Below, in pieces: positions 1-43,153 of a stretch of 43,153 nucleotides of DNA. The DNA is from a virus. Every line of letters starts with the position of its first letter. Positions within the stretch are counted from its first letter, which is position 1. The stretch spans positions 1 through 43,153 of the IMG/VR virus record IMGVR_UViG_3300042868_003035; one strand, 5' to 3'. The notes below the pieces were generated by a model, which was not told where the DNA came from, did no database searches, and was given only the letters and a program-made list of their open reading frames with translations. The position numbers were made by a program, and so were the translations under genes.

Positions 1-127
1 GATGCCGTTATTCTCGGCAACCCAGTGCGTATTGGCGCGAGGGCTATAACAGCTAACTACGCGGCTGTAGCAACAGGTGACGTAGCAGACTTAGTGTGTA
101 CCCTTACTGGGGCTCAAATTACTAAAG
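1..127. repeat. Left copy of 127-bp terminal overlap
   Basis: These 127 bases are identical to the last 127 bases of the window (43027-43153). The repeat lies in the middle of an open reading frame and keeps that frame when the ends are joined. It is therefore best read as the overlap left when a circular assembly graph is cut, not as a biological terminal repeat. The length 127 is a common assembler k-mer size. Confidence 0.95.
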
Positions 128-465
128 ACTTTAGTATTCCTGAACTGGACTGGCAGTACGCTGCTTTAACTGGCGGTATTGTTAACACTGCAGACGTTGC
201 TGTTAGGGTTGCTCAAGCTACTGGTATCCGCAACTATGTTACGGCTTTGCAAGTGCGTAACACTAGCGCAGTAGCAACAGAGTTTGTGATCAAAGAAGGC
301 GCTACTGCTATCTGGCGTACTCAGCTACCTGCTGCTATGACCGACAGCCAGTGCATAGTGTTCCCTACGCCACTTAAAGGCGCTACCGCAACAGCTATTA
401 ACGTAGCTTGTATTACGACAGGCGCTGCTGTATACGCTAACCTGCAAGGTTACTCGGCACCATAA
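1..465 (+). CDS. Virion/tail-associated protein, C-terminal part (gene crosses the window ends)
   Basis: This is the 3' part of a gene that begins at 42616. Joining 42616-43026 to 1-465 in the same frame gives 291 residues. No start codon is needed here, because the frame is open from base 1; the GTG at 25 is internal. The protein is rich in Ala, Thr and Val with short beta-like stretches and no recognised catalytic motif. It follows the spanin genes at the right end of the late cluster, which suggests a virion structural protein (small fibre or decoration), but that is inference from position and composition. It is the last gene before the long non-coding control region. Confidence 0.85.
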   Translation, partial: DAVILGNPVRIGARAITANYAAVATGDVADLVCTLTGAQITKDFSIPELDWQYAALTGGIVNTADVAVRVAQATGIRNYVTALQVRNTSAVATEFVIKEGATAIWRTQLPAAMTDSQCIVFPTPLKGATATAINVACITTGAAVYANLQGYSAP

Positions 466-527
466 GGCTAACCTCCTAGGCTATTTCTAATTTTGATATA
501 GCTTAGCGAGGGGGCACCTCCGAAATC

Positions 528-568
528 CGCGTGCGCGTTTTCCCCCCAAGGGCTTGCGCGTGCGCGTT
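528..568. repeat. Pair of 12-bp GC-rich direct repeats
   Basis: CGCGTGCGCGTT occurs at 528-539 and again at 557-568, with a run of six C residues and AAGGG between the copies. Each copy is alternating purine-pyrimidine and GC-rich, unlike the surrounding sequence. The function is unknown; the position fits a packaging, end-processing or protein-binding site. Confidence 0.7.
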
Positions 569-872
569 ATGCTAGGCGCTGACCGTGGCCGCGTGCTGAC
601 CGGCTCAGAGGCGCTGTGAGCGCTTATCAGGGTGCGCGGCTATGTAGCCCTTGATGTGCCTAAGAAAAGCGCTCTATGGGGCTATAAATGGCCTTCCTGA
701 GGCTTTACGCAGTGCGGCTGTAAGCGCGGCGGCATCTGTATGCCTGATCGCTGCCGTTGCCTGCTCGCTGACGGTGGCCTATGATCCGGCCTACTGCCTA
801 GCCTAACGCTAAGCCTTCCATAGGCTTTCTACTAAGCTATGCTCTTACACCACGGATAGTCCTAGGGCATTC

Positions 873-889
873 GGTACCTGTATTACCGG
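873..889 (+). promoter_or_regulatory. Candidate phage RNA polymerase promoter, copy 1
   Basis: GGTACCTGTATTACCGG matches the repeated motif AGTACC-T-n-TA-k-TAC found also at 13801, 20159, 23435 and 35662. It is the most upstream copy, ahead of the host-type promoters, where T7 has its phiOL promoter. The assignment as a promoter is inference from recurrence and position. Confidence 0.5.
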
Positions 890-898
890 AGATGTGCT

Positions 899-920
899 GT
901 AAGCTATGCTGCATCTATAA
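899..920 (+). repeat. 22-bp intergenic motif, copy A (twin at 15889)
   Basis: This 22-base element ending in GCATCTATAA matches the one at 15889-15910 at 21 of 22 positions. Looser relatives ending in TCTATAA lie at 2470-2492 and 3050-3071. All four lie between genes. It may be a regulatory or processing element; its role is not known. Confidence 0.6.
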
Positions 921-990
921 ACGAGTCCACGACTCAAAGCCTACAGAAAGCCACCGAGAAGCCCTAGGAATAGAACGATAGACCAGACTA

Positions 991-1019
991 TTGACAAGAC
1001 AGATATACTGTGAGATAAT
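991..1019 (+). promoter_or_regulatory. Host sigma-70 type early promoter 1
   Basis: TTGACA at 991-996, a 17-base spacer, then GATAAT at 1014-1019. The -35 box is consensus and the -10 box has five of six consensus bases. First of five similar promoters reading toward the early genes. Confidence 0.85.
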
Positions 1020-1113
1020 ACAGGCCATGGATAGAGCATAGAGCGAGTCCATAGAGTAGAGCGCTACAGACTAGCAGCTACATAGACCGATAGACTGGGA
1101 CAAAGTAGACTAG

Positions 1114-1142
1114 TTGACAAGGCTATGACTAGATGATAGAAT
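1114..1142 (+). promoter_or_regulatory. Host sigma-70 type early promoter 2
   Basis: TTGACA at 1114-1119, a 17-base spacer, then TAGAAT at 1137-1142. Reads toward the early genes. Confidence 0.85.
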
Positions 1143-1173
1143 ACAGCGCATGGAATAAGAGCCTAGAAGGCTA

Positions 1174-1202
1174 TTGACAAGGGTTATAGAAAGCCTTATA
1201 AT
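1174..1202 (+). promoter_or_regulatory. Host sigma-70 type early promoter 3 (perfect consensus)
   Basis: TTGACA at 1174-1179, exactly 17 bases, then TATAAT at 1197-1202. Both boxes are perfect consensus, as expected for the strong early promoters of T7-like phages. Confidence 0.92.
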
Positions 1203-1231
1203 AGCGCTAAAGCAGGCTAGAAAGTAGGGAG

Positions 1232-1260
1232 TTGACAGGCTAGTGATAAACGTTTATAAT
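1232..1260 (+). promoter_or_regulatory. Host sigma-70 type early promoter 4 (perfect consensus)
   Basis: TTGACA at 1232-1237, exactly 17 bases, then TATAAT at 1255-1260. It is only 58 bases downstream of promoter 3 and shares the TATAATAGCGCT context, suggesting local duplication. Confidence 0.92.
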
Positions 1261-1278
1261 AGCGCTTATCAGTAGGTT

Positions 1279-1336
1279 GACACGTTGAGACTGTAGGCAT
1301 GACCGACACGTTGAGACTGTAGGCATGACCGACACG
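1279..1336. repeat. 26-bp tandem direct repeat, two full copies plus 6 bases
   Basis: The unit beginning GACACGTTGAGACTG occupies 1279-1304 and is repeated exactly at 1305-1330. The first six bases recur at 1331-1336. It starts about 20 bases after the -10 box of promoter 4, so it would lie at the beginning of that transcript or act as a DNA-binding site. It also contains TTGACA overlapping its first base pairs (1277-1282), but no suitable -10 box follows. Confidence 0.9.
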
Positions 1337-1384
1337 CATGCTTTGAGCCTAGAAGGATGGAAGGGCTACAGTAAGATGTAAGTG

Positions 1385-1413
1385 CTGACAGACTGAACGG
1401 TTAGTGATAGAAT
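1385..1413 (+). promoter_or_regulatory. Host sigma-70 type early promoter 5
   Basis: CTGACA at 1385-1390, a 17-base spacer, then TAGAAT at 1408-1413. It is the promoter nearest the early genes and lies downstream of the tandem repeat. Confidence 0.8.
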
Positions 1414-1465
1414 GATGATCAATGCACTGTGAAGTGCGATAAGTGTGCGGTGAGTTAGAGTTAGC

Positions 1466-1499
1466 CTTAAGGTGTTCTCTATATAGCTTTACACTTAAG
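1466..1499. repeat. Imperfect inverted repeat in early leader
   Basis: CTTAAGGTGT at 1466-1475 pairs with ACACTTAAG at 1491-1499, leaving one bulged G. The 15-base loop contains CTATATAG. It lies about 55 bases downstream of promoter 5. It could form an RNA hairpin in early transcripts or be an operator; both are inference. Confidence 0.65.
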
Positions 1500-1918
1500 A
1501 CGGCTTTGATAAGCTAGGGTGTGGGTATACTCACGTCTATATGGATAGCCGCGTCCATTAGCTTTATGCCTGACGGGAAAGTTACAGAGTAGACTAAATG
1601 TGTGCATAGCGCATGCTGTATTAGGCTAGCTATATCTATACGTAGATTATGGTGAGGCTAGGTTTAACCTTGTATAGTAGCTTCGCTATGACTACTTGTT
1701 TTGAATGCCCATTAACTGCTGCTGACACCATTGCCCGGTAGAATAGAACCCGGATAACTCGATGATAAGTGAGGCAGGTGATACGTGGGTTATATACTAG
1801 GCGATTGAGGGCCGAACTGTAACAAGATAGGTTATCCTATCTGTAGGTGCACTATACGAGTATGCCCTAAGTGTGAGCAGTCACACGATAAAGACTATTA
1901 AGACTATAGCGCATCTAT

Positions 1919-1936
1919 AGCTAGGATACTCTAGCT
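1919..1936 (+). promoter_or_regulatory. Leader hairpin just upstream of the first early gene
   Basis: AGCTAG (1919-1924) and CTAGCT (1931-1936) form a perfect six-base stem with loop GATACT. It ends five bases before the ribosome binding site TTGGAG of the first gene. It may stabilise the 5' end of the early mRNA after processing. Confidence 0.5.
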
Positions 1937-1952
1937 TAATTTGGAGATTCTT

Positions 1953-2462
1953 ATGGAACTGAAACAATTGAATAGGGCTATTGATGCCCTTGGCAAAAAG
2001 AATGCTAACGTTGAGAGCGAGATTCAGGCTTTAGGGCTTGCTTGTCTCGCTCACTGCGAGCAGCATGGCGATACTATGCCTATGAACCGGCTTGTCAACG
2101 TGCTTCGCCGTGGGCAGTATCAGGCGTTCATTGAATGGGCTATGTCTTTTGGCCGATTCATCAAGAATACAGACAAGGCTACGAAAGACAGTCAGCCTTT
2201 GGCTTATGCCAAGGGCAAAACTACTGACATGCAAGCTGCTACGGATAAGCCGTGGTTTGAGTTTGCTGACAGCAAGGCTACTGCCACGGCTAAGGCTTTC
2301 GACTTTCAAGCGGCCACCATGGCTTTGCTTAAGAAGGCTGCAAGCAATGGTGTCGATCATGATACGCTGATCAAGGTGGCTACGCTGGCCGGTATTGCGC
2401 CTGAGAAGGTGCCTGCTACGGTGACAAAGCCTAGCGAGGCCGCTGAACCTGCCTTGATGTAA
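1953..2462 (+). CDS. First early gene, unknown function
   Basis: This 169-residue protein is not recognised. The ATG at 1953 was chosen because TTGGAG (1941-1946) lies at proper spacing; an in-frame TTG at 1941 would fall inside that ribosome binding site. The N-terminal half is helical with a segment around MNRLVNVLRRGQYQAF, and the C-terminal third is Ala/Lys/Thr-rich and ends in a Pro/Glu/Ala tail. Codon use is fairly host-like, with few CTA or AGG codons, which suggests strong early expression from the five upstream promoters. By position it may act in host takeover, but nothing in the sequence proves this. Confidence 0.85.
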   Translation: MELKQLNRAIDALGKKNANVESEIQALGLACLAHCEQHGDTMPMNRLVNVLRRGQYQAFIEWAMSFGRFIKNTDKATKDSQPLAYAKGKTTDMQAATDKPWFEFADSKATATAKAFDFQAATMALLKKAASNGVDHDTLIKVATLAGIAPEKVPATVTKPSEAAEPALM

Positions 2463-2469
2463 GCCTGAG

Positions 2470-2492
2470 CTTACTAAGTTGCCCATCTATAA
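2470..2492 (+). repeat. TCTATAA-type intergenic motif, copy C
   Basis: This copy begins CTTACTAAGTTGCC and ends CATCTATAA, resembling the copy at 3050-3071 and, more loosely, those at 899 and 15889. It overlaps a small stem GCCCA...TGGGC (2481-2502) followed by TTCTT, so it might also act as a weak terminator or processing hairpin. Confidence 0.5.
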
Positions 2493-2539
2493 AATGGTGG
2501 GCTTCTTAGTGCGCTTATGCACTGCTTTAAGGAGAAATT

Positions 2540-2923
2540 ATGACGCATCAAGAGTGGATTACCGCAACTATTGACAAATACAACAGAGGCTCGCCTAGTG
2601 TCGATTACGCCAAAACGGCGAAGGACTTGCGAACAACGGCCGGGGAAATCCTTGAAGAGGCCGCCAAGCAAGAGGCTAAGGCCGCTGCTCAGGCGGTTAA
2701 GGATGCGCTTATTGAGCGTACAAAGAAAGAAGAGATTCTCGCTCAAACTACCGCGATTATCTTGGCAGACTTGCGTAGGCTTATGTCAAGCAACGCTGTG
2801 CACGTTTCGGCGCAGCCGTCCTATGCCGATCACCGCGAAGCACTAAACCCTTTGCTCAAGACCTATGGCTACCGCCTAGTACTTGTCGGTGACAAGAGCA
2901 GCGCAGCTATTGTGGCCTTGTAA
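2540..2923 (+). CDS. Early protein of unknown function, helical
   Basis: A 127-residue protein with no recognised family. The ATG has a strong AAGGAG at 2529-2534. Residues about 30-65 are Ala/Glu/Lys-rich and likely form a long helix or coiled coil; the C-terminal 45 residues are more globular and end in hydrophobic residues. A small hairpin (AGTGC...GCACT) lies between the previous gene and this ribosome binding site. It belongs to the early group expressed from the host-type promoters. A role against host functions is only positional inference. Confidence 0.82.
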   Translation: MTHQEWITATIDKYNRGSPSVDYAKTAKDLRTTAGEILEEAAKQEAKAAAQAVKDALIERTKKEEILAQTTAIILADLRRLMSSNAVHVSAQPSYADHREALNPLLKTYGYRLVLVGDKSSAAIVAL

Positions 2924-3049
2924 AAGTGGTCTAGTCCACCCTATAGCACGGCTATTAAATCGGACTCGCATCAGTTCTGAGCTTCCCTGCGTTACATGGA
3001 AACTCTGACCAGTTTAGCGGATAATGCCTAACCCGCTAAGCAAAGACAG

Positions 3050-3071
3050 CTTACTAATTACCTGTCTATAA
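3050..3071 (+). repeat. TCTATAA-type intergenic motif, copy D
   Basis: Begins CTTACTAATTACC and ends TGTCTATAA, closely parallel to 2470-2492. The recurrence in consecutive early intergenic regions suggests a functional site such as a promoter or RNA processing element. Confidence 0.5.
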
Positions 3072-3099
3072 ACTACTCAATTAGCGCTTGATAAAGTTA

Positions 3100-3142
3100 T
3101 CCTTAGCCTACTGGTTTAGTCATTTTTCCAGTAGGGCTAGGA
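3100..3142 (+). promoter_or_regulatory. Long hairpin upstream of early gene (possible RNase III site)
   Basis: Bases 3100-3114 (TCCTTAGCCTACTGG) pair with 3128-3142 (CCAGTAGGGCTAGGA) with a small internal mismatch, around a 13-base loop. No T run follows, so it is not a typical terminator. Long imperfect hairpins between early genes are the form of the RNase III processing sites in T7 early mRNA; this parallel is inference. Confidence 0.6.
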
Positions 3143-3165
3143 TAGATTTAACTAAGGAGATGTAA

Positions 3166-3372
3166 ATGGACTTGATACTTGAAAACTACGACAGGACCGC
3201 TCTCAAGGCCATGCTATACCGCAGGCCTGATTTGTATAATCAGCATAAATCTATGCCGCGCCTCACTGTAGAAGCTATACGCTATATCAGACAGCGCTTT
3301 GGCTTTGCACTTTTCGAGTCTAACCAGCTTGTTCAATTCTTAATAGCCCAACAGGAGAAACTGAATGCCTAA
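3166..3372 (+). CDS. Small early protein, unknown function
   Basis: A 68-residue, mostly helical, basic protein. The start is supported by AAGGAG at 3154-3159. Nothing is recognised in it. It overlaps the next gene by eight bases, indicating translational coupling in an early operon that continues through 3616. Confidence 0.8.
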   Translation: MDLILENYDRTALKAMLYRRPDLYNQHKSMPRLTVEAIRYIRQRFGFALFESNQLVQFLIAQQEKLNA

Positions 3373-3616
3373 AACTATTCATGATGTCGCTAGGGACATA
3401 CTGTCTGAGTCCGAGTTGCCTAAACTGGACAGTGGCCTTTGTTTTCTGTTTATGCAGCGAGCTTACGGTAACACTCTTGATTTAAGCATTTGGGCAGCCA
3501 TTAGAGCGTTTATGCCTATTGATGCACTCTATTTGCCTACACCCGGACATTGGACTGACCAGCGCCTTAATTGCGTCATCCTGCTTGCCATAACCGACCC
3601 TGAGGAGTTCGAGTAA
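3365..3616 (+). CDS. Small early protein, unknown function
   Basis: An 83-residue protein with AGGAG at 3353-3357 ahead of its ATG. It has hydrophobic helical segments in its middle but no clear membrane span. Its stop codon overlaps the start of the kinase-like gene (TAATG at 3614-3618), so the two are probably co-translated. No family is recognised. Confidence 0.8.
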   Translation: MPKTIHDVARDILSESELPKLDSGLCFLFMQRAYGNTLDLSIWAAIRAFMPIDALYLPTPGHWTDQRLNCVILLAITDPEEFE

Positions 3617-4158
3617 TGTACCAACAAGAAATGTTCTCTCAGGGCCTTTTCCGTGACGCCAAGTTTTTAGGCGCTGGCACCTTTGGCCATGTGCATGATA
3701 TAGGCAATGGCTGGGTGGTTAAGTATGCCTCGGTAGATGGCACGCTAAACTATCTTGAGTGGTGCCGTCATAAGCAAGCTATAGGCGAGCATATGTTGGG
3801 CATGCCTGTGATAGACTCTTTAGTAGTCTTCGACACTTGCACTTATATGGTAACTATGCGAAAATATGAAAAGCTAAGGCTTGGAGATTTCGAATACTCT
3901 ACTTTCCGTAATTATCATGACGACCACGACTACGACTTGTTAACGGATGCTGGTTTTGAGCATGAGCACCTTGTTGAGCTATTCGCGGCTTATAGCGACT
4001 ATTCCTTTAGCAGCATTGGACTGGAGCGTGTCAATTTCGATTTACACGCCGATAATCTCATGCTAGACGGCAATACAGTAATTGCTACTGACCCTTGCTG
4101 TGGTGCTTACGTCTGCCATGACGATAGGCTATCTCCACCAGAACTAGTCTTGCAATGA
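3616..4158 (+). CDS. Miniature protein-kinase-like protein
   Basis: This 180-residue protein carries the main landmarks of the protein kinase fold. Residues 19-26 (GAGTFGHV) resemble the Gly-rich ATP loop, K36 in VVKYA is placed like the ATP-anchoring lysine, D142-L-H-A-D-N147 matches the catalytic-loop pattern D-L-x-x-x-N, and T158-D159-P sits where DFG is expected. It is much shorter than ordinary kinases (about 250 residues), so helical parts of the C-lobe are reduced. T7 carries an early kinase (gp0.7) that phosphorylates host proteins; the similar early position suggests an equivalent role, though the sequences are not shown to be related. Aminoglycoside-kinase-like folds are the main alternative. 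Confidence 0.65.
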   Translation: MYQQEMFSQGLFRDAKFLGAGTFGHVHDIGNGWVVKYASVDGTLNYLEWCRHKQAIGEHMLGMPVIDSLVVFDTCTYMVTMRKYEKLRLGDFEYSTFRNYHDDHDYDLLTDAGFEHEHLVELFAAYSDYSFSSIGLERVNFDLHADNLMLDGNTVIATDPCCGAYVCHDDRLSPPELVLQ

Positions 4159-4334
4159 GCCTCGCTAACAGGCTTCAAGACGCAGCAGCGGTGCCACTGC
4201 CTAGGCACATACGTGATGCTGCTAATGAGATAGACGCATCTGTTCAGGCTAAGTTGCGACCTAGCGGTGAGCTTGTTGCGCTAATTCGTAGTTGGATATT
4301 TAACACCGAGAGGAGTAATCGTTATGGTAAATAG
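4155..4334 (+). CDS. Small early protein, unknown function
   Basis: A 59-residue frame starting at an ATG that overlaps the stop of the kinase-like gene (ATGA at 4155-4158) and ending TAG at 4332-4334. It is predicted helical with mixed charge. Overlap on both sides (the next gene starts at 4324) supports it as a coupled operon gene. No function is recognised. Confidence 0.7.
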   Translation: MSLANRLQDAAAVPLPRHIRDAANEIDASVQAKLRPSGELVALIRSWIFNTERSNRYGK

Positions 4335-4461
4335 ATTTATGTCGTGGGTGCTGGCTTTGACTTTCCCCATCTGGATACTACCTGTTTGTATAGCCTGTGG
4401 GCTCAAGCAGCTAGCAGATATCCTTTATGACTATCTACAAGAGGGCAAAGATGGCAAGTAG
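4324..4461 (+). CDS. Small membrane protein
   Basis: A 45-residue protein beginning at ATG 4324 behind GAGAGGAG (4308-4315). Residues 6-26 form one strongly hydrophobic segment (WVLALTFPIWILPVCIACG), followed by a charged C-terminal tail. It overlaps both neighbours. Tiny early membrane proteins of phages often target the host envelope or host enzymes, but no specific role can be assigned. Confidence 0.7.
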   Translation: MVNRFMSWVLALTFPIWILPVCIACGLKQLADILYDYLQEGKDGK

Positions 4462-4813
4462 CGCTGTATTAAACATAGGCTTATCGTCTGCTAGTGGCTA
4501 CCCCAATGTACGCTTATTCAAAGCTTTGGAGTATTTACCCAGACTGTTTAATCCGGGGTGGATGGCCGCAGTACACAATAGAGATGCTAGTGTGGCTAAT
4601 GACGAGCCAACCTTAGTTGTGCATGGCTTAGTTTCTAGAATACACTACCCTAGTGACAGCTTGTTCGAGGATGAAATAGACCGCCTTTGTAGGAGACTCG
4701 ATCAAGAGTGCATCGCTGTGTACTATCCTTACTCCGGGCATGGCGACCTTGTAGGGCCTAATGCCTACCAGTGGGGGGAGTTTGATATTGGCCGTTTTAA
4801 AGGATTAGTATGA
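4451..4813 (+). CDS. Early protein of unknown function
   Basis: A 120-residue protein. The ATG at 4451 is preferred over the one at 4427 because GAGGG (4441-4445) stands at normal spacing only for it. It contains a patterned C-terminal stretch (CIAVYY...GHGDLVGP...WGEFDIGRF) that looks like a compact alpha/beta domain. No family is assigned. Its stop overlaps the next ATG (ATGA at 4810-4813). Confidence 0.75.
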   Translation: MASSAVLNIGLSSASGYPNVRLFKALEYLPRLFNPGWMAAVHNRDASVANDEPTLVVHGLVSRIHYPSDSLFEDEIDRLCRRLDQECIAVYYPYSGHGDLVGPNAYQWGEFDIGRFKGLV

Positions 4814-5025
4814 CTTATAAATACAAGCGGCCTATTGACTGGGGCTTTGTAAGCCTTTGCGCGGCCTTTACTTGTGCAGGCTTATCTATACCGTTTATTA
4901 TTATTGCTGGTGGTAACGCTGCGGATAAAATTCAGAACCACTACGAGCAATCCTGCAAAGAGCGTAACGGTACTGCCGTGTATAACGGCAAGCACTATGA
5001 GTGTTTCATCAATTCGAAGGAGTAA
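4810..5025 (+). CDS. Small membrane protein, one N-terminal span
   Basis: A 71-residue protein with positive residues at the N-terminus, a hydrophobic segment at about residues 12-34 (WGFVSLC to FIIIAGG) and a hydrophilic tail containing two cysteines in the pattern C-x13-C (SCKERNG...YECF). The tail is probably outside the cytoplasm, where a disulfide could form. Translationally coupled to the gene before it. Function unknown. Confidence 0.75.
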   Translation: MTYKYKRPIDWGFVSLCAAFTCAGLSIPFIIIAGGNAADKIQNHYEQSCKERNGTAVYNGKHYECFINSKE

Positions 5026-5028
5026 TAC

Positions 5029-5433
5029 ATGAGCAAAGCTAACGCGATTGCAGGCGGTCTGCAAGAACATTCAGTAGGCGATAGCTATCCGCTTGCTGTA
5101 GTAGGCATAGGCTACGGGGAGAGGGTCATCTACGTAGTACAGAATTTAGTGGATGGCACTACTGCTGGCTTTTTATTTGGCTTGCGTCAATGGCGCACTG
5201 CTGCTGAGGCTCGGACATGGATGTGTCATTTCCTGGGGGCTGGTACAGGCTTCACAGATCGTGCTGTAGTATGGCATGCGGGCAGGGTGGTTTACGGAGA
5301 TTACGTTCTTAGGATTGAGAAGAAATCAGAGGTAGGCTTCTTGAGTGGGGTTGTTATGCAGAAGGCTGAACCTGTCATACCCCTGACACCCCGGCAAGAA
5401 TACGAGGCAGCATTGGAACAGGACATCGGGTAG
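5029..5433 (+). CDS. Early protein of unknown function
   Basis: A 134-residue protein with GAAGGAG (5015-5021) ahead of ATG 5029. It has alternating beta-like segments (VVGIGYGERVIYVVQNL) and a central Trp/Arg-rich helix (RQWRTAAEARTWM). No family is recognised. It is the last gene before a 220-base non-coding stretch filled with hairpins. Confidence 0.78.
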   Translation: MSKANAIAGGLQEHSVGDSYPLAVVGIGYGERVIYVVQNLVDGTTAGFLFGLRQWRTAAEARTWMCHFLGAGTGFTDRAVVWHAGRVVYGDYVLRIEKKSEVGFLSGVVMQKAEPVIPLTPRQEYEAALEQDIG

Positions 5434-5654
5434 AGTTAGCCATTGTGCTATCCGGTTAGCTGAGCGCTGGCAAGCGCAACATCCTAGCAATTACAAGTGA
5501 GCCATGGTAGAATTCTGATCATGTAAGCTTGTACTTGGAAGACGTCCTAGGATGCAGCCACTTTACCTCAGAGCATGACTGAGGTATCGTGAGTGCATCT
5601 TCGCACTCCGTAATGCTTACCCATTACGGTTTATCAACCCAGAAAGAAAGTGTT
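5434..5654. other. Intergenic region with three consecutive hairpins
   Basis: No gene is supported here; an in-frame GTG at 5589 upstream of the next gene is judged not to be its start, because it lies within the hairpins and lacks a ribosome binding site. Perfect stems occur at 5565-5585, 5591-5608 and 5608-5629. Confidence 0.6.
5565..5629 (+). promoter_or_regulatory. Triple hairpin array in the 5' leader of a strongly expressed early gene
   Basis: ACCTCAG/CTGAGGT (5565-5571 with 5579-5585), GAGTGC/GCACTC (5591-5596 with 5603-5608) and CCGTAATG/CATTACGG (5608-5615 with 5622-5629) are perfect stems placed side by side. None is followed by a convincing T run. They would cap the 5' end of the 5655 mRNA and could be RNase III cleavage sites or stability elements. 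Confidence 0.65.
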
Positions 5655-6071
5655 ATGTCCGAAAACTTTGATACAGCCGAAGGTCAGTCTGCTGCACCCG
5701 CTCAGCAGGCCACACCCAAAGCACCTGAATTGACCAAAGAACAAAAGCTTGCCAAGATTCAAAAAGAAATCGACCGCCTGAAAGAAAAGTACTTCAATGT
5801 CGAGAACGCCATTGTTGCAGTGCCTAAGGCTAAGGTCGTCGCTCTGCCTGAAATTGGCACCGATGTGCTGTTCTCTTATGGTCGCCGCACTGCCACAACT
5901 GAGCCGACCCAAAAGATCGGTAAGGTTACGGCTGTCAAGCCAGCATCGACCACCGCTGAGGGCAAGAAACTGCCTGCTCAGATCAAGGTGTCCGTTGGTG
6001 AGGGCTTCGAGCAAGAGTTCGTTGTGATCTACCCTGCTCAGATCGTGACTAGCCAGACAGCTAGCGAGTAA
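5655..6071 (+). CDS. Highly codon-optimised early protein, unknown function
   Basis: A 138-residue protein starting at ATG 5655 behind a purine-rich AGAAAGAAAG. Residues 1-25 are low-complexity (Ala/Pro/Gln), residues about 25-47 (EQKLAKIQKEIDRLKEKYF) form a coiled-coil-like helix, and the rest is beta-rich. Its codons differ from most neighbours: CTG, CGC, GGC, ATC and GTC dominate, and CTA, ATA and AGG are absent. Together with leader and trailing hairpins this indicates very high expression, so it may be an abundant DNA- or protein-binding factor. The function is not recognised. Confidence 0.82.
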   Translation: MSENFDTAEGQSAAPAQQATPKAPELTKEQKLAKIQKEIDRLKEKYFNVENAIVAVPKAKVVALPEIGTDVLFSYGRRTATTEPTQKIGKVTAVKPASTTAEGKKLPAQIKVSVGEGFEQEFVVIYPAQIVTSQTASE

Positions 6072-6083
6072 GTCTAGACAGTT

Positions 6084-6123
6084 GGGCATTAGCAATAGTG
6101 CCCTTCTGCCTACGCTTTGTAGG
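6084..6123 (+). terminator. Tandem 3' hairpins after the 5655 gene (weak terminator or processing site)
   Basis: GGGCATTA (6084-6091) pairs with TAGTGCCC (6096-6103) around a GCAA tetraloop, then TTCT follows. A second stem CCTAC/GTAGG occupies 6109-6123. The T run is short, so termination may be partial; protection of the 3' end after processing is an equal possibility. Confidence 0.45.
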
Positions 6124-6138
6124 TTATCAGGAGCCTAA

Positions 6139-6333
6139 ATGATACAAGCAATTCTTGCCATCTTTACATTAAGCGCATCGTTAGGCAAAGAGCCACCTGC
6201 TCTAGTGCTGCCATTCAAAAGCACAGAAGCCTGCCTTATCGAAGCAGCCAAGCAGAACACGGCTAATGCTGAAGAGCTAGCCAAGCACGGGGCACGCTTT
6301 ACCTGCCTCGTCATCACATACCCAACTACCTAA
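6139..6333 (+). CDS. Small protein with N-terminal hydrophobic segment
   Basis: A 64-residue protein with AGGAG ahead of the ATG. The N-terminus (MIQAILAIFTLSASLG) looks like a signal peptide or short membrane anchor. Two cysteines follow, at about residues 32 and 55, which could form a disulfide if exported. No family is recognised. Confidence 0.7.
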   Translation: MIQAILAIFTLSASLGKEPPALVLPFKSTEACLIEAAKQNTANAEELAKHGARFTCLVITYPTT

Positions 6334-6341
6334 GGACTATC

Positions 6342-6605
6342 ATGAAACAATGGAGACGCGATGCCGAGGCTATTAATAAGCGCCGAGCCGAGGGCAGCAA
6401 AGAGCCGCGAGCTAGAGTGCAGATGCGTAACAGAGTTACGATTGCGAAGGGCACTAACTGGCTGCTAGCTGGCCTCATGATTCATGCGGGTATCATCAAG
6501 CCTAATGGTAGTGCAGCCCGTACAGAGCAGGTTCCTGCTACAGAGGGCGCAGCTAAGCGCTTCTTGCGTAAGCTGTTCCTTTATCGTAAGTTCTACGGAG
6601 CATGA
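6342..6605 (+). CDS. Small basic protein upstream of primase
   Basis: An 87-residue, strongly basic protein (many Arg and Lys, especially residues 1-33) with AAGGA before the start. Basic charge suggests nucleic acid binding. Its stop overlaps the ATG of the primase (ATGA at 6602-6605), so it is coupled to the replication genes. No family is recognised. Confidence 0.75.
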   Translation: MKQWRRDAEAINKRRAEGSKEPRARVQMRNRVTIAKGTNWLLAGLMIHAGIIKPNGSAARTEQVPATEGAAKRFLRKLFLYRKFYGA

Positions 6606-7399
6606 GCCTTAGCCCCGCATCATGGCTCCCCCTAGCAGCCGGCTTGGCCGAAGGCGAGAAGCGCAGAGTAAACCATGATTGCGGGGCAGGCAGAACGCTT
6701 ATCATTAAGCGTGACTCGCTAGGTAGACATGCCTTCTGCTTTAGGTGCAACGACCATGGCTGGATGCCACCTGAACCTGAGCCTTTAGCCGTTAGGCTTA
6801 GCCGCTTGCGTAAGCAAGACGAGGCTGACGCTAAGACTGCTGCATCTGTCCTGCTGCCCGAGCCTAGGGTTTACTCATGGTCTGAGTGGCCCGAGGAATT
6901 CCGGCTCTGGCTTCTAAAAGCGGGGCTGTCAGCCCACGATTCAGGTCAGCTAGGGGTATACTACCACCCGCCCACAAACAGGGCTGTATTGCCCGTTCTG
7001 GGGCCTTCTGGGCACCCAGTTTTCTGGCAGGCACGGGCGCTGAGGGGGCGGCTCCCAAAATACCTAGCCCCGGCAGTGGATAAAACCACAGTGTTGCCCG
7101 TTTACGGCAAGGCCACGGAGGTAACGCTAACTGAGGACATATTGTCAGCCTACAAAGTGGGCACAGTAGCCGAGGGCTGGGCTATGATGGGCACTAGCTT
7201 AAGCAAGCATTGCTTAGCTAAGCTTATCAATAGGGGGTGTAAAGTAAACGTATGGCTAGACCCTGATACTGCCGGTAGAAAGGCAGCTAAGGCGGTGCTA
7301 GCTACGCTGCGTGGGGCAGGGCTTGAGGCTAGGCAGATACACAGTGCTAAAGACCCTAAGCTAATTCATAGGCAATATATTAAGGAGATACTATCATGA
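6602..7399 (+). CDS. DNA primase with zinc-binding and Toprim domains
   Basis: A 265-residue primase that makes RNA primers for lagging-strand synthesis. The N-terminal zinc-binding part has H25, C27 and the pair C46-x2-C49. The Toprim domain shows the catalytic E178 (LTEDILSAY) and the D220-P-D222-x-A-G pattern (VWLDPDTAGRKAA). It lacks a helicase half, unlike T7 gp4; the helicase is a separate gene at 8544, as in phiKMV-like phages. It overlaps the genes on both sides (ATGA junctions), which indicates a coupled replication operon. Confidence 0.9.
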   Translation: MSLSPASWLPLAAGLAEGEKRRVNHDCGAGRTLIIKRDSLGRHAFCFRCNDHGWMPPEPEPLAVRLSRLRKQDEADAKTAASVLLPEPRVYSWSEWPEEFRLWLLKAGLSAHDSGQLGVYYHPPTNRAVLPVLGPSGHPVFWQARALRGRLPKYLAPAVDKTTVLPVYGKATEVTLTEDILSAYKVGTVAEGWAMMGTSLSKHCLAKLINRGCKVNVWLDPDTAGRKAAKAVLATLRGAGLEARQIHSAKDPKLIHRQYIKEILS

Positions 7400-7839
7400 C
7401 GTTTAAGATTGGTGACAGGGTTAGGTGCTTGGGCGGCCTGTACCCAGAGTTAGATAAGGGAGCTTTCTATTATGTGCGCGGGGTTACAGAACCCTTTATC
7501 GCCGTCGACGGCGTTGGCCTGTCTGGTAAAAGCAAGGTACGTGGATTTTGGAATCCTGCTCGATTCGAGCTAGCGCAAGAACCAAGCGCAGCTACTGCTA
7601 GGTCTAACGACCCGGCTACTAGCAAGGGAAAGCGCAAGACTAACAAGTACGAGCAGGCGGTGCTCGGCATTCTCAAGGGCTTGTACCAAGGGCAAGGGTA
7701 TACAGGCAAACAGATTGCCAGTCTTACGGGACACCCCCTTAACTGCATCACCCCACGCTTCGCACCGCTACGCCGTAAGGGTTTGATTAAGGACAGCGGT
7801 GAGCGTAGAGACAAGCAGATTGTGTGGGTGCTGGCATGA
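7396..7839 (+). CDS. Winged-helix DNA-binding-like protein
   Basis: A 147-residue protein with AAGGAGA before its ATG. The N-terminal 60 residues look like a small beta-barrel (KIGDRVRCLGG, then WNPARFE). The C-terminal 65 residues resemble a winged helix-turn-helix: TGKQIASLTGHP, then ITPRFAPLRRKGLIKDSG and a final beta strand VWVLA. It may regulate transcription or act in replication; the family assignment is from pattern only. Confidence 0.6.
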   Translation: MTFKIGDRVRCLGGLYPELDKGAFYYVRGVTEPFIAVDGVGLSGKSKVRGFWNPARFELAQEPSAATARSNDPATSKGKRKTNKYEQAVLGILKGLYQGQGYTGKQIASLTGHPLNCITPRFAPLRRKGLIKDSGERRDKQIVWVLA

Positions 7840-8021
7840 TCGCACAACCAGCACCACAGCAAGGAGCCGGGCAAGAGGCGATTAAAGAACTCGCTTGGCT
7901 GAGGCAGCACATACACAAGGACGAGGATGGATATGGCGTTGTGATTAGGGGCATCACTGGCCATGATCTTAGGCTGTGGATAGACCGAGCAGATGTAATC
8001 ATTGAAAGGGCTAAGGAATGA
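7836..8021 (+). CDS. Small protein, unknown function
   Basis: A 61-residue helical protein. The ATG at 7836 overlaps the previous stop (ATGA), which decides it against the upstream in-frame start at 7824. Its own stop overlaps the next ATG at 8018. No family is recognised. Confidence 0.72.
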   Translation: MIAQPAPQQGAGQEAIKELAWLRQHIHKDEDGYGVVIRGITGHDLRLWIDRADVIIERAKE

Positions 8022-8245
8022 AACGCTACCTTATCATGACTAAGTATAGCGGATTTGCATCTAGATTTCGCTTTGACCTTATGGGTAAGCCGGAAATAAA
8101 AGAACCTTTGATCTTTGATACCCTAGAAGATGCTTTGCAGACAGCGGAGAAGCAGTTTGGCACTTGCACTATAGTCGAGCTTCTGCCCGTAGCACAAGTT
8201 ACCTGTGAGACTATTGTTCGTAAGACGATAGACCCTTTGTTATGA
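8018..8245 (+). CDS. Small protein, unknown function
   Basis: A 75-residue alpha/beta protein, coupled to its neighbours by ATGA-type overlaps on both sides. It has an internal pattern beta-helix-beta (PLIFDTLEDALQTAEKQFG, then CTIVELLPV). Function not recognised. Confidence 0.72.
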   Translation: MKRYLIMTKYSGFASRFRFDLMGKPEIKEPLIFDTLEDALQTAEKQFGTCTIVELLPVAQVTCETIVRKTIDPLL

Positions 8246-8361
8246 AGCCCCACATATTCCTTAAGGACGGTAGGTGGAACTGGTCACCGAATTCCGACAA
8301 TACCCAAATCCACCTAGGTGGATCGAACATTGCCAAGATGCGGCTAACTTTTGCCGCGTAA
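8242..8361 (+). CDS. Very small protein, unknown function
   Basis: A 39-residue frame starting at ATG 8242, overlapping the previous stop, and ending TAA at 8359-8361. It is hydrophilic with two tryptophans near its start (GRWNWSPNSDN). Support comes from the tight packing with neighbours rather than from any family match. Confidence 0.55.
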   Translation: MKPHIFLKDGRWNWSPNSDNTQIHLGGSNIAKMRLTFAA

Positions 8362-8383
8362 TGAATCTAAGGAGAGCCGCAGC

Positions 8384-8605
8384 ATGACCGCACTAGAAGA
8401 ATGGCAGAACGTAATAGAGACCCTTGCGGAAGAAGTCGAACGTTCGTGCTCTAACTGCGTACACTCAATCAGCCCCGACCCTAAGTGCGGTATGTGCGGC
8501 GGCCCTAACTGGACTGGCAACACAAGATACGAAAGGATAATCAATGTCGTTAGACATAACAGCCCTACGCCTACTGAAGTACCGGGAACGGTACGACAGG
8601 CTTAG
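8384..8605 (+). CDS. Small zinc-finger-like protein
   Basis: A 73-residue protein starting at ATG 8384 with AAGGAG at 8369-8374. It has four cysteines in two pairs (C-x2-C near SCSNCVH and C-x2-C in KCGMCGG), likely a zinc ribbon. Its last 62 bases overlap the start of the helicase gene in another frame. Confidence 0.7.
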   Translation: MTALEEWQNVIETLAEEVERSCSNCVHSISPDPKCGMCGGPNWTGNTRYERIINVVRHNSPTPTEVPGTVRQA

Positions 8606-9857
8606 ACGTAGCGTACCTAAGGGTGCACTACAGCCGCTGTCATCAGAGCTACTCGATGACTTCGGTGTATTCTTCCGTGAATTCCCTAACGCTACTCGCG
8701 TAGAGCATGGCCCGTTCCTAACTTGGTATCGTGGCTTTCGCCATCCTAACATGAAGGATGAAGCGTTCGCCCTATACTCAGCCATCATTAGCAAGAGCAT
8801 GGAGGACGTTAGCCCCGAGCTTGAGGCTGGTCTAATGGAGCGCTTAGTCGCAGCAGACACAGCAGCTAGAGTGACAAGCTTGCTTGAGCGCTGGAATAAT
8901 GGCGACGAGGTAGACCTATACCGAGAGCTACGCAACAACGTCGAGCGCTTCGAGCAGCAGGTTGACCGCAAGGTTAAGAACCCACAGGTGCTAGACCCTA
9001 TCGAAGACTTGCTCAAGGCAGAAGAGAATGACACAGGCTTGCACTTCCGGTTGCCCTGCCTTAATCGCCACATTAAACCTATCCGGGGCGGAGATTTTAT
9101 TATCGTCGCTGCCCGACCAGACAAGGGTAAGACTACCTTCTGTGCGAGTGAGCTTACATTCATGGCTGCACAACTAGACGAGGTATACCCCGGAGAGAAG
9201 CGCAGCATCTTGTGGTTCAACAACGAGGGGCCGGGCAACAAAATTATAATGAGAAATTTTCAGGCTGCGCTAGGGGCTACGACTGAGGAGCTTGTGCAGT
9301 ACAGCAACATGCCTGCCGACAAGGAGTTTGCACAGTACAGGACGCAAGTACGTCAGCGGTATGCTGCTGCGCTAGGCGGTAGGCCGGGTGCGCTTAGGGT
9401 ATTCGATGTGCACGATATGTGGAACCATGAAGTCGAAGACATCATGAAGCAGCACAACCCCGGCATCGTACTATTCGACATGGTGGATAACATCAAGTTC
9501 GGTGGCGAGACTAACAACAACGGGCAGCGCACCGATCAGCTACTTGAAGCCATGTACCAGTGGGCTAGGCTGATGGGTGTAAAGCACGACTGCGGTGTGA
9601 TAGCAACATCGCAGATCAGTGCTGATGGTGACGGCGTTAGCTACCCAACCTTGCCTATGCTTAAGGATAGCAAGACAGGCAAGCAAGGCGCGGCTGACGT
9701 AATCATAACTATCGGTGCGCTTAATGACCCTGTGCTGGAGAACAGCAGGTACATAGGCACGACGAAGAACAAGAAGGTTCGGACAGGCAAGAAGCCTAGC
9801 CCTAATCAGGAAGTGTTCTTCGATTCTCAACGAGGAAGATACAAAGAGGCCGTATGA
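8544..9857 (+). CDS. Replicative DNA helicase, DnaB/gp4-like
   Basis: A 437-residue helicase that unwinds DNA at the phage fork. The N-terminal 150 residues form a helical domain. The RecA-like motor follows: Walker A A190-R-P-D-K-G-K-T-T198, Walker B hydrophobics ending in D (GIVLFDMVDNI), a later ATSQISADGDG stretch typical of DnaB-type sensors, and a final TKNKKVRTGKK arginine/lysine cluster. It lacks a primase domain, which is supplied by the gene at 6602. Its ATG lies inside the 8384 gene, with AAGGA before it. Confidence 0.92.
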   Translation: MSLDITALRLLKYRERYDRLRRSVPKGALQPLSSELLDDFGVFFREFPNATRVEHGPFLTWYRGFRHPNMKDEAFALYSAIISKSMEDVSPELEAGLMERLVAADTAARVTSLLERWNNGDEVDLYRELRNNVERFEQQVDRKVKNPQVLDPIEDLLKAEENDTGLHFRLPCLNRHIKPIRGGDFIIVAARPDKGKTTFCASELTFMAAQLDEVYPGEKRSILWFNNEGPGNKIIMRNFQAALGATTEELVQYSNMPADKEFAQYRTQVRQRYAAALGGRPGALRVFDVHDMWNHEVEDIMKQHNPGIVLFDMVDNIKFGGETNNNGQRTDQLLEAMYQWARLMGVKHDCGVIATSQISADGDGVSYPTLPMLKDSKTGKQGAADVIITIGALNDPVLENSRYIGTTKNKKVRTGKKPSPNQEVFFDSQRGRYKEAV

Positions 9858-10150
9858 ACTGGACACAAGTAGTATCCCGAATTAGCTATCGCCCGGGCTG
9901 GGAGCTTACTATCATGCATCATGATCGCTATGGTGAAAAGTTGATTATTGAAGCAATGGTGCAATGTGCCTATGATCATAGCCGCACTATTCCAATAAAG
10001 ACTGTGACTATGTTACCGCCTCTAGCGAATGAGAACGACATGGTGTATATTATCTACCACGCTTTACTTGAGGCCGAGAGGCATGAGGCTGGAGAGTTCT
10101 TCCAGTACGGGAGTACGAGGCCCTTTGATCCACATAGCGGAGGCGCTTAA
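9854..10150 (+). CDS. Small protein between helicase and DNA polymerase
   Basis: A 98-residue protein of unknown function. It starts within the stop of the helicase gene (ATGA) and its stop abuts the polymerase ATG (TAATG), so it is translated with both. It is beta-rich in the first half (WELTIMHHDRYGEKLIIEAM) with a helix near the end. Confidence 0.75.
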   Translation: MNWTQVVSRISYRPGWELTIMHHDRYGEKLIIEAMVQCAYDHSRTIPIKTVTMLPPLANENDMVYIIYHALLEAERHEAGEFFQYGSTRPFDPHSGGA

Positions 10151-12573
10151 TGAGTTACACAACATGGGACACAGAGACAACAACAAAGACTAGCTTTAAA
10201 CGCAAGGCTAATCCTTTCGACCAAGACAACTGGGTGGTAACACATGCTTACAAAAATAAAGAAGCTTCTGTCGTGGAGCATCGTTTTGGTTCCGGGCCTC
10301 CTAGCCGGGGCTGGCTGGCTCCTGTTCTTGCTAACACTAGACTCCTTATTGGCTTCAACATAAAGTTCGACTTGCTCCATGCTTTGCAAGACCCCGACAA
10401 CCTAGCCTTATGGATGGACTATGTGGCAGGGGGCGGCAACGTGTGGGACTGTCAGCTTGCTGAGTACCTGCTCAATGGTATGGGCCAGAAAGATCAGATG
10501 CTAAGCCTCGACGAGGTAGCCCCGCGCTATGGCGGCAACGTCAAGGTAGACGAGGTAAAGGTGCTATGGAATGCAGGCGTTAACACGCATGAGATAGACC
10601 CTGAGCTACTCACTCGCTACCTGTGCGGCGGCAATGACGAGCATGGTATATTCCAGCTAGGCGATGTCGAGAACACCGAGCGTATTGCACTAGCCCAGAT
10701 CAAGCGAGCGCGGGAGTGCGGCCAGCTTGAGAGCATTTTGCTCAACATGGGCGCACTACTGTTCACAGTAGAGGCCGAGCGCAACGGTATGTACGTTGAC
10801 AAGGCCAAAGGCATGGTGCTTGCTGCTGAGCTAGAGGTCAAGGTGCAAGAGTTAAGTGCAGGCTTAGCGCAATACTTACCTGCTGACTTGCCTTTCGACT
10901 TCAACTGGGGTAGCCCTATTCAGCGCAGTGCTCTGTTCTTCGGTGGCACTGTGCAGTATGACTGCCGAGAGTACGACCTTAAGGATGGCACGACTACCTT
11001 TGATGCGCCGGGTGGCGGCATGTCTGACCACCGGGGTTGGGCTTACGCGCAGAAGGATGAGTTGCATTATGTGCTAGAGGACGGTAGCACAACCAGCATC
11101 GACCCCTTCGATGCAACCTTGGAAGGTACAGACGATGCGCCACCTCTGTCTTGCTACGCTCAGTTTAAGGGTGGCAAGAATGCTGGCGAGTACAAGACGA
11201 AGAAGGTTAAGGTCGATGACTACACCAAACCCAAGTCTAGGATTGTCAAGCGACCTTATACCTTCAAGGGCTACACCAAACCGAAGAGAGCATGGGCTGG
11301 TGCTGATCCCGGAGTATGGAGTACTAGCGCAGCCGTAATCGAAGAGCTTGCCGAAAGTGGTGTGCCCTTCCTTAAAGCATACGCTGAGCTAATGGCTATG
11401 TCTAAGGACTTGGGTACGTACTACTACCGCAAGGACGAGGAAGGCAAAGAGTCAGGCATGCTCACGCTGGTCGATGATCGCGGCATCATCCACCACATGC
11501 TGAACATGTGCAGCACTGTGACGGCACGGCTTAGCTCAAGCAACCCTAACTTGCAGAACATCCCGAAGGGTAACAAGTCTGATGTGAAGACGCTGTTCGT
11601 TAGCCGCTTTGCTGGTGGCAAGATCATACAGTCTGACTTTAGTTCACTTGAGGTTTATGTTCAAGCTATTCTTACACACTGCAAGCGTTTGATCGAAGAC
11701 TTGAAGAGTGGCCTCGACCTCCACGTTGTACGCCTTGCCGCTAAAGAACACATGGACTACCAAGAGGTATTCAATCTAGCAAAGGGCTACAAGGATGCAG
11801 CCGGTACGTACTACCCACCAGTGCAGGAGTGGGACTACAAGCGAACTAAGGCCAAGATATTTAGCTTTCAGCGAGCGTATGGTGCAGGTACTAAGAAGAT
11901 TGCAGCCTCGACCGGCATGCCCGAAGAGGAAGTGCAAGCGCTTAGCGATGCAGAAGACGAACGCTACCCAGAGATAGCACAGTACTATGCCGATATTACA
12001 GAGCAAATCAAACTTAACTCTAAGCCAGCGAAGCACGTACAGCACCCAGAGTTTCCGGGTGTCGTATGTTACCTTCGTGAAAGCTTTTACAAAACGCCGG
12101 ATGGTAAACTATACTCTTACCTTGAATCGCCGAGCCCGGAGTACCTCGTCAAGAAAGGCATTACGTCCTCGTTCTCGCCCACCGAGATACGGAACTATGT
12201 TGTTCAAGGTGCAGGTGGGGAGTGGGCTAAGGCCGCAATGTGGTTGAGTGTCCGTGCCTTCTATGCTCGCAAGAACTTTGACGGCAAAGGCTTGCTTGTG
12301 AATCAAGTGCACGATGCTGAGTATGCTGACGCTGCACCCGAAGTAGCCTTCGAGGTAGCCTGCTTGCTGCATGCCTGCATGGAGGCGGCTAGTGACTTCA
12401 TGGAGTACCACTTCAAATGGCCTATCGCTTTGCCTGTGCCTAGCGACACAAGCTGGGGCGTGAGCATGATGGACGAGGATCGTATCGACGGACTAAAAGA
12501 ACATGCAGCTAAGCTGCGTACCGAACTGCGAGAGCAGTACATGGGTGGGTATACCCCATCATATCTACAGTAA
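10150..12573 (+). CDS. Family A DNA polymerase with 3'-5' exonuclease
   Basis: An 807-residue replicative polymerase. The exonuclease domain starts at once with D7-T-E9 (TWDTETT), followed by the second exonuclease motif LIGFNIKFDLLHAL. The polymerase domain has motif A D496 (QSDFSSLEVY), motif B (KAKIFSFQRAYGAG) and motif C H721-D722 (VNQVHDAEYAD). In motif C the usual His-Asp-Glu is His-Asp-Ala-Glu. A Lys-rich insertion around residues 355-380 (KKVKVDDYTKPK) lies in the thumb region. It has T7-like gene context between helicase and exonuclease. Confidence 0.95.
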   Translation: MSYTTWDTETTTKTSFKRKANPFDQDNWVVTHAYKNKEASVVEHRFGSGPPSRGWLAPVLANTRLLIGFNIKFDLLHALQDPDNLALWMDYVAGGGNVWDCQLAEYLLNGMGQKDQMLSLDEVAPRYGGNVKVDEVKVLWNAGVNTHEIDPELLTRYLCGGNDEHGIFQLGDVENTERIALAQIKRARECGQLESILLNMGALLFTVEAERNGMYVDKAKGMVLAAELEVKVQELSAGLAQYLPADLPFDFNWGSPIQRSALFFGGTVQYDCREYDLKDGTTTFDAPGGGMSDHRGWAYAQKDELHYVLEDGSTTSIDPFDATLEGTDDAPPLSCYAQFKGGKNAGEYKTKKVKVDDYTKPKSRIVKRPYTFKGYTKPKRAWAGADPGVWSTSAAVIEELAESGVPFLKAYAELMAMSKDLGTYYYRKDEEGKESGMLTLVDDRGIIHHMLNMCSTVTARLSSSNPNLQNIPKGNKSDVKTLFVSRFAGGKIIQSDFSSLEVYVQAILTHCKRLIEDLKSGLDLHVVRLAAKEHMDYQEVFNLAKGYKDAAGTYYPPVQEWDYKRTKAKIFSFQRAYGAGTKKIAASTGMPEEEVQALSDAEDERYPEIAQYYADITEQIKLNSKPAKHVQHPEFPGVVCYLRESFYKTPDGKLYSYLESPSPEYLVKKGITSSFSPTEIRNYVVQGAGGEWAKAAMWLSVRAFYARKNFDGKGLLVNQVHDAEYADAAPEVAFEVACLLHACMEAASDFMEYHFKWPIALPVPSDTSWGVSMMDEDRIDGLKEHAAKLRTELREQYMGGYTPSYLQ

Positions 12574-12586
12574 CCGAAAGGATAAC

Positions 12587-13489
12587 ATGACAGTGATTGA
12601 CTTCAAAGCGCTAGGCGCAAAGGCCGCAGCCGAAGGCGTAGACCAGACTAAGGCGGTAGTCGGTGGCAGCAACTACGCCCCGCCAGCAGCAGGGCCGGGG
12701 CTTGCACGCTTCGTAACCTACGCCGAGATTGGCAAGCAGAAGGGCGTATTTCAGGGTAAGCCTACCGTCAAGGAAAAAGTATTGCTTATCTTTGAACTGG
12801 TCGGCAAGCGGCATGCCGTGGCCGATGATCAGCAACCGCACCGTATCACCATCGAAGAGAACTACAGCCTTAATGAGAAGGCTAACTTCTTTAAGCTGTT
12901 CCGGCGCATGAACTATCGCCAAGATGCACAGCACATCGTGCAGCTACTAGGCGAAGGCTTTAAGGTCGAAGTTGTCCACGATAAGTGGACAGACCGCACA
13001 GGCAAAGAGCGCGTTGACGCAGTGTTGCGTACTGCTAGTGGCTACACCATTGCCCCACCCCGCAAGGAAGACGAGGACAGCGAGACTGGCTGGGTCAACA
13101 TCGAAGTGCCAGCAGCTAAGTCTGAGCTTCGTTGCTTCTTGTGGGAGCAGGCCGACCTCGCACAGTGGGGTAGCTTGTTCATCGAAGGCTCGTACCCAGA
13201 GCGTAGGGACGAGAAAGGTGTAGTCACTGCTGCCGCTAAGAGCAAGAATGTTCTGCAAGAGAAGGTACTACGGGCGGTAAACTTTGAAGGCTCACCTATC
13301 CATACGCTACTGCTTGCCAATGGGACTAAGATCGACTTGCCTTCAGTAGGAGAAGACCCCGACGAGCGCGAAGAGGGAAACGGATCTGGGCAGCAGACGA
13401 CCAACCCGACTGGTGCCACTGGCATCGTCTCAGGGGCTGCTGCCAGTTCGACGACATCCCCTTCTGACGCACTGACAGGCATCGTCTAA
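12587..13489 (+). CDS. Probable ssDNA-binding replication protein
   Basis: A 300-residue protein beginning at ATG 12587 with GAAAGGA upstream; the frame is open further upstream, but that part overlaps the polymerase. The central 190 residues are beta-rich with scattered aromatics and basic residues. The last 50 residues are a flexible, Glu/Asp- then Ser/Thr/Gly-rich tail (GEDPDEREEGNGSG). A folded core plus acidic disordered tail, beside the polymerase, resembles single-stranded DNA-binding proteins such as T7 gp2.5. The call rests on context and architecture, not on a clear motif. Confidence 0.5.
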   Translation: MTVIDFKALGAKAAAEGVDQTKAVVGGSNYAPPAAGPGLARFVTYAEIGKQKGVFQGKPTVKEKVLLIFELVGKRHAVADDQQPHRITIEENYSLNEKANFFKLFRRMNYRQDAQHIVQLLGEGFKVEVVHDKWTDRTGKERVDAVLRTASGYTIAPPRKEDEDSETGWVNIEVPAAKSELRCFLWEQADLAQWGSLFIEGSYPERRDEKGVVTAAAKSKNVLQEKVLRAVNFEGSPIHTLLLANGTKIDLPSVGEDPDEREEGNGSGQQTTNPTGATGIVSGAAASSTTSPSDALTGIV

Positions 13490-13524
13490 TAGCCTGCCCT
13501 ATCTTTTAACAACCGAGAAATCAC

Positions 13525-13752
13525 ATGGATAACGAGCTAATCTGTAAGCACGAAACGTATTTTCACGAGGGTCACCACCGCTTAGATAGTAGCCTAGAGC
13601 TTAGCTCAAAGCTTGTATATCTAAAGAGGACTGAATCAACGGAAGAGTTTACAAAAGAGCGCTTATTTGAATTGCAGAAAAGCCATTGTGACGCCTTATA
13701 CGAGGCAGCAAATATTTATGCGCTATCTGTCCCCACCAATGCTGGACATTAA
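13525..13752 (+). CDS. Small protein, unknown function
   Basis: A 75-residue protein with a His-rich N-terminus (CKHETYFHEGHHR), possibly metal-binding, and a helical C-terminal half. Its end overlaps the start of the exonuclease gene by 14 bases in another frame. No family is recognised. Confidence 0.65.
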   Translation: MDNELICKHETYFHEGHHRLDSSLELSSKLVYLKRTESTEEFTKERLFELQKSHCDALYEAANIYALSVPTNAGH

Positions 13753-14821
13753 AGCACTAGGTAAACTAGCGGCTAGCGCTCAACCCATGGGTTCCGGTTC
13801 AGTACCTGTAGTACCGGGTCGAGTGCTTCTCGTAGATGGTGATGGTCTAGCTTACTATTGTGCAGGCACTGAAGAGACACACGCAGGAGAAGCAAAGCGC
13901 AGGCTGCTTGAGAAAGTAACTAGAGCCGCTGCCATAGTGGGTGCAATGCATACATGCATCTTGCTTACTGGATCAGGTAGTCACAAAGGGCATCGCTATG
14001 CGATAGCTCGCGTGAAGCCATATCAAGGCCAGCGTGCTAACGCTCGACGACCAGCGAACTGGGCTGTACTGCGGGACTGGATGGAGAGTAAAGACTTTCC
14101 ACTAGCAACCGAGGTAACAATGACCGCAGAGGCCGACGACCTATTTGGAGAACGGGCCTACCATGCTCCTGACGATGTAGTAATCTACACTCAAGACAAG
14201 GACATGCGTATGCTACCCGGCATACACCTTGACTGGGTTACTAATCGTATGCATCAGGTACACGTACTGCAACAGTCGCTGCGACCAAGCCTTGTTCAAG
14301 ACAGCGTATTCAACGACAAGCAGTACGGCCCTAAGTGGTTCTGGTTACAGATGCTGCACGGTGACAACGCTGACAACATCCCCGGCCTGCCGCTTGCCCG
14401 TTGCAAATACGGCGGCGGCCCCATCACTCCCGATGGCAAGCTCAACAAAGTGGGAGAGGCAGCAGCGCCTAAGATTCTGGATGCTCACTCCGACCTGACA
14501 CTAGCAGGTGCGGTGGAGCTAGCTTACCGCAGCTACTACGGTGAGCGCTGGCTTGTAGAAATGCTAGAGCAAGCTTGCCTACTCTGGATGCGCCGTGTGC
14601 CTGATAAGTGGGACGATTGCTTAGACCCCGGTGGGCCGCTTGAGTGGTTCAATGACGGTAGCGCAACGTTTACCAAAGCCTACCTAGAAATCCAATCACG
14701 AGTTAAGGAAGCAGATGACTACAATAAGGCGGCTGACAGTACGAGAAGTAGCTATAGTGCGGGAACAGCTAGCACTACAGCAGGGCGGCAGGTGTGCGAT
14801 ATGCCAGCTACCATTAACTAA
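13739..14821 (+). CDS. 5'-3' exonuclease (FEN/PIN-like)
   Basis: A 360-residue nuclease that removes primers and degrades DNA, functionally like T7 gp6. Metal-binding acidic motifs are visible: D33 in LLVDGDGLAYY, the AEADDLFGERAY stretch, YTQDKDMRML and the helix-hairpin region QMLHGDNADNIPGLP. The start at ATG 13739 is preferred; upstream in-frame ATGs would extend it far into the preceding gene. The first 28 residues are low in conservation signals, and a GTG at 13822 could be an alternative start. The candidate phage promoter at 13801 lies inside this N-terminal part. Confidence 0.88.
   Translation: MLDIKALGKLAASAQPMGSGSVPVVPGRVLLVDGDGLAYYCAGTEETHAGEAKRRLLEKVTRAAAIVGAMHTCILLTGSGSHKGHRYAIARVKPYQGQRANARRPANWAVLRDWMESKDFPLATEVTMTAEADDLFGERAYHAPDDVVIYTQDKDMRMLPGIHLDWVTNRMHQVHVLQQSLRPSLVQDSVFNDKQYGPKWFWLQMLHGDNADNIPGLPLARCKYGGGPITPDGKLNKVGEAAAPKILDAHSDLTLAGAVELAYRSYYGERWLVEMLEQACLLWMRRVPDKWDDCLDPGGPLEWFNDGSATFTKAYLEIQSRVKEADDYNKAADSTRSSYSAGTASTTAGRQVCDMPATIN
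13801..13817 (+). promoter_or_regulatory. Candidate phage RNA polymerase promoter, copy 2 (intragenic)
   Basis: AGTACCTGTAGTACCGG shares 15 identical bases with the capsid-gene copy at 23435. It lies in the 5' coding part of the exonuclease gene. Because coding constraint could produce it by chance, it is the least certain of the five. Confidence 0.4.
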
Positions 14822-15089
14822 GCCTGTCTTAGACCACTGCCACACTACGGGACATGTTCGAGCTACTCTCCACAGTGGGTGTAATTCCCTGCTGGGGAAG
14901 ATCGAGAACAACTATAAGCGCTATGGCATCGTGAGCCTAGCCGCTTTTACTAACGGCGTAGCTGCCTATCTACAGCGCCATACTACTAACCAAACTGGGT
15001 ACACCCACCCAACGCATAGGACGGACGATGAAAAGAGAGAGCGGCGTAACGCCAAAGCAAGAGCGGCCCGTGCGCTCAAGAAAGCATGA
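14715..15089 (+). CDS. Recombination endonuclease VII-like (HNH family)
   Basis: A 124-residue protein with the endonuclease VII signature: a zinc pair C-A-I-C (GRCAICQ), the catalytic VLDHCHTTGHVR, then LHSGCNSLLGKIENN with a further zinc cysteine. Such enzymes resolve branched DNA before packaging, like T7 gp3. It starts inside the exonuclease gene (107-base overlap, different frame) behind AAGGA, and its last 62 bases overlap the next gene. Confidence 0.92.
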   Translation: MTTIRRLTVREVAIVREQLALQQGGRCAICQLPLTKPVLDHCHTTGHVRATLHSGCNSLLGKIENNYKRYGIVSLAAFTNGVAAYLQRHTTNQTGYTHPTHRTDDEKRERRNAKARAARALKKA

Positions 15090-15873
15090 GGCGAGAGAAG
15101 GGCCGCGCATTGTCACACTGGACATAGAGACAAGTCCTATTGAAGCGTATGTATGGTCGCTGTTCAAGGTGAACATAGGGCTTAATCAGATCGCTAAAGA
15201 GTGGTCGATCATGTCGTACTGTATCAAGGACTTAGGCGTAAAGCGAGTGCGCTATCTTGACACTAGCAAGAAGGCCGACCCTCGGGATGACTATGAGTTG
15301 CTGACAGCCTTACACGCTGAGCTACGCAATGTGGATATAGTGATCGCCCAGAACGGTAAAGCCTTCGATCTTAAAAAGATCAATGCTCGCTTTATTCAGA
15401 ATGGGCTAGCTCCGTTGCCGCCTATCAAAGTGATCGACACATTGCTGGTTGCAAAGGACGTTGCAAAGTTTACAAGCAACAGGCTGGAGTGGCTTAGCAA
15501 GCACCTTACCGATACACCGAAGTATGCTCATGCAGAGTTTCCCGGTATGGAACTGTGGGTCGAGTGCTTGAAGGGAAACCCTAAAGCATGGCGAGTCATG
15601 AAGAAGTACAACTGCATTGACGTGCCAGCTACTGAGGAACTGTACCTTAAGCTGCGGCCTTACATGCAAGGCCATCCTAACCTAGCAGCGTACTATGATG
15701 ACGAGCATGTTAGATGCCCTCGCTGTGCTAGCCTGAGCATACGGCCCATCGGCCCGTGCTACACCCAGACAGGTGAGTACACCCGCTATCAGTGCGGCGA
15801 CTGCGGCGGCTTTGCTCGCAGCCGTTATACACAGAACAGTAAGGCTAAGCGCCTTGCACTACTGGCAAACTAA
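15028..15873 (+). CDS. DEDD-type 3'-5' exonuclease with C-terminal zinc ribbon
   Basis: A 281-residue RNase H-fold exonuclease-like protein. Motifs: D-I-E in VTLDIETSPIEAY, the second motif QNGKAFDLKKINARF, and a later D in YNCIDVPATEELYLKL. The C-terminus adds a zinc ribbon with CPRC and CGDC pairs, probably for DNA binding. This separate exonuclease is additional to the proofreading domain of the polymerase. It starts within endonuclease VII with AGGA upstream. Its basic N-terminal 25 residues come from the overlapping frame. Confidence 0.85.
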   Translation: MKRESGVTPKQERPVRSRKHEAREGPRIVTLDIETSPIEAYVWSLFKVNIGLNQIAKEWSIMSYCIKDLGVKRVRYLDTSKKADPRDDYELLTALHAELRNVDIVIAQNGKAFDLKKINARFIQNGLAPLPPIKVIDTLLVAKDVAKFTSNRLEWLSKHLTDTPKYAHAEFPGMELWVECLKGNPKAWRVMKKYNCIDVPATEELYLKLRPYMQGHPNLAAYYDDEHVRCPRCASLSIRPIGPCYTQTGEYTRYQCGDCGGFARSRYTQNSKAKRLALLAN

Positions 15874-15888
15874 TTGATGTGGTCTAGC

Positions 15889-15910
15889 GTAAGCTAGGCT
15901 GCATCTATAA
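15889..15910 (+). repeat. 22-bp intergenic motif, copy B (twin of 899)
   Basis: Differs from the 899-920 copy at one of 22 positions and lies in the short gap before the diphosphohydrolase-like gene at 15930. A near-exact non-coding match 15 kb away argues for function, such as a promoter or binding site. Confidence 0.6.
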
Positions 15911-15929
15911 CCATTCGGAGAATGAGAGC

Positions 15930-16322
15930 ATGGCAACGATACCAATAGGAACAGAGTCTGGCTACCCACCAGCGACAATAGCACTACAAGCTACTGCAAA
16001 GCAGATGATACTCACGGAGGATGCAGCACAACGCAAAGCATTGCCTATCACTACGGGAGTACTAGACTACTTCCCACTGGCTATAGCCGAAGTGTCTAAG
16101 GTGAGCAAGGCAGGGAACGATCAGCACAATCCCGGTCAACCGCTGCACTGGGCACGTGGTAAGTCTACTGATCATCATGACTGTATAGCACGGCATCTGA
16201 TTGATCGTGGCACTATTGATACAGACGGTCAACGACACAGCGCCAAGCTTGCATGGCGTGCACTAGCTGCTTTGCAGGTAGAGCTTGAGCAAGAGAAGGG
16301 CCTGTTCTTAGATGCAAAGTAA
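15930..16322 (+). CDS. dATP/dGTP diphosphohydrolase-like protein (DUF5664 type)
   Basis: A 130-residue protein resembling the phage family named after the N-terminal domain of dATP/dGTP diphosphohydrolases. The pattern includes RKALPITTGVLDYFPLAIAEVSKVS, a Trp with Gly-Lys nearby (HWARGKSTDHHDCIARHLIDRG) and a C-terminal helix WRALAALQVELE, with His/Glu/Asp residues suitable for metal binding. Relatives hydrolyse purine dNTPs and in some phages support 2-aminoadenine DNA. No PurZ-like gene is present in this genome, so simple nucleotide-pool adjustment is more likely. Confidence 0.7.
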   Translation: MATIPIGTESGYPPATIALQATAKQMILTEDAAQRKALPITTGVLDYFPLAIAEVSKVSKAGNDQHNPGQPLHWARGKSTDHHDCIARHLIDRGTIDTDGQRHSAKLAWRALAALQVELEQEKGLFLDAK

Positions 16323-16524
16323 ACTACAAAGCTTTATAGAGTCGGCATCACAGACCTTCATAGGGTACTTACTTAACCTAGGGGTACAACTTTTAGTATA
16401 TCCTTGGTACGGAGCTACCTTTACACTCCAGCAGAATATCGAGATAGGTCTTATATTCCTAGTAGTCAGTCTAGCAAGGGGCTACGTCATCCGTAGGTTC
16501 TTTAACAAGAAGGCAAAAGCATGA
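16312..16524 (+). CDS. Small membrane protein, two spans (DUF7220-like)
   Basis: A 70-residue protein with two hydrophobic segments (about residues 15-32 and 43-57), a start MQSKLQSFIES and a basic end RRFFNKKAKA. This arrangement matches a small phage membrane family (DUF7220) that I recall with this start and end. Coupled to both neighbours by overlaps. The role is unknown. Confidence 0.72.
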   Translation: MQSKLQSFIESASQTFIGYLLNLGVQLLVYPWYGATFTLQQNIEIGLIFLVVSLARGYVIRRFFNKKAKA

Positions 16525-16778
16525 GTAATAAAGGCGTAGCCTATGTGATAGCTTCTGCCATCTATGCTGGCAACAGAGAAGCAGAGAAGATCGATACGGA
16601 AGAAGTAAGCGAGCGCTTGTACTGTGCCTTAACGGTACTGGTACAGCAAGGCTGGACAGACGAGTTCAAAGCAGAACTATATGCACACCTTGCTGAGACG
16701 CTTAAAGCTGACACACCTTTCGAGCAAGCTGTTTCTATAATCGAACAGAAAGTAAGGGAGCTTAATACGTATGTCTAA
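16521..16778 (+). CDS. Small helical protein upstream of ligase
   Basis: An 85-residue, acidic, helical protein overlapping the previous stop (ATGA) and the ligase start. No family is recognised. Its position suggests co-translation with the ligase. Confidence 0.75.
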   Translation: MSNKGVAYVIASAIYAGNREAEKIDTEEVSERLYCALTVLVQQGWTDEFKAELYAHLAETLKADTPFEQAVSIIEQKVRELNTYV

Positions 16779-17715
16779 GTACATTGTGCATAAGGCGGTT
16801 GAACTAGACAGCCTGAGCGCTAAAGCTATCAGTGCTATTAACGAGCAAGAATGGATCATTAGCCCCAAGTATGACGGGTGTCATGCTGTCTTTTGCTTTC
16901 TACAAGGCCAGCCATTAGTCACACTATCCCGTAGTGGCGAGAGCGTAGCCAGCATGGGGCACATAGCGAGAGGCTTGCTTGACGTTTATCCTTGGCTGGC
17001 GACCTCAGAACGTATCGCTATTTGCGGCGAGGCTTGGGCGCTAGGGCTAGAGTTCAATGAGATTAGCGGCATGTTCCGTAGGCACAGCAAGCAAGAGTCT
17101 TTGCAGTTTGTCCCATTTGATGTTGTGCCTTACGACTTTAATGCTGATACGTTTGCCGACCCGTCCGTATTGCTCGGGCAGTTCGACGGTATACCATATA
17201 TGGTGCCTTATGCTAATCGGCTTCGTTCGTTATTGATCACGCGCTCTCACGACTATACCCACCCACGAATAGTTGAACCCCAGTACATGACTATCCACGA
17301 TAGCCTGAGTGAGGCCAAACACATGGCTGATGAAGCCGCTAGAGTGTTTAAGCAGAGCACGACAGGCGCTTATGATGGTACAATCCTAGCGCAGGCTAAC
17401 GGGCTATATCAAGTAGGCTCAGGCAAAGGCGGCGAGTTCATTAAGTGCAAGCCGTTGCTTAGCGATACAGTTACAGTCAACGCCATATTTACTGCAACCG
17501 GAGATAAGACCGGCAAGAACACGCTCGCCCTAGGCTTTCTGTTAGCCGGTAAGAAACAGAAAGTTAGCACCGGACTTACCCAAGCTCAGGTCGATGCGTT
17601 TACGGCAGACCCCGGACAGATCATCGGGCAGCGCATAGAGGTCGAAGCTATGGGCTTAACAGTTAATGGCTTACTACGAGAGCCGCGCTTTAAAGGAATC
17701 AGGACAGACGCATGA
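16771..17715 (+). CDS. ATP-dependent DNA ligase
   Basis: A 314-residue ligase that seals nicks in phage DNA. The nucleotidyl-lysine motif is K33-Y-D-G36. Further motifs are the YDGTILAQ stretch near residue 205 and the lysines of EFIKCKPL (motif V). An OB-fold-like C-terminal part ends the protein. The length is like T7 gp1.3 ligase. Its stop overlaps the RNA polymerase start (ATGA at 17712-17715). Confidence 0.93.
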   Translation: MSKYIVHKAVELDSLSAKAISAINEQEWIISPKYDGCHAVFCFLQGQPLVTLSRSGESVASMGHIARGLLDVYPWLATSERIAICGEAWALGLEFNEISGMFRRHSKQESLQFVPFDVVPYDFNADTFADPSVLLGQFDGIPYMVPYANRLRSLLITRSHDYTHPRIVEPQYMTIHDSLSEAKHMADEAARVFKQSTTGAYDGTILAQANGLYQVGSGKGGEFIKCKPLLSDTVTVNAIFTATGDKTGKNTLALGFLLAGKKQKVSTGLTQAQVDAFTADPGQIIGQRIEVEAMGLTVNGLLREPRFKGIRTDA

Positions 17716-20153
17716 CCCTTTTAAACCAGCGAGAGATAGAAGAGCTTATGTACTCTGGCGGCATACGCCGTGCGGAGGCCGCGATGAACAAGGCCGAAGA
17801 GCAAGGCCGCTCAGATCAAAACCCTTACGCTAAGGAGATTTTTCGTGAATACGTATTGCCGCTTGCTGGGGCCATCAAGGCCGACATTGAAGCTAAACGC
17901 GCAGGCCGAAGGCAAGCGCACGTTATGCTACTTAGTGGACTCGACATCGAGGCCGTTGCGTTCTTGTCTATTAGACACGCCATCACAACCCTACTCGGGG
18001 CTAAGCCCACAGACCACAGATCGCTTGGCTATGGCATCGGTAGGACGGTACACAGAGAACTAATCCTGTGCCAGATCAAAGAGGCAGCGCCGGAGTTATA
18101 CCAAACTCTAAGCCAAGACCTTGGCCGCAGACTGTCTAAGGACGAGCGGCATAAGCTAACAGTGTTCACCATGCAGGCCAAGCAGCGAGGCATCGACGTT
18201 ACCGAGTGGAACCTAGGCAGTAGAGAGCAAGTGGGTTTCTACATCATGGGTTTACTCGAAGTAATGGGGCTTATCTCAATCGGCAGCGAAGTGCGAAAGG
18301 GCTACAAGCGCGACACTAGGGACGTAAGCCTACACCCAGACATCATCGAAGAGATTAGCAAGGTCAAGGCTTACGTCTCATTGACTATGCCGGTATATGG
18401 GCCGTGCGTAGAGCCCCCATTTGACTGGGAGTTTGGCGTTACCGGTGGCTTTCACACTAGGGCCATGACCCATGCTAACCCAACCCTAGTACACGGCAGG
18501 TCTACCGCTAGGGCGCGTGGTAGGGCAGCAGACATGCCGACAGTATACTCAGCCGTCAATGCTTTGCAGCGTACAGCGTGGGCTATCAACGTGCGATTAC
18601 TCAACACGATGTACGCTGTAGCTAAACAGTTCTCGACCAAAGAGATTGTGTCGTTGGCCGACACCCCCGCCCCACTAAAGCCCGAGTGGCTTAAGGAAGA
18701 TTGGACTAAAGAGGCTAAGGAGAACTGGCCTGCTGATAAGCTTGCCGAGTTCAAGAAATGGAAGTGGGATACGGCTGAGTGGCATACGCAGCGCAAGCTG
18801 TTAGGTTCGCGCTATGCTAGGTTCTATTCAGCTACCCGCACTGCCGAAATGTTCAGAGAGTATCCGGCAATATACTTTGTGTACTTTGCTGACTCTCGCG
18901 GCAGGCTCTACCCATTGACTCAAGGTGTAAGCCCCCAAGGCTCGGACATGGGCAAGGCCCTACTGCGCTTTGCAGAAGGCAAGCCTTTGAAGGATGCGTA
19001 TGCAGTGCGCTGGTTCCACGTGCAGGGTGCTAACAAGTGGGGCTTCGATAAGGCCACGCTCGATGATCGCATGGCGTGGGTTAAAGAGCGTAAGGATTTA
19101 ATCCTATCTTTCGCTGCTGATCCCGTTAACAACGTGGGCTGGACAGAAGCTGGTGATCCGCTACAGTTCCTAGCTTGGTGCTTCGAGTACGAAGAGTACT
19201 GCAATTCGCCTGATACTTTCCTGTCTTATCTTCCGATCAGTATGGACGGTAGCTGTAATGGGCTACAGAACCTCAGCGCTATGTTCCGAGACGAGATAGG
19301 GGGTGCTGCTACTAACCTGACGAACAACGCGGTGATGCGCGACATCTACGCTGACGTAGCCAAAGCGGCCACTGTGAGGCTAGAGGCCATGCTGCCGAAG
19401 CTAGACGCCGAAGAGGCGGCAATCGTTAGGCAGTGGATAGCCCATGGTGTAGAACGCAAGGCTGTAAAGCGCTCAGTCATGACTACACCTTATGGCGTAA
19501 CAGAGCGCACCGCTACCGAGTACATCGTCGACGACTACCTACGTGAAAAGTCAGGCCCTACCTTCGACCCTAACCAGTACCGCAAAGCTGCCAAGCTACT
19601 CATGTCTGCGGTGTGGCCTGCTATTGGTGACGTAGTTGTTAAGGGCCGAGAGGCTATGGACTGGCTTAGGAAATCTGCACGCCAGATCATGAAAGAGACA
19701 GGCACTAAGACTATCACGTGGACTACACCTAGCGGATTCCCAGCATGTCAGGATTACTTCGAGGCTGAGGTACATAGGATCAACACCCACCTACACGGCC
19801 CTGTCAAGATCAGAGTGCTTAGCGAAACAGACGAGCCTGACAAGGCACGGCATGCTAGTGGCCTCGCTCCGAACTTTGTTCATAGCCTAGACGCAGCGCA
19901 CTTGCACTTGACCACTGCGGATGCTAGCAGGCAAGGTATCACTGCGCTGGCAATGATACACGACGACTACGGTACACACGCTGCTGATTCTCAGTTGCTG
20001 TTTGACATTATCCGTAAGCAGTTTGTTGCGATGTACTTAGCCTGTGACCCACCGGCTATGTTCTACGAACAGTACCCCAAGATCGACCTACCTCCTGCTA
20101 AGGGCAACTTAGACATCATGGAAGTGCTTGAGTCGGACTTCTTTTTTAGTTAA
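17712..20153 (+). CDS. Single-subunit phage RNA polymerase (T7-like)
   Basis: An 813-residue DNA-directed RNA polymerase that transcribes the phage's middle and late genes from its own promoters. Catalytic residues align with T7: D512 (SMDGSCNGLQN), K586 and Y594 (KRSVMTTPYG), and H750-D751 (MIHDDYGTHAAD). Also visible are DSRGRLYPLTQG and the C-terminal ESDFFFS, which mirrors the T7 polymerase end. The gene lies after ligase and directly before structural genes, as in phiKMV-like phages rather than T7, where it is the first early gene. It would therefore be expressed at the end of the host-driven transcript. Confidence 0.97.
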   Translation: MTLLNQREIEELMYSGGIRRAEAAMNKAEEQGRSDQNPYAKEIFREYVLPLAGAIKADIEAKRAGRRQAHVMLLSGLDIEAVAFLSIRHAITTLLGAKPTDHRSLGYGIGRTVHRELILCQIKEAAPELYQTLSQDLGRRLSKDERHKLTVFTMQAKQRGIDVTEWNLGSREQVGFYIMGLLEVMGLISIGSEVRKGYKRDTRDVSLHPDIIEEISKVKAYVSLTMPVYGPCVEPPFDWEFGVTGGFHTRAMTHANPTLVHGRSTARARGRAADMPTVYSAVNALQRTAWAINVRLLNTMYAVAKQFSTKEIVSLADTPAPLKPEWLKEDWTKEAKENWPADKLAEFKKWKWDTAEWHTQRKLLGSRYARFYSATRTAEMFREYPAIYFVYFADSRGRLYPLTQGVSPQGSDMGKALLRFAEGKPLKDAYAVRWFHVQGANKWGFDKATLDDRMAWVKERKDLILSFAADPVNNVGWTEAGDPLQFLAWCFEYEEYCNSPDTFLSYLPISMDGSCNGLQNLSAMFRDEIGGAATNLTNNAVMRDIYADVAKAATVRLEAMLPKLDAEEAAIVRQWIAHGVERKAVKRSVMTTPYGVTERTATEYIVDDYLREKSGPTFDPNQYRKAAKLLMSAVWPAIGDVVVKGREAMDWLRKSARQIMKETGTKTITWTTPSGFPACQDYFEAEVHRINTHLHGPVKIRVLSETDEPDKARHASGLAPNFVHSLDAAHLHLTTADASRQGITALAMIHDDYGTHAADSQLLFDIIRKQFVAMYLACDPPAMFYEQYPKIDLPPAKGNLDIMEVLESDFFFS

Positions 20154-20158
20154 ATTAC

Positions 20159-20175
20159 AGTACCTTTATTACACT
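20159..20175 (+). promoter_or_regulatory. Candidate phage RNA polymerase promoter, copy 3
   Basis: AGTACCTTTATTACACT lies six bases after the RNA polymerase stop and ends directly at the ATG of the next gene. Its position after the polymerase gene is where T7 has its first own promoters. Confidence 0.55.
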
Positions 20176-20364
20176 ATGAATAAACCAACAACCACCCCTG
20201 TCACTACTGTTACGAGGCTGCACCCGGAAATTTATGCTAAGCTTGAACAGCGCTTCTCAAAGACTATCGTCACAGAGGCAACAACCCCGCTGACAGCGGC
20301 TTACGCTCTTGGCATCGAGGCTGTTCTAAAAGAGCTTCGCAATGGTTACGTGGTGACGCTATGA
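20176..20364 (+). CDS. Small protein downstream of RNA polymerase
   Basis: A 62-residue protein starting at ATG 20176. An upstream in-frame TTG (20128) lies inside the polymerase gene and is not preferred. There is no Shine-Dalgarno sequence; the promoter-like motif ends directly at the ATG. The protein has a Thr-rich start and a helical region PEIYAKLEQRFS followed by PLTAAYALGIEAVLKELR, suggesting a small DNA-binding or dimerising fold. Function unknown. Confidence 0.65.
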   Translation: MNKPTTTPVTTVTRLHPEIYAKLEQRFSKTIVTEATTPLTAAYALGIEAVLKELRNGYVVTL

Positions 20365-20771
20365 GACTAATTACACCCGGGGACTCTAGGGCAATTCATG
20401 CTGCCCTTAAGGAACTACAGCGTTTCGCTGAAGCCTACAGTTGGGCCGTTGACGTAGACTTCGACCAAGCGGTTACGTCTATCTGGAACTGCCGCGATAA
20501 GGCGTGGGTCATAGACGGCTACCTTGTTATGGTGGATGTTATTACCCCATGGTACAGCAAAAGCCCGGTACTCCAAGAGTGGCTTGTACTTAAAGTCTAC
20601 CCCGGTGGTAAGGTATCGTCAGTGCCCCCGGCCTTGCTTAAGCTGGCCAAAGAAGAATACAACTGCTCAGTAGTAATAACTGCTGATAGCTCACCTGTTA
20701 GCATAGTAGCCCGTACTTACGAAGAGGCTGGCTTTGCTCTATTAACCCGCTCGTATTTTAAAAAGGTTTAG
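20361..20771 (+). CDS. GNAT-like N-acetyltransferase
   Basis: A 136-residue protein with a GNAT-like layout: a central strand pair (AWVIDGYLVMVDVITPWY, then EWLVLKVYP), an acyl-CoA-side helix region (ALLKLAKEEYNCSVVIT) and the usual late YEEAGFALLTRSYFK, which recalls the final strands and helix of GNAT enzymes. The acceptor is unknown. It overlaps the preceding gene (ATGA) and comes just before the virion genes. Confidence 0.6.
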   Translation: MRLITPGDSRAIHAALKELQRFAEAYSWAVDVDFDQAVTSIWNCRDKAWVIDGYLVMVDVITPWYSKSPVLQEWLVLKVYPGGKVSSVPPALLKLAKEEYNCSVVITADSSPVSIVARTYEEAGFALLTRSYFKKV

Positions 20772-20773
20772 CA

Positions 20774-21157
20774 ATGGGATTTTTAAAGAAGAAAGCCGAA
20801 GACGCTGTATCAGGCGCTACAGACCTTACGGGTAAAGTCGTAGGTGGTCTTACCGGGGCTACGGCTGCCGCTAATCAAGTGCGAGACGCGGCAGACATCC
20901 AAGCCGCTGCTGTTCGACAGAGCGCAGCAGATGCCGCTAAGCAAGCGCAAGAGGCCGCTGCCCAGACAGCCCGTATGCAAGAACAAACCGCCGCCCGTAG
21001 CGCAGCCCAAGGCGCTGCCGCTGATGCGCTGGCCGTTCCTTTGGAAAACGCTGACGTTCAGATAGGCCCAAACCCAATCGAGTCCGTTAGCGCGACTGCA
21101 CGTAAACGCCGCCAAACCTTTGGCATTGGTAGCGCTAGTGCTGGCGTCAGCATTTAA
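20774..21157 (+). CDS. gp7.3-like tail/host-specificity protein
   Basis: A 127-residue protein beginning MGFLKKKAEDA, then a long Ala/Gln-rich helical middle (residues about 35-85), and ending in a basic-to-glycine tail RKRRQTFGIGSASAGVSI. T7 gp7.3 has the same kind of basic start, Ala-rich middle and Gly/Ser end, and lies directly before the portal gene as this one does. This supports a virion tail component needed for adsorption. The similarity is in architecture and position. Confidence 0.55.
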   Translation: MGFLKKKAEDAVSGATDLTGKVVGGLTGATAAANQVRDAADIQAAAVRQSAADAAKQAQEAAAQTARMQEQTAARSAAQGAAADALAVPLENADVQIGPNPIESVSATARKRRQTFGIGSASAGVSI

Positions 21158-21165
21158 GGCGAATC

Positions 21166-22668
21166 ATGTATAGAAGTGCAAGTGAATTGTGGACGGCCTG
21201 TAGCAGCTTACGCACAGGGCTCATCCGTAGGGTAGAGCGATACGCTGCGCTTACTATACCAAAAGTATGCTACCCGCAAGGCTATAATTCGGACGCCACT
21301 GACGAGTCTCATGACTATCAGAGCTTAGGGGCGCAGGCTACTAACCACTTGAGTAATAAGTTCATGCTGGCTATGTTCGCCCCGAGTCGGCCTTTTGCTA
21401 AGCTACGCCCCGGAGAAAAGGCGAAGCAAGAAGCTGCCAAGTTGAAACTGACAGAGATTCAGCTAGCTAGCATCCTTGCTAAGGGTGAGCGTGATGCGGT
21501 AGCTATGCTGGATAACATGGCTCAGCGGCCCAAGTTGTTTCAAGCTATTCGCCACCTAATCGTAACCGGCAACGTATTACTGATCCTTGAGAAGGATAGT
21601 CTCCGTACCTTGGGCCTTAAGAAGTACGTAGTTAAGCGTAATATCCGGGGCGAGGTTATCCACCTGTGCTTGAAAGAAGATATTGCGTTTTCTGAGCTAG
21701 ATCAGAAAATTGTTCAGCAGTACCGCAAGCTCTATCAAGACGACCATAAAGTATCCTTCTATAAGTGGATCAAGCGTGAGCCTAACGGTAGCTACACAAT
21801 GTCTCAGTGGCTCGAAGACAAGCGGTTGCCTGCTGAGTACGATGCCAGATGGCCTGCTAACCGCTGCCCATACCTGCCCCTTACATGGGACTTAGCTGAC
21901 GAGTCAGACTATGGCACAGGCTTAGTGGAAGAGTACGTAGGCGACCTTGAAGCATGCAGTGTGCTAAGTGAGTCTACCGTAGACGGTGCCGTACTTGGGT
22001 CTGAGTACCGCATGATGGTTAACCCTTCTGGTATGACCAGCGTGGACGATCTAAAGAACAGCGAGAACGGGGACTATCTTCCGGGCTTGCCAACTGATGT
22101 CTCCCCGACCACGGGCGGCAATCCAAACGCCATCACAGTAGCGGCAGAGGTTAACGACAAGTACGAGAAGCGCATAGCCAGAGGCTTCCTGATGGGCAGC
22201 GCTGTTATCCGTGATGCAGAAAGAGTAACTACCGAAGAGGTCCGCCTTACTGCTAACGAGCTTGAGACAGCTTATGGTAGCGTCTATTCCGTACTAGCTG
22301 CTAGTTTACAGAAGCCGGTGGCACAGTGGCTATTCGACCAGATCGATTTAGACCTAAAGAAAGCCGACTTTGACATCACTGTCGTTACCGGGCTTGACGC
22401 CCTTAGCCGTAGTGGGGACTTAGAGAACTTCCGTTTAGCCATGGGCGACATGGCCGCGCTAGCTAGCGTACCAGACTCCCTTGCTGCTCGCGTCAAGTGG
22501 GAAGAAATAGCTGCCTTTGTTGGGCAAGGCCGTGGGGTTGATCTTACTAAGTTCATCATGACTGACGAAGAGTTTGCCAAGCAACAGGCTGCTGCTCAAA
22601 CGCAACAGATAACCAATCAGGTAGTCGCCGCTGGTGGCGAAGCTGCCGTAACACAAGGACAACAATGA
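21166..22668 (+). CDS. Portal (head-tail connector) protein, gp8-like
   Basis: A 500-residue protein of the size of T7 gp8. It has typical connector features: an N-terminal helical region after LRTGLIRRVERYAALTIPKV, then NHLSNKFMLAMFAPSRPFAKL, a central beta domain, a TAEEVR-like segment (RVTTEEVRLTANELETAYGS) and a Gln-rich C-terminus. It forms the ring through which DNA enters and leaves the capsid. The stop overlaps the scaffold ATG, consistent with coordinated synthesis. Confidence 0.93.
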   Translation: MYRSASELWTACSSLRTGLIRRVERYAALTIPKVCYPQGYNSDATDESHDYQSLGAQATNHLSNKFMLAMFAPSRPFAKLRPGEKAKQEAAKLKLTEIQLASILAKGERDAVAMLDNMAQRPKLFQAIRHLIVTGNVLLILEKDSLRTLGLKKYVVKRNIRGEVIHLCLKEDIAFSELDQKIVQQYRKLYQDDHKVSFYKWIKREPNGSYTMSQWLEDKRLPAEYDARWPANRCPYLPLTWDLADESDYGTGLVEEYVGDLEACSVLSESTVDGAVLGSEYRMMVNPSGMTSVDDLKNSENGDYLPGLPTDVSPTTGGNPNAITVAAEVNDKYEKRIARGFLMGSAVIRDAERVTTEEVRLTANELETAYGSVYSVLAASLQKPVAQWLFDQIDLDLKKADFDITVVTGLDALSRSGDLENFRLAMGDMAALASVPDSLAARVKWEEIAAFVGQGRGVDLTKFIMTDEEFAKQQAAAQTQQITNQVVAAGGEAAVTQGQQ

Positions 22669-23429
22669 CCGAAGCTGTAAGTGACCCTAACCCGAACAAC
22701 GAAGAAGTAGATGGTAAAGGCGCAACTGTGCTTATCCCTGCCGACCCCGTAGAAAAGGTTGAGCCAGTAACCCCTGAGGCTAAAGCTGAACCAGTCAAGG
22801 TTGACGAGGCTACTGCACCTGTTGTTTACGAACCTACCGGTGACGTGGGGCTGGACATGGCCTTAGAGTTTGTTGGTAAGCAAGGATTAGCTGTCGACCA
22901 TCCAGCTATGAAGGCAGCACAAGAGGGCGACTTCTCCATCCTTAAGGCTACGCTAGCCGCAAAAGGCACTCCGGGCTGGGAACAGTTTGTTGCACTTGGC
23001 GAAGCTGCCTACAAGCGTACACAAGAAGCAGAGGCCAAGAGCGCTGCGGCGTTAACTGAGCTAGTTCATACAGCCGCTGGTGGTAAGGAAGAGTGGAAGG
23101 CTATACAAACATGGGCAGCAGCTAATGCAACCCCGGCAGAAAAAGCAGAGATTAACGCGCTCCTTAACAAGGGCGGTCTTGCAGCCAAGGGCGCTGTCAC
23201 GTATCTGACAAACGCTTACAACAAAGCGGCCAATGTTGTGCGTGAGCCTAAAGACGCGCTTGATCCTAATGCTGCTCGGGGCGCCCCCCCTAGTGGAGAC
23301 AACAGCCCATTGAGTGCAGCAGAGTATAGCCGTGCTGTGCAGCAACTTAACGTTAAGCTAGCTGGGCGGTTGGAAGAGAGTAAAGAGTACGCAGCGCTCC
23401 AGAGACGGCGAGCAGGTTACGTTGGCTGA
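22665..23429 (+). CDS. Capsid scaffolding protein, gp9-like
   Basis: A 254-residue protein between portal and major capsid genes. The first 60 residues are acidic and Pro/Val/Glu-rich; residues about 65-200 are helical and Ala/Lys-rich; the C-terminus is basic (LQRRRAGYVG), the usual capsid-binding end of scaffolds. It would guide prohead assembly and then leave. The call rests on position, charge pattern and size. Confidence 0.88.
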   Translation: MTEAVSDPNPNNEEVDGKGATVLIPADPVEKVEPVTPEAKAEPVKVDEATAPVVYEPTGDVGLDMALEFVGKQGLAVDHPAMKAAQEGDFSILKATLAAKGTPGWEQFVALGEAAYKRTQEAEAKSAAALTELVHTAAGGKEEWKAIQTWAAANATPAEKAEINALLNKGGLAAKGAVTYLTNAYNKAANVVREPKDALDPNAARGAPPSGDNSPLSAAEYSRAVQQLNVKLAGRLEESKEYAALQRRRAGYVG

Positions 23430-23434
23430 GTTTT

Positions 23435-23451
23435 AGTACCTGTAGTACCTT
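23435..23451 (+). promoter_or_regulatory. Candidate phage RNA polymerase promoter, copy 4 (major capsid)
   Basis: AGTACCTGTAGTACCTT, preceded by TTTT as in the 35662 copy, lies in the gap before the major capsid gene, where T7 has its strongest promoter (phi10). A small AGCC-ATTA-GGCT stem followed by TTCTC comes just after it. Confidence 0.65.
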
Positions 23452-23499
23452 AACTAGCCATTAGGCTTTCTCAACCCGTCACACACAAAAGGAGCCTTA

Positions 23500-24507
23500 A
23501 TGGCCTTAGATGACAGTTTCAACATTGTCCGTCCCGGACAATCCAATCAAGCAGGTGTGGTTAACGCCCTGCATCTTGAAGAGTTCACAGGCGTTGTAGA
23601 GTCTACCATCGAGCGCAAATCAGCGCTTAAGGGTATGATCCCTATTCGCCCTGTACGTGGCGCTTCTGTTCTTACCAACTTCGCCGTTGGTGGATCGACT
23701 CTCCAGCGTGCTAATCCCGGAGGCCCCGCCCCTGACGGAACAGGCACCGACTTTGCCAAGCGCACCCTGACGGTGGATACGGTCATTCTCGCTCGTGCAA
23801 TTCTGCCATTGCTGGAGACTTTCCAAACCTCTTACGATGCCCGTAAGGAAATCGGTCTGGAGCATGGCAAGAAGATTGCTAAGTTCACCGACCAGTCTTT
23901 CTTCATTCAGGCTATCAAAGCTGGCTTGCTGACTGACTCTGCTTATCGCGGCTCTGGCGCTGCTGGTAAACCTCTTGACCATTTCGGCGGCTCTCAGCAA
24001 ACTCTCGCGGCTGCTGGTGACTCCCTCGATCCGGCTAAGCTTTACGCTGCCGTGGCAAACTTGTTTGTCAAGATGGAAGAGAAGGACGTTGATCCCCGCA
24101 ATGACGATGTCATGATCGCTTTGCGTCCCGCTGAGTTCTACACTCTGTTGCAGAACGAGCAGTTGATCGACGGTACTTACAAGACCGCAGAGGGCACGAA
24201 CATTCAAGCTCAGTTGCTCAAAGCCTACGGTGTGCCAGTCGTTAGCTCGACTAACTTCCCCGGTGGCCTGACCATCAGCGGTCACTTGCTGTCGAATGCC
24301 AACAACTCTAACGCCTATGACGGCGACTTCACAAAAGTCGTTGGCTGTGCGTTCTCTCCCCGCGCTTTGCTGGCCGGTGAGACTATCCCTTTGACCACTG
24401 ACGTGTTCTGGGATAAGGTCACTAAGCAGTGGTTCGTCGATGCCCACTTGGCATACGGTGTTACCCCTAACCGCGCTGAATTCTCTGGCGTGATCCTCAA
24501 GCCGTAA
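23500..24507 (+). CDS. Major capsid protein
   Basis: A 335-residue protein with AAAAGGAG before its ATG, between scaffold and tail tube genes, matching T7 gp10 in place and size. It has the features of the HK97-fold capsids of this group, such as the long N-arm, the KGMIPIRPVRGASVL region and the conserved AFSPRALLAGETIPL near the end. Codon use is strongly biased to common host codons, with no CTA, ATA or AGG, as expected for the most abundant virion protein. A terminator follows immediately. Confidence 0.95.
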   Translation: MALDDSFNIVRPGQSNQAGVVNALHLEEFTGVVESTIERKSALKGMIPIRPVRGASVLTNFAVGGSTLQRANPGGPAPDGTGTDFAKRTLTVDTVILARAILPLLETFQTSYDARKEIGLEHGKKIAKFTDQSFFIQAIKAGLLTDSAYRGSGAAGKPLDHFGGSQQTLAAAGDSLDPAKLYAAVANLFVKMEEKDVDPRNDDVMIALRPAEFYTLLQNEQLIDGTYKTAEGTNIQAQLLKAYGVPVVSSTNFPGGLTISGHLLSNANNSNAYDGDFTKVVGCAFSPRALLAGETIPLTTDVFWDKVTKQWFVDAHLAYGVTPNRAEFSGVILKP

Positions 24508-24523
24508 TCCGGCTGTCGATGCT

Positions 24524-24546
24524 AGCCCCTTCCACAAGAGGGGGCT
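24524..24546 (+). terminator. First hairpin after major capsid gene
   Basis: AGCCCC (24524-24529) pairs with GGGGCT (24541-24546) around an 11-base loop. No T run follows, so it probably protects the capsid mRNA 3' end or assists the true terminator 24 bases downstream. Confidence 0.5.
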
Positions 24547-24569
24547 TGCGTAGATTACTTATCAACATA

Positions 24570-24596
24570 CCCTCCCTAACCGGAGGGTTTTTTTTT
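24570..24596 (+). terminator. Rho-independent terminator after major capsid gene
   Basis: CCCTCC (24570-24575) pairs with GGAGGG (24582-24587) around a six-base loop, followed directly by nine T residues. This is the classic form and matches the position of the T7 late terminator after gene 10. Confidence 0.93.
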
Positions 24597-24611
24597 CACT
24601 TTGGAGTAGCG

Positions 24612-25214
24612 ATGACTACGATCCTTGACGTTGTTAACGAGTGCTTGGCTACCCTTGGGGAGACACCACTTAATACTTTGCTCGAACCCCACGAGTACCG
24701 CACATCTGCACAGAAGGCTTTGGCTAAAGCAAATAGAGGGCTACAGGCACGGGGGTGGTGGTTCAATACTGAGGCTATGACTATGGTGCCAGCACCCGGC
24801 TCGGGTATCATGCAGCTAGCAGGGGACATAGTTAAGTGGCAGTCAGGCGTTAGAAGCCGTGATCTATTAATCCGTTCTAGGGCTAAGCCATGGATCGTGC
24901 AGCGGGGGCAACGGCTATACGACACTCGGAACAGAACCTTTGTTATGACAGAAGAGGTTACGGGTGAGATTACGCGAGAGCTTCCTTTTGAAGACCTGCC
25001 GCCTGTTATGGCTGACTACATTGCTGCTGAAGCGGTATTGCGATTCCAGTCTAACTTCGATGCTGACAACTCTCGCAGACAAGAGCTTACAAAGACTTGG
25101 GAAATGGCACGTATAGAAGCTAATGCCGAGGACATCAGACAAGCAGGCGCTAATGCTATTAACAGCAACTCCCGCCTACAGAGAATCAAACAAGTAGCAA
25201 GGCGCTCAGTATAA
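24612..25214 (+). CDS. Tail tubular protein A, gp11-like
   Basis: A 200-residue protein. The ATG at 24612 follows TTTGGAG and lies after the terminator; the frame is open upstream through the hairpins, but that part is non-coding. The start TTILDVVNECLATLGETPL and ARGWWFNTEAMTM are typical of the T7 gp11 family, which forms the gatekeeper ring between portal and nozzle. It lies next to tail tubular B as in T7. Confidence 0.93.
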   Translation: MTTILDVVNECLATLGETPLNTLLEPHEYRTSAQKALAKANRGLQARGWWFNTEAMTMVPAPGSGIMQLAGDIVKWQSGVRSRDLLIRSRAKPWIVQRGQRLYDTRNRTFVMTEEVTGEITRELPFEDLPPVMADYIAAEAVLRFQSNFDADNSRRQELTKTWEMARIEANAEDIRQAGANAINSNSRLQRIKQVARRSV

Positions 25215-25215
25215 T

Positions 25216-27750
25216 ATGAAAGCAGCAGACAGCTATTCTTCTTTGCTCCGGGGCGTCTCTCAACAAGCCCCCCAAGAGCGCAGCGAGGGCCAGCACGGCG
25301 AGCAGGTTAACCTACTAAGCGACCCGGTTAACGGTCTGACTCGTAGGCACGGTAGCGTATGGCTAACCGAGCAAGTGCTAGCTGGCCTGACTACGGGCAA
25401 CCTTGCCAACTACCTTACGGATACGGCTAACTGGACTTCGCTAGACTTCAGCACGGGCGGTAAGAAATACGTACTGTTTATCAGACGGCAAGCTGCCGTA
25501 GGTGCAAGCACTGCCCTGCCGTTCATGATCGGCTACAACAAAACTGACAAGACTTTCTTAACGCTTGTTAGAAATGCTGTAGACGCCCCGCTAGATACCC
25601 TTAGAGATAACGGAGCAAGCGCAGCGGCAGCAGTCGGTAAGTACGTATTTATGACGGCTAACGGATTGCCTATATCAGGCACATCCACTAATCGCTGGGA
25701 CAATGCGCTTAACTACTCTTATGCGGTAGTCTGGATTAGGGGCGGTGCGTTCAGCCGCCAGTACAGTGTCAAGGTTCGCCTACAAAACAATACGGTAATC
25801 TCTACCACATACACTACGCCAAGCTCAAGCTTTCAAGGTACGCTCACCACGAGCGACATTCTTGCTACCGACCCAGAGTATACCAAGAAGGTTAATGACA
25901 GGGTTAATGCTTATAACGGATCAGTTACTGCGTGGATCGGCACATCTACAGCAGCGATACAACCAGCGGCCATAGCAACTACGCTAGCCGCACAGCTTGT
26001 AACGGCTGGGTTGACAGGCACGACAGTCGTAGGGTCACACATTGTATTCCCCGCTGCGCTTAATGTCAAATCGCTAGAGGTAAACGATGGCGGTGACGGG
26101 AGCTTAATCCGTGGTGTTGCCGACGAAATTGAAAGCATCGATCGTACTAGCGTAGTGCACTTTGTCGGGAAGGTAGTCAAGGTGCGCAGCAGAAATGCTG
26201 CTGAAGCTTTCTACCTTAAGGCCATCGCTAAGGATCAGTCTGTTACTACAGGCTACACCGAGGTTACTTGGATCGAAGGTGCAGGCGTCGAGCAAGCCAT
26301 AGCGGGTGGCCTGCTATACGCTACTGTGTCAGGGTCTAACCTTTACGTGGCTAGCTCTGCTACTTTGCTGAACACGATTATAGCAGGCACGCATCCAACC
26401 TTTAGCGTATCAGCAGCAGGTGACGCAGACAGCGCCCCGCCCCCATTCTTTATCGGCAAGCAGGTATCTTACTTAGGTACATTCCAAAACCGTTTACTCG
26501 TAGGCTGTGGTGGCGTACTGGCCTGTAGCAAGACAGAGGACTACTTAAACTTCTTCCGTACTACGGCCTTAACCCTACCGGCTGATGACGCATTTGAAAT
26601 GCAGCCTACGGGCAGCGAGGACGACACGTTGAGACATAGCGTCTTGTACGACCAGAACCTCGTTATCTTCGGTAGCAAGCGGCAGTACGTAGTTAGCGGT
26701 AAGATCGCTTTAACCCCGACCTCGGCAAACATGCCGGTCATGGCAAGCTACGCAAACGTGGATGATGCCAGTCCCATAAGCGCCGGTGGGTTTATCTTCT
26801 ACGCTAAGCGTGGTACAGACTACTCCAGCGTACACCAGATTCAACCGGGGCAGACGGACAATAGTCCCGAGTCGTACCCGGCCAGCAGTCAAGTAGATAG
26901 CTACATTATTGGTGGCATCGTCGAAATGGTTAGCGCTACTGGATCGCCCAGCTTGCTGTTCGCAAGGACTAACGCTGCGCGTAATAGCCTATACTGCTTT
27001 GCGTATCTGGACAAGCCCGATGGCCGCAAGATGGACTCATGGAGCCGCTGGGATTTTAACCCTGCGCTTGGTGCCATTATTGGCTTTAGTCCTGCGGTTG
27101 ACGGTTTAGAAGTATTCTTCCTACGCAGCCGTACTGATGGAACGTTCTACGTAGTGGCTGATTACGTGCGGGTAGCCACATTGCTAAGTAACGCCCCGTA
27201 TCTAGACAGCAACCGGCCTTACGCTCAGGTAGCTGCGGGTACTGGCTCAGTGACTCTTACCAGTGGCTCTGCTTGGGCGGCAGCTTTTAATAAGACTAGC
27301 GATAGGCGCTTTACTGGCTCCCTTCTCCCTGACGTTTCGGCATTGCTGACGAGCTACCCCGGAGAACCCGGCTTGACTGTTGGTGCTTTGCAAGAAGCAT
27401 ACTTCATTCCGACTAACCCGTTTATGCGCGACAACAAGGGCAAGGCTATCATTAGTGGCAGGCTTACTATCACTAAGCTCTTGGTAGCTTTCAAAGAAAG
27501 CATAGGCTTTAAATGGCTGCTGTCGTACCGCAATACCGCGCCTATAGAAGTGACGTTTAATGGTCGCATCTTGGGTAGCCCAAACAATCTGATTGGCATT
27601 GAGCCTATTACTACAGGCAAGCATAGCGTGCCTATTGGCATTGAGACACGCGAGTACACCTTAACCATAAGTGCCCGTAAGTGGTATCCATTCACACTAA
27701 CCGCAATAGAGTGGGTAGGCCAGTTCTTTAACCGCGTTCAACGCTTCTAG
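25216..27750 (+). CDS. Tail tubular protein B (nozzle), gp12-like
   Basis: An 844-residue beta-rich protein with the family's opening (YSSLLRGVSQQAPQERSEGQ) and the conserved segment FQNRLLVGCGGVLACSKTEDYLNFF. It forms the tail nozzle to which the fibres attach. Length is similar to T7 gp12 (794). It follows gp11 by one base. No unusual break or insertion is apparent. Confidence 0.95.
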   Translation: MKAADSYSSLLRGVSQQAPQERSEGQHGEQVNLLSDPVNGLTRRHGSVWLTEQVLAGLTTGNLANYLTDTANWTSLDFSTGGKKYVLFIRRQAAVGASTALPFMIGYNKTDKTFLTLVRNAVDAPLDTLRDNGASAAAAVGKYVFMTANGLPISGTSTNRWDNALNYSYAVVWIRGGAFSRQYSVKVRLQNNTVISTTYTTPSSSFQGTLTTSDILATDPEYTKKVNDRVNAYNGSVTAWIGTSTAAIQPAAIATTLAAQLVTAGLTGTTVVGSHIVFPAALNVKSLEVNDGGDGSLIRGVADEIESIDRTSVVHFVGKVVKVRSRNAAEAFYLKAIAKDQSVTTGYTEVTWIEGAGVEQAIAGGLLYATVSGSNLYVASSATLLNTIIAGTHPTFSVSAAGDADSAPPPFFIGKQVSYLGTFQNRLLVGCGGVLACSKTEDYLNFFRTTALTLPADDAFEMQPTGSEDDTLRHSVLYDQNLVIFGSKRQYVVSGKIALTPTSANMPVMASYANVDDASPISAGGFIFYAKRGTDYSSVHQIQPGQTDNSPESYPASSQVDSYIIGGIVEMVSATGSPSLLFARTNAARNSLYCFAYLDKPDGRKMDSWSRWDFNPALGAIIGFSPAVDGLEVFFLRSRTDGTFYVVADYVRVATLLSNAPYLDSNRPYAQVAAGTGSVTLTSGSAWAAAFNKTSDRRFTGSLLPDVSALLTSYPGEPGLTVGALQEAYFIPTNPFMRDNKGKAIISGRLTITKLLVAFKESIGFKWLLSYRNTAPIEVTFNGRILGSPNNLIGIEPITTGKHSVPIGIETREYTLTISARKWYPFTLTAIEWVGQFFNRVQRF

Positions 27751-27758
27751 GAAATACT

Positions 27759-28448
27759 ATGTCTAAAGCAGAAATAGCACAGGGCGCAGTCAATGCAATC
27801 ATGGGCATCAGTAAAGGCATTATTGCCGATGCGGAAATAAGCGCCTCCAATCAGGTTAGCCAAGCCAACGCTTACGCCAGTAACTTGATGCGTGCTGCTA
27901 ACAATGAGCTACGGGCTTCTCGCAGTAGCTTAGCTAGATTGACCCAGAGCATAAATAATCAGCGGGTGCTAGAGAACTCTACCGGCGCTGCTGAGGCCGC
28001 GCTCATTAACTATCGGCGAACCAAAGACAGTATGGCTAACGATAGCCTCGATAAGCAAATCGCCTTTGCCGAACAGGCTGGGGCGCAGGCTGCGGCAGGC
28101 GCACTATCGGGATTAACGGGCGGTGTAGTTGATATTGTTAAAGGAACCACGGCCTTGCGTAAAGCTAGGATCGAGCAGCGTATTAAAGACGCAGGCGCTG
28201 GGTTAGACTATGACGCGGCTCAGCGCAACAAGAATCTAATCCGTGCCGGGTGGGACGCTGTGGACTATAGCGAGATAAGTGATGACTTAGATAAGTCGCT
28301 AGATGTTGCTGTTACCCGCATTAGGGGTGGCAATGTGCTTAGCGACATTATGGGCGGGCAAGACTCGCAGACCCTCTCAAACCTCAGCAGCTCTTTCTTT
28401 AAGCCGAATAGACCAAACAAGTCTTCGGTAGATATAGGTACACCGTAA
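27759..28448 (+). CDS. Internal virion (ejection) protein, gp14-like
   Basis: A 229-residue, largely helical, Ala-rich protein (ANAYASNLMRAANNELRASR), in the place and size range of T7 gp14 (196). In T7 this protein is ejected first and forms the outer-membrane part of the DNA-translocation channel. The stop overlaps the next ATG (TAATG), so synthesis of the ejection proteins is coupled. Confidence 0.85.
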   Translation: MSKAEIAQGAVNAIMGISKGIIADAEISASNQVSQANAYASNLMRAANNELRASRSSLARLTQSINNQRVLENSTGAAEAALINYRRTKDSMANDSLDKQIAFAEQAGAQAAAGALSGLTGGVVDIVKGTTALRKARIEQRIKDAGAGLDYDAAQRNKNLIRAGWDAVDYSEISDDLDKSLDVAVTRIRGGNVLSDIMGGQDSQTLSNLSSSFFKPNRPNKSSVDIGTP

Positions 28449-30682
28449 TGCAACCAGATAACACACTAGGGGCACCCACTGAGGGCCTCGGGCAGAAGGT
28501 CACTTTTGCTGCTGGCGGTTCGCAGGGCCTCTCGCAGGCGGCAGGGCCGAACAGGCAGGCCATACGGGCCGATAACCGTGGTGGGCAGGCCACCCTATCA
28601 AGTCGCGCTTTGCAAGTCCCAGACGCCCCAATAGGCGGCACCATGCAGGCTTTGCTGAAGCTGGGTGGCACGGCTGTTAAGGCGGCTGTAGAAGAAGAGC
28701 GCACTCAGGCGTATGTCCGGGGCTGGCAGCGTGCCGCCCAAGGCGAGGCCGTTGCGGAGATTGTAGACGAGCAGCCATGGTACTCCAAACTCTTCGGGGC
28801 TACTAATCTGGTTGACGGTGCCAGAGCTTACACGGCTAATGCTAGAGCTAACGCTATAGTGGCTGGCTTAGAGAACGATATGGAGAGTCTGCGTAAGCTG
28901 GGGCCTGACGAAATCGGTAGACACGTTGCGGGTATTATGTCAAAGACTCAGACAGGCGACTCTACTACAGACCTGCTGGTTCAAAAGCAACTAGGTGCTG
29001 CTGTGCCCTCGTTTCTCAAAGTGCAGGCAAAGGCTAACTTGAAATACAACCAAGAGCGCTTTGAGGATAGCATGGCTGCTAGCCACGAGGCAGGCTTTGC
29101 ATCGCTAGGCGCTGTGTCTTTAGCCGCTAGGCAAGGCGGGGTTACGGATGGCATGGATGTGCTGGTCAATCAGCTTAGGCTGAAAGACAATCTGCTCCCG
29201 CCGCCCGACATGGATCAGAAGCACTTTAATAAAATCCTAGCTAGATCAGCCGTTAAGTCAATCTTGGGCGGTAATCTGGATACGGCAGGCTTCTTAGAGA
29301 ATTCCGGGATTATCGGCTCTCTCGATCCGTCAGAGCAAGTGACTGTAAGGGAAGCGACAGCACGTGCACGTAGGGAAGCACAGCTTAGGCTACCGGCAGA
29401 GTTTGCCGATGACTTAGCTCAACTGACTAGGGCAGGTAATGACGGCTCTAGCTTAGAGAGCCTGAAGGCCAAAGCGGCTGCTTTCAATGAGAAGTATAAA
29501 CGCCATACTGGCGACTACCAAGACTATTTCTCTACGGCTAATCTTGCTACTGAGATTAACCAATGGCATGCTAATCAAGACCGAGATAGAGAGCGTACAC
29601 GCAAGGCCATTGATGCGGCAGACAATAAAGCTGCTAAAGAGATAGCCGCGTTTGACCATCAGATGAACATAGCCGCTAAGATGCGCCACGGGTCTTACGT
29701 TAATGACGAACCTGCGGATGTTAAGCTCATGGCATGGGCAGAAGTGGCCCGCGGTGCTGATCCTGATACACTAGCGCGTACTCGATTCGTGCAAGCTAGC
29801 TTAGGTAACTTTGACAAGGCGTTTGCCGATAAATTGCAGAGCCAGATATCAATAGCAGCAGGGCCGGAGTTTAAGACTAGCGATAACAAGACTCCGGGAA
29901 ACCCACTCGCTCTCTATGAGGCATACCAAGCGTATGATAAACTTGTTCGTAATGGTAGTATGCCCATAGCCCAAGCCTACGCTGGCGAGGGCGCAAGGCT
30001 CATGAGCGCTTACAGCAAACTGGCTGTCGGGCAAGAAGCTACGCCGGACAATCTGGCTATCTGGTATCATAGGGCTGTTACAGAAAGCCTAGCCCCTAGG
30101 CCTGCGCTAACTGACAAAGAAGAAAAGCAGATCGTAAAAGATTTGACCGAATCGATACCCGACTGGGTTCCATTCAGGCCTGACAGCTTTAGGACAAAGA
30201 ACCCCGAGGCTCTGGCTAGACTAATCTCCCCCTTCATCGACAAGACTGGGGCGGGTGATACTACCGAAGCAGCTAAACAGCAAGCGCTTAAGGGTCGTAA
30301 AATCGATGGCCTCGCTGGCTGGTACTGGCCCTTGTTACCCGGCGTTTCTGACTTTAGGCAAGCGCTCGCTAAGCCTGATGGAAACGTTATCAAAGTTAGC
30401 AGTGGCGAGCACAACCAAGCCTTTAACTTTGCGGTAGACCAGTACGCCGCTAAAGTTGGGATCAGTACAGTATCTGCCGTGGGGCAGTTTAATGATAACG
30501 CCAAAGGCGAGCCACAAGTCTACGTCATGGGCACTGACAGTAACGGTAACGTAAAGACTACCTTTATGACAGCAAGCGAAGTGCGAGACGCTTGGCATCT
30601 GCGTAATCCTCAACTTCCGACTACGGTCAAAGTGCCAGCACTCGACCCAACACAGCGCCCACTAATTAAATCTAGGAATTAA
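28448..30682 (+). CDS. Internal virion (ejection) protein, gp15-like
   Basis: A 744-residue, mainly helical protein corresponding in position and size to T7 gp15 (747), which spans the periplasm during DNA ejection. Its N-terminal 60 residues are Gly/Gln-rich and probably disordered; long Ala/Lys/Glu helices follow. No enzymatic motif is seen. It ends directly before the gp16-like gene. Confidence 0.88.
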   Translation: MQPDNTLGAPTEGLGQKVTFAAGGSQGLSQAAGPNRQAIRADNRGGQATLSSRALQVPDAPIGGTMQALLKLGGTAVKAAVEEERTQAYVRGWQRAAQGEAVAEIVDEQPWYSKLFGATNLVDGARAYTANARANAIVAGLENDMESLRKLGPDEIGRHVAGIMSKTQTGDSTTDLLVQKQLGAAVPSFLKVQAKANLKYNQERFEDSMAASHEAGFASLGAVSLAARQGGVTDGMDVLVNQLRLKDNLLPPPDMDQKHFNKILARSAVKSILGGNLDTAGFLENSGIIGSLDPSEQVTVREATARARREAQLRLPAEFADDLAQLTRAGNDGSSLESLKAKAAAFNEKYKRHTGDYQDYFSTANLATEINQWHANQDRDRERTRKAIDAADNKAAKEIAAFDHQMNIAAKMRHGSYVNDEPADVKLMAWAEVARGADPDTLARTRFVQASLGNFDKAFADKLQSQISIAAGPEFKTSDNKTPGNPLALYEAYQAYDKLVRNGSMPIAQAYAGEGARLMSAYSKLAVGQEATPDNLAIWYHRAVTESLAPRPALTDKEEKQIVKDLTESIPDWVPFRPDSFRTKNPEALARLISPFIDKTGAGDTTEAAKQQALKGRKIDGLAGWYWPLLPGVSDFRQALAKPDGNVIKVSSGEHNQAFNFAVDQYAAKVGISTVSAVGQFNDNAKGEPQVYVMGTDSNGNVKTTFMTASEVRDAWHLRNPQLPTTVKVPALDPTQRPLIKSRN

Positions 30683-33600
30683 ATGAGTAAAGAAGCATTC
30701 TTTGAACAGTATCGCCCTCTGGCGGCTAACGTGGCTAAGGAGCTAAATGTGCCAGAGAGTGCTATCTTGTCTCACTGGGCAGTAGAGACAGCTTACGGCA
30801 AGTCTATCATACCCGGCACTAACAATCTGGGTAACATCAAAGACGTGAGTGCGGCTGGCACTGGGGTTGCTGCCGTGGACAACGAGACAAAGACTACAGA
30901 TCGCTACCGTAAATACGCTGACTTCAATGCTAGCGCAGCAGACTACGCCGACCTGATTAAGCGTAAGCATCCGGGGGCCATGAATCAGACCTCAGCGCAA
31001 GGCTTTGCTGAAGCGCTTAAGAAGTCGGGATACTTTGAGAGCGATTACGGAGTGGCTAATATCACCAAGGTTGCTGGAGAGAAGTACACGCCATCCGACC
31101 CAAGGCTGGCTGAAGCCCGTAATGCTACGGCAGCGCTGAGGGCAAGCATTGCTAAGCCACTGGCTGCGTCTGAGGATACAGCTAGGCTCGACCTACGCAT
31201 GCGGCAAGCGAGAGAAGACAAAGCGCTGCTTGAAGAGAATGCACCCAGCTTGCTTACTTCAGCAGCCGCAGCTATGGTGGGTAACACAGACTTCCAGATA
31301 GGCGGTGCCATCAAGGAAATGATCTGGGGGCCAAAGCATCAGCCAGAGCCGGGGTTTGTTCCCGACATGGCGTTGCTCCAAAAGGAGACTAACAACGGGG
31401 CTGACCGTGATCTGATCGACGATTACGCCAAAGCTAAAAGCAAGGCCGAGGCTGCTGAAATTCTTGCTAAGTGGGAGGAAGAGAACTTCCGGCTAAAGAC
31501 TGTAATGGCTAATGGCAAGGTAGCAGGCTTAGCCCTAAGCTTTGCCGCTGAGCTACCCACGTTCTCCAACCTAATCCCTGCGGTAGCCGCTGCCAAGACT
31601 ATGCGGATGTTTGGTAAGGGCAGTGAGACTTTGGCAGCATCGGGCGCAGGCTTTGGCACAGTTGCGAAGTCGGCTATCACTGAAAACGTTCTGGGCGGTA
31701 CGGCTGTAGAAGCCCTACGACAGGGCCTTACAGGCGATTACAGCCTCTTGGATTTGGGGCTGAGCGTCACAGTAGACACGGTGTTTGGACTAGGCGTAGC
31801 GGGGCTACAAATTCGTGGCAGGGCACCCGGCCTCGACATTAACGAAGCTACTGGGCAGGCAGTACGGCGCGAAGTCGAGTATGCTGCAAAGGCTGAGCAA
31901 GAGCTAGGGGGCGGAGCTACCGCCACTGAGCTACGCAAGACCATGGATCGTATGTTCAAAGAGGACATCGACGCACCTAACAAGGCGCTTGGTGAGGACA
32001 TAGCCCCAGAGCGTAAGCTAGATGGTGAAAATGCTGCAGCGTTAGAACAGCAGGCCGTACGAGTTTACCACGGTGGTATTGATGCTGGTCAAACGGGGCC
32101 GCTGTGGTTTACTACTAGCCAGCAAAACGCTGAAGGCTGGGCACGCAAAGCAGGCGGGTCAGTATTTTATGTAGACCTTCCACCTAATCACCCTTCACTT
32201 AAAACAGATAAGGAATTTGGCGTTCTGCCCCCACCCAACTTTGAACTTAGCGCAGAATGGGCAAACAAACGCAGACTCTTATCAACTGAGTTATCAACTG
32301 AGGATAGTTCTAGCGGAAATCTGAGAGCTTTTTCGGAATCGGTTGCGCGTGCTAAGACTCGCGCTAACTTTGGCGAGCCGGGGTCGTTGCAAGCAAGAGA
32401 GGACTTGTTCAGGCCCGGTGCAGTATCTGAAAAAGAAATCAGTACCTACACGGGCGGTAAGCTTACGACACTCGACGAGCTTAACGCGCTGCCTTCTGGC
32501 GTGCATTTTATGGGCAAGCAGGATGACACCATTAAGCCTGCGGTAGACACAGCGATGCGTCTAGCACAGCGGTTCCTTGGCAACGACTTTCGTATTACCG
32601 TAGCTAGCTCGAAGATTCCGACTACCAAAGAAGACGGTACTACCGTCTTCGCTAACGCCGCTATCATGCAGGTCAGTGAACGCGCAGCAATGATCCGAGT
32701 ATCCCCTGAGTTGCCGCCTGCACAGAAGGTGCGTAGCATAGTTCACGAAATCGGGCACGCTATCTTCAATAGGGAGATTGGTAACGTTGACGGTGAGCAA
32801 CTGCTAGCCTTACAGAAAGCGTTTCGTAACTTCCTTACCGAAACTGATGGGGCAGCGCAGAGGGCTAAACGCTACAGCGTTACTAACGTTGACCAAATGC
32901 CGGATGTGGCAAACCCACCGCTGCTCACTACACAGTATCAGCGTAGCTGGGACGAGTTTAGTGCTGAGCAATTTGTTAAGTATATTGAGGCTGACGTTAG
33001 AAAGAACAACTCGCTTGGGCTTACTAGGCAGACGGTGCTGCTGCTACAGCAAGCTATAAGCAAAGCGCTTCAGTTCTTGCGCCTAGCAAAGCGAGAAGCT
33101 ATAGGCGTAACGGACGAGTACAAGGCTTTCTTTGACTCAATCGTAGCAGACATTATCGAGCCAGCTAGGCCCACTCTGACGCTCAAGCCTTCCGGCCCGG
33201 CGCAAGAGCAGCTTAGCCGAGCGACCGCAACTGACGTGGTAAACGAGATTCAGACCGATCCCGATGCCGTCAAGTACGGCCTGACTATAGCGCCCATCAA
33301 CACACCCGCTGAGCGCAAACAAGCGCAGGCCATGCTGGCCTTGCACAAGCAAGCAGAAGCATGGGCGATTAAGAACCCAAAGGACGCTAACTGGGATAAG
33401 AGAGCGCAGAACCTAACAGATAACCGCGTATTCAACGTGGCCTCTGTGGGCTTGACGATGCTCAAATCCGAGAGCCCCTTGGTTCGCATGATTGCTAGTC
33501 AACTAGTTGAGGACGCTAGCGGAGTAAGCGGTAAGCATGTAGCCACAGCTTCGATTAACAAAGAGTTGATAAACCAGAAGCTGATGGGTAACGTTGTGCT

Positions 33601-35656
33601 AGACATTGAGGGGGCTTACGGCTTCTGGTCTAGCCAGCACGGCGGTAGCATCAGAGACGATCTGATAGGCGGCACGAAGCGCAAAGAATTTGACAACTTA
33701 GTAGCTGCTGAGATTGAGGCACGGCTACGTACCAATGAAGCAGTTACGCGGGACGCCAATGTGAAAGCTGCGGCTGATTCTATAGAATCAGCCTATCAGC
33801 GCATGGCTAATGCGCAGCGCTCAGCAGATACTCTAGGTGCAGGCGGTTTGCCTGACTCTAGCCGTGGGTATATGCCACACAAAATGAGCGCAAAGGCTGT
33901 GCTCAATTTGACTAACGAGCAGAGCCGGATACTTCATAGCGCATTGACTGACCAGTTCGTAGGCTTGGGGTGGGATACAACCATGGCCGATAAGGTAGCT
34001 TCGCAGTATATGAAGCGAGTACGGGATCGGGCTAGCGGCGATTACGGCAGTGCTATCGGCGGTAGGCGCGACTCTGAGAGTCTGGTTGAAGAAGCTCTGC
34101 GCTCTATGGAACTGCCTGATGACGTTATCAAAGCGCACATGGCAAAGTACAATAAGGGCGGGGCTAGCTTCACTAAGAAGCGCATTGACCTAGACCTAAA
34201 CCGAGTATACGACACGCCAACTGGGCCATTCAAACTGCTCGACATATTCGAGACTAATCACATCGAACTACTACGTTCACAGGCGGGTAGGGTTAGCGGT
34301 GAAGTCGCACTAACCCAGTGGGGCGTCCGGGGCAAGCCGGGCCTTAAGTTGCTGCGAGACGCCATGGAGTTTGGCGAAGACGGCAAACGGGCTAGCATCG
34401 CTGACAAAGAAGCCTTCGATCAGATGGCAGCAGAGTTCATGAACGAGCCGTTTGGCACACAAGCGGGTAAGTTCATGCAGCGAGCTATGGGCGCTAATAG
34501 CCTTGTTCGGCTGGGTGGTCTAGTCTACTCGCAGATATCAGAGACGCTTAACGGTATTGCTAGCTTAGGAGTTGTGCGAGCAGCTTTGTCGGTAGCCGCT
34601 GTACCTCGTCTGCACGGCGAGATTAAAGCGCTAGTGCGTGGCGAAAAGGTGGACAACCCGTTTCTGACTAGCATTGAGTTAGCAGGTGGCGCTGAGTTTG
34701 GTACTAAGGAGTACAAGCTTGTCCTCCCTTACGATGATCCTAGCAGCCAGTACCCAACCTACGGGCAAGACACACTTACACTAACTGATCGGCTAATTCG
34801 TGGCGGTGGGCATCTACAGTCTAAGCTTAGCGGCTGGCGCTATGTGCATAGTGCCCAGCAGCGAGGCATGGCTGAGCAAATCGTTCAGAAAATCTTAAAG
34901 TACGTTAAGGACGGCAAGGAAGACGTTGCTTTGCAACAGTTCGGCATAACACCTGAACTAAGGGCACAGATCAGTGCTGACCTTAACAAGATCGCTACCT
35001 TCGATGGTTCGGGCAATCTGCTCAGCCTAGATGTCACTAAGATGACAGACCCTGACCAGCGCACCGCTTTGATACAAGCCGTATGGCGTGGCACAAACCA
35101 GATCATCCAAGGCACTTATATCGGTGAACGCGGCAAGTGGGCGCATGACGGCTGGCTACAGCTACTCACGCAGTTCCGTACCTTCTCGTTAGTCTCTATG
35201 GAGAAGCAGTGGGGGAGGCAGCGCAATAGCCGTGGCGTAGTTGGTGCTGGCGGCATTATCCTAGGCAGCATGGCTATGGCAGTCCCTATCCACATGGCGA
35301 GGGTATACGCTAGTAGCATAGGCCGACCAGACCAAGACGAGTACATTGACGACAGACTTCAGCCGCAGCACGTGGCTAGGGCCGTTATGAACTACGTTGG
35401 AACGGTTGGCTTAGCAGGCGACTTTGTTGATCTGCTTACCGCACCGTTACCAGAAGACTCGGGTATAAAGCCAACAGGCGGTAGGGCCGGTGTAGAGAGT
35501 AGCTTTGTAGGTAACTACGTGCTACCCGCTTCGAGTCTTGTGGACGACATGTGGAAGTATATCCAAAGCCCAACAGAACTAGACGATGCGGTTAAAGCCG
35601 CGCCGCTTAGCCGACTGCCTTACTTAGTACCGTTCTTTAATACGCTTAAGGACTAA
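30683..35656 (+). CDS. Giant ejection protein, gp16-like, with glucosaminidase, possible ART-like and zinc-protease segments
   Basis: A 1657-residue protein in the T7 gp16 position. The N-terminal 150 residues resemble a glucosaminidase-type peptidoglycan hydrolase (catalytic E35 in HWAVETAYGKS, then NNLGNIK and YRKYADFNASAADYADL), whereas T7 gp16 uses a lytic transglycosylase. Residues about 461-510 (VYHGG...LWFTTSQQNAEGWA...VFYVDL) resemble an ADP-ribosyltransferase fold. H688-E-I-G-H692 with E758/E762 (WDEFSAEQFV) forms a gluzincin-like zinc-protease signature. The remaining ~850 residues are long helices like the channel-forming part of gp16. If ejected, these domains would act in the host envelope or cytoplasm. 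Confidence 0.88.
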   Translation: MSKEAFFEQYRPLAANVAKELNVPESAILSHWAVETAYGKSIIPGTNNLGNIKDVSAAGTGVAAVDNETKTTDRYRKYADFNASAADYADLIKRKHPGAMNQTSAQGFAEALKKSGYFESDYGVANITKVAGEKYTPSDPRLAEARNATAALRASIAKPLAASEDTARLDLRMRQAREDKALLEENAPSLLTSAAAAMVGNTDFQIGGAIKEMIWGPKHQPEPGFVPDMALLQKETNNGADRDLIDDYAKAKSKAEAAEILAKWEEENFRLKTVMANGKVAGLALSFAAELPTFSNLIPAVAAAKTMRMFGKGSETLAASGAGFGTVAKSAITENVLGGTAVEALRQGLTGDYSLLDLGLSVTVDTVFGLGVAGLQIRGRAPGLDINEATGQAVRREVEYAAKAEQELGGGATATELRKTMDRMFKEDIDAPNKALGEDIAPERKLDGENAAALEQQAVRVYHGGIDAGQTGPLWFTTSQQNAEGWARKAGGSVFYVDLPPNHPSLKTDKEFGVLPPPNFELSAEWANKRRLLSTELSTEDSSSGNLRAFSESVARAKTRANFGEPGSLQAREDLFRPGAVSEKEISTYTGGKLTTLDELNALPSGVHFMGKQDDTIKPAVDTAMRLAQRFLGNDFRITVASSKIPTTKEDGTTVFANAAIMQVSERAAMIRVSPELPPAQKVRSIVHEIGHAIFNREIGNVDGEQLLALQKAFRNFLTETDGAAQRAKRYSVTNVDQMPDVANPPLLTTQYQRSWDEFSAEQFVKYIEADVRKNNSLGLTRQTVLLLQQAISKALQFLRLAKREAIGVTDEYKAFFDSIVADIIEPARPTLTLKPSGPAQEQLSRATATDVVNEIQTDPDAVKYGLTIAPINTPAERKQAQAMLALHKQAEAWAIKNPKDANWDKRAQNLTDNRVFNVASVGLTMLKSESPLVRMIASQLVEDASGVSGKHVATASINKELINQKLMGNVVLDIEGAYGFWSSQHGGSIRDDLIGGTKRKEFDNLVAAEIEARLRTNEAVTRDANVKAAADSIESAYQRMANAQRSADTLGAGGLPDSSRGYMPHKMSAKAVLNLTNEQSRILHSALTDQFVGLGWDTTMADKVASQYMKRVRDRASGDYGSAIGGRRDSESLVEEALRSMELPDDVIKAHMAKYNKGGASFTKKRIDLDLNRVYDTPTGPFKLLDIFETNHIELLRSQAGRVSGEVALTQWGVRGKPGLKLLRDAMEFGEDGKRASIADKEAFDQMAAEFMNEPFGTQAGKFMQRAMGANSLVRLGGLVYSQISETLNGIASLGVVRAALSVAAVPRLHGEIKALVRGEKVDNPFLTSIELAGGAEFGTKEYKLVLPYDDPSSQYPTYGQDTLTLTDRLIRGGGHLQSKLSGWRYVHSAQQRGMAEQIVQKILKYVKDGKEDVALQQFGITPELRAQISADLNKIATFDGSGNLLSLDVTKMTDPDQRTALIQAVWRGTNQIIQGTYIGERGKWAHDGWLQLLTQFRTFSLVSMEKQWGRQRNSRGVVGAGGIILGSMAMAVPIHMARVYASSIGRPDQDEYIDDRLQPQHVARAVMNYVGTVGLAGDFVDLLTAPLPEDSGIKPTGGRAGVESSFVGNYVLPASSLVDDMWKYIQSPTELDDAVKAAPLSRLPYLVPFFNTLKD

Positions 35657-35661
35657 CTTTT

Positions 35662-35678
35662 AGTACCTATAGTACACG
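35662..35678 (+). promoter_or_regulatory. Candidate phage RNA polymerase promoter, copy 5 (tail spike)
   Basis: AGTACCTATAGTACACG, preceded by CTTTT, contains CTATAG like the core of T7 promoters. It lies before the tail spike gene, where T7 has phi17, and abuts a terminator hairpin. Confidence 0.6.
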
Positions 35679-35715
35679 ACCCTAGTTTACCTCGACAGTA
35701 AGCTAGGGTATTTTT
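35679..35715 (+). terminator. Rho-independent terminator before tail spike gene
   Basis: ACCCTAGTTTAC (35679-35690) pairs with GTAAGCTAGGGT (35698-35709) with one T-G pair, around a seven-base loop, followed by ATTTTT. It can end transcripts coming through the ejection genes. It begins directly after the promoter-like motif, so it would also be the leader of a transcript from that promoter. Confidence 0.85.
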
Positions 35716-35730
35716 CTATTTGGAGGGCTA

Positions 35731-37725
35731 ATGCCTACACCTACTGAGCAACTACTCAGCCGCACAGTATTTGCTACTGATGGCTCCACAACTATCTGGG
35801 ACTTTTCTTTTTCTGGGGGTTATCTTGACCCCGCACACGTTAAGGCCTACACTGAAGATTCTTTAGGCTCGCGTACACTAATCACGGTTACGCCGAGCAT
35901 GCTGATTGGCACGTATCAACTTCAGATTACGCCGCCGCTCCCTACTGGGCTATCGTTAGTAATCTACCGAGACACACCAAAGGACTTACCGCTTGTCGAT
36001 TTCACAGACGAGTCGGGATTTAGCGAAATAGCACTAGACACTAATGCTAAGCAAGCGGTGTTTATTGCCGCCGAAACACAAGATGCACTTGGCACTTATA
36101 GTACTACAGCAGCGGGGCTAGCCGCCGCTGCTGCCTCAGCCAGTGCTGCTTCAGCTTCCGCTTTCGCTGCCGCCTCCCTCGCTTCAGCTAACGCCGCCAT
36201 AGCAAGCCCGGTTGCCGCGCCAACCTTGGCCGCTGCTAGCAAAACGGTGCCCGTAGATGCTGACGTAATACCTATTATTGACAGTGCTGCTGGTAACATT
36301 CTTAAAAAGATTTCTTGGTTAAGTATAAAAACAGCTTTGTACGGTCTGTTTGTACGGTTAACTGATCTTGCAAGCAATGCTGGGGCCACCTTAGTAGGTT
36401 ATCTTCCCGCTGGCACTGGTGCTGTGGCGACTAATGTGCAGGCAAAATTGCGCGAGAGTGTTAGCGTTGGGGATTTTGGAGCAGTTGGAAATGGTATAGT
36501 CAATGATGCGGCGGCAATTCAGGCGGCTATTACCGCAACTGCTGCGGGCGGTACATTATTTTTCCCAGCCGGTAATTACATTATTTCCAGTCAGTTAACT
36601 ATCAGCAAAGCAATTACCATTCGCGGAAGCACTCAGTATCAAACGGCCATTATTGCTGTGGCTTGCTCTGGTCTTTTAATATCTTTTGCCTCTCACGTAC
36701 AACTTCATAATCTTGAAATTGCTGCTTCAGTGAGGCACACAGTAACACCAAATGCCTATATCGGAATTGATGTTGCTGGCTCCACTGGAACTCGCCCGTT
36801 TAACCACGTTTACCGTGACGTATTTATTGATGGGTTCTCTATCGGCTATCGCTCTGCTTGGCTTTGGTCATCTACCTTTTCTAATTTTAAAACCGGCGCT
36901 TGTCCAGTTGGTATTAAAGCAACAAATCTAAGCGTTAATAATGTTGTAAACGGATGTTCGTTTTCTGGCGCTGCTGGACTTGTTGGCAGCAGAGGACTGC
37001 AGCTTGACGGAAATACTGACCCAACAGAAGGGTGGATGATTTCAGATACTCTATTTGATGACTTTGAAATAAGCATCGAGGGTATTGCTGCCACTCATGT
37101 TTATGTTAGCAATTGCATCATTGATCACAACAGAGTTAACGGAATTTTAATTAGTGGTTCTGGCGCAAACTTTGGCGGGAATTGGATTGTTCGCGGGTGC
37201 TACATTGCAATGCAAGGCGCATCTGGCGACGCGGCAATCAAAAGCACAAATGCTGCAAGCAACACTCAGAACCGTGGGAATATCATCACAGGGAACCAAG
37301 TGCTTGTTTATGCTGGAAGTACTTGCATTAACGGCATCCAGATGTCTGGCTCTCAGGCTATTAATAACGTAATCACCGATAACACTATTAAAGGTTTTTC
37401 GACTTACGACATTAGGACAAATACCGGCCCAGACATTGTTACAAACAATAGTTGTCAATCTGCAATCGCAACGAACCTGCTTATTGCGGGTAGCTCAATC
37501 GTAAAAAACAATCGTGGTGTTTTGAACTTTGCTGAATTCACCCAGTTTGAAACACTTGGGCAGAATAAAGTAACTTGGTCTTACAGCATTCCGACAACTG
37601 GAACTTGGACGCAAGGCGACATTTGCTGGAAGAGCAATGTGACTGCGGGTGGTTCTCCGGGCTGGCATTGCACTACTGGTGGAACACCCGGAACATGGAA
37701 AGCTATGGCGGTTGTAGCAGCATAA
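35731..37725 (+). CDS. Tail spike: T7 fibre anchor plus pectate-lyase-type beta-helix
   Basis: A 664-residue receptor-binding protein. Residues 1-130 match the T7 gp17 N-terminal anchor (TVFATDGSTTIWDFSF to NAKQAVFIAAETQDALG), which binds the tail nozzle. An Ala/Ser-rich linker follows (about 130-165), then from about residue 246 a pectate-lyase-like beta-helix (VGDFGAVGNGIVNDAAAIQ, then GGTLFFPAGNYIISSQLTI) likely to cleave capsular or O-antigen polysaccharide. The end GWHCTTGGTPGTWKAM is a common tail-spike closing motif. From roughly 36290 onward the DNA becomes AT-richer and loses the CTAG-rich style of its neighbours, a sign of module exchange. Confidence 0.92.
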   Translation: MPTPTEQLLSRTVFATDGSTTIWDFSFSGGYLDPAHVKAYTEDSLGSRTLITVTPSMLIGTYQLQITPPLPTGLSLVIYRDTPKDLPLVDFTDESGFSEIALDTNAKQAVFIAAETQDALGTYSTTAAGLAAAAASASAASASAFAAASLASANAAIASPVAAPTLAAASKTVPVDADVIPIIDSAAGNILKKISWLSIKTALYGLFVRLTDLASNAGATLVGYLPAGTGAVATNVQAKLRESVSVGDFGAVGNGIVNDAAAIQAAITATAAGGTLFFPAGNYIISSQLTISKAITIRGSTQYQTAIIAVACSGLLISFASHVQLHNLEIAASVRHTVTPNAYIGIDVAGSTGTRPFNHVYRDVFIDGFSIGYRSAWLWSSTFSNFKTGACPVGIKATNLSVNNVVNGCSFSGAAGLVGSRGLQLDGNTDPTEGWMISDTLFDDFEISIEGIAATHVYVSNCIIDHNRVNGILISGSGANFGGNWIVRGCYIAMQGASGDAAIKSTNAASNTQNRGNIITGNQVLVYAGSTCINGIQMSGSQAINNVITDNTIKGFSTYDIRTNTGPDIVTNNSCQSAIATNLLIAGSSIVKNNRGVLNFAEFTQFETLGQNKVTWSYSIPTTGTWTQGDICWKSNVTAGGSPGWHCTTGGTPGTWKAMAVVAA

Positions 37726-37774
37726 CCTTAGTTGCTAAACAAATCATCTACAATTTAAATAAGTAACGATAACA

Positions 37775-37954
37775 ATGAGCGTTTTATTAACTACCAACGA
37801 AGCTGTTAAAGCTAGCCCCCCTGTCGCTGTTGTAAGCTTAAACTTGGTGGGCGTGCAGTTGCAAGACTGGGTGCTTATTGTCACCCTCGTATACACACTG
37901 CTGCAAGTTTACTTCTTGCTACGCGACCGCTGGTGGAAGCAACGAAAGGAATAG
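37775..37954 (+). CDS. Class II-type holin
   Basis: A 59-residue protein starting at ATG 37775. It has a hydrophobic segment at about residues 30-49 (LQDWVLIVTLVYTLLQVYFLL), followed by charged RDRWWKQRKE. The QDWV...YTLLQ...LLRD pattern is typical of small phage holins, and the place before the terminase genes matches T7 gp17.5. It would permeabilise the inner membrane at lysis. There is no strong Shine-Dalgarno sequence, which may delay its expression. Confidence 0.85.
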   Translation: MSVLLTTNEAVKASPPVAVVSLNLVGVQLQDWVLIVTLVYTLLQVYFLLRDRWWKQRKE

Positions 37955-37955
37955 C

Positions 37956-38282
37956 ATGGCAGCTACAGAAAAAGTCCTAGGCGACTTACACAAGGCCGTA
38001 GCAATGGCCCTTACCGAGCAAGTTGCGGGGCTTAAAGTGCAGGAGCTTAACGCTGAAGGCGAGCCAGTAGAAGTGCTGGTTCGGCCTAGCCCTGCTGTGC
38101 TTAGCGCGGCTATTGCTTTTCTTAAGAACAACAATATCACGGCTGACGCTGAAGATAATGCTGCTCTACGAGAACTTGGCTTGGCTCTTAAAGCACGCCA
38201 AAAGAAACGCATACCGCAAGAGCGACTAGACGAAGCAGCCTCGCTGTTTGCTGAGCGCTTTGGCGATAGCCCGATGCAATGA
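37956..38282 (+). CDS. Terminase small subunit (DNA maturase A), gp18-like
   Basis: A 108-residue protein starting at ATG 37956, two bases after the holin stop. The frame is open further upstream but there it overlaps the holin. The segment SPAVLSAAIAFLKNNNITAD is typical of T7-type small terminases, which recognise the concatemer for packaging. It overlaps the large-subunit start by four bases. Confidence 0.9.
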   Translation: MAATEKVLGDLHKAVAMALTEQVAGLKVQELNAEGEPVEVLVRPSPAVLSAAIAFLKNNNITADAEDNAALRELGLALKARQKKRIPQERLDEAASLFAERFGDSPMQ

Positions 38283-40063
38283 AAGCAAGAGAAACCCTGC
38301 CTTTAGCACAAGCTCGCTGGGAACAGCTAGAGCTTTTGCAGACACACTATAGTTCATTCGTACCGTTCCTTGAGGACGTTATGGAAGAACTAGGTTTTAG
38401 CACTACTGATATTCAAAAAGATATTGCAGGCTACATAGCCTATGGGCCGCAGTACCTTATGGTGCAGGCTCAGCGTTCGCAGGCTAAAACAACCATTGCC
38501 GCTGCTTTCTGCGTATGGTTTCTTATACACAACCCCGCTGGCAGAACGTTAATTGTATCTGCTGGTGGGGATCAGGCTACCGACATAGCCACGCTAATTG
38601 TTCGTATCATTATGAACATGGACGTGCTGGCTTGTATGCGGCCTGATAAGGCGGCTGGCGATAGAACATCGGTAGAAGGCTTCGATATTCACCACAGCCT
38701 TAAAGGTATCGACAAGTCAGCTTCGGTTGACTGTATTGGTATTGATGCTAACTTGCAGGGTAGGCGTGCTGACCTATTAGTTCCTGACGACATCGAATCG
38801 TCTAAGAACTCAGCTACTCCTACACAGCGAGCTAAGTTGCTGCACCTAACCAAAGACTTTACTTCGATTAACCAGACCGGGCGCATCATCTGGCTGGGTA
38901 CTCCACAAACAATGGAGTCTATCTACAACAGCTTACCGGCCCGTGGCGTAGTCACGCGCATCTGGCCGGGCCGTTACCCTACCGAAGAGCAAAGAAAGCA
39001 CTACGGGGCGTCTCTGGCCCCTTTGATAGCTCAGCGGTTAGCAGCTAATCCACAATTAGCACAGGGCGGGGGTTTGCTTGGCGACCAAGGTCAACCAATA
39101 GACCCTGAACTGCTTGACGAAGAGACGTTGCAAAAGAAAGAGCGTGACCAAGGCACGCCATACTTTCAGCTTCAGCACATGCTGAACACGGCCATGATGG
39201 ACGCTTTGCGCTATCCGCTTAAATCGGAACGCATTACAGTGCTTGAGGGCGCGGGTGGGGTATTTCCACTGAGCGTAGTTCGGGGCATGACCCAGACCTA
39301 CCTTAAAGACTACAGTGTGCATGAGCATGCCTTTAAGTTAAGCTTACCTCACGATGTGAGCAAGGAAGTGTCAAAGCTGCAATCAGCAGTCTTCTACATT
39401 GACCCTGCTGGCGGTGGCGCTAACGCTGACGAGACGGCTTACGCTGCCGGTGGCTACCTGAACGGTAACATCTTCAGCCTGCTTGTAGGTGGCATACCCG
39501 GTGGCTATGATCCTGACAAACTAGAAACGCTGGCGCTTTTAATCAAGCAGATAGAAAGCATTGCCGCTGTGCCCATGGTTTGCAAGATCGAAAAGAACAT
39601 GGGCTTTGGTGCGTTCCGTGCGGTGTTTGCGCCCATACTGCGTAAACAGTGCCCGAACGTAGGCTTAGAAGACGATCTAGTTACAGGCCAGAAAGAAGCC
39701 CGGATTATCAATACGCTAGAGCCTGTAATGGGCCGAGGTTCTTTGATATTTACCGAGCAAGCCATAAGGCATGACCTTGAATCTAGCTCTCGCTATGGCG
39801 CTCAGCAGCGACTGACCTATAGCTTTTTCTACCAGCTTGCTAAGATTAGCATGACTAGGAATGCACTCGTGCACGATGACCGTATAGACGCGGTTGAGGG
39901 CATGGTGCGACATTTTACCGAGGCGCTAGCAGTTGATCAAAAGAAACAACTTGCTGCCCTTGCAGCTAAGGTACACGCCGAGGCTATCTCCGACCCTCTG
40001 GGTTATAAACGATATACTAGCGGCCAACCTAAACGGCCTAGTATGTTAAAACGCCGCAGGTAA
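38279..40063 (+). CDS. Terminase large subunit (DNA maturase B), gp19-like
   Basis: A 594-residue packaging motor. The ATPase has a variant Walker A around K70 (AQRSQAKTT) and a Walker B ending D170-D171 (LLVPDDIES). The nuclease domain has VFYIDPAGGGANADETAY and later acidic residues (HDDRIDAVEG). Size matches T7 gp19 (586). T7-type terminases of this kind usually produce direct terminal repeats, which matters for where the physical ends lie. Confidence 0.95.
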   Translation: MKARETLPLAQARWEQLELLQTHYSSFVPFLEDVMEELGFSTTDIQKDIAGYIAYGPQYLMVQAQRSQAKTTIAAAFCVWFLIHNPAGRTLIVSAGGDQATDIATLIVRIIMNMDVLACMRPDKAAGDRTSVEGFDIHHSLKGIDKSASVDCIGIDANLQGRRADLLVPDDIESSKNSATPTQRAKLLHLTKDFTSINQTGRIIWLGTPQTMESIYNSLPARGVVTRIWPGRYPTEEQRKHYGASLAPLIAQRLAANPQLAQGGGLLGDQGQPIDPELLDEETLQKKERDQGTPYFQLQHMLNTAMMDALRYPLKSERITVLEGAGGVFPLSVVRGMTQTYLKDYSVHEHAFKLSLPHDVSKEVSKLQSAVFYIDPAGGGANADETAYAAGGYLNGNIFSLLVGGIPGGYDPDKLETLALLIKQIESIAAVPMVCKIEKNMGFGAFRAVFAPILRKQCPNVGLEDDLVTGQKEARIINTLEPVMGRGSLIFTEQAIRHDLESSSRYGAQQRLTYSFFYQLAKISMTRNALVHDDRIDAVEGMVRHFTEALAVDQKKQLAALAAKVHAEAISDPLGYKRYTSGQPKRPSMLKRRR

Positions 40064-40085
40064 CTGCCTAACATAAGGAGCGCTA

Positions 40086-40583
40086 ATGCGCGTAGATACT
40101 CTTCCTTCCCCCGGTTTGCTAAGTAACGGCATTCGTCTCCGCATTGAAGCTGCTAAAGCTATTAGCGCTGCTGAGATTAACGCTGGCCTGAATGGTGGTA
40201 CTTCCAGTACCGCATCTAACTTGCATGCCTTCTTTACTGCTTGCGTTAACTCGCTAACTGCGCTGCGCGAGCTAGTTGTTCCCACGATTGCTTCATTTAC
40301 GGCAGTTGCGGGTAACCCTTCGCGTATTACCCTGAAAGGTAGCGAGGGCTTTGACCCTAAGTTTGTGCCTGCTGGTACAGCGTTTGCCGTAACTGGGCAG
40401 GCTCGTACTGTCGGTAAGGTTACAGTAGACGGCCCGTTCATCTACCTTGACTTGACTGTACCGCTAGCTGCTGGCGCTGTAAACGTAGCTTACACACAGC
40501 CCGGTGCTGCTTCTAACTTACGCGATATTGCTGGCAATTTGCTTGCAAGCTTTACCGCTCAGGCCGTAACTAATACAATCTAA
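40086..40583 (+). CDS. Virion-associated protein with SwmB-like beta domain
   Basis: A 165-residue protein with ATAAGGAG before its ATG. The N-terminal 75 residues are helical. Residues about 75-165 form a beta domain whose pattern (PSRITLKGSEGF, FAVTGQARTVGKVTVDG, IYLDLTVPLAAGAVNVAYTQ, LRDIAGNLLASF) resembles the SwmB-type repeat of bacterial surface and adhesive proteins. It may be a fibre or decoration protein that binds a surface. The call is by pattern only. Confidence 0.6.
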   Translation: MRVDTLPSPGLLSNGIRLRIEAAKAISAAEINAGLNGGTSSTASNLHAFFTACVNSLTALRELVVPTIASFTAVAGNPSRITLKGSEGFDPKFVPAGTAFAVTGQARTVGKVTVDGPFIYLDLTVPLAAGAVNVAYTQPGAASNLRDIAGNLLASFTAQAVTNTI

Positions 40584-40584
40584 C

Positions 40585-41196
40585 ATGGTTAAGCTACCAA
40601 CCTCCGTAACTGGTCGCGTAGCTGCCGCGACTCTGGCGCTCAGCATGGCTGGCGCTGGAGCAATCGTTGCTCATGAGGGGATGCGTAAGGTAGCTTACGT
40701 AGACCCCGTAGGTGTAGTTACCGTATGTGCTGGTCATACTCTTACTGCTAAGCTAGGCCAAGTCAAGACCCCAGAAGAATGCGCCGTGCTGCTACAGCAA
40801 GACGTAGAAGTGGCTCAGACTGCCGTTAAACGGCTAGTTAAAGTACACATTACTCAGGATCAGTTTAACGCCCTTGTTAGCTTTACGTTTAATGTAGGCG
40901 AGGGCAACTTTGCCAAAAGCACGTTGCTACGGAAAGCCAATGCTGGCGACTGCTGGGGCGCTGGGGCTGAGTTCCCTCGCTGGACTAAGGCTGGCGGCAA
41001 AGAGCTACCCGGCCTAGTAACCCGCAGAGCAGAAGAGCGCAAACAATGGGAGAAGGGCTGTGCCCCAAGTAAATATACGTTTAATCAAAGTAGCCGATTA
41101 TACGCAAGCTTTAACCGACCTTCAGACAATCTGCCTTCCGGGCGATTTGCCGTTGTGCCCATCGGGCTACGGCGGGAACTGGTGGATAGCGTTTAA
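40585..41196 (+). CDS. SAR endolysin, lysozyme (GH24-like)
   Basis: A 203-residue muramidase. The catalytic triad pattern E31-x8-D40-x5-T46 (HEGMRKVAYVDPVGVVTV) matches T4-type lysozymes. Residues 12-29 (VAAATLALSMAGAGAIVA) form a weakly hydrophobic Ala/Gly-rich segment of the signal-arrest-release kind, so the enzyme can cross the inner membrane without the holin. The usual lysozyme domain ends around RRAEERKQWEKGC (residue 157). The extra ~45 residues are encoded in a second frame of the overlapping GNAT gene. Confidence 0.9.
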   Translation: MVKLPTSVTGRVAAATLALSMAGAGAIVAHEGMRKVAYVDPVGVVTVCAGHTLTAKLGQVKTPEECAVLLQQDVEVAQTAVKRLVKVHITQDQFNALVSFTFNVGEGNFAKSTLLRKANAGDCWGAGAEFPRWTKAGGKELPGLVTRRAEERKQWEKGCAPSKYTFNQSSRLYASFNRPSDNLPSGRFAVVPIGLRRELVDSV

Positions 41197-41485
41197 AGAA
41201 AGCGAGCCTGTAGGCTTCTCTTGTTTTAAGGATGTCGGGCATAAGACCGTACACCTTGCAAGAGCAGGCGTATTAAGCAAATGCCGTGGGCAGGGTTTGT
41301 ACCCAAGGTTGATTCGAGCCGGTCACAAATGGGCTCAGCGGAATGGGTATTCTGCTGCCATCACCGACTGTACCACTTGGAATACAAGCTCTGCTAACGG
41401 CCTGCTTAAGGCTGGCTACAAACCGTTCTGGCCTCAGACCCCTTGGGGTTTGCCTGATTCAATATACTGGCAACGGTCTCTCTAG
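41060..41485 (+). CDS. GNAT family N-acetyltransferase overlapping the endolysin
   Basis: A 141-residue acetyltransferase-like protein. The GTG start at 41060 has GGAGAAGGG just upstream. It shows the GNAT order: strand pair (NWWIAFKESEPVGFSCFKD), an acyl-CoA loop R-G-Q-G-L-Y (SKCRGQGLYPRLIRAGHKWA), then the strand YSAAITDCTTWN and SANGLLKAGYKPFW. Its first 137 bases lie inside the endolysin gene in a different frame. Substrate unknown; it could modify a host or virion protein. Confidence 0.85.
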   Translation: MPQVNIRLIKVADYTQALTDLQTICLPGDLPLCPSGYGGNWWIAFKESEPVGFSCFKDVGHKTVHLARAGVLSKCRGQGLYPRLIRAGHKWAQRNGYSAAITDCTTWNTSSANGLLKAGYKPFWPQTPWGLPDSIYWQRSL

Positions 41486-41553
41486 TTGTAAGATCAGCAC
41501 AACTCAAACTAGCTGTCAATTAACTGCGCTATCGCGCTAACCTAGGATTTATT

Positions 41554-42051
41554 ATGTCTTTCAAACTTGCGGCTAACTCTAATAGCCAATTCCTGCTCGT
41601 TCCTCAGCCCATGCCTCAGATTACTGCTGCTGAGGTTATTGGTGCTAACAACGGCACCCGCCCCGATTTGCTGGCTTTCGCTGATCGTGTGTACGCTCTC
41701 AATACTGACAACAGCGTTACATACCGCGCAGTCGCTGGCTCTTTGGTTCGCGTGCTGCCTGCTGGTGCACAGCCTCGTGCTGATCGTAACACGGGTGCTG
41801 TTAGCTTTACCGTGCCTGACCAGACTGACGTTCAGATTTTGGCTGGTTCTGGCACTATCGTCGTTACCTTCCCTGCGCTGGTATCTGACGGCCAAGAACT
41901 CTGCATTACGTTGGAGACTGCTTACACTGCCGTAACCTTTGCGGGTAATGGCCGTACTGTTATCCCGGGTGCTGCCCTTGCGGTTACTGCTGGTGCGTTT
42001 GCTCGCTTCCGTTACAACCTTGCCACCACTACTTGGCACCGCGTAGGCTAA
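41554..42051 (+). CDS. Abundant small virion protein, candidate capsid decoration or fibre
   Basis: A 165-residue beta-rich protein (VYALNTDNSVTYRAVAG, TIVVTFPALVSDGQELCITL, YNLATTTWHRVG). No enzyme motif is seen. Its codon use is as optimised as the major capsid gene: no CTA, ATA, AGG or AGA codons and no CTAG sites, whereas neighbouring genes are full of them. This suggests very high expression and so a multi-copy virion protein. The end TTWHRV is common in phage head or tail fibre proteins. Confidence 0.72.
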   Translation: MSFKLAANSNSQFLLVPQPMPQITAAEVIGANNGTRPDLLAFADRVYALNTDNSVTYRAVAGSLVRVLPAGAQPRADRNTGAVSFTVPDQTDVQILAGSGTIVVTFPALVSDGQELCITLETAYTAVTFAGNGRTVIPGAALAVTAGAFARFRYNLATTTWHRVG

Positions 42052-42063
42052 TTTAACCACAGC

Positions 42064-42387
42064 ATGACCCGATTACACCTATTCCTAATCGGCTTAGCGC
42101 TGTCCTTGGGCCTCGGCTGGTACAGCTATTCACAGCACGTGGAAGTTGTCCGGCTGAGGGCCGAGAACCAGAGCCTCATGGAGGCCCAGAAACGGGCCGT
42201 AGAGCGCGAAAAACGTGATCGGGCTGTGCTGGTAGCCCGGCAAGCTAAAATCGTCTCTCAAGGGCGCAAATTGGCTGAGGCTCAGGAAGCCCTCTCAGAG
42301 GCTCTACAACGCAATAAAAGCTGGAGTGATACCGATGTCCCAGACGAGGTTCAAAAAGCGCTCTCAGAGCGTTCTGACAAGCCGTAA
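42064..42387 (+). CDS. i-spanin, Rz-like
   Basis: A 107-residue protein with an N-terminal membrane anchor (residues about 4-20, LHLFLIGLALSLGLGWY) and a long charged coiled coil (VVRLRAENQSLMEAQKRAVEREK and onward). This is the form of inner-membrane spanins, which join the outer-membrane lipoprotein to disrupt the outer membrane. The o-spanin gene starts inside it, as in lambda and T7. Confidence 0.9.
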   Translation: MTRLHLFLIGLALSLGLGWYSYSQHVEVVRLRAENQSLMEAQKRAVEREKRDRAVLVARQAKIVSQGRKLAEAQEALSEALQRNKSWSDTDVPDEVQKALSERSDKP

Positions 42388-42616
42388 ATTGGCTGTGTGC
42401 ATCGGGTTAATACTGGTTCTGCTATTGCTACCCGCTTGCGGTACGGTTAAGTACGTTAAGGAAGCACCGCCACACGAGCTACTGCTCGACTGCCCTACGG
42501 TGATCGAGAAGATTAAAACTAACGGCGAGCTTGCCGAGACTATCCTAGCCTATAGGAATGCTCTTAAGGCTTGCAACATTGACAAGGAAAGCTTACGCGA
42601 GTGGGCTAAAGAATAA
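42335..42616 (+). CDS. o-spanin lipoprotein, Rz1-like
   Basis: A 93-residue lipoprotein starting at ATG 42335, behind CTGGAG; a GTG at 42326 is the alternative. The signal segment CIGLILVLLLLPACG ends in a lipobox LLPAC, so the mature protein begins at the Cys. It overlaps the Rz-like gene by 53 bases in another frame. The mature part is longer and less Pro-rich than lambda Rz1. Confidence 0.85.
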   Translation: MSQTRFKKRSQSVLTSRKLAVCIGLILVLLLLPACGTVKYVKEAPPHELLLDCPTVIEKIKTNGELAETILAYRNALKACNIDKESLREWAKE

Positions 42617-43153
42617 TGAGTGCATATATTGCTGATAATCAGCTACCGTTTAAGTATACGGCTACAGGCGCTATTGCGCTTAATGCCGTAATCTTTGATT
42701 GGGATACGCAAGAAGTAGAAGCACCGGGCTTAGCCCTGCATGTGCATGCTTTAGGAGTAGGCTGTGTGCTTACGCCTGAGTGGAGCAGCGACGAAGTAAA
42801 CTGGCGGGATGGCTGGATTGAGCCTACCGTGCTTAACAGTGTAATAGTAGCTACTATTACAGCGGCTGGGTTGTATAACGTGCCTAAGCTCGCAAGGTTC
42901 ATCCGGCTACGTGTGTCTACAGCCCAAAGCTCAGGCACTACTACGTTGTCCGTAACCAAGAGCTATGCAGACTTCCGCACTGCTACAGCTAGCGGTACTA
43001 GTGCAATGGCAGGAGCGGCTGCTCACGATGCCGTTATTCTCGGCAACCCAGTGCGTATTGGCGCGAGGGCTATAACAGCTAACTACGCGGCTGTAGCAAC
43101 AGGTGACGTAGCAGACTTAGTGTGTACCCTTACTGGGGCTCAAATTACTAAAG
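42616..43153 (+). CDS. Virion/tail-associated protein, N-terminal part (continues at base 1)
   Basis: The gene starts at ATG 42616, overlapping the o-spanin stop (TAATG at 42614-42618), and stays open to the window end. The last 127 bases repeat the window start in the same frame. Joined, it encodes 291 residues from 42616-43026 plus 1-465. The N-terminal part (YIADNQLPFKYTATGAIALN, then WSSDEVNWRDGWIEPTVLN) is beta-rich and looks structural. It is not recognised as a known family. Confidence 0.85.
   Translation, partial: MSAYIADNQLPFKYTATGAIALNAVIFDWDTQEVEAPGLALHVHALGVGCVLTPEWSSDEVNWRDGWIEPTVLNSVIVATITAAGLYNVPKLARFIRLRVSTAQSSGTTTLSVTKSYADFRTATASGTSAMAGAAAHDAVILGNPVRIGARAITANYAAVATGDVADLVCTLTGAQITK
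43027..43153. repeat. Right copy of 127-bp terminal overlap
   Basis: Identical to bases 1-127. Removing one copy gives a circular unit of 43,026 bp with an uninterrupted gene across the join. Confidence 0.95.

Follow-up and report, generated by a model that had tools for sequence, protein, structure and literature searches.

Positions 3616–4158 of the phage DNA analyzed here very probably encode a single-domain protein kinase of the T7 gp0.7 type, which we infer is made immediately early in infection and phosphorylates serine and threonine residues of host proteins. The 180-amino-acid product is homologous to the T7 gp0.7 family, has a kinase fold by structure prediction, and retains the catalytic residues. 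The shutoff domain and the N-terminal hairpin of T7 gp0.7 are absent. The kinase assignment is supported by homology and fold, and from these activity is predicted.

The window (the whole stretch of 43,153 nucleotides) is a phage genome carrying genes for a DNA polymerase, a single-subunit RNA polymerase (17712–20153), and T7-like structural proteins. Among isolates, it is closest to Curvibacter phage P26059B (Autographiviridae, Kalppathivirus), whose helicase is 80% identical. An exact 127-base terminal repeat (1–127 and 43027–43153) could be either a real end repeat or an overlap from circular assembly. The early region is headed by a cluster of sigma-70-type promoter matches on the plus strand (991–1260), which are at 991, 1114, 1174, and 1232 and fit the consensus at 11 or 12 of 12 bases. 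Two of these matches are perfect, and the cluster lies within an ∼1.5-kb stretch that holds no convincing gene. A perfect 26-base tandem duplication is present just past it at 1279–1330. Between positions 1 and 8600, 19 sigma-70-type sites were found versus 9.8 expected. The early-region location that a previous sequence-only reading had assigned to the kinase gene agrees with its position downstream from strong host-type promoter matches, as judged by consensus, in an Autographiviridae genome.

The open reading frame (ORF) begins with an ATG at 3616 and ends with a TGA at 4158. It lies on the plus strand, as do the two ORFs that overlap its ends. A Shine–Dalgarno sequence (GAGGAG, 3602–3607) is located 8 nucleotides 5′ of the start codon. 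The stop codon of an upstream ORF of 83 amino acids (3365–3616), for which there is no PHROG match, overlaps the kinase start (TAATG). Similarly, the start codon of a downstream ORF of 59 amino acids (4155–4334), whose product is 37% identical to that of a P26059B gene, overlaps the kinase stop (ATGA). The good ribosome site and the overlaps with both neighbors place the kinase gene within a compact early operon. Farther upstream, the gene at 1941–2462 shares 64% identity with another P26059B gene. The stretch from 2463 to 4154, which includes the kinase gene and three small ORFs, is unmatched in that phage although both flanks match, and the corresponding 20 kb of P26059B that was examined yielded no kinase. 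P26059B lacks or has replaced this stretch. A kinase segment that is unmatched between matched flanks likely behaves as an exchangeable early-region cassette.

The kinase motifs that had been noticed in the sequence are real and occur in the right order within a 180-residue ORF, as confirmed from the sequence and by shuffle tests. These are a Gly-rich loop GAGTFGHV (G19-A-G21-T-F-G24-H-V26; 3670–3693), which corresponds to strands β1 and β2 of an AlphaFold2 model, an ATP-anchoring lysine (K36; 3721–3723) in strand β3 (residues 33–38 of the model), a catalytic loop D142-L-H144-A-D-N147 (4039–4056), and a TDP motif (T158-D159-P160; 4087–4095) that carries the metal-binding aspartate in the place of DFG. 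Helix αC of the model (residues 41–55; 3736–3780) includes the conserved residues D41 and Y46. The strict motif pattern was not recovered in any of 20,000 composition-preserving shuffles of the protein, nor was it found in any other open frame of the window. In an alignment of 31 family sequences, G21, K36, Y46, P64, Y77, D142, H144, N147, D159, and P160 are invariant, and G19 and T158 are nearly so. Helix αC has no clearly conserved glutamate, and the window protein does not carry the Hanks-type motifs HRD, DFG, and APE, having N-F-D142 for HRD and TDP for DFG. Only 20 residues lie C-terminal of TDP, and the substrate-binding C-lobe past this motif is almost absent.

Sequence comparisons lead to the T7 gp0.7 kinases. 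The protein matches phrog_15752, the T7 gp0.7-type kinase family of PHROGs (E = 1.2e-9), as do all 31 family members, this protein included. A tblastn search returned annotated protein kinases in Pseudomonas putida phages, a Klebsiella phage, and Caulobacter phage Cd1; identity to the P. putida phage and Cd1 kinases is 24–29%, with a best E of 7e-4. When viral contigs were scanned with the protein sequence alone, no relative emerged. Relatives surfaced when alignments were used as queries against IMG/VR, and these include a 190-amino-acid protein (L007; 33% identity, E = 9e-21), a 224-amino-acid protein (L008), and many T7-like proteins. The second of these is of the Ralstonia phage RSB1 type and matches T7 gp0.7 itself (E = 2e-8), which provides a transitive link. 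With both the window protein and L007 held out, a family profile scored the window protein at 38.0 bits, versus 10.6 bits for the best of 20,000 shuffles, and a profile made only from T7-type members also selects the protein (E = 2.3e-5 within that test set). A profile search of PDB sequences yielded weak kinase matches (best E = 0.12). Pfam gave neither a kinase nor an APH match for the protein; its best match, Fibrinogen_C (E = 0.044), and the ficolin matches are below threshold and were rejected as chance. A DNA-level search of phages returned nothing, and there was no match among plasmids.

Structure prediction and fold searching, which had been proposed as checks on the kinase assignment, gave a kinase fold with phage-kinase matches. 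The AlphaFold2 model made with the family alignment (pLDDT 80.5, pTM 0.77) has its elements in the order β1-β2-β3-αC-β4-β5-αD-αE-catalytic loop-TDP. Matches among viral structures are led by phage kinases, with E values from 4.5e-8, and include kinases of 182, 199, and 224 residues. When compared with PKR by VIA-align, the model gives a Z of 9.7 and an rmsd of 4.6 over 140 aligned residues. The PDB matches comprise both aminoglycoside phosphotransferases (APH-type) and protein kinases.

This last result raises the possibility that the protein is a kinase-fold phosphotransferase that acts on a small molecule, as aminoglycoside or fructosamine kinases do, and not on proteins. The top Foldseek matches in the PDB are APH(2'') and APH(4), albeit with low TM-scores of 0.3–0.45, and for a few family members Pfam gives weak hits to Fructosamin_kin and APH. 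The D-L-H-x-x-N loop also resembles the corresponding loop of APH enzymes. However, the helical part with which APH enzymes bind their substrates is absent, and there is no long C-lobe (180 versus ∼290 amino acids). Furthermore, the sequence homology leads to T7 gp0.7, which is a proven protein Ser/Thr kinase (PMC4858673). We therefore consider action on a small molecule unlikely.

The sequence-only reading had also placed the protein far below T7 gp0.7 and normal kinases in size. This is correct for the protein as a whole, but the homologous core of T7 gp0.7 is equally short. When a core profile was run over all fetched ORFs, ∼145–190 residues were matched in nearly every member, including T7 gp0.7, where the match covers residues 57–225 of 359. 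What varies is the sequence around the core. In Studiervirinae, T7 among them, ∼56 residues precede the core and 100–150 follow it, whereas in the kinases of Cd1 and Babayka 190–230 residues precede it and almost none follow. Neither the window protein nor L007 has much flanking the core on either side, and the sole core flank of L008 and L081 is a short N-terminal extension. In the window protein, the N-terminal helical region of T7 gp0.7 is absent (15 residues before β1 versus ∼70 in T7), as is the C-terminal shutoff domain (17 residues after the core). A shutoff-domain profile run across the window, where the gene might have been split, found nothing above noise.

A model of full-length T7 gp0.7 has N-terminal helices at residues 3–40, the core from 71 to ∼217, a low-confidence hinge at 220–229, and long helices past 230. 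Therefore, in T7 too, the kinase fold ends soon past the TDP motif. A core of normal size together with missing flanking domains indicates that the 180-residue protein is a core-only member of the family and not a shrunken kinase. In summary, the earlier interpretation is supported as far as a kinase-fold protein of the T7 gp0.7 type with the family's catalytic residues is concerned, whereas the proposal of an unusually miniaturized enzyme is not supported, since the core is of normal size, the missing parts are accessory, and core-only phage kinases of 182–224 amino acids are already annotated.

The most similar of these annotated proteins in length is ORF9 of Aquamicrobium phage P14 (182 amino acids), which was published in 2017 as a putative seryl/threonyl kinase (PMC5295034). 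It shares the early position (3559–4107) and likewise consists of the core without a shutoff domain. However, its identity to the window protein is ∼30%, its N terminus is longer, and it ends a few residues past its TDPLSF sequence. During later passaging, a 2-base deletion that extends the C terminus of ORF9 by 20 residues increased in frequency with one host, possibly by coincidence according to the authors (PMC7599783). The "protein kinase-like" product of Ralstonia phage RSB1 (224 amino acids, BFVD B5BTU3), a phage whose genome appears to be the same as L008, is also core-only and has the same motifs, but its N terminus is longer and its identity is 25%. Xylella phage Cota carries a further core-only relative of 199 amino acids. 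The closest relative found, L007, is from an uncultivated phage and is core-only; unlike the others it is unannotated, and its neighboring genes are mostly different. In the kinases of Caulobacter phage Cd1 and Brevundimonas phage Babayka, the core similarly ends ∼10 residues past TDP, but it follows an N-terminal extension of 190–230 residues that is absent here. The core is thus C-terminal in these proteins (L002:775–1908 and L004:931–1944), opposite to the order seen in T7. L081 carries two kinase-core genes that adjoin and overlap each other (735–1451 and 1390–1992; 238 and 200 amino acids), as does L082. These viral contigs of 58–80 kb are maybe not T7-like.

The core-only relatives also bear on whether the protein is an inactive or decaying remnant, that is, a pseudokinase that persisted once the shutoff domain had been lost. 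In favor of this, both domains that flank the core in T7 gp0.7 are absent, and the nearest isolate has no kinase in the region examined. In contrast, all catalytic residues are kept at ∼25–33% identity to relatives, and the frame is intact, preceded by a good ribosome site and overlapped by its neighbors. Independent core-only relatives exist in L007, RSB1, P14, and Cota. An inactive or decaying remnant is therefore quite improbable. The idea that the motifs are a coincidence in a protein unrelated to kinases, for which the Pfam results could be cited, has a negligible chance of being correct because it is contradicted by the held-out profile, which scores the protein well beyond any of 20,000 shuffles, the PHROG match, and the predicted kinase fold with its fold matches.

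For a T7 gp0.7-type kinase, a mechanism can be proposed. The protein would be made immediately after infection from promoters used by the host RNA polymerase. Mg-ATP would be bound via the Gly-rich loop, K36, N147, and D159, and D142 would serve as the catalytic base for phosphorylation of serine and threonine residues on many host proteins. In T7, the N-terminal ∼30 kDa of gp0.7 (T7PK) is a proven Ser/Thr kinase with RNase III as a substrate, and host transcription is shut off by the C-terminal ∼10 kDa (PMC4858673). The T7PK tested in vitro, at ∼30 kDa, includes the N-terminal helices that are missing from the 180-residue protein. The kinase domain of the T7 gp0.7 relative JSS1_004 phosphorylates and inactivates DndFGH, and in JSS1 both the kinase and the shutoff domains are required for the full anti-Dnd effect in vivo (PMC12345140).

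T7 gp0.7 (359 amino acids) and relatives such as JSS1_004 share with the window protein the homologous core, the D-x-H-x-x-N and TDP motifs, and a location in the early region of an Autographiviridae genome. The window protein is 26% identical to T7 gp0.7 over the aligned region, and differs from it in the absence of the N-terminal helices (3–40) and of the long, helical, basic shutoff domain (230–359). If it acts as T7PK and JSS1_004 do, the window protein would retune host transcription and RNA processing and may disarm defense proteins. The likeliest role would be the kinase half of the T7 gp0.7 and JSS1_004 program. The kinase gene does not code for the DNA-binding shutoff function of gp0.7, so transcription shutoff, if needed, would have to come from another gene. 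It is possible, but we hold this only tentatively, that the 180-residue core alone is an active kinase, among the smallest self-sufficient ones, and a dedicated counter-defense or takeover enzyme uncoupled from shutoff.

Phage proteins of the same size have already been annotated as kinases, and the window protein is therefore an ordinary member of its family. Core-only phage kinases are already annotated in P14, Cota, and RSB1, and no new kind of system is present here. The requirement of JSS1 for both domains means that phages with a kinase only pose a clear question. Core-only relatives provide a natural test of how much of T7 gp0.7 catalysis and the disarming of host defenses require, in a family that as a whole appears to phosphorylate proteins with an almost absent C-lobe.

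Follow-up and report, generated by a model that had tools for sequence, protein, structure and literature searches.

A predicted promoter of the phage's own RNA polymerase in a P26059B-related T7-like phage, with a first base that covaries with residue 748 of the specificity loop

Single-subunit phage polymerases are mainstays of RNA production and of gene-circuit design. In the T7 enzyme, specificity-loop residue N748 contacts base pairs -10 and -11, R756 contacts -9 and Q758 contacts -8 (PMC5937735). Promoters of the T7, T3 and SP6 class carry CACTATAG at -7 to +1. Described promoters of other phage polymerases include that of cyanophage Syn5, ATTGGGCACCCGTAA followed by G (PMC3950665), and that of Klebsiella phage KP34, TAATGTTACAGGAGTA followed by GGG (PMC6834552). 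A 2024 screen of 26 enzymes gives GCAACATTACAGGTACTGAA as the predicted promoter of R23, the RNA polymerase of Curvibacter phage P26059B (PMC11475235 Table 1). In this screen, 18 of the 26 pairs were inactive and wrong promoters were suspected; promoter prediction is named as the bottleneck, and the text gives no individual result for R23 (PMC11475235).

The window, i.e. the whole stretch of 43,153 nucleotides analysed here (IMG/VR record IMGVR_UViG_3300042868_003035), is the genome of a T7-like freshwater phage. The same 127 bases stand at both ends (1-127 and 43027-43153), as in a circular assembly. The assembly cut falls inside coding sequence, and the true termini probably lie elsewhere, perhaps within the non-coding stretch 466-1940. 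All recognised genes lie on the + strand, in the order exonuclease, endonuclease VII, ligase-position gene (so called from its place relative to the annotated P26059B genes), RNA polymerase, portal, scaffold, capsid, tail, internal virion proteins, tail fibre and terminase. The genome thus encodes its own single-subunit polymerase, which is clearly homologous to T7 RNA polymerase structures (E~1e-103) and 73.5% identical to the P26059B enzyme.

A short motif, AGTACCTNTANTAC, occurs exactly at 13801, 20159, 23435 and 35662, and with one mismatch at 873 (GGTACCTGTATTAC), throughout on the + strand. These near-identical copies on the transcribed strand precede blocks of middle and late genes, and relatives have them at homologous places. 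The sequence-only reading had already proposed the five sites as promoters of the phage's own polymerase, an interpretation that gains support from shuffled sequence, conservation of place and covariation with the specificity loop. Its remark that four of the five lie outside genes holds, the copy in the exonuclease being the sole intragenic one. The consensus is better given as TTYAGTACC-T-R-TA-N-TAC. Read from the sequence, TTYAGTACCTRTANTAC is very probably the promoter that the single-subunit RNA polymerase of the phage recognises. The features are compiled in Table 1.

Table 1. Candidate promoters and associated features in the window
Feature	Coordinates	Strand	Remarks
Left-end promoter copy GGTACCTGTATTAC, weakest of the five	873..886	+	Upstream of early host-type promoters, non-coding region
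Cluster of strong sigma70-like promoters	991..1260	+	991, 1114, 1174, 1232; last two 12/12
Promoter copy in exonuclease 5' coding region (codons S-V-P-V-V)	13801..13814	+	14 nt past exonuclease ATG
RNA polymerase, T7-type single-subunit, 813 aa	17712..20153	+	PHROG 414 E=2e-264
Specificity loop (T7 739-770 equivalent)	19755..19841	+	R689, N691, K699, R701 = T7 R746, N748, R756, Q758 by alignment
Promoter copy AGTACCTTTATTAC	20159..20172	+	5 nt past polymerase stop, 3 nt ahead of next ATG (20176)
Promoter copy AGTACCTGTAGTAC, between scaffold and major capsid gene (23500)	23435..23448	+	Predicted start within 23445-23447
Major capsid protein gene	23500..24507	+	PHROG 267 E=1e-77; assigned to 23435 promoter
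Terminator-like hairpin and T-run directly after capsid gene	24569..24596	+	Similar arrangement after P26059B capsid
Promoter copy AGTACCTATAGTAC, between internal virion protein and tail fibre gene (35731)	35662..35675	+	
12-bp hairpin directly downstream of 35662 promoter	35679..35709	+	

The repeat is real and above chance. A weight matrix made from 28 sites in 12 relatives, with the window excluded, scores the five sites at 31.1, 30.9, 30.2, 21.1 and 15.5 bits. These are the five best scores in the window and fall at the very positions that the sequence-only reading had listed; the best score elsewhere, on either strand, is 7.4 bits. In 300 dinucleotide shuffles, the best score over both strands averages 11.3 (sd 3.0) and reaches 23.1 at most, so that the comparison with shuffled sequence which that reading had suggested finds the motif rarer there. 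The 873 site is weak alone, because its score is within the range of the shuffled maxima; it occupies the left-end non-coding region, where P26059B likewise has two copies. Weak sites such as 4630, 14747 and 23444 fall under the matrix gap and were rejected. If up to three mismatches are allowed, the pattern occurs 36 times in the window versus 38.8 expected from shuffles, i.e. no excess, and the signal is therefore confined to near-exact copies; as loose matching swamps the signal, this count was discarded as a test. No 14-mer with two wildcards has more than four copies in the window; one other 14-mer also has four, and 2 of 60 shuffles attain this number. Over-representation in the window alone was dropped as proof, since it is borderline when every 14-mer is counted.

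Conservation of place is evident in related phages. The P26059B genome, deposited in reverse, holds six copies of the motif, all on the gene strand. The left end has two of them; the others stand singly at the exonuclease start, just after the polymerase, before the capsid and before the tail fibre. In IMG/VR relatives gathered by their polymerase alone, the motif typically lies 2-5 nt past the polymerase stop and recurs before the capsid gene and in the exonuclease. The motif is kept at the same gene boundaries in related phages, a check that the sequence-only reading had proposed for capsid and tail genes, the copy ahead of the tail fibre being that of P26059B. Because these sites had been found with the window motif, a motif-free search was made, in which post-polymerase DNA was compared with pre-capsid DNA and the best match without gaps was taken. 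It recovers the same element at 17/17 identity in P26059B, L027 and L035, and altered elements in more distant relatives: AGTACCGGTATAAC (L086), TGATCCATATAACG (L087), GGTCCCTATAGTAG (L088) and GGTACGCTCTAGCA (Aquamicrobium phage P14). The last is the promoter previously predicted for P14 in published work. No match was found near the polymerase in some relatives, e.g. L024 and L029, and in L068, with a K/Q loop, the element after the polymerase gene is not clearly recognisable; L024, L029 and L068 have full or nearly full polymerases. Other repeated elements stand at the same two places in the more distant L030, L087, L103, L147 and L152 (e.g. GATCCACTAATAGGATAA in L030) and are likely further promoter specificities.

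The first base of the motif covaries with polymerase residue 748 (T7 numbering). Sites for this comparison were located from bases 5-14 alone; bases 1-4 were ignored in the search, and base 1 was read afterwards. At high-scoring sites, Asn is found with A 28 times and with G four times, Arg with G 19 times and Ser with T in 5/5; two discordant Arg sites, in the distant genomes L102 and L103, look like chance matches. Counted by genome, with L102 left out beforehand (48% identical and lacking a repeated element), Asn goes with A in 15/16 and with G in the remaining one, and Arg goes with G in 11/11 and never with A (Fisher p 9e-7, kinship ignored). On a tree built without the specificity loop, the base follows in 3.9 on average of four independent Asn/Arg switches; with only four such pairs, the sign test (p 0.125) is unable to reach 0.05. 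The Asn rule is a preference, because L002 pairs Asn with mostly G, and every L002 site near the genes compared here has G. The exonuclease copy is coding (M-G-x-G-S/A-V-P), base 1 of the motif being the third base of the Ser/Ala codon. This codon is TCA or GCA with Asn (GCG in L002, the exception) and TCG or GCG with Arg; in Ser-type phages, the exonuclease residues are changed too (GAT GCG). That silent sites track a polymerase residue is hard to account for except by DNA recognition. Collectively, the specificity loop and the recognition bases agree, in that residue 748 covaries with base 1, and this covariation argues that the motif is the cognate promoter of the phage polymerase. An association of residue 756 with bases 3-4 is suggestive, but it is confounded with residue 748 and no claim is made for it.

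The GTAC half-sites and partial symmetry of the motif, which are common in operators, could suggest that something other than the phage polymerase binds it, for instance a phage repressor or activator or a host sigma factor, and so steers the host polymerase at the middle and late genes. This is very improbable. The symmetry is lost in relatives with A or C at base 11, base 1 tracks the specificity-loop residue over independent lineages, and the late region has 15 sigma70-like sites against 13.0 expected, no clear excess. Scarcely probable at all is a role of the motif in RNA, as a signal for processing or translation close to start codons, or its origin as a coding or chance repeat. The distance to the next ATG varies between -2 and more than 50 nt, the exonuclease has synonymous codon changes that go along with residue 748, the same bases are found in intergenic and coding copies, and the relatives-only matrix singles out the five sites. 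These observations outweigh the adjacency of the post-polymerase copy to the next ATG, the in-frame exonuclease copy in all relatives, and the exact 18-mers across IMG/VR, which sit in coding sequence of contigs without a window-type polymerase and were rejected as promoters for this reason. Recognition by the phage polymerase is the preferred reading.

Compared with described promoters, the motif appears to be of the phage single-subunit polymerase type with a new consensus. Like those of T7, T3 and SP6, it is a repeated element on the coding strand ahead of the capsid gene and other blocks, some copies contain CTATAG, and there is covariation at the loop position that should read -10/-11. 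Unlike them, it lacks the CACTATAG core, has a variable start base and other recognition bases, and reads ACCTRTANTAC in place of the class sequence. The sequence-only reading was right that the consensus differs from those three; it left unmentioned a partial likeness to the Syn5 promoter ATTGGGCACCCGTAA. By hand alignment, 10/15 bases of the latter match a P26059B site (TT, G, ACC, GTAA), and both promoters are short and without CACTATAG. The Syn5 polymerase is, however, just 29% identical, with loop residues E/K/R/K; the bases at key positions are unlike those of the motif, and the Syn5 promoter has no TAC tail. The motif does not belong to the Syn5 class, and the likeness may be convergence. 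With KP34, the locus shares a polymerase encoded beside structural genes, as in phiKMV-like phages, but the promoter sequence is unrelated and the polymerase is 28% identical, with loop residues R/R/A/L. A literature search did not find the motif, as queried, printed in any paper.

The P26059B prediction deserves separate attention. The reverse complement of GCAACATTACAGGTACTGAA is TTCAGTACCTGTAATGTTGC, which contains the core TTCAGTACCTGTAAT. The best matches of GCAACATTACAGGTACTGAA in the P26059B genome fall on 5 of the 6 motif sites, with 3-5 mismatches, on the deposited strand and so opposite to the genes. The prediction for R23 differs from the motif in this orientation and in a divergent end, and it was made without place conservation or loop covariation. 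It is apparently reversed because the genome was deposited in reverse. As the published prediction is the reverse complement of the motif, the P26059B pair was probably tested backwards, and use of this prediction in the wrong orientation in the 2024 screen is very likely.

Presence of the motif, its conservation of place and its covariation with residue 748 are computed results; polymerase binding, melting and start site are predicted from sequence, as follows. The host RNA polymerase would first read the early genes from sigma70-like promoters near 1-1.3 kb. The phage polymerase (17712-20153) would then bind the five copies, its specificity loop reading bases 1-4 (AGTA, T7 positions about -11 to -7) with Asn691 (T7 748) on base 1. 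The TRTA stretch (bases 7-10), AT-rich and just ahead of the start, would be the place of DNA melting, and RNA would start within bases 11-13, i.e. 23445-23447 at the capsid. Base 11, the start position in the T7 register, varies instead of being fixed as G, and A is conserved at base 13; by conservation, starts at base 11, at base 12 (Syn5 register) and at base 13 are inseparable. The copies would drive the exonuclease-to-polymerase block, the post-polymerase genes, the capsid, the tail fibre and a left-end transcript. The exonuclease copy would feed the block containing the polymerase gene itself.

Hairpins are common just past the motif. The one following the 35662 promoter may be either a 5' stem-loop of that promoter's transcript or a terminator against read-through. 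Sequence-divergent hairpins lie a few bases past the promoter in the capsid leaders of L001, L002, L008, L017, L027, L032, L035 and L059. Individual z-scores of folded capsid leaders spread from -0.2 to -4.9, and for this reason the capsid-leader hairpins are taken as supporting evidence. A hairpin after the promoter with a strong terminator-like hairpin after the capsid resembles the layout of T7 phi10 and T-phi. At the post-polymerase site, the promoter ends 0-3 nt ahead of the next ATG, or overlaps it, without a Shine-Dalgarno sequence, in the window (20159-20176) and in L001, L003, L006-L009, L013, L014, L016, L017, L028, L032, L033, L056 and L057; transcripts from such promoters would therefore have almost no leader. 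In other relatives, an ordinary ribosome site is present there.

Taken as a whole, the data make it fairly probable that a separate class of promoter-polymerase specificity exists in a P26059B-related, mostly uncultured clade of Autographiviridae, with a simple code between residue 748 and base 1 (Asn-A, Arg-G, Ser-T), several natural and probably mutually selective pairs, and a P26059B pair tested backwards in the published screen. For the whole P26059B-related clade, this gives a well-supported predicted promoter, and it provides a natural data set on the joint change of specificity loop and promoter.

Follow-up and report, generated by a model that had tools for sequence, protein, structure and literature searches.

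The stretch of DNA analysed here, called the window below, comprises the 43,153 nucleotides of the IMG/VR virus record IMGVR_UViG_3300042868_003035 and comes from a phage that encodes its own RNA polymerase (phrog_414). It contains a gene for a large ejection protein, preceded by two genes for internal virion proteins, with the following features:

27759-28448, + strand: gene of an internal virion protein, gp14-like from its place in the gene order (phrog_5745, E 3e-32)
28448-30682, + strand: gene of an internal virion protein, gp15-like from its place in the gene order (phrog_3883, E 3.1e-73)
30683-35656, + strand: gene for a gp16-like (tetrameric) ejection protein of 1657 residues (open reading frame, phrog_342 match)
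30716-31048, + strand: N-terminal peptidoglycan hydrolase domain, Glucosaminidase, residues 12-122 (PF01832, E 6.2e-15; FlgJ structures by phmmer)
31820-33262, + strand: variable insert, about residues 380-860, between two conserved gp16 parts (alignment of eight gp16-like proteins)
32468-33163, + strand: predicted zincin metallopeptidase domain, about residues 596-827 (alignment A3, AlphaFold2, VIA-align)
32744-32758, + strand: HEIGH motif, residues 688-692 (sequence; invariant in 35 of 35 domains)
32936-32938, + strand: Tyr752, candidate transition-state stabiliser (invariant in 35 domains)
32954-32956, + strand: Glu758, putative third ligand of the zinc (unchanged in all 35 type-(i) domains)
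32966-32968, + strand: Glu762, putative second-shell residue or alternative ligand (invariant in type (i), varying in type (ii))
33800-35362, + strand: conserved gp16 C-terminal core, residues 1040-1560, the query for relatives (alignment A2; its profile matches the PhiM1 TEP, 8vb2_A, and T7 gp16)

Residues 8-1656 of the ejection protein are matched by phrog_342 ('internal virion protein with endolysin domain', E 2.2e-157). The protein belongs to the T7 gp16 type by homology along its length and by the position of its gene, which follows those of two internal virion proteins, and T7 gp16 is matched by a profile with the window among its members (A5, E 7e-13). In the alignment of eight gp16-like proteins, the insert is missing or very short in VSW-3, P14, SB3 and Kurepalu-1, and that of Curvibacter phage P26059B carries HEVGH and DEFAAEQF, corresponding to HEIGH and to WDEFSAEQF (residues 756-764) in the window. 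Providencia phage PSTNGR1 (HELSH) and Variovorax phage VPv81 (HELVH) contain unlike inserts, with the motif in the same place as in the window. A preliminary description, in which the stretch cited ended at residue 766, had read HEIGH together with Glu758 and Glu762 as a gluzincin-type metallopeptidase that T7 gp16 does not have.

The C-terminal core was used to scan the viral_contigs collection, and the best 80 of 126 confirmed relatives were kept and joined to eight hand-chosen sequences (the window and seven phages), giving 88 proteins; this choice is biased towards the kin of the window, and the frequency of HExxH therefore describes that kin rather than the whole family. The motif occurs within 650 residues upstream of the core in 51 of the 75 proteins with a readable upstream half (the other 13 of the 88 are too short upstream for judgement), compared with 0.92 of 75 expected from shuffling, so absence from all homologues is not the case. 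Counted per cluster at 90% core identity, 39 of 56 carry it, and in or after the core it is found in none of the 88 proteins examined, T7 not being among them. Complete loci with HExxH are longer (median 1582 residues, n=39) than those without (1317 residues, n=18). That the motif is a chance occurrence in a helical protein is an explanation of negligible probability. Single stray occurrences do happen, as in T7 gp16 (L114:3096-7052), where HERLH at residue 559 lies outside the insert site, and therefore a motif search alone would mislead; the shuffling comparison, the invariant positions of the aligned domains and the predicted fold nevertheless refute it.

When viral_contigs was scanned with the zincin domain instead, 15 relatives were recovered, including the genome of P26059B itself and some near copies, and HExxH is present in all 15. 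The search patterns came from within the WDEFSAEQFVKY stretch, and these relatives were thus picked up independently of HExxH, although the tblastn confirmation used the whole domain; all 10 of the 15 that were scanned match phrog_342. A scan of viral_contigs with the whole protein gave no match, but alignments A1 and A2 did find relatives. In the phage collection, 383 records match the whole 1657-residue protein, and tblastn with the insert domain is convincing in P26059B only (E 1e-45, in two records that belong to this one phage), the remaining five of seven records having E-values of 4 or worse.

Domains like that of the window were called type (i). Across 35 of them in alignment, six positions alone are invariant (H688, E689, H692, Y752, E758 and E762) and three more nearly so (R730, A761 and Q763), at a mean column identity of 27% and with only one pair more than 80% identical. 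These 35 rows had been chosen for having HExxH, and for this reason the motif columns were blanked and the search repeated. The blanked profile matches 58 of 102 proteins (47 distinct among 88 distinct sequences). HExxH is present in 56 of the 58, and the remaining two come from contigs whose sequence begins partway through the domain; all 56 assessable proteins, duplicates included, keep the motif, and thus no decayed copy was seen. In the same search, nine of 19 rows of a second type of domain, type (ii), were hit without HExxH in the match, only at profile positions 228-268, which are the gp16 linker after the zincin domain. Over 465 pairs of type-(i) clusters, mean identity is 29% in the domain against 52% in the core (Spearman 0.14), and for the window and locus L028 the two identities are 30% (domain) and 67% (core). 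This faster drop of identity in the domain is in keeping with rapid divergence, or with exchange, around an active site that stays the same.

AlphaFold2, run on the 35-row alignment, predicts a confident, protease-like fold (pLDDT 90.8, pTM 0.88) in which HExxH lies in one helix and E758 and E762 in a later one (model helix 161-178), so that a motif kept in homologues is followed by a putative third-ligand glutamate on a downstream helix. The best aligned structures are mostly zincins, with middling Z scores. VIA-align places first the catalytic part of the M34 lethal factor (Z 8.5, rmsd 4.5, 158 aligned residues, 12% identity), followed by PPEP-1/2/3 (about 7-7.5), ERAP1 (6.4 or less), Wss1 (5.9) and PprI (5.6), Z values of 7-8.5 being middling by the tool's own note; the endoribonuclease YbeY is also matched (Z 6.2), and some rows (lethal factor, edema factor and Certhrax residues 51-250) fall outside the catalytic part, 571-776, of rows 1-4. 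Foldseek found no match to the type-(i) model in the PDB reaching E 0.001, its first five rows being lethal-factor chains, SjiH and Certhrax, and then glycosyltransferases and others; in a viral structure library, a 'large polyvalent protein' comes first (E 4e-6). The M34 zincins and PPEP-1/2/3, the best solved structural matches, share only about 11-15% identity with the domain and are toxins or secreted enzymes, not virion parts. In M34 and PPEP enzymes, a catalytic tyrosine acts besides HExxH (the mutants Y178F and Y189F appear in the titles of structure entries). The gluzincin-type reading of HEIGH and the two glutamates is thus supported by an HExxH...E arrangement with each Glu invariant in 35 of 35 domains and by the predicted fold, structure prediction being one of the checks proposed for it.

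Matches to curated families are weaker. Peptidase_M78 (PF06114, the IrrE/ImmA family, whose carriers are unrelated) reaches 22.9-24.2 bits for isolated stretches and 20.9 for the whole protein, at a cut-off of 22, and this borderline match is confined to the HExxH stretch, 36-43 residues of a model of 123 positions; 11 of the 35 type-(i) domains match it at E ≤ 1. A curated Pfam model of polyvalent-protein MPTases exists, and no model of that name is among the 25 families listed of the 33 that the 35 domains match at E ≤ 1. NCBIfam gave no match for the zincin domain. In a comparison of the profile with PDB chains, the best zincin has an E-value of 0.031, and two chains with lower E-values are repeat proteins matching one helix pair; a phmmer hit of the domain against the PDB was rejected as a chance match.

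The second type of zincin, found at the same site in other relatives, is defined by alignment A4 (eight sequences). All eight contain HExxH, one Tyr and one Asn that do not vary, and a Glu within the pattern N-x-x-E-(F/L)-x-(A/S)-G. Profile-profile comparison connects type (i) with type (ii) across the half that contains HExxH (89 columns, 85%, E 6.2e-6), and in a joint type-(ii) alignment of 16 rows both His and the Glu of HExxH, the third Glu, one Arg and one Ala are invariant. The model of type (ii), with a pLDDT of 72.6 for the whole and about 84 for residues 11-200, aligns with residues 268-516 of the PhiM1 TEP (8vb2_A; Z 12.4, 20% identity) and with residues 2130-2364 of the N4 vRNAP (9pnt and 9pnr; Z 9.1 and 8.3), the rows after PhiM1 and N4 having Z 5.3 and below. 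Neither PhiM1 nor N4 is among the matches listed (50 VIA-align rows) for the type-(i) model of the window, an absence that carries no weight against a relationship. In BFVD, the list for the type-(ii) model is led by internal core and virion proteins from Autographiviridae such as BB8, RSB3, Ab05 and LIMElight, along with polyvalent and unnamed proteins.

Twelve phages were picked by hand, some for matching the domain, so the six of 12 with type (ii) represent no frequency, and bits are quoted since E-values in this comparison refer to 12 sequences. The A4 profile matches PhiM1 gp48 (L105:1401-5192; HEAAH at 385 with a downstream Glu, 46.3 bits), phiKMV gp37 (HEAVH at 423, 52.9 bits), KP34 gp48 (HELIH at 373, 21.8 bits), and Axy21, Bertil and the Pseudomonas phage KiKu (HExxH present, in KiKu as HEITH at 512; 145.9, 188.0 and 212.3 bits). 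SP6, K1E, LAh1, MR12 and LIMEzero give no type-(ii) match (at most 1.4 bits), and T7, SP6 and K1E have no significant match to either zincin profile, in agreement with what had been said of T7 gp16. The PhiM1 domain, Asp268-Asp528, was assigned by its authors as endolysin/exotransglycosidase-like from BLASTP and DALI (PMC11440229). The present comparisons favour a zincin over that assignment; the likeness is to type (ii), and the domain of the window is type (i).

The distribution of both types was followed on a quick IQ-TREE tree of 56 core sequences, one per cluster, of which 31 are labelled type (i), eight type (ii) and 17 none. The starred branches force at least four changes for type (i), five for type (ii) and two for none, and the three labels together need seven changes on the tree against 21.6 in shuffles, although type (ii) taken alone shows hardly more clustering than shuffled labels do (24 of 500 are as low), the deep branches are weak, and VPv81 and SB3 are long. 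PSTNGR1 and loci L083/L084, all type (ii), sit among zincin-less relatives, and L048, L049, L052 and L058, also type (ii), among type-(i) relatives. The labels are partly circular, since most rows are in the profiles (P26059B as locus L031, PSTNGR1 via its near copy L078), but their separation is wide, type-(i) proteins scoring 173-239 bits with A3 and at most 21.3 with A4; VPv81, which is in neither profile, reaches only 18.4 bits with A4 against 6.7 with A3. On the gp16 tree, each zincin type is seen to substitute for the other. With 17 of 56 clusters having no domain, and no significant match in T7, SP6 or K1E, the domain is dispensable for the tunnel.

Other modules are found at the same site. 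In one gp16-like chain (L061:3-4991), ART-PolyVal (E 1.1e-20) is combined with a type-(i) zincin. ART-PolyVal (PF18760) also occurs in L029, just upstream of the zincin (E 2.9e-21), and L028 has the same layout minus an ART-PolyVal block of about 200 residues, with cores 91% identical; the difference is a gain or loss at one junction. The zincin is a frequent, exchangeable module and no peculiarity of the window phage.

It is likely, in our judgement, that residues from about 596 to about 827 form a gluzincin-like metallopeptidase domain that is packaged in the virion and acts only after delivery. Such a domain would sit, together with other cargo that can be exchanged, between a wall-cutting N-terminal part and a tunnel-building C-terminal part; zinc would be held by H688, H692 and E758, water activated by E689, and Y752 and E762 may assist. 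The zincin would be packaged with the ejection protein, exit the capsid with it and cut proteins only once delivered to the envelope or cytoplasm. Delivery into the host is proposed because of the homology to the T7 and PhiM1 ejection proteins, and zincin-carrying T7-like phages probably inject a protease-type domain, as far as sequence can tell. We prefer the view that the domain acts once it has been ejected, either on host proteins or on the ejectosome. Host proteins of the envelope or cytoplasm are the leading, if tentative, candidate target, and the neighbouring ART modules and the loose coupling to core evolution lean towards them. Cleavage of the ejection proteins themselves, which would rearrange or dismantle the tunnel or release cargo, appears rather unlikely, and processing inside the virion very unlikely. 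A cargo bay in the tetrameric ejection protein of T7/phiKMV-type phages, in front of the tunnel core, can be pictured, with some reserve, in which zincins and ARTs, the 'endolysin-like' domain of PhiM1 included, would be swapped, and from which the few proteases of each virion may cut host proteins early.

Two other readings have to be weighed against a delivered protease. The zincin could cut its own polypeptide or partner ejection proteins, in the virion or during assembly or removal of the tunnel, as autoprocessing has been proposed for the zincins of polyvalent proteins, with P1 DdrB a cleaved example (Iyer et al., PMC5512222), and its position between two functional halves would suit a cut that parts the wall hydrolase from the tunnel core. 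This is rather doubtful, since in the mature PhiM1 particle 1103 of the 1263 residues of the TEP are in the structure with the homologous domain in place, the N4 vRNAP is packaged unprocessed (PMC5512222), and the domain is missing from 17 of 56 relatives. The PhiM1 chain and the unprocessed N4 vRNAP also disfavour a maturation cut, so cleavage of other ejection proteins during maturation, one of the roles first suggested, appears less likely by analogy.

The fold could also serve without proteolysis, as a structural spacer, as an ejectosome part that contacts DNA or acts on peptidoglycan, or as a non-peptidase HExxH enzyme. The loops of the PhiM1 domain, read by its authors as endolysin/exotransglycosidase-like, are placed by them near the packaged DNA (PMC11440229), HExxH also occurs in radical-SAM enzymes according to an N4 preprint (PMC12633501), and the structural Z scores are middling and include the non-peptidase YbeY. 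Against it stand the presence of the zincin catalytic set within the invariant positions, a motif never decayed in the proteins examined and the substitution of two unlike zincin types for each other, which argues that an activity has been kept and not a particular surface. We regard this explanation, and with it the absence of any proteolysis, as unlikely.

That phages inject proteins containing zincins is known in principle, from polyvalent proteins and N4. In Iyer et al. (2017, PMC5512222), zincins are the commonest polyvalent-protein domain, and self-processing or attack on the host is proposed for them. Those zincins combine HExxH with a Glu on the following helix, and they lie in giant proteins that are delivered with the DNA and also carry lysozyme and ART domains. 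In the window, HExxH and a helix-borne Glu likewise sit in a large multidomain protein with a wall hydrolase and, in relatives, ART-PolyVal; delivery would follow from homology to the T7 and PhiM1 ejection proteins. The examples of that paper include N4-like vRNAPs, P1 DdrB, ArdC and TraC1, whereas the carrier here is a tetrameric ejection protein of the T7/phiKMV kind, and the terms 'gp16', 'T7-like' and 'ejection' do not occur in its main text. The HExxH in the C1 domain of the N4 vRNAP was noted by the authors of PMC12633501, and the domain is also described in PMC8472413; it is fused to an RNA polymerase, and the structural match concerns type (ii), not the type (i) of the window. The words protease, peptidase and zinc are absent from the main text of a review on ejection proteins in which phiKMV gp37 is treated (PMC8954989). 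No description of a zincin in T7/phiKMV-type ejection proteins, and no account of its frequency there, was found among the papers listed in a literature search that lay mostly outside subscription journals and included PMC13340212.

The usual picture of ejection proteins is that of a tunnel with a wall hydrolase. A conserved protease active site in phiKMV, KP34, PhiM1 and many environmental phages suggests that a common family probably injects proteases, points to a new reading for a domain in a published cryo-EM structure (8vb2; PhiM1 gp48, H385/H389), and makes a role of ejection proteins beyond the tunnel testable in laboratory strains.

Upstream of the zincin, residues 455-560 of the insert (window 32045-32362) have no detectable relative in the searches made and may be a further cargo domain. 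A YHGG...WFT pattern gives them the look of an ADP-ribosyltransferase; this candidate was not supported: there was no Pfam match and no tblastn match in phages at E ≤ 1, a two-member ART-PolyVal profile gave 0.3 bits and matched elsewhere, and neither BLASTP against one ART-PolyVal member nor PDB sequences supported it. Among the 36 inserts scanned (A6), one has a match to the GNAT acetyltransferases (PF00583, E 2.1e-6). The wall-hydrolase N-terminus is also exchanged between relatives, being a Glucosaminidase in the window and L029 and an SLT transglycosylase in L042, L044, L045 and L058.
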